Positions 1 through 37,126 of a DNA stretch of 37,126 bases are shown here, piece after piece; positions within the stretch are counted from its first letter, which is position 1, and each line of letters begins with the position of its first letter. Made by a program: the position numbers and the translations under genes. The stretch covers positions 1-37,126 of the forward strand of contig JAGCUV010000024.1 of the NCBI GenBank assembly GCA_017962705.1. The letters are read 5' to 3'. The notes under the pieces were generated by a model. It worked only from the letters and a program-made list of their open reading frames with translations. It made no database searches and was not told where the DNA came from. This DNA comes from Bacteroidales bacterium (GTDB lineage Bacteria > Bacteroidota > Bacteroidia > Bacteroidales > UBA932).

Positions 1-175
1 AATGGAAGTGACCTACACCGAGCCGGCCGTCAAGGGCGACACCGCTTCCACCTCCGCCCTCAAAGAAGCGACCATCGAGACCGGTGCCATCATCATGGTT
101 CCCCTCTTCATCCAGCAGGGCGAGCGCATCACGGTCAATACCCAGGACCGCTCCTACGGCCAGCGCGTGAAATAA
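1..175 (+). CDS. efp: Elongation factor P, C-terminal part (partial at window edge)
   Basis: EF-P binds the ribosome between the P and E sites and relieves stalling at polyproline stretches. Only the last 58 codons are present, in the frame beginning at base 2 and ending with TAA at 173-175. The visible part matches domains II/III of [18 protein letters not shown], then [27 protein letters not shown], and the final SYGQRVK. The pattern TEP-x-VKGDTA followed by a VPLFI/GE segment and NT-x-D-x-SY is characteristic of the family. The lysine-modified N-terminal domain lies outside the window. A compact terminator follows, so this gene is the end of its own transcription unit and is unrelated to the downstream accessory genes. 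Confidence 0.93.
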
Positions 176-216
176 TCCTTGACCTTTTTACAACCTCCGA
201 CGGGACTGTCCTGCAA

Positions 217-240
217 AACGGGACCGTCCCGTTTTTCTTC
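217..240 (+). terminator. Rho-independent terminator of efp
   Basis: A 7-bp stem AACGGGA / TCCCGTT with a 3-base CCG loop (217-233) is followed directly by a T-rich run (232-240). A second ACGGGAC at 200-206 could pair alternatively with GTCCCGT at 225-231. It lies 41 bases after the efp stop codon, in the position expected for its terminator. Confidence 0.85.
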
Positions 241-273
241 AAATAAATTTGCTTTTGAACAATTTACAAAAAT

Positions 274-332
274 CAATGGCCCAAAATGAAAGTTGCCGCA
301 ACCGCATCTTTTTGGGCCATTGTGGCAACTTT
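274..332. repeat. Two interlocked inverted repeats (pseudoknot topology)
   Basis: Arm A at 274-286 (CAATGGCCCAAAA) is perfectly complementary to 310-322. Arm B at 289-297 (AAAGTTGCC) is perfectly complementary to 324-332. The order A-B-A'-B' means that both helices together form a pseudoknot in RNA, or mutually exclusive cruciforms in DNA. Arm B also contains a local palindrome, GTTGC-C-GCAAC (292-302). There is no coding potential here. The role is unknown; it may be a small interspersed element or a binding site. Confidence 0.7.
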
Positions 333-369
333 TAATGCTAGTTGATAGGTTTAAAAAGAACCAAAATTT

Positions 370-437
370 GAGCCGAAAGGGGTGATTTTTGAGCCGATTC
401 GTCAATTTTTGAGCCGATTTGCTAAAAATTGAGCCGA
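370..437 (+). promoter_or_regulatory. Four phased GAGCCGA direct repeats
   Basis: The heptamer GAGCCGA occurs at 370-376, 391-397, 411-417 and 431-437, each copy preceded by an AT-rich run of As and Ts (ATTTTT or AAAATT type). The start-to-start spacing is 21, 20 and 20 bases, about two helical turns, so all copies face the same side of the DNA. The last copy ends four bases before the -33 TTG of the promoter of the downstream ATPase gene. The placement suggests an operator array for that gene. Binding of the product's own N-terminal winged-helix domain is possible but unproven. Confidence 0.7.
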
Positions 438-441
438 TTTC

Positions 442-472
442 TTGTTTTTTGCTCGCTGTTTTTCTATATTTG
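442..472 (+). promoter_or_regulatory. Promoter of the AAA-ATPase/nuclease gene
   Basis: TTG at 442-444 and TATATTTG at 465-472 are separated by 20 bases, matching the Bacteroidota -33/-7 consensus (TTG...TAnnTTTG). Transcription should begin near 478-480, about ten bases before the ATG at 489. This argues against the longer in-frame start at 429, which would lie upstream of the promoter. Confidence 0.65.
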
Positions 473-488
473 CCGCAAAATATCAGAT

Positions 489-2249
489 ATGGAAGTAGAA
501 AATATCGTTGACTACATCTGGAACAACCCCTATTCATCCCGTGAAGAGATACAGCGAGGAACAGGTTTTCCCGGAAGCGCCTCATCGCTGAAACGACTTC
601 TCGCAGAAGCGCTGAATGCCGGCGAAATTGTTGCCGAAGGTCGTGGGCGCGCGACACGCTATGTTCCCATTAAGTACCCGGCCGGAATCCAGACCTTTGA
701 GAAAATCCGCAATGAAGCATATTTGTATGTGGATAAGACGGATTTGGTGTATTCCTTGGCTAATAGCGGCTCTTCCTATGTGTTTCTAAGCCGTCCTCGC
801 CGTTTTGGAAAATCGCTGCTTATCAGCACGCTGATGGCTTACTTTGAGGGGAAAAGTGAACTTTTCAAGGGGCTTGCTATTGAAAAGCGTGAGAAATCGT
901 GGACGAATTATCCGGTTGTGCGTCTGGATTTGAGCACGGCCGGAGACGCGTTGGACAAAGACCAGTTGTACCTGAAATTGGGAAACATCCTTGAAGAGAA
1001 TGAGGAGCGGTTGGACTTGTCACGAAATGAGACACTGCCCGGAGAGCGCTTGAGTTCGCTGATCCGGCGCGCGCATGAAAAGTTTAATCAGAAGGTTGTT
1101 ATCCTGATTGACGAATATGACGCACCACTGCTGGGAGCCATCTTTGATGAGGAAATATCCGCGGTGTTCAAGGCCATTGTAAAAGAGTTGTTTTCTCCGC
1201 TCAAGAAGTTGGAACCCATTCTTCAATTCGTATTCTTGACGGGAATCACCAAATTCAGCCAAATGAGCATATTCAGCACTTTGAATAATTTGAATGATAT
1301 CTCTTTGGATGACAAATACGCCGCTCTCTGCGGTTTTACAGAAACTGAAATGAACGATTCTTTTGGGCCGAGTCTTAAGATTCTGTCCAATAAATTAGGC
1401 GTTTCCTTGGAAGATGCATCCGTGCAGATCAAGCGGAAATATGATGGCTATCACTTCGGACCGGCCTGTGTGGATGTATATAACCCGTTCAGCGTACTGA
1501 AGGTTTTCTCCAAAATGCAGATTTCCGATTTCTGGTTTGCGTCCGGAACGCCTACTCTTTTGTTTGAATCGTTGAGGCGATTCCATACTCATCTATATGA
1601 CATTGACGGAGTTGAGGTTTCTGCCTCCGTTTTCAATCAACCTACGGAGTCGATTACCAGTGCAATTCCTTTGTTCTACCAAAGCGGCTATCTGACGCTT
1701 AAGTCGTACAGCCCGGATACCGACACATATGTCCTTGCTATTCCGAACGCAGAGGTGAGGTCCGGTTTGATGGACAATCTTTTGCCTTCGGTTGCCGGTC
1801 AAAGTGCTGTTGAGACGCAAAATGTGGCGATACGCTTTAAGAGAGCTCTCATGGATAACAATTTAGACCAGGCGCTCAATGTGTTGAAAGGTTTCTTTGC
1901 GTCCATTCCTTATCCCGAGTTCGGGAAAGACGCTTTGGATACTTTTGAGAAAAAGGAAGCATATTTCAAGCGGCTCTTCTATGTTGTCTTTTCGTTTATG
2001 AATGTTCAAATTTACACGGAAATAATGAATAGCGAGGGCCGGATGGATGCCTTGATGTATCTGGGTGATACAGTCTACATTATAGAAGCAAAACTTGATT
2101 CTTCTGCGGATGAAGCGCTGGCTCAGATTCAGCAAAAGGGCTATGCCGTCCGTTTTGCCGGAACGGGAAAAACGGTCATTGGACTTGGGTTGAATTTTTC
2201 CTCAAAGACCCGTACCATCGAAGCGTGGAAATATCACACAATGGAATAA
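489..2249 (+). CDS. Winged-helix / AAA-ATPase-like / PD-(D/E)XK nuclease-family protein
   Basis: This 586-aa protein belongs to the AAA-ATPase_like (PF09820) plus PDDEXK_9 (PF08011) family, which is abundant and poorly understood in Bacteroidota. Visible parts: a winged-helix-like segment (residues 1-60); the family P-loop SRPRRFGKSLL (about 101-111); Walker B VILIDEYDAP (about 204-213); and a C-terminal nuclease-type core with GRMD (Asp about 520) and IIEAK (Glu 533, Lys 535), that is D...ExK. No signal peptide or membrane segment is seen, so it should be cytoplasmic. The start at 489 is chosen because a promoter sits at 442-472; the in-frame ATG at 429 precedes it. The gene stands alone, converging on the HTCS gene with 42 bases between stops. 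Phased repeats upstream suggest its own regulation. Function is unknown; nucleic-acid cleavage or mobile-element defence is possible, but nothing here proves it. Confidence 0.85.
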   Translation: MEVENIVDYIWNNPYSSREEIQRGTGFPGSASSLKRLLAEALNAGEIVAEGRGRATRYVPIKYPAGIQTFEKIRNEAYLYVDKTDLVYSLANSGSSYVFLSRPRRFGKSLLISTLMAYFEGKSELFKGLAIEKREKSWTNYPVVRLDLSTAGDALDKDQLYLKLGNILEENEERLDLSRNETLPGERLSSLIRRAHEKFNQKVVILIDEYDAPLLGAIFDEEISAVFKAIVKELFSPLKKLEPILQFVFLTGITKFSQMSIFSTLNNLNDISLDDKYAALCGFTETEMNDSFGPSLKILSNKLGVSLEDASVQIKRKYDGYHFGPACVDVYNPFSVLKVFSKMQISDFWFASGTPTLLFESLRRFHTHLYDIDGVEVSASVFNQPTESITSAIPLFYQSGYLTLKSYSPDTDTYVLAIPNAEVRSGLMDNLLPSVAGQSAVETQNVAIRFKRALMDNNLDQALNVLKGFFASIPYPEFGKDALDTFEKKEAYFKRLFYVVFSFMNVQIYTEIMNSEGRMDALMYLGDTVYIIEAKLDSSADEALAQIQQKGYAVRFAGTGKTVIGLGLNFSSKTRTIEAWKYHTME

Positions 2250-2291
2250 TTGTACGAAATCAGAGTTCAACAACAGATCTTTCTTGGGCCA

Positions 2292-5200
2292 TCATCCCAT
2301 GCGTCCGGCATAAGCGGAGGGGCTTTTGCCGAAGCGCTTTTTAAAGCGGATGGTGAAATATTTGGCGGAACTGAATCCCAGTTCGTCGGCGATTTCGGAT
2401 ACCCTGAGCCGTCCTTCCTGCAGCATTTCTGCGGCGTGACGCAGACGGATGTCTTCGATGAAATCCCTTGGGCTCATATTCGTCACCGCATGCAGTTTCC
2501 CGGTGAGCGACGTTTTGCTCATATTCAGTTCTGTGCAGAGCGTTGATACATTCAGCTTGTCTGAATATAAGTTTCGTTCAACCGCTCCGATGGCCGCGTT
2601 CAGAAAATTGTAGTCTTCCTTCCGGATGTCCGAGGTCTTTCCCGAGGGCACGAGGGCGTATTTGTCCCGCAGGATACGGCGATTCTCCAAAAGGCTTCTG
2701 CAGCTTGCCACCAGCAATTCCGTCTTGAAGGGTTTGGTGATGAAGGCATCCACGCCGGAGCGCACGCTCTGTAGATTCCATTGTTCGGATGCGTGGGAGG
2801 TGATGAGCACGAATGGAATGTGGCAGGTCTCGAAATTCCGGCGGATTTCCTCGACCAGTTTGATTTCGTTGGAGGAATCCGGCATCAGGTCGCACACGAT
2901 GATGTCCGGCTGCTCCTGCATGGCGACTTTCAGCGCCTCGGAAGCCGACGGGCTGCTCAGGATGTTATAACTGTTGCCAAAAACGCTGCGCAGCAGAGCC
3001 CGCATTTCCGGATTGTCCGAGACTACGAGCATTTGTGTCTCATGCCGTCGGGGACTGGCCTGATCGGGCTCGGCCGGAAGGGAAGCCGGGGGATTGTCTG
3101 GATGGAGTTCGTGTAGCGGTTGGATGGGTTCGAACTTGTTCTCAAGATCCACGAAACTCGAGATGATGTCGTTCATGCTGTTCGCCGAGGACACCGAACT
3201 CTCTATATACTTCATGCCGGGCGCACTGCTCCCGTATCGGGACATAAAAGTGTCAAGTTGTCCCATGATCAACGTCAGCGGCGTCCGGAGCTGCCTTGAA
3301 ATATCGACGAACAGCTTGGTCCTCCTCCGGCTTTCCTGCTCTTCATACTGCAGGCGCTGCCGGAACATCATCGATGAAAATAGAAAATACAAAACCGCGG
3401 AAATCAAGGCCAAGGCAAGCAGCACATACAGGGCCTTTGCCAGTTTCGTTGCGTACCAGTGCGACCTGAGATGAATGTCCAGGGATGTCGCCCGCGCGTT
3501 TTGAAAAGAAGGCGTCTCGTCATATTGCAGGGTAAGCCGGTAATCCCCCGCCGGTACATTCATATAGACAATGGGCGAGGAGGGGTCGAACGTCGTCCAT
3601 GATTTGTCGTTCCCCTCCAGTTTGTAGCGCCAGAATGAGGGCCGGACGGAGGAGTAGCTGAAGGTGCCGACCGTTACGGCAAAATTCCTTTCGCCGGGTT
3701 TCAGCGTTATTTCTTTTAGGAATGGCAACCTTTCGTCAAAGCTCCGTCTTTCGTTGTCGACCGAGATGCTTTCAAAACAGGGATTGCGGAGAGGGGATCC
3801 GGCCTTTTGCGCCGACGGCGTATAGACAATCACCCCTTCTTTTCCCCCGATCAATATGGTGCCGTCCCTTCTGTGCAGAAAACAGCCGCCCCTCAAAGAA
3901 CTCAATCCCAGCCCGCCAGTCGTGCTGAAGATTCCCCGGACATGGCCGTCTGTCCCGAGCAAAGACAGGCCGGAACGGCTGGATACCAGCAGCTCTCCCG
4001 TACCGGTCGAACAGATATGGGAAATGTAGGAATCGGTATGAGGTGCTGCAATGACCTGCCTGTTATTGTTCCCGTCCAGAATATACAGGCCGCTTCCGGT
4101 TGCACACGTATAGATGGTGTTCCCGACAGACAGGACGTCCTGGCAGTTTCCGGGCACCTTCAGGGTCTCCAGAATGTCGGTATCAAAATCATAAATGTTG
4201 ATGCCGATGCCGCTCATGAGAATGCTGTGGGAGCCATACGGCGCTATACTATAGATGACGCGACTGGAGGGGAACAGTTTTTTGGAGATGACCTTCTCGG
4301 CAAGGGGATTGAAAACAAAGCAACCCTGTGTAGTCCCGAGGTACAGGATGCCGTCGCGCTGGTAGATGCTGTTGATGCTTTCGGAGAAGGGCGCTCCGCC
4401 TGGAAGTTCGAAACGGTAGGCAGACCACGTTCCGCTCCGGATGTCATAGTATCTCAATTGCCCTTGAAATTCTCCCGTCCATATCCCGTCGCGGGCGCGG
4501 TCATAGAGGGCGGATTGGAATTTGATATGGCTGCTGCCCGGAATTTCCATCGCTGTCTTTTGATTCCGTCCTATCCGGTACATTCCGTAATTGTCGGTGA
4601 ACACCCAGAGATCGCCCCGGCTGTCCTCGGCGAGGGCGCTTACCTGCCGGATACGGGCGTCCATCGGCTGGAGGAGAGAGGCGTATGCTTCAAAAGCACT
4701 GTCGTGATAATAGATCCCATTATAGAATGAGCCCACCCAGATGTTGTCGTCCCGGTCTCTCATGATGCTCCACACCGGTTCTCCGGGAGGAAAGCCTCCC
4801 CCTTCCCGGATGCAAAGCCCTTCCTGGTTATAGCGGAACAGGCCGTCTGCCGCGCCGACCAGCGCATCTCCTTCGGGAAGTTCCGCAAAGGCCCTGACTT
4901 CCAAATGAGGAATTACTTCTTCGCCGGACGCTTCGACTTTCATCTGTTTCAGCTCCAGGCTGGGAGACAGGACGGCGAAACCGCCGTTGTGAAAGCCTAC
5001 GAAAAAGCTCAGGTCGGTGCGACGGTCAAGGTGGCTCACGGGGCGGTTGAATGTATACCGGCTCTGAAACGTTTTCCCGTTCCAGGTCATCAGTGCGCCC
5101 TCGCGGGTTCCCACCAGCAGTTCTTCGGAGTTGTATCGTACGATGTTGGTGAGCGAATGGTCCGGGGCTTCCGCCGCTACGACGAGGGAATCTTGCCTGG

Positions 5201-5609
5201 ATACGAACAAGTCCTTGCTGCCCGAGGTTACCCAGACGCTGTCTCCATCCGCCAGAAGATAACAGTTGCGGTATTCAATCCCGGGATTCGACAGGACGGT
5301 CCGCTTCCCGCTGATGATGTCGAAGCGCAGGATGCCGTAATAGGTGACGCCGTATATGTGGCGGCCTCCGTTGTATACGATGTTGCGCGACATCGAAGAA
5401 CGGTTCGCAATCCGCACGTTCTGCCCGTCGTAGCAGCAGATTCCATAGCCGGTGTTCAGCCAGATGGCGCCTGTGCTGTCCTGGCAGACGGCGTATACCG
5501 CCTCGCTGGCAATGCCTTTCAATTTCTCCGGATGGACATAGACCGATGCCGGACAAAGAAGGGATGTCAGCAGGGCAAGGGTGAACAATATGTTTCGAAT
5601 CAGTGGCAT
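2292..5609 (-). CDS. Hybrid two-component system regulator (HTCS) lacking kinase catalytic parts
   Basis: This is the regulator of the adjacent PUL. Numbering below is from the TTG at 5621; the likely start is the ATG at 5609 (residue 5), because the TTG lies inside a -7 element. Domains: signal peptide (to about 28), a periplasmic two-component regulator propeller (about 35-610), Y_Y_Y domain (about 655-718), a transmembrane helix (about 729-750), a HisKA-like helix (about 768-830), a proline-rich linker, a receiver (about 864-975), and an AraC-type HTH (about 1005-1105). The receiver keeps the phospho-acceptor Asp911, Thr941 and Lys963, with one acidic-pair residue changed (Ser868-Asp869). 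The H-box reads DISRQLRTPL, with Arg776-Gln777 where His-Glu is expected, and no HATPase_c domain follows. At 1109 aa it is shorter than usual HTCS proteins. Ligand control by conformational change, or phosphorylation by another kinase, is inferred. Confidence 0.93.
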   Translation of the reverse strand: MPLIRNILFTLALLTSLLCPASVYVHPEKLKGIASEAVYAVCQDSTGAIWLNTGYGICCYDGQNVRIANRSSMSRNIVYNGGRHIYGVTYYGILRFDIISGKRTVLSNPGIEYRNCYLLADGDSVWVTSGSKDLFVSRQDSLVVAAEAPDHSLTNIVRYNSEELLVGTREGALMTWNGKTFQSRYTFNRPVSHLDRRTDLSFFVGFHNGGFAVLSPSLELKQMKVEASGEEVIPHLEVRAFAELPEGDALVGAADGLFRYNQEGLCIREGGGFPPGEPVWSIMRDRDDNIWVGSFYNGIYYHDSAFEAYASLLQPMDARIRQVSALAEDSRGDLWVFTDNYGMYRIGRNQKTAMEIPGSSHIKFQSALYDRARDGIWTGEFQGQLRYYDIRSGTWSAYRFELPGGAPFSESINSIYQRDGILYLGTTQGCFVFNPLAEKVISKKLFPSSRVIYSIAPYGSHSILMSGIGINIYDFDTDILETLKVPGNCQDVLSVGNTIYTCATGSGLYILDGNNNRQVIAAPHTDSYISHICSTGTGELLVSSRSGLSLLGTDGHVRGIFSTTGGLGLSSLRGGCFLHRRDGTILIGGKEGVIVYTPSAQKAGSPLRNPCFESISVDNERRSFDERLPFLKEITLKPGERNFAVTVGTFSYSSVRPSFWRYKLEGNDKSWTTFDPSSPIVYMNVPAGDYRLTLQYDETPSFQNARATSLDIHLRSHWYATKLAKALYVLLALALISAVLYFLFSSMMFRQRLQYEEQESRRRTKLFVDISRQLRTPLTLIMGQLDTFMSRYGSSAPGMKYIESSVSSANSMNDIISSFVDLENKFEPIQPLHELHPDNPPASLPAEPDQASPRRHETQMLVVSDNPEMRALLRSVFGNSYNILSSPSASEALKVAMQEQPDIIVCDLMPDSSNEIKLVEEIRRNFETCHIPFVLITSHASEQWNLQSVRSGVDAFITKPFKTELLVASCRSLLENRRILRDKYALVPSGKTSDIRKEDYNFLNAAIGAVERNLYSDKLNVSTLCTELNMSKTSLTGKLHAVTNMSPRDFIEDIRLRHAAEMLQEGRLRVSEIADELGFSSAKYFTIRFKKRFGKSPSAYAGRMG

Positions 5610-5618
5610 AACTCGCAG

Positions 5619-5652
5619 CAAATATAGTAATAAAAGTTCAAAACTACCCTAA
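5619..5652 (-). promoter_or_regulatory. Probable HTCS promoter
   Basis: On the minus strand TATATTTG occupies 5626-5619 and fits the -7 consensus TAnnTTTG. A partial -33 (TTTAG, 5652-5648) lies 21 bases upstream. The start ATG at 5609 would have a very short leader. The promoter overlaps the first operator repeat (5636-5650), which would allow autoregulation. Confidence 0.5.
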
Positions 5653-5672
5653 AAATCGTTCAAAATTACCCG
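5636..5672 (+). promoter_or_regulatory. Direct-repeat operator, probable HTCS binding site
   Basis: GTTCAAAACTACCC (5636-5649) and GTTCAAAATTACCC (5658-5671) match at 13 of 14 positions and start 22 bases apart, about two helical turns. Direct half-sites at this spacing suit the two HTH motifs of AraC-type domains. The pair lies between the divergent HTCS and susC genes, and the second copy ends where the -33 element of susC should be. This fits an activator site for susC that could also repress the HTCS gene. Confidence 0.7.
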
Positions 5673-5703
5673 ATGGGGGGGGGCAGCTTATAGGTTAACT
5701 TTG
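5673..5703 (+). promoter_or_regulatory. Activator-type susC promoter with G9 tract
   Basis: TAACTTTG (5696-5703) matches the -7 consensus TAnnTTTG exactly, with transcription expected near 5709. About 20 bases upstream, where a TTTG would be expected, there is GATGG and a run of nine G (5675-5683), so the -33 element is missing. A promoter without -33 directly beside a regulator site is expected to need its activator. Confidence 0.65.
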
Positions 5704-5719
5704 CGTTGTTCACATAAAC

Positions 5720-5737
5720 ATGAGCAAGCGAATATGA
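5720..5737 (+). other. Five-codon leader ORF overlapping the susC start
   Basis: ATG AGC AAG CGA ATA TGA encodes MSKRI. Its TGA (5735-5737) overlaps the susC ATG (5734-5736) in the sequence ATGA. It falls within the predicted susC leader. Termination-reinitiation coupling is possible, but such a short ORF can arise by chance. Confidence 0.3.
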
Positions 5738-8700
5738 GAAATTTAAGCAACGTCGCAGCCTTCTTGTGCCTGATTTTCCTGGCCTGTGCCAACGCAGCAG
5801 CGCAGGGTGGGATGGTCAGCGGAACTGTGACAGACGACAGGGGTGAGCCCCAGGTGGGGTGCGCGGTGTTCTATGACGGAACACAAGAAATCACCATGAC
5901 CGATGAACAGGGAAAGTATTCCATTCCGGCCATCAAAGGGAAGGAACTCACGTTCAGCCTCTTCGGCATGAAGACGTTCAATGTCAAAATCGGCGGCCCC
6001 CGTTCCCTGAACGTCCAGCTGGAAAGTGATTCCAAGGTGCTGGATGATGCGGTTGTGATCGGCTACGGCAAGCAGCTGCGGAGAGACCTCACCGGCTCCG
6101 TTGCGTCGATGAAAGCCGACGACCTCAAGAAAACCAGCAGCAACAATGCCCTGGGAGCCCTCCAGGGACATGTGGCAGGACTCAACATCACCTCGCAGTC
6201 CGGCGAGCCGGGTTCCGGTTTCCAGATCAAGATCCGCGGTAACAACTCCATCAATGCGGGCACTACGCCGCTGTTCGTCATCGACGGTACGCAGATGGAA
6301 ATCTCTTCTTCCGAAGTCGCCACCTCCGGGACGACGGGCAACAACTCATACGACCCGCTGTCTTTCCTCAACACCAATGACATCGAGTCCATCGAGGTGC
6401 TGAAAGACGCTTCCGCGACTGCCATCTATGGTGCCCAGGGTGCGAACGGCGTCATCATCATTACGACCAAGAGCGGCCGCAACGCCGACCGGACCACTGT
6501 CAGCTTTGATGCGACCCTGAGCTTGCATCAGGTGCCCAAGCGCATCGAAATGCTGGACAAACAGGAATACGTCGATTATCGTTTCTCCCGCTCGGATTAC
6601 GGCTGGGATTCCTATGGTGTCGACACCGATGGGGACGGCATTGCGGATAGGCCGAAAGATGTCTCCGGAATGACCAACTACAACTGGCAGGACCTGCTCT
6701 ACCGCAATGCGTTTGTCCAGCAGTACAACCTGTCTGCCAGCGGTCGTGCGGGCAAGAAAACGCAGTTCCTTGCCAGCCTCGGTTTCCTCAAGCAGCCCGG
6801 CCTGGTCATCAACAATGATTATACAAGGTATAACGGCCGCCTCAAACTGGACAACAACATCACCGACAATCTCAAGATCGGGGCCAATGTCGCTTTCTCC
6901 AGGAGCATCACCGACGGAGCCGTTGCTTCCGGCGGCGGTTCGCTCGGCAACAGCGGACTCATCCAGTTGATTTATCTGGAGCGTCCCGTTTCCCTGTATT
7001 CGGAGTCGGATACGGATTATGCGAACGGCTTTTTGCCCCTGACCAGCATGATGAGTGACGAAACGTTCAAGAAAACGGTGTATGACCGCTTGATTGGCAA
7101 TCTATATGTGGATTGGACCATTATCAAGGGACTTACCTTCCGCTTCAACGCATCGGGCAATATGTCTTCGTCCAACCTCAAGGAATTCTTTTCAAAGTAC
7201 AGCCGCTGGGGTCAGACCCGCAACGGTTACGGCTCCGTGACCGAGGTGAGCACCTATGGATACAACGCCAACGCCTACCTTACTTATAATACGAAGTTGG
7301 GAGACGGGCACAACCTGGATGCGATGATTGGCGCCGAGTTGAGCAAATACCATTACGACTCCATGCAGATGTCCTCCTACAACTATTCCGAATGGAGTAC
7401 GGGCGCGTATGATATCGGCAAGGGAGGCATCCTCAACAATCCGGTCCAGAATGTCAGCGAGAGCACCCGGATGTCTGCCTTCTGTCGTTTCAACTACAAT
7501 TACAAAGGCCGCTATTATGCCACGTTCAACTTCCGGGCTGATGCCTCTTCCAAGTTCTTCAAGGACAACAGGACCGGCTACTTCCCGTCCTTCTCCCTGG
7601 CCTGGCGGCCGAGTGAGGAGCCTTGGATGAAAGAGGCCAAAAGCTGGTTGGACAACCTCAAACTCCGCCTGAGCGCCGGTACTTCCGGCAACGACAGGGT
7701 GTCCACCTATGCGGCCCTGGCAACGCTGACCAAGACCTATTATGCGAGCATGGGCAAAGAAATCATGGGTATGGCACCCAACACCTCGGCGAATCCTAAG
7801 TTGAAATGGGAGACCACCTACCAGTACAATGTCGGTCTCGATTTCTCCCTCTTCAACGAACGGGTGGATTTCAGCGCGGATGTCTATTACAAGGACACCC
7901 GGGACATGCTGTACCGGGCCATCCTCTCCGCCCAGGCGGGCTTCACCGAGCAGTGGCAGAACATCGGCCGGGTCTCGAACAAGGGTATTGAAATCAGCCT
8001 GATGACCCGCAATATCGACAAGCGGAATTTTTCCTGGACTACCAACATCACCTTCGACCTCAACAGGAACCAGGTCGTCGACATCGGCGGGGCGGATTAC
8101 ACCAGCATCAACATGTCCAACGGTACTTTCACCACCGACATCTCCCGCATCATGGTCGGCCAGCCCATCGGCATCGGCTACGGCTATGTGTGGGACGGCA
8201 ACTACCAGGTGAGCGACTTCGTCATCAAGGACAAATACGGCAACGATTTCACCGACAATCCTGAAATCGTAACCTCCGGCAATCTCAATACGTTCAAGTT
8301 CACCCTCAAGGACGGCGTCACCAAGGTCAGTTCTTTGGACGTCCAGCCCGGCGACAGACGCTACAAGGACCTCAACGGAGACGGTATCATCAACGCCGAA
8401 GACCGCACCATTATCAGCAACTCCAATCCCAAGTTCTCCATGGGCTTCGGAAACAACTTCACCATCTGGAATTTCGACCTGAGCATCTTCTTTGAAGGCG
8501 TTTTCGGAAGGGAGATTCTGAACGAGTTCAAATGCCGCAGCGAGTCGAATGCGACGTCTTCCTACTTCAACAACTTGCAGCGGAAGGCCTTTGTCAACCG
8601 CTGGACGCCGGAAAATGCTTCGAACACCTATTCCCGCCTGATGAACCAGACAGGAACCTACGTGTCTTCCTACTACGTCGAGGATGCCTCATTCGTGCGT

Positions 8701-8925
8701 CTGAAGACCATCTCCCTGAGCTACAATGTCAAGAGCAAAGCACTTGACAGGGCCCATATCTCCGTTCTCCGCTTCACCGCGTCCGTGGACAACGCGTATG
8801 TGTTCACCAAATACAGCGGCATGGATCCGGATGTCAGTTCCAGCAACGTGCTCTTCTCCGGATTCGACAGGATGTCTTATCCCAAGGCACGCGTGTGGTC
8901 ATTGGGTGTCAACTTAACCTTCTGA
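5734..8925 (+). CDS. SusC/RagA-family TonB-dependent outer-membrane transporter
   Basis: This 1063-aa beta-barrel imports glycan fragments across the outer membrane using TonB energy, as the channel half of a SusCD pair. Visible order: signal peptide (MRNLSNVAAF...ANAAAQ, about 1-24), carboxypeptidase-regulatory-like domain (about 27-97), TonB-box-like segment DDAVVIGYG (about 104-112), plug domain (about 118-230, with IRGNNSINAG and PLFVIDG), the segment IEVLKDASATAIYGAQGANG typical of SusC plugs, then the barrel ending in a terminal Phe (SLGVNLTF). The length is usual for the family. The start at 5734 is preferred over the in-frame 5701, which lies inside the -7 element and would precede the signal peptide. 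It is the first gene of the PUL operon; the SusD gene follows after six bases. The specificity cannot be read from sequence. Confidence 0.97.
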   Translation: MRNLSNVAAFLCLIFLACANAAAQGGMVSGTVTDDRGEPQVGCAVFYDGTQEITMTDEQGKYSIPAIKGKELTFSLFGMKTFNVKIGGPRSLNVQLESDSKVLDDAVVIGYGKQLRRDLTGSVASMKADDLKKTSSNNALGALQGHVAGLNITSQSGEPGSGFQIKIRGNNSINAGTTPLFVIDGTQMEISSSEVATSGTTGNNSYDPLSFLNTNDIESIEVLKDASATAIYGAQGANGVIIITTKSGRNADRTTVSFDATLSLHQVPKRIEMLDKQEYVDYRFSRSDYGWDSYGVDTDGDGIADRPKDVSGMTNYNWQDLLYRNAFVQQYNLSASGRAGKKTQFLASLGFLKQPGLVINNDYTRYNGRLKLDNNITDNLKIGANVAFSRSITDGAVASGGGSLGNSGLIQLIYLERPVSLYSESDTDYANGFLPLTSMMSDETFKKTVYDRLIGNLYVDWTIIKGLTFRFNASGNMSSSNLKEFFSKYSRWGQTRNGYGSVTEVSTYGYNANAYLTYNTKLGDGHNLDAMIGAELSKYHYDSMQMSSYNYSEWSTGAYDIGKGGILNNPVQNVSESTRMSAFCRFNYNYKGRYYATFNFRADASSKFFKDNRTGYFPSFSLAWRPSEEPWMKEAKSWLDNLKLRLSAGTSGNDRVSTYAALATLTKTYYASMGKEIMGMAPNTSANPKLKWETTYQYNVGLDFSLFNERVDFSADVYYKDTRDMLYRAILSAQAGFTEQWQNIGRVSNKGIEISLMTRNIDKRNFSWTTNITFDLNRNQVVDIGGADYTSINMSNGTFTTDISRIMVGQPIGIGYGYVWDGNYQVSDFVIKDKYGNDFTDNPEIVTSGNLNTFKFTLKDGVTKVSSLDVQPGDRRYKDLNGDGIINAEDRTIISNSNPKFSMGFGNNFTIWNFDLSIFFEGVFGREILNEFKCRSESNATSSYFNNLQRKAFVNRWTPENASNTYSRLMNQTGTYVSSYYVEDASFVRLKTISLSYNVKSKALDRAHISVLRFTASVDNAYVFTKYSGMDPDVSSSNVLFSGFDRMSYPKARVWSLGVNLTF

Positions 8926-8931
8926 TACGGT

Positions 8932-10719
8932 ATGAAAAAGTTATTATATAGTCTTTTCGTAATAGCGGCGCTGTCTTCCTGCGATTTCCTGGATCAGAAG
9001 CCGATTTCCAATGTGACCCCGGAGAACTTCTATTCAACGGAAGATCAGATGCGTATGGCCCTGGTCAGTTGTTACGAGACCATCAATACGCATAAGATTC
9101 CCGGACTCACCTACTGTCAGTACGGCTCATACGGCCAGGGGCTTCTTTACCTGATGAATGCGCCTTCGGATGACGTATGTGCCTCCAACGGTACCCAGAA
9201 CGAAGGACTGGAGATGGAGTGGGCCAACTTCAACGAAGCCTCCCGTGTGGTACGGCAGTTCTGGAAAGTTTTTTATGCCGGCATCAACCGTTGCAATACC
9301 ATTCTCGCCTATCTTCCTTCCATTCCGATGTCCGATGAAAACAAGGTACAGTACGAGGCGGAAGCCAAGTTCATGCGCGCGTTCTTCTATTATCATCTGG
9401 CGTGGAACTTCGGCGGAGTCCCTATCGTAACCGATTTCGCCTCCAATGGAGAAGAAGGCCGGTCGCCGCTCAATGAAGTCTACGGCTTGATTCTTTCCGA
9501 CCTTAATTTCGCTTGCAGCAATTTGAATACCAGCGGGATTATTCCCGATGTCTCCGCCAACAAATACACGGCGGAAGCATACAAAGGGCGGATTTGCAAT
9601 TATCTGGCGGCCTGCAAACGGAGCGGAACCGGAGCCGATCTGGTGGCCGAGCAGCCGCTCAACGATTTCTCCTGGGTGGCGGCCGACGAATTTTCCCGGG
9701 AAGCCATGCTCGCGCTCAAGGACGTGGCGGAAAATTCGCCTTATGTGCTTCTCGATGACTACACCCGCCTGTTCCGGGAAACCACGAAGAAGGACCAGCA
9801 CAAGGAGTGCCTGTTCCTGGCCGAAATCGCCGAATCGGGCGCCGAAGGATACTGGCCGAACAGTTTCTACATCCATACGCCGGCTTCTGGCGGCAGCAAG
9901 GTGCCTACCGCGTACGGCGGGCGCCACATTCCCACGCCGCGCGGTTTCTATATGTACAGCCCGAAAGACAGGAGGCGTGACCACAATTACACCAGCCGAT
10001 ACGCCACGGCCCCCGAAGTGGAGGTCATCGACGGGGTCAAATACTGTCTCCCCGGGGACGGACAGACCCATATTTCCTACACGGTGATTGATCCGAATAC
10101 GGGTGAAGAAACCCACTATGACAATGTGCCGCACCCTATTTATGACAATGATATCCAGACCTACAATCCCGTCAGCGGCATCGGGGTCTGCCCGGGCAAG
10201 ATAAGGCTTGCGATGAACGGGGAATTGCAGCACACGAAATCCCAGCATGCCTTCTCCTATCCGCTGATGCGCCTGGCAGATGTGTACTTGATGTATGCAG
10301 AAGCTCTCTACTATTGCAACGATGAGCCCGAAGCACGGAAATGGATGAACAAAGTCTTGCGCCGCGCAGCCACCGACGATGCGAACTATGATGAGTTGCT
10401 CGCCGCCTATCACCGCGACGATTTCGTGGAGGAACTGCTGGAAAGCCGGGAACGCGAACTCGTGTTCGAGTTCTCCAGGAAATGGGACTTGATACGCTTC
10501 AACCGGATTGACCAGGCCATCGCCTCGCTGGATCCGGAAAAAGTGGTCGAGAAAGAGGGTGTGCTCGAAGACCGCTTCATCCACTTCCAGACAGGCGGCT
10601 ACCTGGCGATCGGCATCCCCAGTTTGAAGTCCAACTGGTTCCACCACAAGATATGGCTTCCCATTTCGGAAGAACAAATGGCCGTCAATCGGAATTTGAC
10701 GCAAAATGCACGATGGTAA
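8932..10719 (+). CDS. SusD/RagB-family glycan-binding outer-membrane lipoprotein
   Basis: This 595-aa lipoprotein forms the lid over the SusC channel and binds the glycan at the cell surface. The signal peptide ends in a lipobox (LSSC, Cys17), followed by DFLDQKP, a hallmark of SusD N-termini. SusD-like features continue with VTPENFYSTEDQ, the helical TPR-like region containing YYHLAWNFGGVPIV, and the C-terminal RagB/SusD region with YPLMRLADVYLMYAEALYYC and ELLESRERELVFEFSRKWDLIRFNR. The protein appears complete. It starts six bases after the SusC stop, and the two should be made in similar amounts. The next gene begins 25 bases later. Confidence 0.97.
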   Translation: MKKLLYSLFVIAALSSCDFLDQKPISNVTPENFYSTEDQMRMALVSCYETINTHKIPGLTYCQYGSYGQGLLYLMNAPSDDVCASNGTQNEGLEMEWANFNEASRVVRQFWKVFYAGINRCNTILAYLPSIPMSDENKVQYEAEAKFMRAFFYYHLAWNFGGVPIVTDFASNGEEGRSPLNEVYGLILSDLNFACSNLNTSGIIPDVSANKYTAEAYKGRICNYLAACKRSGTGADLVAEQPLNDFSWVAADEFSREAMLALKDVAENSPYVLLDDYTRLFRETTKKDQHKECLFLAEIAESGAEGYWPNSFYIHTPASGGSKVPTAYGGRHIPTPRGFYMYSPKDRRRDHNYTSRYATAPEVEVIDGVKYCLPGDGQTHISYTVIDPNTGEETHYDNVPHPIYDNDIQTYNPVSGIGVCPGKIRLAMNGELQHTKSQHAFSYPLMRLADVYLMYAEALYYCNDEPEARKWMNKVLRRAATDDANYDELLAAYHRDDFVEELLESRERELVFEFSRKWDLIRFNRIDQAIASLDPEKVVEKEGVLEDRFIHFQTGGYLAIGIPSLKSNWFHHKIWLPISEEQMAVNRNLTQNARW

Positions 10720-10744
10720 TTATTTAATCTCAATATTTTCAGCT

Positions 10745-12916
10745 ATGAAAAAGTTTTTAGCATTCAGTTTTATGCTCCTCGCTCTTGCCGCTTGCAAGAA
10801 AGAAGGAGGTTCTTCCGAATCGGGTCCCAACCCTGAGGCCCAGTATATTCTGGAAGGAACAGTGAACACCCCGGGTTTCACTTGGGAGACCAATTCCTCG
10901 GTGGGCCTTTATTCGGCTACCGCCGGCGTGAAAATCGTCAACAAGGAATGTCTCATCGAGGGTTGGGCCGACACCAATGCCAAAGATGAGGAAGGCAATC
11001 CTCTTCCCTACACGCCCTCACCCTATGAAGGAAAGGCCACGGGACGCTTCACCACGCCGCCCGTCAGCCTGGCTTCCGGCAAGAATGATTTTGTCGCCTA
11101 CACCCCGTACAATCCGGAGTTGGTTTATCTGAACAATATCATTTATGCGCTGGAAGTGGGACAGAATCAAGTGCAGCCCACACCCGATGTGGCATCCAGC
11201 TGTTTTTCCTTCGGCGAGTTCTCCGGCACGCCCGGGGAAGAGGCGTTCCACTTTTCTCTCGACCCCGTCACGGCGCTCGTGAAAATCGCGGTTTCGTCCA
11301 CTGAGTTCGCCGGTATGAACGTGACTAAGGTAGAACTGGTCGACCTGGGCGGCCGTGCCGAGATCGGCGGTGCGTTCAATGTGAACACCAAGACCCGGAA
11401 ATTCCAGAAACTGGAGACTTTCTCCAAGGTGATGGTTTCGGTGACCAATCCCGCCCCTCTTGAGGTGGGCCAGCCGCAGAACTTCTATCTCCAGGCCCTC
11501 CCCGGAGACTACTCCACCAACAATATGTGGGCGGTCGTCTATTTCGAAAGCCAGACGAAGACCGTGACCATCCCGGTCAGCTTGTCGGGAGTCGTCCTGG
11601 AAGCCGGACAGACCAAGGAAATCAACTTGGCAAACATCACCATGGATACGAATCAACTTCGCTGGTACTGCCCCGTCGAGACACGCAAATTGCCCGGTCT
11701 CGGATATTGCTATGGCGAGGCCAACACCTATCTGATTCAGTGCAAGAATGGAAGCACCTGGAAAGGCGCCACCTATTCGGCCAATGCGGACATTCCGGAC
11801 GAAGTGACGATTGACTTCCGCGCCCGTGGCAATTTCAGCAATGCCGTCAATCCCACCGGAGCCACTTTCGAATGGTACACGAATGGAAGCGAAACCTATA
11901 TCCCGGTCGTCAGCGGTTCTACCACGACTTACGATGACGGTGGTATCAACCCGAAGGCCTTCACCATCACGGAGGATCCCGACAATTACCAGGTGAAAGT
12001 GAAGAACTGGGGAGCCTACGCAGGAGCGCCTATCCTGGTGATGAAGAAAGGCGGCCGGATTCTTTGGGCCTGGTCGTTCTGGAATATTTCCGCAGACGGG
12101 ACGAAGTTGGAAGCCATTTCCGCCGGCCCCGGCTCCCTGGCCAATATGGATATCGGCCAGAACACGACCCAATTTGAACAATGGTCGGCCAACAAATGGT
12201 CTTCCCCGTCACAGTCGCCTTCCGAGGGACCGGATGTCATCTACCGTTTCGTACATCGCTATCAGTGGGGCCGCTTCACGCCTGTCTTCTGGAGCTTCTG
12301 GCCGACGGTTGAATGGTACTCTACTCCGGCGGCTGTTCCCGTCGTCGAGGGACCGCTCTATTTGAATGAAGCCATCTCCAAGCCCGTGGGCCTTGTGCTC
12401 AAACGCGAGAAGGGTACGGAGAACAGGATGACTGACTGGGCGAACGAGAACGATCGTTACGGCGACCTCTGGGGCGGCGGTCTCAAAGCATCGACCCGCG
12501 AAGAGGAGGGCAACAAGACCATCTACGACCCCTGTCCGAAAGGCTGGAGGGTGCCTGACCCGCTTGTCTTCGACTATATCGCGCAGCAGAATGCCACCAT
12601 CAATTCCACCTACGACGGAGCCGTCATCTGCAAAATGGCCAATGCCGGCAACAATTCCTTCATCATGAATGGATACTACGAGGACTATATCGCCGATACG
12701 AATCCTCCGCGCATCGCAACGATGGGCGCCCCGAAATCCGGCAAGCAGACCTCGATGGGTATCTTGTGGAGCAACTGGGTGGGTTGGCACCAGGGTGTGC
12801 AGCCGTTGCTGCTCTCTTACGGCACCGATATCGAACCCAATCGTGTCACCACATCGACCCGAAACAGGGCTATCGCCGCTTCGGTCCGTTGCCAGAAAGA
12901 TGAAAGAAACAGATAA
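10745..12916 (+). CDS. Fimbrillin-like / Fib_succ_major surface lipoprotein (probable glycan-binding protein 1)
   Basis: This 723-aa lipoprotein has signal MKKFLAFSFMLLALAAC (Cys17) followed by KKEGG, a Lys/acid stretch like surface-export signals of Bacteroides lipoproteins. The N-terminal half (about 20-305) looks fimbrillin-like. It then enters the module shared with four later genes: GEANTYLIQ (about 324-332), ILWAWSFWNIS, LANMDIGQNTTQFE, YQWGR, and TIYDPCPKGWRVPDP (about 592-606), ending AASVRCQ. The DPCPxGWRVP motif is the signature of the Fib_succ_major domain (TIGR02145/PF09603). No catalytic motif is seen. Its position right after SusCD is where surface glycan-binding proteins are usually encoded. 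The start at 10745 is chosen over an in-frame ATG at 10706 because only it begins a lipoprotein signal. Binding is inferred. Confidence 0.85.
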   Translation: MKKFLAFSFMLLALAACKKEGGSSESGPNPEAQYILEGTVNTPGFTWETNSSVGLYSATAGVKIVNKECLIEGWADTNAKDEEGNPLPYTPSPYEGKATGRFTTPPVSLASGKNDFVAYTPYNPELVYLNNIIYALEVGQNQVQPTPDVASSCFSFGEFSGTPGEEAFHFSLDPVTALVKIAVSSTEFAGMNVTKVELVDLGGRAEIGGAFNVNTKTRKFQKLETFSKVMVSVTNPAPLEVGQPQNFYLQALPGDYSTNNMWAVVYFESQTKTVTIPVSLSGVVLEAGQTKEINLANITMDTNQLRWYCPVETRKLPGLGYCYGEANTYLIQCKNGSTWKGATYSANADIPDEVTIDFRARGNFSNAVNPTGATFEWYTNGSETYIPVVSGSTTTYDDGGINPKAFTITEDPDNYQVKVKNWGAYAGAPILVMKKGGRILWAWSFWNISADGTKLEAISAGPGSLANMDIGQNTTQFEQWSANKWSSPSQSPSEGPDVIYRFVHRYQWGRFTPVFWSFWPTVEWYSTPAAVPVVEGPLYLNEAISKPVGLVLKREKGTENRMTDWANENDRYGDLWGGGLKASTREEEGNKTIYDPCPKGWRVPDPLVFDYIAQQNATINSTYDGAVICKMANAGNNSFIMNGYYEDYIADTNPPRIATMGAPKSGKQTSMGILWSNWVGWHQGVQPLLLSYGTDIEPNRVTTSTRNRAIAASVRCQKDERNR

Positions 12917-12928
12917 AAGAAACAGATA
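12903..12928 (+). repeat. 13-bp tandem duplication across a stop codon
   Basis: AAAGAAACAGATA occurs twice in tandem (12903-12915 and 12916-12928), at the 3' end of the preceding gene. The TAA stop (12914-12916) straddles the junction. It looks like a slippage duplication; removing one copy would keep the same stop. Confidence 0.75.
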
Positions 12929-12941
12929 AAAACATACGACT

Positions 12942-13088
12942 ATGACGATTCTTTTAGACAATGATGCCTATGTGCATCCCGAAATGGAAATAGTGCCATT
13001 GGACGGTCTCTTGTTGTGCCAGTCCAGTGGAGAAGTCTCGGCAGGAGACTTGTTTGAAGATGAATTTGACCGTCTTGTTGAATTTTAA
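12942..13088 (+). CDS. Small protein (48 aa) with YxxPxM / LCxS pattern
   Basis: The reading frame ATG 12942 to TAA 13088 encodes 48 residues with no signal peptide. It contains YVHPEMEIV, then LLLCQSS, and an acidic tail with a C-terminal aromatic residue (FEDEFDRLVEF). A 40-aa protein at 27048-27170 shares this pattern: YSTPTLRV, VICASP, then an acidic tail ending in Trp. Both lie immediately upstream of a fimbrillin-like lipoprotein in the same orientation. The small gene fills an otherwise unusually long gap (187 bases) in a tightly packed operon, which supports it being real. I recognise no characterised family. It could be a secreted peptide precursor, a partner of the lipoprotein, or a regulator; none is demonstrated. 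Confidence 0.6.
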   Translation: MTILLDNDAYVHPEMEIVPLDGLLLCQSSGEVSAGDLFEDEFDRLVEF

Positions 13089-13103
13089 CGAATGGAACGC
13101 AAT

Positions 13104-15152
13104 ATGAAAAGATATATGATTCTTGCGGCGCTCCTGATACTGGGAGCCGCCTGCACCAAATCGGAATTTACGGAAAATTCGGGAAAAGAGCTTTCTCCGG
13201 CGAAGGAAGGGGTGACGGTGTTCTCCGGAACGCTGGAGGCCACCAAGATTTCCATGGGAGGTAAAGTGAGTGGTTACTACAAGGCGTTGTGGGAAGAAGG
13301 TGATGAACTTGAAGTCATCAAGAATTCAGACGGAAGCAGCCTGGGGACCGCCACGCTGACGGAAGGTGTGGGAAGCACCAAAGGCATCTTTGAGATGCCG
13401 GGGACGATTCCGGACGGGACCGAGGTGTATCTGGTCTATGGCTCCGAAGGGGTCGAGACCGAGCAGGTACAGGCGGCCGCCGGAGCCTCTTCATTCCAGG
13501 ATTATGCCTATGCGGTCTCTCCGGTGGTCGAAGTCAACGGTGGTGTCGCCGACGGCGTGACTCTCGCCCACCAAACCGCAGTAATCAAGGTGAGTGTTTC
13601 CGCCGCTTCCTCTCTTCAGGGAGCCACCGTCAGCCAGCTGATTGTCCGCAGCATCGGAGGTGTCCTTTCCGGAACCGACAAGGACTATGTCCGGGTGGAC
13701 CTTACGACGCCTCTCACCCTGAGCGGAACTGCGCAGGATATCTGGGCGGTCGCAGCCCCGTACGATGCCACCGGTGGGGAAATCTATGTGGCGCTGGTAA
13801 TAACGAAAGACGACGAGACCTACACCCTGCCCATCGGATTCAGCGGTAAATCCATTGCAGCCAATCATGTGGCGTCCTTCCCGCTAGCCAGTATTTCCGA
13901 TAATGACTGCGCCCCGTGGTACGAGCCGCACGATGTCCGCCTGATGCCGGGCCCCGGCTACGGCTATGGCGAGGCCAACTGTTACCAGATTCAGTATAAA
14001 GAGGGAACGTATGCCAATGCGACCTTGTCTCCGGACAACAGCATTCCTGCCTCGGTGACCATTGACTACCGTGCACGCGGCGATTTCCGTAAGGTGGTCA
14101 AGCCTTCCGACGTGACGTTCGAGTGGGTGAAGAAAGTGGGAACATCAACAACATATAATATTCAGTATAGCGGATATACCCAATGTAACATTAATAGTTT
14201 CAGCATCGGCTCGCCCTCCAATTACTCCGTGACAGTGACCAATACCGGCGCTTTTGCCGGCGCTCCGATTCTTTGCATGAAGAAGGGAGGCACCGTGCTT
14301 TGGGCCTGGACGCTATGGAACATCTCTGCCGACGGCACCCGTTTCGGCTCAACCGATATATCCGGCACGGACTACAAGTTGGCCAATATGGACATCGGAC
14401 AGAATACCACGCAGTTCGAAACCTGGGCGGCGAATAAAAAGACGGATGGGAAAACTCCGGATGTTAATTACCGTACCACTTTTTACTATCAGTGGGGCCG
14501 TCCTGCGCCGATTTTCTGGAGCAGTTGGCCGACAAATAATTTTTATGACCCTACCAATTTTAACGTGTCTCTGGTTGAGGGGCAACTCAGTATAGAGGAT
14601 AATATTACCTACCCTGGAATGTTAATTCTTAACTTCGCGAAAGAAGAAGGAACCGGTACTCCTGTAACGGGTATCAAGAAGTGGAGCAATGAAGTGGATG
14701 CTGAACTATGGGGAAATCCATGGCCTGTTGGCAAAGCAGAAGACCAAACACAGGTAGGACAGAAAACCATTTACGATCCCTGCCCAAAGGGCTGGCGAGT
14801 TCCTGACCCGGCCGTCTATAATGCTTTGTCCGGATCCATTTCTTGGGAGACAACAACGCCAGGCGCATATTATTCTTCTTCATCGCTTTCCTCTTCAAAT
14901 AATTTCTTCTCTCCTTCCGGACGATATAATGATAATATTGCCAGTAATGGTCGTATTGCAACTGAAGGAATGCCCGCTGATGGAACTGGTACGAGAGGAT
15001 GGCGTTGGACAAATTCAGGCGCGAATACCACCGGAGTTCAGGCTCGCGCGTATCAAACCAATCTGGGAACGCAGAGTGAGAATAAGACGGTTACATTAAA
15101 CAAAGCCACTGCCATTGCCGTCCGCTGTATCGTAGATGCCGACAATCGTTAA
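13104..15152 (+). CDS. Fimbrillin-like / Fib_succ_major surface lipoprotein (probable glycan-binding protein 2)
   Basis: This lipoprotein is a paralogue of the 10745 gene. From the ATG at 13104 it has signal MKRYMILAALLILGAAC (Cys17) and then TKSE; an ATG at 13092 adds four residues and is also possible. Residues quoted here count from 13092. The N-terminal fimbrillin-like part contains WEEGDELEV (about 67-75) and a G-x-F segment. The shared module begins at GEANCYQI (293-300) and continues with APILCMKKGG, VLWAWTLWNIS, LANMDIGQNTTQFE, YQWGRPAPIFW, TIYDPCPKGWRVP (about 559-571) and IAVRCIV at the end. No enzyme motif is visible. With its neighbour it probably binds the PUL glycan at the cell surface. 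It begins 3-15 bases after the 48-aa gene and ends 3 bases before the next. Confidence 0.85.
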   Translation: MKRYMILAALLILGAACTKSEFTENSGKELSPAKEGVTVFSGTLEATKISMGGKVSGYYKALWEEGDELEVIKNSDGSSLGTATLTEGVGSTKGIFEMPGTIPDGTEVYLVYGSEGVETEQVQAAAGASSFQDYAYAVSPVVEVNGGVADGVTLAHQTAVIKVSVSAASSLQGATVSQLIVRSIGGVLSGTDKDYVRVDLTTPLTLSGTAQDIWAVAAPYDATGGEIYVALVITKDDETYTLPIGFSGKSIAANHVASFPLASISDNDCAPWYEPHDVRLMPGPGYGYGEANCYQIQYKEGTYANATLSPDNSIPASVTIDYRARGDFRKVVKPSDVTFEWVKKVGTSTTYNIQYSGYTQCNINSFSIGSPSNYSVTVTNTGAFAGAPILCMKKGGTVLWAWTLWNISADGTRFGSTDISGTDYKLANMDIGQNTTQFETWAANKKTDGKTPDVNYRTTFYYQWGRPAPIFWSSWPTNNFYDPTNFNVSLVEGQLSIEDNITYPGMLILNFAKEEGTGTPVTGIKKWSNEVDAELWGNPWPVGKAEDQTQVGQKTIYDPCPKGWRVPDPAVYNALSGSISWETTTPGAYYSSSSLSSSNNFFSPSGRYNDNIASNGRIATEGMPADGTGTRGWRWTNSGANTTGVQARAYQTNLGTQSENKTVTLNKATAIAVRCIVDADNR

Positions 15153-15155
15153 GAA

Positions 15156-16283
15156 ATGATGATGCGAAAACCCTTATTCGGCCTGTTGGCCCTCCTTTTC
15201 TTCTTCGTCGGCTGTATGGCCCTCGGCGCCTGCGGCAAACAGCCGCAGGCGGACGGGGACGACGGGGCGGTGCCGGCCGTCAAGATGACGCTGCATCGGA
15301 CCTCGTCTTCGGGCTTTGAACTGCTTGTGCCCCAGGCGGACGGCTCGACGGTGCTTGTCCATCACTTCACGCACCACTGCTATTCGAACGCGCTGAACTA
15401 TGGGGACGGAAAGCAGAAGACCATCCTGTGCGGAGATGTCTGGTATCCGGATTCCATCAAAAAGCAGGGAGAGGCGGAATGTATCCAGGGAAACCTGAAT
15501 TTCATTTACTACGTGAATCCCAAGCTGGCGGGCTTTGAAAATGAAGAATGCCACGTAGGTGCGGGACACGGCTGCGAAATCAAGAACACGCAGAATTTTT
15601 ATGCCGACGGCGTCGAGTTCGACCCCGGTGCGGATTTCAGCGATTTTGAGTGCAGCGAATTCCGGGTTGTACTGGATGCCAACGTCTATGCCGTAGATGT
15701 CACCCAGCCGGGTCACAAATCCAGCCGGGCCCTGCCCAAACTGGACGATGAGGGGAACTTGGTTCTCACCGCCGTCCACAAGTACGATGCGGTCTATCGC
15801 CCGGACAATACCATCGAATGGGACAACAGCCTCACCATCAAACGCGACGGCATCCAGTTCAAGCAGGCCCATGGCGGTATGCTTCAAGGCAAGGCGCAGT
15901 TCTTCAATATGGTTACGATTGGGGACGCGCAGGAGAGCACCAACAAGTTCACCTACGATGCGTCGCACACAGTGACGACCACCCCTATCGGGACCTGTCC
16001 CAAATTCGATGTGAAACGCTTTCACAACACCGACTGGCTGCGGCTCTACGGCAAAGGTATCACCGTGACGCAGACGATGACGCAGCCCGGAGCCCGCAGC
16101 ACGGAGAATTACTTGATGTTTACTTTCTATTCCGGCGCGTCCACCGACGACCCGACCTTGGACCGCTTGAAAGTATATATGCAACCTGTCCGGTCCGTTG
16201 ACCAGTTCGGCGCGGCGGGAGCCGAGACTTTCCAGGCAGGAGATGAGATCAAAGTTCATTTGAAGAGAGTCATAGAATTATAA
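15156..16283 (+). CDS. Lipoprotein of unknown function
   Basis: This 375-aa protein has a hydrophobic signal and lipobox (LGAC, Cys26; an earlier Cys20 in FVGC is a poorer fit), then GKQPQADGDDG. The rest looks like a beta-rich secreted domain, with ILCGDVWYPDS, NLNFIYYVNP, ECHVGAGHGCEIKN, HKYDAVYRPDNTIEWDNSLTI and a final EIKVHLKRVIEL. I do not recognise a family or a convincing active site. Some segments resemble the C-terminal part of the last PUL gene (32446-35637) in order and character: a beta-strand-rich region with a 'GM' turn, and a closing strand containing VH. This likeness is weak. The gene sits between the glycan-binding lipoproteins and the hydrolases, 3 bases after one and 4 before the next, so a role in glycan binding or cleavage is likely but unproven. 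Three consecutive ATGs (15156, 15159, 15162) make the exact start uncertain. Confidence 0.8.
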   Translation: MMMRKPLFGLLALLFFFVGCMALGACGKQPQADGDDGAVPAVKMTLHRTSSSGFELLVPQADGSTVLVHHFTHHCYSNALNYGDGKQKTILCGDVWYPDSIKKQGEAECIQGNLNFIYYVNPKLAGFENEECHVGAGHGCEIKNTQNFYADGVEFDPGADFSDFECSEFRVVLDANVYAVDVTQPGHKSSRALPKLDDEGNLVLTAVHKYDAVYRPDNTIEWDNSLTIKRDGIQFKQAHGGMLQGKAQFFNMVTIGDAQESTNKFTYDASHTVTTTPIGTCPKFDVKRFHNTDWLRLYGKGITVTQTMTQPGARSTENYLMFTFYSGASTDDPTLDRLKVYMQPVRSVDQFGAAGAETFQAGDEIKVHLKRVIEL

Positions 16284-16287
16284 TCGT

Positions 16288-17727
16288 ATGAAAACACACC
16301 CTTTCACGCAGTTGTTGACGTTCTCGCTGATGCTGATAGCCGCTTGTTCCGCAGGCGCGCCGTCCGGCAGCGGACAGCAGGAGCCGGAAGAAGAAATCCA
16401 GTACACCGGGCAGGTGGAGACCTACCGCTACTACGAGGGATTGCGCCCTTCCACCCGCTTCACCGTTTCGGTGAACGACGAGGACCAGTATGTTTATCCG
16501 ACCAGCGAACAGCACCTGTGCGCGTTCGCGTGCGACGGTACCGTGAAAGTGGTGATTGATTCTCCGGAGGCGGACATCACTTCCGTGGTGGTACGGCCGA
16601 AAGCCAAGAATCCGCAATACCGGCTCAAGGACGGGAAGATTATCCTGACGATGGCTCCCAAAGACCGCTATGTGGTCGATATCAACGGGGAGTGGAGAAA
16701 TGCCCTGCTGCTCTTTGCGAATGCGGTGGACACCGACAAACCTTCTCCCGAAGATCAGAACGTACGTTATTTCGAGGCCGGAAAGGTCCACGATGCGGGG
16801 ATTATCAATCCTGACAGCGGGAAAACTGTTTATTTCGAAGGAGGCGCGCTGGTTAACGGCCGGGTGTTTTGCGATGACAAGGACCATTTGACCTTTGCGG
16901 GAGGAGGGATGCTCAACTGTACGCCCGAGGAGGAACCCGCGTTCCGCCTCAACAGGTGTTCCTACGTGACGATGAAAGACTTCATCGTTCTGAACACCTC
17001 CAGTTACGGCATCATACTCCGGGAAACGGATGTGGTCGAGGCCGACAATGTGAAGAGTTACGGAGAAGCGTCGAAACTCACCGAAACCGGCGTGGAAAAT
17101 GACGCATTCGACCTGTTTGGCTGCCGGCACGTGCAGATCCAACATGCTTTCTCCTACTGCCACGACGACACCTATTGCATCAAGACACGGAAATGGGCCG
17201 TCAACCGCAGTTCCGAGTATATCCGCTATGAGGATTGTATCGGTTGGAACATCCAGGGGGGCAATTCTTTTGAAATCGGCTGGGAGACCGGCTGCGACGT
17301 GAGCCATGTTTCCTACAAGGACATTTATTCGGTCCACACGTCGGAAGGCACCGGGACGGCCTATCTCAACGGAGGTGCGACCATCCATCAGGTCGACGGG
17401 GGAGTCATCTCGGATATCAGTTACGAAAACGTCTACCTGGAAGAAATGTTCCGTTACGGGCTGTATTTCGTGGTGCGCGAGAACAAAGCTCCCACGGTGA
17501 GCATCGGAACCGATGCCGTGTGGGCTCCGGGCGTTATCCGGGGCGTCAAGATGAAAAATGTCCATCTGGGCAACATGCCCCCTTGGGGCAATTGCGCGAA
17601 AGGGTTGGATAACGAACACTCCGTCCAGGTGGAGATAGACGGCCTGTACATAGCGGGCAAGCGTGTCACCTCTCTTTCGGAAGCGAACTTTACCGTCGGA
17701 CCTTATGCTACTGTGACGCTCAAATGA
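16288..17727 (+). CDS. GH28-like right-handed beta-helix glycosidase (lipoprotein)
   Basis: This 479-aa lipoprotein (LIAAC, Cys20) resembles the polygalacturonase family GH28. After an N-terminal beta domain (about 40-150) comes a beta-helix with repeated short strands. Active-site-like positions: END at 270-272 with FD at 274-275 (compare NTDG-D of GH28); HDD at 292-294 followed by CIK (297-299), matching the DD-x-x-x-K block; and GGNSFEIGWE (324-333), corresponding to the GHGxSxGS block. The histidine of GHG is replaced by Asn, and no terminal RIK motif is seen, so the reaction may differ from pectin hydrolysis. No acidic surface-export signal follows Cys20 (SAGAPSG), so it may face the periplasm. 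The gene overlaps the next one by four bases (ATGA), implying translational coupling. GH28-like is my best call; another beta-helix family is possible. Confidence 0.75.
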   Translation: MKTHPFTQLLTFSLMLIAACSAGAPSGSGQQEPEEEIQYTGQVETYRYYEGLRPSTRFTVSVNDEDQYVYPTSEQHLCAFACDGTVKVVIDSPEADITSVVVRPKAKNPQYRLKDGKIILTMAPKDRYVVDINGEWRNALLLFANAVDTDKPSPEDQNVRYFEAGKVHDAGIINPDSGKTVYFEGGALVNGRVFCDDKDHLTFAGGGMLNCTPEEEPAFRLNRCSYVTMKDFIVLNTSSYGIILRETDVVEADNVKSYGEASKLTETGVENDAFDLFGCRHVQIQHAFSYCHDDTYCIKTRKWAVNRSSEYIRYEDCIGWNIQGGNSFEIGWETGCDVSHVSYKDIYSVHTSEGTGTAYLNGGATIHQVDGGVISDISYENVYLEEMFRYGLYFVVRENKAPTVSIGTDAVWAPGVIRGVKMKNVHLGNMPPWGNCAKGLDNEHSVQVEIDGLYIAGKRVTSLSEANFTVGPYATVTLK

Positions 17728-19985
17728 AACCTTCAGTCTTTTTCTTTGCCCTTCTGATGGTTGTTTCCTGCCGGCCGGCTGAAGCGGTGACGCCGCCGCA
17801 GCCGGACGAGCCGGTATACAGCCGCTCCTATTCTTTGATGGGGCGTATCGAAAGTCCCGGTGTCTGGCAGGACGGGGAAACCTTGCTTGCCTTCGTTCCC
17901 GGCGGCAAGACCCCGGTGGGTAAGGCCTATTTGACGGCCGGCGCCGGAACGCAGGCCGGCACTTTCGACTTGAAAACCGATTTGCAGGCTGGGGAAAAGG
18001 TGGTTCTGAAACGGGATGCCACCATCGCGGCCTCCCAGCGGCAGGACGCTCCGGATGTCGACAACACTTTCCGCTATGCCGTGGGGCAAAGCGGCAGTAC
18101 CGAACTCGACGAGGATTGGCCGGCGGAATTTTCGCTCAGCCAGGACTATAGCCTGATCCGCATCATTCCCGTCGCCGGAGCGTTCAACCAGGGTGAAAAA
18201 GTAGCGGAAATAGGCATCCGTTGCAGCCAGGCCGGGCTTTCCGACGAGGGGGACGCCATCTCCGTATCCCTTTCTACGCCCCTGGTCCTCTCCACCGGCG
18301 GGCAGGCTGTCAGCATGGTCGTGAAGCCGGTCGACATCCAAGGGAAAGAATGCTTTCTGGACATACTGGGCTACCACTTTCCTTTTTTAGGGGTGAAGCT
18401 GGAGAGGGGCGCAGTGAACCTGCTGAAGGTCGTGTTTCCCGACGCCGTGCTGATACCCGGAACGGACGAAGGTCCGGAATACAGCAGCGTTTCTGTCGCG
18501 TACAAGCGCGCGGCCGAGACGACGACCTACGATGCGGCTTCGGCCATCCCCGTCAACGGCATGAACCGCCTGCCCAAATATACCGTCGACCCGACCGACC
18601 GGTGGGGCGGATATGCCGGCGTGAAACCGGACAGTTATGTCAGCACGAATACGGCCGGTTACTGGAGAACGGGAAAATACAAAGGCCGCTGGGTCTGCGT
18701 CAACCCCGACGGGAATGTTACCCTTCTGCACGGCATCAACGGAGCGGCGCCCTACACGATGAAGGAAAGTTCCTCCTCTTCTTCTCCCGAACGGGCGGAG
18801 TACAACAAGAAATTTTCCTCCCTCGCGGACTGGGCGCAGTTTACCCATCGTTTTCTCTCGGGCCATTCCTTCAACTTCTTTTCTACCAATCCCAAGCGAA
18901 TCCGTGCGTATCGCAACTATATGCCGGAGACGGAACAGGCCCTGCTTCGCTCCGCCGGCGGCGACAAACAGTTGAGCCAGGTGGAGATACTCTATCTGCT
19001 CCGGACCTTCTCCTGGGACTACAGCGCCTTGACCGGTAAGTCTTTTGATGCGTCACAGGGCAGTGTTTTCACCCTGATGTTCGACCCGTTGTATCTGGAT
19101 TTTATCGACGAACTCGCCAAGGATGGGACGGCCCTCTTCCGGGACGATAAAGCCTTTATCGGATATTACATCGACAACGAACTGGGATTCCGCTTCACCA
19201 ACGCTTCCACCCCGGCCATCTATCTCAAACAATGGCTGGCGCTGGACACCTCTTCCTCGTCCCCGCGCGCTTTTGCCTTCGCAAAGCAGTATGCGGAAGA
19301 TTTCATGAGGAACAACTATCACGTGGAACCGCTTGCCGGGAATGTCACGACGGCGATGGACGACGCTTTCCTGGCTGACATTTGCGAATACTATTACAGG
19401 ACCGCGGCGGCTGCCATCCGCAAATACGACCCCAACCATCTGGTCCTGGGCTCGCGCTTGCACGGAACGCCGAAGACCCTGAAACGGGTGCACGAAGCCT
19501 GTGCCCGGTACTGCGATGCCGTGTCGGTGAACGTGTACAGCGTCTGGGAGCCGAACGATTCCTATTTCATTTCCCAGTTCAAGGTCTGGGTGAACGACAG
19601 CAAGCCTTGCCTGGTGACGGAGTTCTACACCCGGGACGCCCTGGCTACTTTCGACGGCCAGGCCTACGGAAATACCGGCGAGGGCGGCGGATGGATTGTC
19701 AAAGGACAGGCCGCGCGGGGACTGCATTACCAGAACTTCACCCGCAAGTTGCTCTCCTACAGCCACTGCATCGGCTGGCAATGGTTCCAGATGACGGACG
19801 ACTTCTCCGAGGTTTACGGATGGAACAACAAGGGCGTCATCAACCCCGCTTTTGAGTACTACACCGATCTGACGGACCGGATGCGGCAATTGCACTGGAA
19901 CATCTATCAAATCATGGACTATTATTCGGCTTCGGGTGCGTCGAGCCAACCGGCGGCCGACCTGCATTGTGTTTATTGGGAATAA
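17724..19985 (+). CDS. Fimbrillin-like domain fused to a GH-A clan (agarase-like) hydrolase
   Basis: This 753-aa lipoprotein has signal MKPSVFFFALLMVVSC (Cys16). Residues about 30-245 resemble the fimbrillin-like domains of its neighbours (VWQDGETLLAF, TAGAGTQAGTF). From about 300 a TIM-barrel hydrolase follows: GYWRTGKYKGRWVCVNPDG and LLHGIN recall the 'GrWwlvdPdGhpFfskGvn' start of GH50/agarase-like enzymes. FIGYYIDNELGF gives acid/base Glu486, KYDPNHLVLGSRLHG is a typical GH-A strand, and CLVTEFYTRD gives nucleophile Glu633. The ending, HCIGWQWFQMTDD, is also typical. The exact GH family cannot be assigned by eye, and beta-agarase activity should not be assumed. It starts inside the previous gene's stop and ends 15 bases before GH89. 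An endo-acting role on the glycan backbone is inferred. Confidence 0.82.
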   Translation: MKPSVFFFALLMVVSCRPAEAVTPPQPDEPVYSRSYSLMGRIESPGVWQDGETLLAFVPGGKTPVGKAYLTAGAGTQAGTFDLKTDLQAGEKVVLKRDATIAASQRQDAPDVDNTFRYAVGQSGSTELDEDWPAEFSLSQDYSLIRIIPVAGAFNQGEKVAEIGIRCSQAGLSDEGDAISVSLSTPLVLSTGGQAVSMVVKPVDIQGKECFLDILGYHFPFLGVKLERGAVNLLKVVFPDAVLIPGTDEGPEYSSVSVAYKRAAETTTYDAASAIPVNGMNRLPKYTVDPTDRWGGYAGVKPDSYVSTNTAGYWRTGKYKGRWVCVNPDGNVTLLHGINGAAPYTMKESSSSSSPERAEYNKKFSSLADWAQFTHRFLSGHSFNFFSTNPKRIRAYRNYMPETEQALLRSAGGDKQLSQVEILYLLRTFSWDYSALTGKSFDASQGSVFTLMFDPLYLDFIDELAKDGTALFRDDKAFIGYYIDNELGFRFTNASTPAIYLKQWLALDTSSSSPRAFAFAKQYAEDFMRNNYHVEPLAGNVTTAMDDAFLADICEYYYRTAAAAIRKYDPNHLVLGSRLHGTPKTLKRVHEACARYCDAVSVNVYSVWEPNDSYFISQFKVWVNDSKPCLVTEFYTRDALATFDGQAYGNTGEGGGWIVKGQAARGLHYQNFTRKLLSYSHCIGWQWFQMTDDFSEVYGWNNKGVINPAFEYYTDLTDRMRQLHWNIYQIMDYYSASGASSQPAADLHCVYWE

Positions 19986-20000
19986 CCTGTTTGGGAAAAG

Positions 20001-22211
20001 ATGAAAAGGTCATTCATTGTTATAGGTATGCTTCTCGGCGCGCTAGTGGCGGCCGGATGCGGCGACAGGGAACGGGTCTGGTCCGATGACCCGCAGATTG
20101 CGGCGGCGCAGCAGCTTTGCGCGAGGCTGCTTCCGAGGCAAAGCCGGAACATCGATTTCGTGTTGGAGGAAGGGGATGCAGATGCCTATTCCTTGCAGAC
20201 GACCGACGGCAGGCTGGTAATCGGGGGAACCGGCGTCAATGCGATGGCGCGCGGTCTGGGAGACTACCTGAGGAATTATTGCCAAATCGGGCTCACCTGG
20301 TATGAACGCGACAAGGTCCGCGAACCGAAAGCCCTTCCGGTGGTGGAAGGCCGCGTTGAGCGCAAGGCGCTGGTGGGCAAACGCTTTTTCCTGAATTATT
20401 GTACTTACGGCTACAGTCTTCCCTGGTGGCAGTGGAAAGATTGGGAGCGCCTGATTGACTGGATGGCGCTGCATGGCGTTACGCTCTCCCTGGCCAACAC
20501 CGGACAGGAGAGCGTCTGGATGGAGACCTGGCAGGAATTCGGGCTTACTCCCGAGCAAATCCGGGCGTATTTTACCGGACCGGCCTATCTCCCGTGGCAC
20601 AGGATGACCAATATCGACGGATGGCACGGCCCGCTTCCCCAGTCCTGGCTGGACGGCCAGTGCGAACTGCAGAAGAAAATCATTGCCCGCGAGACTTCGC
20701 TGGGCATTTCTCCGATACTCACTTCGTTCACCGGTCACGTGCCGGCCGCGCTCAAGGAAGTATATCCCAACGCCCAAATCAGCAAACTCAACCGCTGGGG
20801 CCAGTTTGATGAAGCGTTCAACGCCTGGTACCTGAATCCGACGGATACGCTCTTTCGGGCGATACAGAAAACCTTCCTGCGTAAGCAAAAGGAAATCTAC
20901 GGAGACGATTGCCACATTTATAGTGTGGACTTGTTCAATGAGGTGAATCCCCCTTCCTGGGAGCCGGCGTATCTGGCCGACGCTGCCCGTCTCACCTACG
21001 AGGCCATCAGCGAAAACGATCCGGATGCGGTCTGGCTGCAGATGAGTTGGCTTTTCTGGCATAAGCAGAAAATGTGGACGCCGGAACGCATCAAGGCCTA
21101 TATCACTCCCGTGCCCAAGGGCCGGCTGATTATGCTGGACTATTATTGCGACCAGATTGAGGTCTATCGTCACACAGAGCAATTCTACGGGCAGGATTTT
21201 ATCTGGTCTTACCTCGGGAATTTCGGAGGGGAGACGATGATGGCGGGGGACTTTGCCGATATCAGCGGCAAGCTGGACCGGGTCTATGCGGAGGCTTCCG
21301 GGGGCTGTGTCGGCCTGGGCTGTACCTTGGAGGGCTTGGATGTGAACCCGTTTATGTACGAATACGTGCTGGACAGGGCTTGGGAGCGCAAGCTCGACGA
21401 CAAGGGCTGGGTGGAGGCGCTCGCGGACGTCCGTTCGGGGAATGGCGATCCGCAGGTGCGTGCGGCCTGGCAGCTGCTCTGCGAAAAAGTCCAGAAGCAA
21501 AAGGCCAATTATGCCGTTTCGCAGATTCCGGCCAGGCCCCGTCTGGATGGAAAATCCACTTGGAGCCAAGCGACAAAAGCCTTTGACAACAAGGATTTGC
21601 TGGCCGCTTGGGGCGAACTCCTGAAAGCCGGCCGCTGCGATACGCCCGAATTCCGTTTTGATTGCGTGAACTGGGCCCGTCAGTGTCTGGACATCTATTT
21701 CACGCAGTTGTATGCGCAGTTGCGGGCAAAATACAAAGATGGAGACGCTGTCGCCGTCGCCGCCCTGGGACAGCGCATGCTGGAGATACTCGACGATGTG
21801 GATGCGCTGGTGGCCTCCGACGCTTATTTCCTGACGGGGAAATGGATTGCCGACGCCCGTGCCTGGGGAACGACGCCCGAAGAAAAGGACTACTACGAGA
21901 CGGACGCCCGTTTGCTGCTGACTTGCTGGGGACAGAAAGGACGCTCGCTGACGGACTATGCCAATCGCGACTGGAACGGCCTCATCGCTACCTACTACAA
22001 GCCCCGCTGGGAAAAGTTTATCCACGGACTGGAAGCGAGCCTGGTCTCCGGCGAACCCTTCGACGAGCAGGCCTATCTGGCGTGGAGCAATGATTTCGAG
22101 TGGGATTGGGCGCATAGCTATGGCAAAATGCGGGAAAAACCCTCGGGAAATCCCCGCAGACTGTCGCAAGCACTATACGATAAATATAAGAAAGAGATAG
22201 CAGAAAATTAA
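20001..22211 (+). CDS. GH89 alpha-N-acetylglucosaminidase-family lipoprotein
   Basis: This 736-aa lipoprotein (VAAGC, Cys20) belongs to GH89, the family of human NAGLU, which removes terminal alpha-linked GlcNAc. Matching segments: FLNYCTYGYSLPWWQW, IDWMALHGVTLSLANTGQE, YFTGPAYLPWHRM, GPLPQSW, DLFNEVNPP with Glu314, WLQMSWLFW, PKGRLIMLD, SYLGNFGG, and CTLEGLDVNP with Glu444. In human NAGLU the catalytic glutamates are E316 and E446; the same spacing of 130 residues supports an intact active site. The substrate subsite may differ, because MLDYYCD replaces the usual segment after the MLD strand. A family small N-terminal domain, the barrel and the C-terminal helical domain all appear present. 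Acidic residues follow Cys20 (GDRERV), consistent with surface display. The GH3 gene follows after ten bases. Confidence 0.93.
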   Translation: MKRSFIVIGMLLGALVAAGCGDRERVWSDDPQIAAAQQLCARLLPRQSRNIDFVLEEGDADAYSLQTTDGRLVIGGTGVNAMARGLGDYLRNYCQIGLTWYERDKVREPKALPVVEGRVERKALVGKRFFLNYCTYGYSLPWWQWKDWERLIDWMALHGVTLSLANTGQESVWMETWQEFGLTPEQIRAYFTGPAYLPWHRMTNIDGWHGPLPQSWLDGQCELQKKIIARETSLGISPILTSFTGHVPAALKEVYPNAQISKLNRWGQFDEAFNAWYLNPTDTLFRAIQKTFLRKQKEIYGDDCHIYSVDLFNEVNPPSWEPAYLADAARLTYEAISENDPDAVWLQMSWLFWHKQKMWTPERIKAYITPVPKGRLIMLDYYCDQIEVYRHTEQFYGQDFIWSYLGNFGGETMMAGDFADISGKLDRVYAEASGGCVGLGCTLEGLDVNPFMYEYVLDRAWERKLDDKGWVEALADVRSGNGDPQVRAAWQLLCEKVQKQKANYAVSQIPARPRLDGKSTWSQATKAFDNKDLLAAWGELLKAGRCDTPEFRFDCVNWARQCLDIYFTQLYAQLRAKYKDGDAVAVAALGQRMLEILDDVDALVASDAYFLTGKWIADARAWGTTPEEKDYYETDARLLLTCWGQKGRSLTDYANRDWNGLIATYYKPRWEKFIHGLEASLVSGEPFDEQAYLAWSNDFEWDWAHSYGKMREKPSGNPRRLSQALYDKYKKEIAEN

Positions 22212-22221
22212 TGCGAAACCG

Positions 22222-24975
22222 ATGAAGAGGACATTGTTTGTTTTGGCGTTGTTGGCGGCCGGTATCCCCGCCTTCTCGCAATTGAAGGATGAGTATGGCG
22301 TAGGCAGCATCTATCACGACGGATGGATTGACCTGAACAAGAATGGTGTGAAGGATGTCTATGAGGATCCGGCGGCGGATATAGAAGCGAGAATCAACGA
22401 CCTTCTTTCACAGATGACACTGGAGGAAAAGACCTGCCAGATGGTGACGCTCTACGGCTATCGTCGCGTACTCCAGGATCAACTTCCCACGCCTGCTTGG
22501 AAAAACAAGCTCTGGAAAGACGGCATCGGGGCCCTGGATGAGCACTTGAACGGCTTCCGCAACTGGGATCTTCCCCTGACCGACAGCCCGTATCTCTGGC
22601 CGGCTTCCGTCCATGCCAAGGCGCTCAACACCGTGCAGCAGTTCTTCATCGAGGAGACCCGCCTCGGCATTCCGGTGGATTTCACCAACGAGGGTATCCG
22701 GGGAGTTGAGGCCTACCGGGCCACGAATTTCCCCACACAGCTGGGCATCGGCCATACCTGGGACAAGGAGCTGGTCCGCCAGATTGGGTATATCACCGGC
22801 CGCGAAGGACGTCTGCTCGGCTATACGAATGTCTATGCACCCATTCTGGATGTGGGCCGTGACCAGCGTTGGGGACGCTACGAAGAGATTTACGGCGAGT
22901 CGCCTTATCTGGTGGCGGAGCTGGGCGTGCAGATGGCCCTCGGTATGCAGACGGACTGGCAGGTGGCTGCTACGGGAAAGCATTTTATCGCTTATTCCAA
23001 CAATAAGGGAGCCCGGGAAGGCATGGCCCGCGTTGACCCGCAGATGTCCCCGCATGAGGTGGAGAATATCCACGTCTATCCTTGGCGGGAAGTGATCGGT
23101 CGCGCCGGCCTGTTGGGCGTGATGAGTTCCTACAACGACTACGACGGCATCCCCGTTCAAGGGAGCCGCTATTGGCTGACGGACCGCCTGCGCGGAGAGT
23201 TAGGCTTCAAGGGCTATGTGGTGTCGGATAGCGATGCGGTCGAATATCTGCATTCCAAGCACCATACTTCGAAAGATATGAAAGAATCGGTGAGACAGGC
23301 CGTCGAAGCCGGTTTGAATGTGCGCTGTACCTTCCGTACCCCGGACAGTTATGTGCTGCCGCTGCGGGAACTCGTCCAAGAGGGGACGATCCCTATGTCT
23401 GTCATTGACGAGCGTGTGCGCGACATCCTGCGCGTGAAATTCCTTACCGGTCAGTTCGACCGGCCCTACCAGACCGATTACGAGGCCGCCGACCGTGAAG
23501 TCGATGGTCCCGCGAACAATCAGGTGGCTCTTCGCGCCTCGCGCGAGTCTCTGGTGCTCTTGAAAAACGACGGCACCCTGCCCCTGTCCAAGGAGAAATT
23601 GAAAAAGGTGGCCGTTATCGGCCCCAATGCCGACGATGTCAGTGTCACGCACAACCATTACGGCCCGTTGGCCACGGCTTCCGTGTCCGTGTTCGAAGGA
23701 CTCTGCAAAGCCCTTGACGGCCAGGCGGAAGTCCGCTATGAAAAGGGGTGTGAACTGGTGGATGCCAACTGGCCTGATTCCGAGATTCTCCCCACTGAGC
23801 CGACCCGAGAAGAGCTTGCCGGTATCGACATGGCCGTGAAACTGGCGAAGAAGAGCGATGTGGCCATTGTCGTGCTGGGAGGAGGCCTGCGCACGTGTGG
23901 GGAAAACAAGAGCCGTTCCAGCTTGGAACTGCCCGGACGGCAGGAACTTCTGCTGAAAAAGGTATTTGCCACCGGAAAGCCGGTGATTCTGGTTCTGATC
24001 AACGGCCGTCCCTTGAGCATCAACTGGGCCCAGGAGCATGTGAATGCTATCCTGGAGGCCTGGTATCCCGGCTCGCACGGAGGCACGGCTGTTGCCGAGG
24101 CGCTTCTGGGCGACTACAATCCGGGCGGTAAACTGACCGTGACCTTCACCAAGACCGTGGGGCAGATTCCTTTCAACTTCCCCTGCAAACCGAACGCGCA
24201 GGTCGACGGCGGCAACAAGAAGGGCCCCGCCGGCAAGCAGTCACGTGTGCACGGAGCGCTGTACGATTTCGGTTTCGGCCTCAGTTATACCAGCTTTGAC
24301 TATTCCAACCTCATGCTTTCCCAAGAGGTGATATCGCCCGAAGACAGCGTTGAGGTGTGTTTCGATGTGACCAATACCGGCAGCCGGCAGGGAGATGAGG
24401 TAGTCCAGCTTTATGTGCACGACCGCGTAAGTTCCATCACGGTCTATGAAAAGGTGCTGCGCGGATTCGAGCGCGTGCCCCTTGCTCCGGGTGAAACGAA
24501 AACCCTGCGCTTCACCCTCACGCCTGCCGACCTGAGCCTGTTGGATGTGAACTTCAAGCGGGTCGTGGAACCGGGCCATTTCGATATCATGATCGGGGCT
24601 TCTTCTACCGACATCCGTCTGCAGAAGAGACTCACCGTCCGCGGCGGCGATACGGAGGAAGCCTATCCCGACGACGCATCGGCCAGGAAGGCCTATTTCC
24701 CCGCCGCACTTTCTACCAGCGAAGATGTGACGATACCCTTGCCCGAAGGGAAAGCCATCGATAAATTGACCGTATCCTGGGGTTCCGGCACCGATTGCGC
24801 GTTTGAGATTCTGTGGACCAAAGGCGGCGGCCAGTTCCTTCCCGTGTTCAAGGGTGAGGCGAAAGCCGAAGACGGCCCGTTCCGGAATACTTATCGCTTC
24901 GAGCCGACCGAGGCCAGCGAAATCCGGGTCGGCATCATCCGGGGCAAAGCGGTCGTCAGCGGACTCTCTTATTGA
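22222..24975 (+). CDS. GH3 beta-glycosidase (beta-glucosidase/xylosidase type), periplasmic
   Basis: This 917-aa exo-glycosidase has a cleavable signal peptide without a lipobox cysteine (MKRTLFVLALLAAGIPAFSQ), so it is likely periplasmic. The GH3 N-terminal domain (about 55-400) has MTLEEKTCQM, NEGIRGVE, APILDVGRDQRWGR, GKHFIAYSNN (Lys253-His254) and GYVVSDSDAV with nucleophile Asp336. The GH3 C-terminal domain begins about 420 (SLVLLKNDGTLPL, VAVIGPNADD) and includes CGENKSRSSLELPGRQELLL and WYPGSHGGTAVAEALLGDYNPGGKL. A fibronectin-III-like domain (about 690-790) and an extra C-terminal domain, perhaps discoidin-like (about 830-917), follow. The nucleophile context is SDS rather than the common SDW. 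It would remove terminal beta-linked sugars from imported oligosaccharides; the sugar is not known. It lies 10 bases after GH89 and 21 before the esterase. Confidence 0.95.
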   Translation: MKRTLFVLALLAAGIPAFSQLKDEYGVGSIYHDGWIDLNKNGVKDVYEDPAADIEARINDLLSQMTLEEKTCQMVTLYGYRRVLQDQLPTPAWKNKLWKDGIGALDEHLNGFRNWDLPLTDSPYLWPASVHAKALNTVQQFFIEETRLGIPVDFTNEGIRGVEAYRATNFPTQLGIGHTWDKELVRQIGYITGREGRLLGYTNVYAPILDVGRDQRWGRYEEIYGESPYLVAELGVQMALGMQTDWQVAATGKHFIAYSNNKGAREGMARVDPQMSPHEVENIHVYPWREVIGRAGLLGVMSSYNDYDGIPVQGSRYWLTDRLRGELGFKGYVVSDSDAVEYLHSKHHTSKDMKESVRQAVEAGLNVRCTFRTPDSYVLPLRELVQEGTIPMSVIDERVRDILRVKFLTGQFDRPYQTDYEAADREVDGPANNQVALRASRESLVLLKNDGTLPLSKEKLKKVAVIGPNADDVSVTHNHYGPLATASVSVFEGLCKALDGQAEVRYEKGCELVDANWPDSEILPTEPTREELAGIDMAVKLAKKSDVAIVVLGGGLRTCGENKSRSSLELPGRQELLLKKVFATGKPVILVLINGRPLSINWAQEHVNAILEAWYPGSHGGTAVAEALLGDYNPGGKLTVTFTKTVGQIPFNFPCKPNAQVDGGNKKGPAGKQSRVHGALYDFGFGLSYTSFDYSNLMLSQEVISPEDSVEVCFDVTNTGSRQGDEVVQLYVHDRVSSITVYEKVLRGFERVPLAPGETKTLRFTLTPADLSLLDVNFKRVVEPGHFDIMIGASSTDIRLQKRLTVRGGDTEEAYPDDASARKAYFPAALSTSEDVTIPLPEGKAIDKLTVSWGSGTDCAFEILWTKGGGQFLPVFKGEAKAEDGPFRNTYRFEPTEASEIRVGIIRGKAVVSGLSY

Positions 24976-24996
24976 TTTTATCGCTTATCTGTCAGC

Positions 24997-27039
24997 ATGA
25001 AAAGAATCCTTCTTCTGGTTTGGATGGTGGCTGTCGCATGGTCTGCCGGTGCGGCCCAAAAGCCGTGCAAGGCCCCCAAAACCCTCAAGGTCCTGGCCAT
25101 CGGAAACAGTTTTTCGGCGGATGCTGTGGAGCAGAACCTCTGGGAGATCGCCAAGGCCGACGGCTGCACGATGGTGATCGGCAATCTGTATGGCGGATGC
25201 ACGTTGGAGAAGCACTGGGAAAACGCTCGGTCGGACGCTTCGGCCTATTCCTATCGCAAGGTGGTGAACGGGAAGAAAACAACTATTCCGGATTACGCGC
25301 TTTCACAAGCCCTGAAGGATGAAAAATGGGATGTGGTGACACTCCAACAGCAGAGCCTCCGTGCGGGCCAAATCGAGAGTTTCGAGCCCGGTCTGCCGGA
25401 ACTGCTCGCTTATGTGCGCGCCCGCGTGCCTAAAAAGACAAAAATTGTATTTCACCGCACCTGGGCATATGAGAACGATTATGTTGGAAAGGGCTTTGAA
25501 CTTTTTGATCGTAAAAGCGGCAAGATGTTCGAGGCCGTGACCGCCACGACGAAAAGGGTCTGTGAAAAGTACGGGATTTCGACCGTGATTCCCTCTGCCG
25601 CGACGATTCAGAATCTTCGCCGTTCCGAAATACTGGCAAATGTCTGCCGGGACGGCTTTCACCTGAACCTCATCGGGCGCTATGCCGTGGCTCTTACCTG
25701 GTATGAAACGCTCACCGGGCGCAATGTCGTCGGCAACGCCTTCAATCCGCCTCATATTGAGCCTTGGATGAAGGAAACAGCGCAACTTGCGGCCCACGCT
25801 GCAGTTTTGGACCCGGATAAGGCGCAACCCGTAGGCCCGAAGGCCCATAAGGCGCAAAATGATGAGTCGACGGTGCCGCCGTATATCCTGCCCAACCCTC
25901 TGGTCATGGCCGATGGCACTCCGGTCACCACTCCGGAGCAGTGGTTTTCCGTCCGCAGACCCGAAATTCTCAAAATATTCACGGAACAAGTGTTCGGAAA
26001 ATCTCCGGCGCCCCGTTCCGATATGCGCTTCGAGCAGGTCGAATCGTCTGACAGCGCTCTGGGCGGCATCGCCAGACGCAAGCAGGTAAAAGTCTATCTG
26101 GGCAAGAACGACAAATACTGCCTGAACCTGCTTATCTATCTGCCCCGGCAGGCGGAAGGCCCCGTGCCGATGTTCGCCGGCATCAATTTCCAAGGAAACT
26201 GGGCGGTGAATCCCGACCCTGAAATCCTAATGCCGGACAAGGGACAACTCAAACGATATGCCATCGTGCCTACTTTGGAACGCGGGGCGCAGAGCCGGCG
26301 TTGGCCGTTGGAACAGATTCTTTCCGCCGGTTACGGGTTGCTGACTTTCTATCGCGGTGACACCGATCCCGACTTCCACGATGGCTGGCTGAACGGCATC
26401 GCGGCGCTGGGTTTCAAGAAAGGCCAGACCTGGCCCGAACCCGACGAGTGGGGGACCATCTCGCAATGGGCCTGGAGTCTCAGCCGAGCGATGGATTATA
26501 TGGAGACGGACCCGGACATCGATGCAGAACGTGTAGCCGTCATCGGTCATTCGCGTCTGGGAAAAACCTCCCTGTGGGCCGGTGCGCAGGACGAACGTTT
26601 TGCTTTGGTGATATCCAATTGCTCCGGGGCGGGTGGATCCGCGCTTTCCCGGAGGATGCAGGGGGAGGTTCTCGTGGACCTCAACCATCATTTCCCCCAC
26701 TGGTTCTGTGAGAATTTCCACGCTTACAGCAACCGCGAGGCGGAACTGCCCGTGGACCAGCACGAGTTGATGGCGCTCATCGCTCCCCGCCCGCTCTATA
26801 TCGCCAGTGCTTCGGGTGACCTTTGGGCGGACCCGAAGGGGGAATTCACCAGCGCGCTGGAGGCATCGAAGGTATATGAATTCCTCGGTATTCCCGGTCT
26901 GCAGATACAGGAATGGCCGGCCGCCGGACATCCCAGCCTCGAAGGCCATGTGGCTTACCATATGCGCGAAGGGAAACACGACATCCTGTCCTATGACTGG
27001 GGTAACTACATCCGTTTTGCAGACAAATTTTTAAAATAG
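24997..27039 (+). CDS. Two-domain esterase: DUF4886 (SGNH-like) + CE15 glucuronoyl esterase-like
   Basis: This 680-aa protein has a cleavable signal (MKRILLLVWMVAVAWSAGAAQ) and no lipobox. Residues about 28-265 are a DUF4886 domain of the SGNH-hydrolase type: VLAIGNSFSADA with Ser38, a TLQQQS block, and DGFHLN with Asp219/His222 near its end. Residues about 290-680 resemble the alpha/beta hydrolases of family CE15: GINFQGN, WGTISQWAWSLSRAMDYM, VIGHSRLGKTSLWAGAQDERFA with nucleophile Ser519 (GxSRxGK), NCSGAGGSALSRR, and a C-terminal HMREGKHDILSYDW with the probable His661. CE15 enzymes hydrolyse esters of glucuronic acid with alcohols, best known from lignin-carbohydrate links. With two esterase domains in one protein, it may remove both acyl and glucuronoyl-ester groups. 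It lies 21 bases after GH3 and 8 before the small gene at 27048. Confidence 0.88.
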   Translation: MKRILLLVWMVAVAWSAGAAQKPCKAPKTLKVLAIGNSFSADAVEQNLWEIAKADGCTMVIGNLYGGCTLEKHWENARSDASAYSYRKVVNGKKTTIPDYALSQALKDEKWDVVTLQQQSLRAGQIESFEPGLPELLAYVRARVPKKTKIVFHRTWAYENDYVGKGFELFDRKSGKMFEAVTATTKRVCEKYGISTVIPSAATIQNLRRSEILANVCRDGFHLNLIGRYAVALTWYETLTGRNVVGNAFNPPHIEPWMKETAQLAAHAAVLDPDKAQPVGPKAHKAQNDESTVPPYILPNPLVMADGTPVTTPEQWFSVRRPEILKIFTEQVFGKSPAPRSDMRFEQVESSDSALGGIARRKQVKVYLGKNDKYCLNLLIYLPRQAEGPVPMFAGINFQGNWAVNPDPEILMPDKGQLKRYAIVPTLERGAQSRRWPLEQILSAGYGLLTFYRGDTDPDFHDGWLNGIAALGFKKGQTWPEPDEWGTISQWAWSLSRAMDYMETDPDIDAERVAVIGHSRLGKTSLWAGAQDERFALVISNCSGAGGSALSRRMQGEVLVDLNHHFPHWFCENFHAYSNREAELPVDQHELMALIAPRPLYIASASGDLWADPKGEFTSALEASKVYEFLGIPGLQIQEWPAAGHPSLEGHVAYHMREGKHDILSYDWGNYIRFADKFLK

Positions 27040-27047
27040 TTAATACA

Positions 27048-27170
27048 ATGAAACGCTATTCGACACCCACGCTTCGGGTTTGTAATTGGGAACTTGTAAA
27101 CAAGGTGATTTGCGCCTCCCCCGTTATGGGGACGGAAGGTTATGAAACCGTAATAGAAGGAGAATGGTAA
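27048..27170 (+). CDS. Small protein (40 aa) with YxxPxL / CxS pattern
   Basis: ATG 27048 to TAA 27170 encodes 40 residues. It begins MKRYSTPTLRV, continues to VICASPVMG and ends in an acidic tail with terminal Trp (ETVIEGEW). The pattern Tyr-x-x-Pro-x-Leu/Met-x-Val/Ile, then a hydrophobic pair followed by Cys-x-Ser, and an acidic, aromatic-ended tail is shared with the 48-aa protein at 12942-13088. There is no signal peptide or membrane segment. Its stop is one base before the ATG of the next lipoprotein, so the two are very likely co-translated. It fills the only sizeable gap of this part of the operon. Function unknown. Confidence 0.6.
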   Translation: MKRYSTPTLRVCNWELVNKVICASPVMGTEGYETVIEGEW

Positions 27171-27171
27171 A

Positions 27172-29703
27172 ATGAAAAAGACGAATTTTTGTTCTCTGGC
27201 CCTGGGCTTGGCTGTTCTGTTCTCATTGCAGGCTTGCTCCCGCGCGGAAATAGAGTCCCAGGAGTCATCCGTATGGCTCAGCATCAAGGCCAACAATTCA
27301 GAGGTTTTGAAAACCAGTTTGTCAGACGGGGCCGTCCTTTGGTCGGAAAATGACGCGCTGGCTTGCTTCTCTTCCGGAGGAGGGAAAGGTACCCTGCAAC
27401 TTGTAAGCGGTGCAGGCACTCCTTCCGGCGTGTTCGAAGGGACCGTCCAAGGTTCCGTCGCGCCCTTTTTCTGCTTTTATCCCGCAGCGAATGGAATCAG
27501 CAAGGGCGGTGGCAGCGTGAATTTCCGCGTTCCCCAAACCCAAACGGGAAAGGACGGTGGATTTGCCGAAGGGATGAACCCCGCCCTGGCCGTCCTTCCG
27601 ACTGTGGATTCCGATGCCTGTTTCTACAATCTGTCGGGAATGCTGAAGTTGACGCTTAAAGGTTCCCAGACCGTCTCGCGCATCAAACTGGTTTCCCTCA
27701 ATACCGGGGATCAGCTCTGGGGCGATGTGGCCGCCGTTATCAATATGAACAAGGAAGTGCCCGAGTGGACACAGAATTACAGTGGTGGAAACAACATCCT
27801 CTATCTGGACTTTCCCGGCGGCCTGACGCTGACTCCGGAAGGAAAGTCCGTTTATTTTGCCCTTCCCGTCGGGACCCTGTCGTCCGGATTCAAAATCGTG
27901 GTATATGACAATTATCAGGCGGTCGACGAATTCCTTACATACAAGGATTACACGGTCAAACGTTCTGTCATCCAACCGATGGAGGCGATTCAGATTGGAA
28001 AATATACGGTGCTGGACGCCGAAGAAAGCGCCAACTGCTACAATGTCTGCAAGACCAATACGGCCCTGCCCTTCAAATTCTGCGCGGTCAAGGGGAACAG
28101 TTTCGAGGCGCTGGCCGCAGATAGCGTCGCCGAGTATTGGGAGAGTCTGACAACCTCTCCGAGCGAATTCAACGGGGGTGAGCTCGGATATCTTCTCACA
28201 GACATCGGCTTGAGCAAGCATTGCGTCACCTTTACCCTCCAGGGTCGGGCGGGCAGCGCGTCCATCGCCGCCAAATTGGGAGAGGAGATTCTCTGGAACT
28301 GGCATATCTGGATTACGAACAGCCTGCCGTCTTGCGCCAAAATGGCCAACGGCACGCGCATCATGGACACCAATCTGGGAGCGGTCGGTCCCGGCACCGG
28401 CTCCACCCAGCCGGTCGGGCTCCTGTACCAATGGGGACGCAAGGACCCCTTCCCCGCTCCTTATCACGTTGCGTACAATACAATGATGGCTTTCCAGCCC
28501 GCCGGGGTTATTACCTATGAAGCCAAAAGCGATGCGACGCTGGACTACACCTTGAGTCATCCGGGTACGTTCATCGATGTCACCACCAAGTGGGAGGCGG
28601 GCGCCAACAACGGTGTCTGGGCTTCGGAAAAGACCATTTACGACCCCTGCCCTCCCGGCTACCGCGTGCCGACCAAGGCGGAACTGTCTTCCCTCTCGCT
28701 CGGGGATTGGGACGCGACTTATTATCGTTATACAGAAAGCGCGACCGACTTTCATTTCCATGCCACTTCACGTTCTTATTATAGCAGCGGCGGTTCGCAT
28801 GTGAATGAAACGGCGCATACAGGCTATTACTGGACCAGCGACCACGCAGGCGGGAATATGGCGCAGATGGTCACCTTTTCTTCCTCGAAGGTGGGGACCA
28901 TAGGCGGCGTGGCCAAGGCCTTCGGCGTTGCCGTGCGCTGCGTTGCCGAAGTGTCGGCGCAACCGGCCCCTTCCTCCAAGACAGTCAAGGTGAGCCTCAT
29001 CGGCGATTCGATTTCTACTTTCTCCGGCTTTATCAATACGGGCAACCTCGCGTATTATCCGCGCGCGGAAGCGGATAGGGCGGCTGCAGACATCGAAGTC
29101 GTGGATGTGAAGCAGACCTACTGGTGGCAGTTGATTTACAACTATATGTCCAATGCGGTTCTTGAGAAGAGCGACGCTTGGTCCGGCTCCTGCATGGGCG
29201 GTTATGACAACACCTCGATGGTGGCGCGATACACGCAGGAACGGGTGGGTAATCCCGACCTCATCATTATCAACGCAGGTACCAACGACCTTGTTCGGGA
29301 AAACCATTTCCTGATTGACGGCGTTCCTATGTCGGAAGAAGATAGGGTACACCCCACCGTAGAGGAGATGGAGGCCATCTTTGCGAAAGCCGAAACGGAT
29401 TACACGACGCTATCCGAATCCCTATATATCGAAAGCTATGTGAAGTTGATGCATAAAATCAGGGCGGACCTCCCGAATGTGCAGTTCCTGCTGATTATCT
29501 GTGACCGTTTCTCACAGGCGGAACGGAAAGCCGTCATCTCCATCGCGGAGCGCTATGGCGCCCAGTATGTGGATTTCCTGGCCCTCGGCAGAAACTGTCT
29601 GGAAAAACAATCCTATGTCCATCCCAGCATCCGGGGCATGGCCACGATGTCCAAATACATCTACGACTGCCAGGGTGAATGGCTGGAGAGTTTAGGCAAC
29701 TAA
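27172..29703 (+). CDS. Lipoprotein: fimbrillin-like + ANCY/Fib_succ_major module + SGNH esterase
   Basis: This 843-aa lipoprotein (LQAC, Cys22) has three parts. The fimbrillin-like N-terminus (about 30-280) has WSENDALACFS, FYPAANG and FYNLSGMLKLTLKG. The shared module (about 285-600) has ANCY (287-290), ILWNWHIWI, DTNLGAVG, YQWGRKDPFP, TIYDPCPPGYRVP (Asp491) and AVRCV. The C-terminal SGNH hydrolase (about 605-843) has LIGDSIS with nucleophile Ser613, a glycine/asparagine block around INAGTNDL (703-707) and YVHPS with His817. The residue three before His is Ser, not the usual Asp, so the acid of the triad may be missing or placed elsewhere. It probably removes acyl groups from the glycan at the surface while held there by the module. 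It starts one base after the 40-aa gene and ends 4 bases before the next. Confidence 0.87.
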   Translation: MKKTNFCSLALGLAVLFSLQACSRAEIESQESSVWLSIKANNSEVLKTSLSDGAVLWSENDALACFSSGGGKGTLQLVSGAGTPSGVFEGTVQGSVAPFFCFYPAANGISKGGGSVNFRVPQTQTGKDGGFAEGMNPALAVLPTVDSDACFYNLSGMLKLTLKGSQTVSRIKLVSLNTGDQLWGDVAAVINMNKEVPEWTQNYSGGNNILYLDFPGGLTLTPEGKSVYFALPVGTLSSGFKIVVYDNYQAVDEFLTYKDYTVKRSVIQPMEAIQIGKYTVLDAEESANCYNVCKTNTALPFKFCAVKGNSFEALAADSVAEYWESLTTSPSEFNGGELGYLLTDIGLSKHCVTFTLQGRAGSASIAAKLGEEILWNWHIWITNSLPSCAKMANGTRIMDTNLGAVGPGTGSTQPVGLLYQWGRKDPFPAPYHVAYNTMMAFQPAGVITYEAKSDATLDYTLSHPGTFIDVTTKWEAGANNGVWASEKTIYDPCPPGYRVPTKAELSSLSLGDWDATYYRYTESATDFHFHATSRSYYSSGGSHVNETAHTGYYWTSDHAGGNMAQMVTFSSSKVGTIGGVAKAFGVAVRCVAEVSAQPAPSSKTVKVSLIGDSISTFSGFINTGNLAYYPRAEADRAAADIEVVDVKQTYWWQLIYNYMSNAVLEKSDAWSGSCMGGYDNTSMVARYTQERVGNPDLIIINAGTNDLVRENHFLIDGVPMSEEDRVHPTVEEMEAIFAKAETDYTTLSESLYIESYVKLMHKIRADLPNVQFLLIICDRFSQAERKAVISIAERYGAQYVDFLALGRNCLEKQSYVHPSIRGMATMSKYIYDCQGEWLESLGN

Positions 29704-29707
29704 AAGT

Positions 29708-32440
29708 ATGAGAGTAAAGTTTCCCATAACGCTGCTCGCGATTCTTTCGCTTGCGTTCCTCTTGTCCTGTTCCGCAAAAGAGCCGGCGACGCCTCTTCCG
29801 GCCCCTGAAGAAGAATCGGACGGCGTTCCCGACTTATCCAAAGTCGAGTCGGCCAACTGCTATATCGTTTACGGTGGAGGCGATTACCGTTTTCGGGCGG
29901 TCAAGGGCAACAGCGCCGCGCCGGTCGGAGGCGTTGCTGCGGTCGCTGTGCTGTGGGAGACCCGGAATTCGGACACGGCTCCTCTCGCCGGGGCAATTGT
30001 CAACAATGTCTCCTATGAGAATGGAGCCATCTCGTTCACGGCTACCGGTACCACCGGCAACGCCGTCATTGCGGCGATGGATGCGCAGTCCAACATTCTG
30101 TGGAGTTGGCATATCTGGGTTCCCGGCTCTGAGGTGGAAGCGCTCAAGCGGGCTTCGGACTTCCTGATGGACCGCAATCTGGGTGCCATCCAAGCCGAAC
30201 ATCCCGCTTCCGGGAGTGGCTTCAACACCATCGGGCTCTTCTATGAATGGGGCCGCAAGGACCCGTTCCCAGCCTCTGTTAGTTGGAGCGCTGGAGGCTC
30301 GATTTCCACGGCGGCGACCGTAGGGGCTGAATTTTCCTCCGTCCAGCGGACGGACGAAAACGGAACGGTGCAATGGGCTGTGGCCCATCCCCAGGTCTAT
30401 CTGTACTGCAAGAGCGCCGTCGATGCCGACCAGGACTGGCTTTGCACCCACGACAATACGCTTTGGGCTGCGGCAAAGACCATTTACGACCCTTGTCCCA
30501 TAGGGTATCACGTGCCGGGATACACCGATTGGAATTCCTGTTCCGCCACTTTTGATACGGGCGGTGTCTGGTTCGGTGCCGACATCAATTACTACGGCAG
30601 TTCCAACGCCTGGTTCCCTTGCGGCGGCTATCGTTATGCCTCCGACGGAACCAACCACGAGTCCGGCAAACAGTCCTTCTGGTGGTCTTACGACACGAAC
30701 GGCAACAAGTCACGTTCGACCGTGATGAAAGCCCAGAATGAGTCGAATAAAATCCAGTCGGCCAGCAGCCCCCGGGCGTTGGGCGCCCTTGTGCGCTGCG
30801 TGGCCGATACGGAACCTCCCGTGCCGGTGACTCCTACCGAAGAAACCGTCAACCTGCAGGGAACCGTCACTTGCGACGGCGCGCCGGTGAAAGATGTGAT
30901 GGTGTCCGACGGCGTGGCGATTACGGTCACGGACGAAGAAGGACATTATTCCCTGCATTCCCTCAAGGAAAAGGGCTATGTGTTCATCACCATTCCCTCC
31001 GGGTATATGGTGCCTATGGAAGGGGCCAACACCCCTGTTTTCTGGAAAAGCACCACGCGGGGCGTATCGAGCCTCGAAACGCACGATTTTACGCTGATTC
31101 GGCAGGCGGACCAGCAGAAGTTCAAGTTCATCGCCATCGGTGACATCCAGGTGAACAACTTGCAGAAGGGCGACGACATCCGTCAATTCAACGAGGTGTT
31201 CGCCCCCGACTTCCAGAACTTTGTCTCCGCCCACAGCGGGGAGAAGATGTTTGTCCTGACGCTCGGCGACCATTCCTGGAACGACTATTGGGCTGACCAC
31301 AACTTTAATCTGGATGATTTCAAGGCGATGTTCGACGCCAAGGTCAACGGACTGCCTGTATTCTACACACCGGGCAACCACGACAACGACCGTGGGCAGG
31401 ACGGTGTCTTTCCTACAACCAACGACGAAGCCAAGAGGAAGTACCGCAGCCTGTATGGCCCCTCCTATTATTCGTTCAACGTCGGCGCGTTCCATTTCAT
31501 CGCATTGGACAATGTCTGGTGCTATAACCTCGGCTCCCAGGACGGGACCAAGCGCCGGGGGACGATGAGTTATAAGTTCTATATTACCGACGAACAACTG
31601 GAGTGGGTGGAAAAAGATTTGGCCCGTGTACCTGCCACCACGCCGCTTTTCATCAGCGCCCACGCTCCATTCTTTAAATTCAACGGCAGCGACAACCTTT
31701 CCGAAAAGTCCACCAGCCGCTTGATTCAATTACTTGGGGGACGGCGCGCCTACCTGCTGTCGGGTCATACGCATATGGTGTATAATGTGGACCATCTGGC
31801 CGAATCGAATGTATTCGAATTCAACAATGGCGGTCTGGCCGGCGCCACGTACCACATCGACAACTTCGCTACCTCTTCCGACGGATCCCCCTGCGGATAC
31901 CGAATCTTCGACATAGACGGGACGTCGGTCAAGTGGTTGTACAAAGGATATAAGATGGATGAAGACGAGCAGTTCCGCGTCTATGACCGCAATGAAACCT
32001 GTCTCGCCCCGGCCTATTGGATACCTTCTTGCACCAACGAAGAGGCCATCGGCGTCTGGAAAACCCGCGTGAGCTGGTATCTGGAGCCCCGGACGGACAA
32101 TCTCGTGGTCATCAATGTGTGGGACTGGGACCCTGAATGGACGGTGGAAGTTTCCGAGAACGGGGCTCCGCTGGAGGTAGAACACATTCCGGTGGACAGC
32201 GGACACGACCCCGAAAGGATGGACCCGCTCTTTTTGGCGACCTATGAAGCGAACGCCTTCAATGCCAACAAGACGGACGCCGGCTCCTTCCGGACCTATC
32301 CCTATGCCCATATGTTCCACGTCAAAGCCTCGGATGCGAATGCCACTCTGACCGTCAAGGTGACCAACCGCTTCGGACGAGTATTCACAAAGACCATCGA
32401 AAGACCGTACAGTTTTGACCTCAATAAATACCAGCCCTGA
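29708..32440 (+). CDS. Lipoprotein: ANCY/Fib_succ_major module + calcineurin-like metallophosphoesterase
   Basis: This 910-aa lipoprotein (LLSC, Cys21) lacks the fimbrillin-like part and begins almost directly with the shared module: ANCY (49-52), YRFRAVKGNSA, ILWSWHIWV, DRNLGAI, YEWGRKDPFP, TIYDPCPIGYHVP (Asp261) and LVRCV. It continues with a beta-sandwich like MetallophosN (about 379-455), a calcineurin-like phosphoesterase (about 472-700) and a C-terminal MetallophosC-like domain (about 705-905). Metal-site motifs: GDIQ (Asp479, Gln481 in place of the usual His), GDHSWND (Asp521), GNHDND (Asn557-His558), SAHAPFF (His652) and SGHTHM (His687, His689). The DxQ variant may alter metal preference. 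A surface phosphoesterase suggests phosphate-carrying groups on the glycan, but the substrate is unknown. Confidence 0.88.
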   Translation: MRVKFPITLLAILSLAFLLSCSAKEPATPLPAPEEESDGVPDLSKVESANCYIVYGGGDYRFRAVKGNSAAPVGGVAAVAVLWETRNSDTAPLAGAIVNNVSYENGAISFTATGTTGNAVIAAMDAQSNILWSWHIWVPGSEVEALKRASDFLMDRNLGAIQAEHPASGSGFNTIGLFYEWGRKDPFPASVSWSAGGSISTAATVGAEFSSVQRTDENGTVQWAVAHPQVYLYCKSAVDADQDWLCTHDNTLWAAAKTIYDPCPIGYHVPGYTDWNSCSATFDTGGVWFGADINYYGSSNAWFPCGGYRYASDGTNHESGKQSFWWSYDTNGNKSRSTVMKAQNESNKIQSASSPRALGALVRCVADTEPPVPVTPTEETVNLQGTVTCDGAPVKDVMVSDGVAITVTDEEGHYSLHSLKEKGYVFITIPSGYMVPMEGANTPVFWKSTTRGVSSLETHDFTLIRQADQQKFKFIAIGDIQVNNLQKGDDIRQFNEVFAPDFQNFVSAHSGEKMFVLTLGDHSWNDYWADHNFNLDDFKAMFDAKVNGLPVFYTPGNHDNDRGQDGVFPTTNDEAKRKYRSLYGPSYYSFNVGAFHFIALDNVWCYNLGSQDGTKRRGTMSYKFYITDEQLEWVEKDLARVPATTPLFISAHAPFFKFNGSDNLSEKSTSRLIQLLGGRRAYLLSGHTHMVYNVDHLAESNVFEFNNGGLAGATYHIDNFATSSDGSPCGYRIFDIDGTSVKWLYKGYKMDEDEQFRVYDRNETCLAPAYWIPSCTNEEAIGVWKTRVSWYLEPRTDNLVVINVWDWDPEWTVEVSENGAPLEVEHIPVDSGHDPERMDPLFLATYEANAFNANKTDAGSFRTYPYAHMFHVKASDANATLTVKVTNRFGRVFTKTIERPYSFDLNKYQP

Positions 32441-32445
32441 TTAAA

Positions 32446-35400
32446 ATGCATCGGAAATTTTATATGAATTATCTGCCGCTTCTTGTCCTTTTCCTATTGG
32501 CCGCGTGCGCCAAAGAACAGGCCGGACCGTCGGAGTCCCAGCCGAAAAATTCGCAGGAAACCACCCTGAAAGCCCTCACCGAACCGGCATCCGACAGCCG
32601 CGCCGTGCTGGTGGAGTCCCAAATGCGCTGGCAGGAAGGCGACGCCATCAATGTGATGACGATGTCTTCCCACAATTGCGGGGCTTATATCCTCACTTCG
32701 GGAGCCGGCGGTACGGTCGGAACGTTCAGCGGCGGTGAGATTTCCCAAAGCACGGAGTATTACGCGCTGTATCCCTATTCTACCGGTCTGACCAAGACCA
32801 GCGGCCGCTACCGTTTCTCCATTCCCCAGACGCAGACCTGGCAGAACGAATCCGTCGGCCGCGGGGCGAACATTATGGTCGCAACTTTCACCGACCCCTC
32901 CGTCAATCTCCAGTTCTACAATGTCCTGGGACTTCTGAAACTTTCCCTTACAGGCCGTCAGAAAATCTATAAAATCAGCGTCACCGACGCGGATGACAGC
33001 CACCGGCTTTGGGGAAAGGCCAGTCTGGCGCTGGACGGCAACCAGGGAACAGCCTCGCAAAGCCTTGAAATGAGCGATGGAGACAATACGCTCGAATTGC
33101 TCTGTCCGGGCGGCGTACAGCTTTCATCTGCAGCCCGCTCCTTCTATCTGGCCGCGCCTGCGGGCAGTTTCGCTTCCGGAATGACCGTGGCCATTTACGG
33201 CTCGAACGCGTCCGAGCCGTTGGAGGTGTTTTCGACGACCAAGGACAACCATATCGTCCGTTCCGCGATCCGGGCGATGGCGGTAAAGGACGTGGTTTCC
33301 GACCTGTCGTCCGATGAGACCGCCAACTGCTATCCGCTCTATGTGGCCGGCAACTACAAGTTTAAGGCGGTCAAGGGTAACAGCGCCGAATCCGTCGGCT
33401 CCGTGGCCGGCGTCGACGTGCTTTGGGAGAGCGACGGAACCATTTCGGCTCCGCAGGTTTCCGACATCATCGGGAACGCCCGTTATTCCGACGGCTATGT
33501 GTTCTTTACGGCTACCGGCACACCGGGCAACGCCCTCATTGCCGCGCGTGACGACCAGGACAATATCCTCTGGAGCTGGCATATCTGGATCCCGTCCACA
33601 ACCCTCAAGGCGGCGACCTACTCCAATGCCACTTCCGGCGGTGTGATGGACCGCAACCTGGGCGCGCTCACCGCCACCGAAGGCAATCCTTTGAGCAACG
33701 GTCTTACCTATGAGTGGGGCCGCAAGGACCCGTTCCCGGGAGCGGCCGCCTACAGCTCCGGCAACCAGGCGGCGGCGACCACCGGCAGCTTCACTTCCAG
33801 CCTCACCTCCGAGACCAAGGGTACGGAAGCCTATTCCGTGGCGCATCCGATGGAATACCTGTATTGTACAAGCGCGGTCCAGTCCAACCAGGATTGGGTG
33901 TACGGCGGAAACAACAACCACTGGGGTAGCAGCAAGACGGTGTGGGATCCCTGTCCTCCGGGCTACCGGGTCCCCATGAGCGGAGTCTGGTCGAACCTGA
34001 CCTATGAGAATGGAACGTATGCCATGTTGCTTGACGGCAAGCACTGGTATCCCGTTCCGGGCTACCGCTGGTCTTCGGACGGTGCGCTTCACGGCACGAC
34101 CAGCAATGGTTTTTACTGGACGGCGACGGCCGGTACCAACCAGGCGACCTACGGAAAGTATTCTTACAACAAGGACAATCCCGCTTCCAGCACTTTCGAG
34201 CCCGCGAAGACCATGTCCCGTTCGGCCGGTCTTCCTGTTCGTTGCTGCACGGACGCCACCCCTTCGGTGGATCCTCCCTCCGAGGGTGATAAAGCCTTTT
34301 TCACCGCCCTTCCTGCAGGCACGCTCGTAAACGGCATCGACAGCGGCAATGACAATTTCACGATGCGTTTCAGCAACGGCAGTTCCGTAGAACTCTCGAG
34401 TAGCCGCAGCGCCCTCTTGAGCGTTTCGTCCGATGGATACTGGAAGGTAAACGGGGTGAAAGGCAGTTACCAATATGCGTCCAATCCGCTTTACCGTATC
34501 GACCCTGAAAGCGGTAGCTGGCTGTGCGACGGCGTTTCCACCGGCACTTCCGCCCTTCCTTATCCGGTTTCGTACGGGGACCAGGAGGTGACGAGTGTCG
34601 TAGAGCAGTCGCGGAAAGTTTCCGTCAATTTCTCAGACGGAAGCAGTATCTCCTTCCCCAAAAACATTTCTTGGGGTATGTACGTGCAGAAGACGGCCAC
34701 ACGCCTGTATGTTTATATGGGCAAAGCCAGCTCCAGTTCCTGGATTCGCCACGATTTCTATTATCGGAACAAGGCTTACACCGGAGGAAGCACCTATCCC
34801 GACTATTACGATAACTGGGGCCTTGGCAAACCGGTCAACTGCACGCGGAACGGCACTTCCTTCTCCCTTGGAGAAGAGTTGTTCCTGGCGGGCGAGGCTG
34901 AAGCGGCCGTCCAGACCTATGACGCGCGGGAGCCAGCCCAGAAAACTTATTCGGGCGGTGTCCTCCACGGATGGGAGAATATCTGCATTGACGGAAGCGA
35001 CCGTATGTTCTCATTGAAGATTGATGGAAATATCGTCAGTGAAACCGGTACGCTATCTCTTCAAAGCGCTAGTCTCGTTGAAATCGAGCAGACCAGCCTT
35101 GTCGCCCGCGCCTACAGTCCCGAAGGACCGGAAAACGCTTATGCCAAGGCTACCAAGAAATGGACTTTCAAAGACGGTGTCGTCACGATCCAAGTAGAAT
35201 ATGAATTCTTGAGCGAAACGGAATTGTTCCAGTCGATGTTCGGCATGTTCTGCGTGAAACGGCTCAGGACCAAAGGTGATACCTCTTCGGGCTACATCAC
35301 CAACCTTGCCTGGAAAGACAACACCCCCTACAAAATGTATGAGGTGACGGAAGGTTGGGAAAGTGCCGTCAGCGCGTCCGCCCCGTTGAAGAGCAAAGAC

Positions 35401-35637
35401 AAATCCACCACCCGGGTGGAGGAATTCGGCGAGGCTGGAATCAGTTTTGCGATGCAGTATGACGGCGGTACGCTCAAGTCGCTCGGCGGCTTCAAGATAG
35501 GCACCAACGGCAACAACTACAATAAGATCTACTTCGACCTGACCGGTACGTACACCGCCTCCGTCGGCGAAAAGCTCTACAGTACCGTCCATTGGGAAAT
35601 AGACTATATGTCCGACTATCTCCACAAAGAAGATTGA
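32446..35637 (+). CDS. Large lipoprotein: fimbrillin-like + ANCY/Fib_succ_major module + unknown beta-rich domains
   Basis: This 1063-aa lipoprotein (LAAC, Cys21, then AKEQ) ends the PUL operon. The fimbrillin-like part (about 35-285) has MRWQEGDAINVM, YALYPYSTG and FYNVLGLLKLSLTG, close to the 27172 protein. The shared module (about 290-605) has ANCY (293-296), YKFKAVKGNSAES, ILWSWHIWI, MDRNLGAL, YEWGRKDPFP, VWDPCPPGYRVP (Asp501) and LPVRCC. After it, a repeat-like segment (about 620-750; LVNGIDSGNDNF, YWKVNGV, LYRIDPESGSW) leads into a beta-rich C-terminus (about 750-1063) with no motif I recognise; it ends VHWEIDYMSDYLHKED. It could be an unclassified lyase or hydrolase, or a binding protein. 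The ATG at 32446 gives a positively charged signal start (MHRKFY) and is preferred to the one at 32464. A strong terminator follows. Confidence 0.82.
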   Translation: MHRKFYMNYLPLLVLFLLAACAKEQAGPSESQPKNSQETTLKALTEPASDSRAVLVESQMRWQEGDAINVMTMSSHNCGAYILTSGAGGTVGTFSGGEISQSTEYYALYPYSTGLTKTSGRYRFSIPQTQTWQNESVGRGANIMVATFTDPSVNLQFYNVLGLLKLSLTGRQKIYKISVTDADDSHRLWGKASLALDGNQGTASQSLEMSDGDNTLELLCPGGVQLSSAARSFYLAAPAGSFASGMTVAIYGSNASEPLEVFSTTKDNHIVRSAIRAMAVKDVVSDLSSDETANCYPLYVAGNYKFKAVKGNSAESVGSVAGVDVLWESDGTISAPQVSDIIGNARYSDGYVFFTATGTPGNALIAARDDQDNILWSWHIWIPSTTLKAATYSNATSGGVMDRNLGALTATEGNPLSNGLTYEWGRKDPFPGAAAYSSGNQAAATTGSFTSSLTSETKGTEAYSVAHPMEYLYCTSAVQSNQDWVYGGNNNHWGSSKTVWDPCPPGYRVPMSGVWSNLTYENGTYAMLLDGKHWYPVPGYRWSSDGALHGTTSNGFYWTATAGTNQATYGKYSYNKDNPASSTFEPAKTMSRSAGLPVRCCTDATPSVDPPSEGDKAFFTALPAGTLVNGIDSGNDNFTMRFSNGSSVELSSSRSALLSVSSDGYWKVNGVKGSYQYASNPLYRIDPESGSWLCDGVSTGTSALPYPVSYGDQEVTSVVEQSRKVSVNFSDGSSISFPKNISWGMYVQKTATRLYVYMGKASSSSWIRHDFYYRNKAYTGGSTYPDYYDNWGLGKPVNCTRNGTSFSLGEELFLAGEAEAAVQTYDAREPAQKTYSGGVLHGWENICIDGSDRMFSLKIDGNIVSETGTLSLQSASLVEIEQTSLVARAYSPEGPENAYAKATKKWTFKDGVVTIQVEYEFLSETELFQSMFGMFCVKRLRTKGDTSSGYITNLAWKDNTPYKMYEVTEGWESAVSASAPLKSKDKSTTRVEEFGEAGISFAMQYDGGTLKSLGGFKIGTNGNNYNKIYFDLTGTYTASVGEKLYSTVHWEIDYMSDYLHKED

Positions 35638-35655
35638 AAATCAATCTTTTGCGGT

Positions 35656-35710
35656 AAATATACACAATTTCGTACACAAAAAACGAGATTGTGTATATTT
35701 TCTTTTATTA
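35656..35710 (+). terminator. PUL operon terminator (possibly bidirectional)
   Basis: A 13-bp perfect inverted repeat (AAATATACACAAT 35656-35668 with 35688-35700) extends inward, through one G-T pair, to an 18-bp stem with a 9-base loop (35674-35682). The T-rich sequence TTTTCTTTT follows (35697-35705). It lies 18 bases after the last PUL stop codon. Confidence 0.85.
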
Positions 35711-35751
35711 CCCTCTGTTCTACCCTACACAGCCCGTTCGCAGAAAGATTC

Positions 35752-35801
35752 AGTGTAATTCGTTTCTTTCGGTTAACTTTGTTCTGTTAACGCATTACAC
35801 T
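35752..35801 (+). promoter_or_regulatory. Promoter inside nested palindromes
   Basis: AGTGTAAT (35752-35759) and its complement ATTACACT (35794-35801) enclose two copies of the palindrome GTTAAC (35772-35777 and 35786-35791). The first GTTAAC overlaps a -7 match TAACTTTG (35774-35781), and the outer arm ends at the ATG at 35802. The same GGTTAACTTTG occurs at the susC promoter (5693-5703). The architecture is that of a repressor-type operator over a promoter. Confidence 0.5.
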
Positions 35802-35900
35802 ATGACCGCCAGAGAAGAATTCAGTCAACTGTATAATTCCGACCGAATGTTGGCATTTGTCTGCAAGATTCTCGTCTTGCTTGGCAAATTTGGTTCATGA
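35802..35900 (+). pseudogene. 32-aa ORF, possible remnant of an ECF sigma factor gene
   Basis: ATG 35802 to TGA 35900 encodes a short protein beginning MTAREEFSQLYNSDRMLAFV and ending LLGKFGS. The run EEFSQLY...RMLAFV recalls the start of region 2 in Bacteroidota ECF sigma factors (F-x-x-LY...R-x-L-x-F), but the rest of such a gene is absent, and very AT-rich sequence follows. A clear -7 element and palindromes precede it. It could be the truncated 5' end of a sigma gene at an insertion boundary, or an independent small protein. The sigma likeness is weak. Confidence 0.3.
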
Positions 35901-35924
35901 TAATTTGTATAGCAATCATTTTAT

Positions 35925-35955
35925 TTTGTAATTACAAGAATTGTTTTTAAATTTG
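35925..35955 (+). promoter_or_regulatory. Promoter of the SecB-containing three-gene cassette
   Basis: TTTG (35925-35928) and TAAATTTG (35948-35955) are 19 bases apart, a full match to the Bacteroidota -33/-7 consensus. Transcription should begin near 35962, giving a leader of about 50 bases to the ATG at 36013. No gene lies between 35901 and 36012; the stretch is about three-quarters A+T. Confidence 0.7.
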
Positions 35956-36012
35956 TAAACCATTTTTAGCCAATTTATGGCTATTTTGTTAGTTATTAAT
36001 GAGTTAAAGATT

Positions 36013-36225
36013 ATGGCAGATTTGGTTCAAGAGCTTTTAGCTTATTTGGCAATGACTCCCAGGGACCAGAAAATTAAGGAGTGGGAGGCCTTATCGATTT
36101 TTGACGAATGTGGCCCCGGGGTCTTTGACTATCTGGACGCGATCTCGGAAAGAGTTCCAGTAATTGAAATTTCTAACAGACAATTGAATCCAGAGTTCAC
36201 TCTGGATTCTTCTTTTTCATTATAG
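36013..36225 (+). CDS. Small protein (70 aa), first gene of SecB cassette, possible antitoxin
   Basis: The protein starts MADLVQELLAYLAMTPRDQ and continues through KIKEWEALSIFDECGPGVFDYLDAI to a short C-terminus (VIEISNRQLNPEFTLDSSFSL). It appears helical in its first 50 residues, with no DNA-binding motif I can recognise. An in-frame ATG at 35977 would add 12 hydrophobic residues; the later start is preferred, without strong evidence. It is followed after five bases by a SecB-like gene. In known toxin-antitoxin-chaperone modules the antitoxin carries a C-terminal segment that makes it depend on the SecB-like chaperone; the short C-terminal tail here could serve that way. A terminator-like hairpin lies inside its 3' end. 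The antitoxin role rests on context alone. Confidence 0.65.
   Translation: MADLVQELLAYLAMTPRDQKIKEWEALSIFDECGPGVFDYLDAISERVPVIEISNRQLNPEFTLDSSFSL
36186..36215 (+). terminator. Terminator-like hairpin within the 3' end of the small gene (attenuator candidate)
   Basis: GAATCCAGAG (36186-36195) and CTCTGGATTC (36200-36209) form a perfect 10-bp stem with a TTCA loop, followed by TTCTTTTT (36208-36215). The structure ends ten bases before the stop codon at 36223-36225. A ribosome translating the gene to its end would cover the stem, so downstream expression could depend on translation. Confidence 0.65.
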
Positions 36226-36230
36226 TATTT

Positions 36231-36644
36231 ATGGAAGCAGCACGGTTCTCTTTAGTTGATTATCATTTTGACAAGGTTATTCTTAACCTTGATATGTTGA
36301 GGCAAGATTCTTCTTTTGATATCAAATTCAGTCCATCAGGCATCTTCATCTCTAAGACAAAGGAATATATTCTGACTTTTTTGTTTACTGCCGGCTATGA
36401 CGGAAGTAATGAAGAATCTATTATTTCTGTGAGATGTCAAGCTAAATATGTATTCAAGGGGGTCTCTTCGTTTGAGGAGATTCCGCCATTCTTCTACAAC
36501 AATGCTATTGCAATCTTGTTCCCTTATGTCCGTTCTTTTATCAGTACGATAACTCTTCAAGCAAATATTCAACCTCTATTGTTGCCAACATTAAATTTGT
36601 CTGATCTTCAAGACATTCTCAAAAAGAATACAACAGAACAGTAG
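36231..36644 (+). CDS. SecB-like chaperone
   Basis: This 137-aa protein matches the SecB family (PF02556). It begins with a strand like those of SecB-like proteins (FSLVDYHFDKVILNL). Its second half carries the family core: NNAIAILFPYVRSFISTIT (about 90-108, with FPYVR at 97-101) and then PLLLPTLNLSDL (about 115-126), equivalent to the FPYxR and P-x-LxLPPINF regions of SecB. Canonical SecB keeps preproteins unfolded for export; solitary SecB-like proteins such as Rv1957 of Mycobacterium tuberculosis instead stabilise an antitoxin in toxin-antitoxin-chaperone modules. Here the gene is sandwiched between two small genes (gaps of 5 and 7 bases) and not next to secretion genes, so the second role is more likely. 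Its base composition is clearly AT-richer than the PUL. Confidence 0.85.
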   Translation: MEAARFSLVDYHFDKVILNLDMLRQDSSFDIKFSPSGIFISKTKEYILTFLFTAGYDGSNEESIISVRCQAKYVFKGVSSFEEIPPFFYNNAIAILFPYVRSFISTITLQANIQPLLLPTLNLSDLQDILKKNTTEQ

Positions 36645-36651
36645 TGGTAGG

Positions 36652-37005
36652 ATGCCTCGTAAGATTCTTTTTCAAACTGTTGATGATAGAGATAATCCCG
36701 ATGCCGTGCTTCGGGACGCCCCTTTTAAGTGTGATATCGCTCGTGATCCATGGTTAGGAGAGGGTTATTATTTCTGGGATACTTTTATTGAATTAGCACA
36801 TTGGTGGGGTAGGAAGGGATATTTTGGTCGTTATATGATCCTCCAGAAAATAGTTGATTATTCGTATGAGGATTTTTTTGATTTAGTTGGGAATACCGAA
36901 CATATATGTGTGTTGGAGAGATGTTCAACTATTTTATCAAAAGAGTTTGGACAGAAGAATCCTACTGTTGCAAAAGTAATAGAATTGCTGCTCTCGAAAA
37001 AGTAG
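36652..37005 (+). CDS. Small protein with GxGYYFW motif, possible toxin (ADP-ribosyltransferase-like?)
   Basis: This 117-aa protein starts MPRKILFQTVDDRDNPDAV. Residues 34-52 read WLGEGYYFWDTFIELAHWW. That layout, a G-x-G-aromatic-aromatic strand followed after some ten residues by A-x-W-W, resembles the 'GxGFYLT...A..WA' region of DUF3990-type and other ADP-ribosyltransferase-fold proteins, in which it helps bind NAD. The rest (IVDYSYEDFFDLVGNTEHICVLERC) does not let me name a catalytic residue, and at 117 aa it may be short for such a fold. Being third in an operon with a SecB-like chaperone makes a toxin role plausible. It could equally be a non-toxic member of an uncharacterised Bacteroidota family. 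The start follows the SecB-like stop by seven bases (GTGGTAGG before the ATG). Confidence 0.6.
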   Translation: MPRKILFQTVDDRDNPDAVLRDAPFKCDIARDPWLGEGYYFWDTFIELAHWWGRKGYFGRYMILQKIVDYSYEDFFDLVGNTEHICVLERCSTILSKEFGQKNPTVAKVIELLLSKK

Positions 37006-37037
37006 ACACGGAAGGGTAGAAAAAGATTGAAAGTTTG

Positions 37038-37045
37038 TACCTTTG
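37038..37045 (+). promoter_or_regulatory. -7 element upstream of the terminal structured region
   Basis: TACCTTTG (37038-37045) matches TAnnTTTG exactly. No convincing -33 TTG is placed 19-21 bases upstream. Transcription would begin near 37051, exactly where the sequence turns GC-rich. Confidence 0.45.
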
Positions 37046-37050
37046 TTTGA

Positions 37051-37126
37051 GCGCCCACGGAGGCGGTTATCCTCGGCAGGACGAGGAGAGCCCTTTCCTG
37101 GAGCTCCCCGCAGGCCTGACGGGAGA
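37051..37126 (+). ncRNA. Possible structured non-coding RNA, cut by window end
   Basis: After very AT-rich sequence, the last 76 bases become GC-rich and full of complementary blocks: CCTCG/CGAGG (37071-37075 with 37082-37086), CCCG/CGGG (37107-37110 with 37120-37123), and the palindrome CAGGCCTG (37111-37118). A -7 element sits just upstream. No long reading frame is evident. I could not match it to tmRNA, RNase P RNA or SRP RNA; it may instead be the start of an unrelated gene leader. Confidence 0.3.

What the first reader, a model, noticed from the sequence alone, without database searches (positions are those of the whole stretch)
35925..37005. SecB-containing three-gene cassette: candidate toxin-antitoxin-chaperone-like system with a new toxin type
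A full-consensus promoter drives three tightly spaced genes: a 70-aa protein, a SecB-like chaperone (FPYVR, PLLLPTLNL) and a 117-aa protein with WLGEGYYFW...AHWW. Established knowledge: solitary SecB-like proteins protect antitoxins in tripartite modules (HigB1-HigA1-Rv1957). Here the gene order differs, the first protein has no visible HTH, and the third is not a RelE/HigB-type RNase but weakly resembles ADP-ribosyltransferase-fold proteins. The AT-rich composition and position at the edge of a PUL suit a mobile defence-like cassette. This is my best candidate for an undescribed system.
Basis: partly seen in the sequence, partly recalled or inferred. Interest (0 to 1): 0.85.

Follow-up and report, generated by a model that had tools for sequence, protein, structure and literature searches.

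The report
Broken phage-defence toxin-antitoxin-chaperone operon
The three genes are a Bacteroidota version of an already described anti-phage toxin-antitoxin-chaperone system (CmdTAC), and in this genome the toxin gene has been cut in two by a jumping DNA element, so the '117-residue protein' is a truncated remnant rather than a new toxin.

Summary
The three genes are real, but the system is not new. The SecB-like protein (PADLOC PD-T4-9_C, E 4e-50) and the third protein (PD-T4-9_A, E 6.5e-41) belong to CmdTAC, published in 2022 and 2024; the 70-aa protein is its antitoxin CmdA. The third gene is not a 117-aa protein: it is the first 111 codons of cmdT, interrupted at 36986 by the left end of a multi-copy mobile element that supplies the last six codons and the stop. 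The rest of cmdT lies on contig C83 of the same genome, beside the element's other end, with a matching 3-bp duplication. The toxin here is probably dead; cmdA and cmdC are intact. Mildly new is the subtype: in 102 related loci the chaperone gene precedes the toxin in 77 (published order T-A-C); of the 74 of those readable, 72 have Gln where the published triad has His; 58 of 75 have a CmdA tail without the AA end.

The parts
35802..35900 (+). 5' fragment of a 155-aa accessory gene ('gene X') whose full copy lies after the toxin's second part on contig C83; left boundary of the acquired cassette (inferred)
   Evidence: Codons 1-30 are 80% identical to gene X on C83; reading frame
35926..35955 (+). 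Bacteroidota-type promoter (TTG-N19-TAAATTTG)
   Evidence: Pattern scan, 2 such matches on the + strand of the window
36013..36225 (+). cmdA, antitoxin, 70 aa, tail NPEFTLDSSFSL
   Evidence: Model of 68 relatives' CmdA (nearest left out): E 9.4e-15, next best of 663 open stretches E 2.5; PADLOC PD-T4-9_B only E 0.015
36231..36644 (+). cmdC, SecB-like chaperone, 137 aa
36652..36985 (+). first part of cmdT (111 codons and one base); the rest of the gene is on contig C83
   Evidence: PADLOC PD-T4-9_A E 6.5e-41, profile 1-114 of 187; 49% identical to residues 1-96 of L087
36983..36985 (+). AAT, left copy of the 3-bp target duplication of the mobile element (right copy at the element's other end on C83)
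36986..37126 (+). left end of a multi-copy mobile element (TGCTGCTCTCG...); supplies the last six codons and TAG stop of the '117-aa' ORF; contig ends inside it
   Evidence: Same sequence ends contigs C103, C24 and C63 of this genome at 99-100% identity, flanks different

Best explanation
This is a CmdTAC (PD-T4-9) locus of the Bacteroidota A-C-T branch, carried on a short AT-rich acquired segment next to a polysaccharide-utilisation locus, with its toxin gene split by a mobile element. In an intact relative the likely working is as follows. CmdC, a SecB-like tetramer, holds the disordered tail of CmdA. CmdA with CmdC keeps CmdT folded but silent. A phage structural protein draws CmdC away, CmdA is degraded, and CmdT ADP-ribosylates mRNA and stops translation in the infected cell. 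Shown here: family membership of all three proteins by sequence models, SecB fold of CmdC (one chain modelled, not the tetramer), ART fold of the nearest full-length CmdT relative, and the interruption of this cmdT. Inferred from the published E. coli system: tetramer, trigger, antitoxin degradation and mRNA modification. Inferred for this copy: the first 111 residues lack about 40% of the protein, including the last five predicted strands and the likely position of the third catalytic residue, so the toxin is inactive and the intact cmdA-cmdC pair gives no defence by itself.
Confidence: 0.9

Rival explanations
1. The 117-aa protein is a genuine short toxin, complete as it stands, and the module is a working variant with a minimal effector.
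For: It is an open frame in an operon with good spacing and promoter.
Against: Codons 112-117 and the stop are element sequence shared with three other contigs. 96 of 102 relatives have a toxin frame of 150 aa or more that is not cut by a contig edge. The missing part is found elsewhere in the genome beside the element's other end.
Confidence: 0.03
2. The element is present only in part of the population, or the contig pairing is an assembly accident, so an uninterrupted cmdT exists in most cells and the system works.
For: The genome is a draft in many contigs, and the four contigs with the left end all end inside the element, as expected for a collapsed repeat.
Against: The two junctions carry a matching 3-bp duplication, as do two other left/right pairs of the same element; no further, uninterrupted cmdT copy was found in the genome, which is 79.6% complete.
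Confidence: 0.12
3. A different, undescribed toxin-antitoxin-chaperone system.
For: Gene order A-C-T, the His to Gln change and the CmdA tail differ from the published type.
Against: Toxin and chaperone both match PD-T4-9 models, and a T-A-C type Acinetobacter toxin and chaperone match the same model pairs, with the other member of each pair ranked first. On the toxin tree the two gene orders need only 2 changes among rows with a known order.
Confidence: 0.04
4. After loss of the toxin, cmdA and cmdC are kept for another job, such as neutralising CmdT of incoming mobile elements (anti-addiction).
For: cmdA and cmdC are open here and in three relatives whose toxin frame is broken (L054, L111, L131). 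Toxin loss with retained antitoxin is tolerated, the reverse is not (general knowledge of toxin-antitoxin modules).
Against: Recent breakage alone explains intact neighbours. Two relatives show the opposite, an open toxin with a damaged chaperone gene (L086, L102).
Confidence: 0.12

Closest known systems
CmdTAC / PD-T4-9 of E. coli ECOR22
   Same: ART-fold toxin, small variable antitoxin, SecB-like chaperone in one operon; toxin and chaperone match the PADLOC models; a known phage-defence system (PMC9519451, PMC11618068)
   Different: Order A-C-T instead of T-A-C; first triad residue Gln instead of His; CmdA tail ends NPEF...SSFSL instead of LAA; this copy's toxin gene is interrupted
HigB1-HigA1-Rv1957 and other classical TAC modules
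   Same: SecB-like chaperone of the same fold as Rv1957 and an antitoxin that presumably depends on it
   Different: Toxin is of the CmdT family with ART fold, not a RelE/HigB RNase; no HTH in the 70-aa antitoxin found by Pfam
RES-type ART toxins (MbcT, ParT, NatT)
   Same: ART fold; nearest solved structures to the modelled relative
   Different: Those pair with Xre-type antitoxins and have no chaperone gene (recalled); no Pfam RES match in 40 relatives

Membership tests
CmdTAC / PD-T4-9 | CmdT homologue by sequence model | tested here: met
   PDLC04068 E 6.5e-41, PDLC04069 E 3.5e-12, first 114-116 profile positions; second part on C83, PDLC04068 E 1.3e-15, positions 111-183
CmdTAC / PD-T4-9 | SecB-like CmdC within two genes of CmdT (criterion of PMC11618068, section 34, read) | tested here: met
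   Adjacent, 7 bp apart; PDLC04072 E 4.1e-50
CmdTAC / PD-T4-9 | Small variable antitoxin gene in the operon | tested here: met
   CmdA model E 9.4e-15 for the 70-aa ORF with the nearest relative left out
CmdTAC / PD-T4-9 | Order toxin, downstream ORF, SecB-like gene (criterion of the 2022 survey, PMC9519451 section 22) | tested here: not met
   Order here is A-C-T; chaperone before toxin in 77 of 102 relatives, after it in 19. The 2024 criterion does not ask for order, so I file the locus as a variant
CmdTAC / PD-T4-9 | HY-[E,D,Q] catalytic triad as described in PMC11618068 | tested here: not met
   Q8 instead of His, Tyr present in the GYYFW motif; the third position is not in this ORF (C83 part reads IQIC). 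Gln is also found in 7 of 19 T-before-C relatives, so it does not mark a separate family
CmdTAC / PD-T4-9 | CmdA ending in LAA-type ClpXP signal | tested here: not met
   Ends SSFSL; AA end in 17 of 75 C-before-T and 11 of 18 T-before-C relatives
CmdTAC / PD-T4-9 | ART fold of the toxin | tested here: met
CmdTAC / PD-T4-9 | Uninterrupted toxin gene | tested here: not met
   Mobile element end at 36986
CmdTAC / PD-T4-9 | mRNA ADP-ribosylation and phage protection | not testable with these tools
   Needs experiment
Classical TAC (HigBA-SecB type) | SecB-like chaperone | tested here: met
   Best PDB fold match is Rv1957 with a HigA1 tail peptide, Foldseek E 1.8e-6
Classical TAC (HigBA-SecB type) | RelE/HigB-type RNase toxin and HTH antitoxin | tested here: not met
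   No such Pfam match for either protein; the toxin matches the CmdT models

The most novel reading that the evidence does not exclude
The A-C-T loci of Bacteroidota form a functionally distinct CmdTAC subtype. Antitoxin and chaperone are made before the toxin. The toxin uses a Gln-Tyr-Gln instead of a His-Tyr-[E/D/Q] active site, which may change its chemistry or its RNA target. The antitoxin often ends in a conserved hydrophobic tail (NPxF..[DG]FF) that would serve as chaperone-binding and decay signal in place of the LAA-type ClpXP tag.
Probability: 0.3. Interest if true: 0.55.

Novelty: new variant of a known kind. Interest (0 to 1): 0.33.

Why it matters
As a locus it is an ordinary broken defence module, and that explains away a high-scoring candidate. 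Its relatives matter more. They show that most of the CmdTAC-type loci reached from this toxin (77 of 102) have the chaperone before the toxin, nearly always with Gln for the catalytic His, and mostly with an antitoxin tail that lacks the published degradation signal. These three points can be tested directly in laboratory strains and bear on how an RNA-targeting ART can work without the canonical His and how chaperone-addicted antitoxins are destroyed in Bacteroidota.

Tried and rejected
Rejected: a short native toxin (the element end explains the stop). A structured RNA or intron at the contig end: Rfam on L001, L028 and L016 gave four matches, the best at E 0.16 and all below the gathering score. 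A solved CmdT structure: the PDB sequence search with 40 toxins gave one unrelated match at E 0.12, and with six CmdC none at 0.01. A Pfam family for the toxin: 40 relatives scanned, no family matched by more than one. Interior of the mobile element: one short pattern at its edge found nothing in the genome. Similar ends in other genomes were found (6 of 247 genomes for the left end, 11 of 393 for the right, own genome counted). Of seven such loci whose genes I listed, five lie near an ATPase of the AAA_14/DUF4143 kind (L155, L157, L163, L164 by Pfam, L165 by eye) and two do not (L156, L166); L164 also has an HTH/IstA-like gene. No complete copy was found, so the element's family stays open. 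A recurring YbjN partner for CmdT (seen once, L141): the viral scan found only the same contig.

Limits of the counts. Of the 28 loci of other genomes that one search gave, only the eight strongest (L003-L010) are among the 102; of the weaker ones I read four by eye (L012, L013, L017, L018), and all four have the order T-A-C and His, so the 102 lean towards the window's own branch. The 102 were selected by a toxin pattern from seven Bacteroidota toxins, and one search kept only 80 of 158 confirmed relatives. In the first-residue count three C-before-T rows were unreadable. For the tree, rows shorter than 150 aa, with X, unreadable at the first residue or identical were dropped (91 rows left, the window's first part included). 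The association of order with Gln is phylogenetic: only one or two independent pairs exist. The tail motif was written after looking at the sequences: it occurs in 42 of 59 non-AA C-before-T tails (window included), 0 of 17 AA-ending C-before-T tails and 0 of 18 T-before-C tails. Of 96 loci with a chaperone gene, 93 had a CmdA candidate, and some of these starts or picks are probably wrong (L110 for one).

Full report
Observation. The window is a whole contig, C105 of a draft genome (2.14 Mb, 146 contigs, 79.6% complete). A promoter of Bacteroidota type lies at 35926-35955. The segment has 37.6% GC against 55% in window 1-35637, lower than any of 694 windows of the same length. Upstream is a polysaccharide-utilisation locus.

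What the proteins are. The second protein matches PADLOC PD-T4-9_C over its whole length (E 4.1e-50) and the third matches PD-T4-9_A (E 6.5e-41), but only the first 114 of 187 profile positions; frames of relatives run to about 165-210 aa. PD-T4-9 is CmdTAC: toxin CmdT, antitoxin CmdA, SecB-like chaperone CmdC, found in E. coli in 2022 (PMC9519451: passages and section 22 read) and explained in 2024 (PMC11618068: abstract, sections 6, 12, 34 and 41 (part 1 of 2), and passages read). In that work the phage capsid protein draws CmdC away, CmdA is degraded, and CmdT ADP-ribosylates mRNA; CmdT alone is not toxic, CmdT with CmdA is. An ART-antitoxin-SecB trio was also mentioned in 2020 (PMC7159879, passage). 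The 70-aa protein matches PADLOC's antitoxin model only at E 0.015, but a model of 68 CmdA sequences from relatives, the nearest left out, finds it at E 9.4e-15, with the next best of 663 open stretches at E 2.5.

The toxin gene is interrupted. The stretch from 37006 to the contig end recurs at the ends of C103 and C24 (121 of 121 bases at 99-100%) and C63 (99 bases). Compared by eye, the four contigs share TGCTGCTCTCGAAAAAGTAGACACGG... from window 36986 on, and the bases just before it differ. The same genome holds the missing part of cmdT on C83 (profile 111-183, E 1.3e-15). It begins just after another repeat end...CGCGGTACA, shared with C127 and C73. The bases next to the ends pair as 3-bp duplications: AAT for C105/C83, GTC for C63/C127, GAA for C103/C73; C24 has no partner among the right ends found. 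By plain arithmetic, three right ends that each match one of four left ends would arise by chance about twice in 10,000 (equal base use assumed). The two parts of cmdT, searched apart, each have L087 as best of 102 relatives (49% and 54% identity). L087's chaperone is also the closest to this one of the 28 aligned with it (63%). The part left in the window aligns to L087 up to residue 96, with 13 residues more, and so stops before the last five predicted strands of L087 (122-126 to 175-178), which hold the Gln at the likely third triad position (the assignment of that position is inferred from the alignment). I conclude that this toxin is inactive.

How the cassette got there. Upstream of cmdA lie the first 30 codons of a gene whose full 155-aa copy follows the second part of cmdT on C83 (80% identical). 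None of the 58 other genomes of the family sampled has it at E 0.001. The cassette thus sits between a fragment and a full copy of this accessory gene, which suggests arrival by recombination at it (inference).

The subtype. 102 related loci were classified: the eight strongest of the 28 loci that one search gave from other same-order genomes (25 of 393 genomes had a match, own genome counted), 80 kept of 158 confirmed in GTDB genomes and 14 from viral contigs. The chaperone gene precedes the toxin in 77, follows it in 19, and is absent in 6. Of the six, three are at contig edges, two hold chaperone remnants, and one (L141) has none. At the position of the published triad's His, C-before-T loci have Gln in 72 and His in 2 (3 unreadable); T-before-C loci have His in 11, Gln in 7 and Asn in 1; the loci without chaperone have Gln in 4 and His in 2. 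Four of the weaker loci read by eye all have T-A-C order and His. CmdA ends in AA in 17 of 75 C-before-T and 11 of 18 T-before-C loci. A proteobacterial example on an Acinetobacter plasmid has order T-A-C, His, and a FAA tail. On a tree of 91 toxins the window's first part pairs with L087 (99/89), and the two orders need 2 changes among rows with a known order, so order and Gln are inherited together rather than independently linked.

Is the subtype in print? The 2022 survey required the order toxin, ORF, chaperone, so it would have left this branch out; the 2024 survey did not require order. Seven text searches showed no title or abstract opening that describes the A-C-T order or the Gln triad; one search listed 20 of 37 papers and one search listed 8 of 9, and most were seen as listings only. 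Figures are not held, so the published homologue drawings could show the order. PADLOC's models already cover this branch. I therefore call it a variant of a known kind, and this copy a broken one.

Score. As a candidate new system the finding falls. As a pointer to a common, little-noticed CmdTAC branch with a changed active site it keeps modest interest.

Noticed in passing
window 36986-37126; contig C83 end; L155, L156, L157, L163, L164, L165, L166: Mobile element with TG...CA ends, repeated TGTCTACTT motifs and 3-bp target duplications. End-like sequences in other same-order genomes lie near AAA_14/DUF4143-type ATPase genes in five of seven loci looked at (four by Pfam, L165 by eye; not L156 or L166), with an HTH/IstA-like gene in L164. 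Interior and family unresolved.
   Followed up: partly
window 35802-35900 and L040 8019-8486: Fragment and full copy of an accessory gene (MSAREEFNQLYNSDRM...) flank the cmd cassette; no PADLOC, PHROGs or Pfam match, not in 58 other family genomes.
   Followed up: partly
L054, L111, L131: Toxin frame broken by a stop (L054) or a frame change (L111, L131) in relatives too, with cmdA and cmdC open.
   Followed up: partly
L086, L102: Open toxin but chaperone gene reduced to a remnant.
   Followed up: no
L016 1501-1659 (G224, same family): Isolated C-terminal cmdT relic with a stop (profile 131-181, E 1.1e-6), with an HTH/rve integrase-core gene about 0.7 kb away.
   Followed up: no
L141 4986-6495 (viral contig): CmdT and a CmdA-like gene followed by a YbjN-family protein (PF10722 E 1.1e-6) instead of a SecB-like gene; seen once.
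   Followed up: partly
L085 and L086: Closely similar toxins in a Clostridia MAG and an Alistipes MAG (sister rows on short branches): transfer between phyla or a binning error.
   Followed up: no
window 429-2249: AAA-ATPase_like plus PDDEXK_9 protein at the other end of the contig, before the PUL.
   Followed up: no
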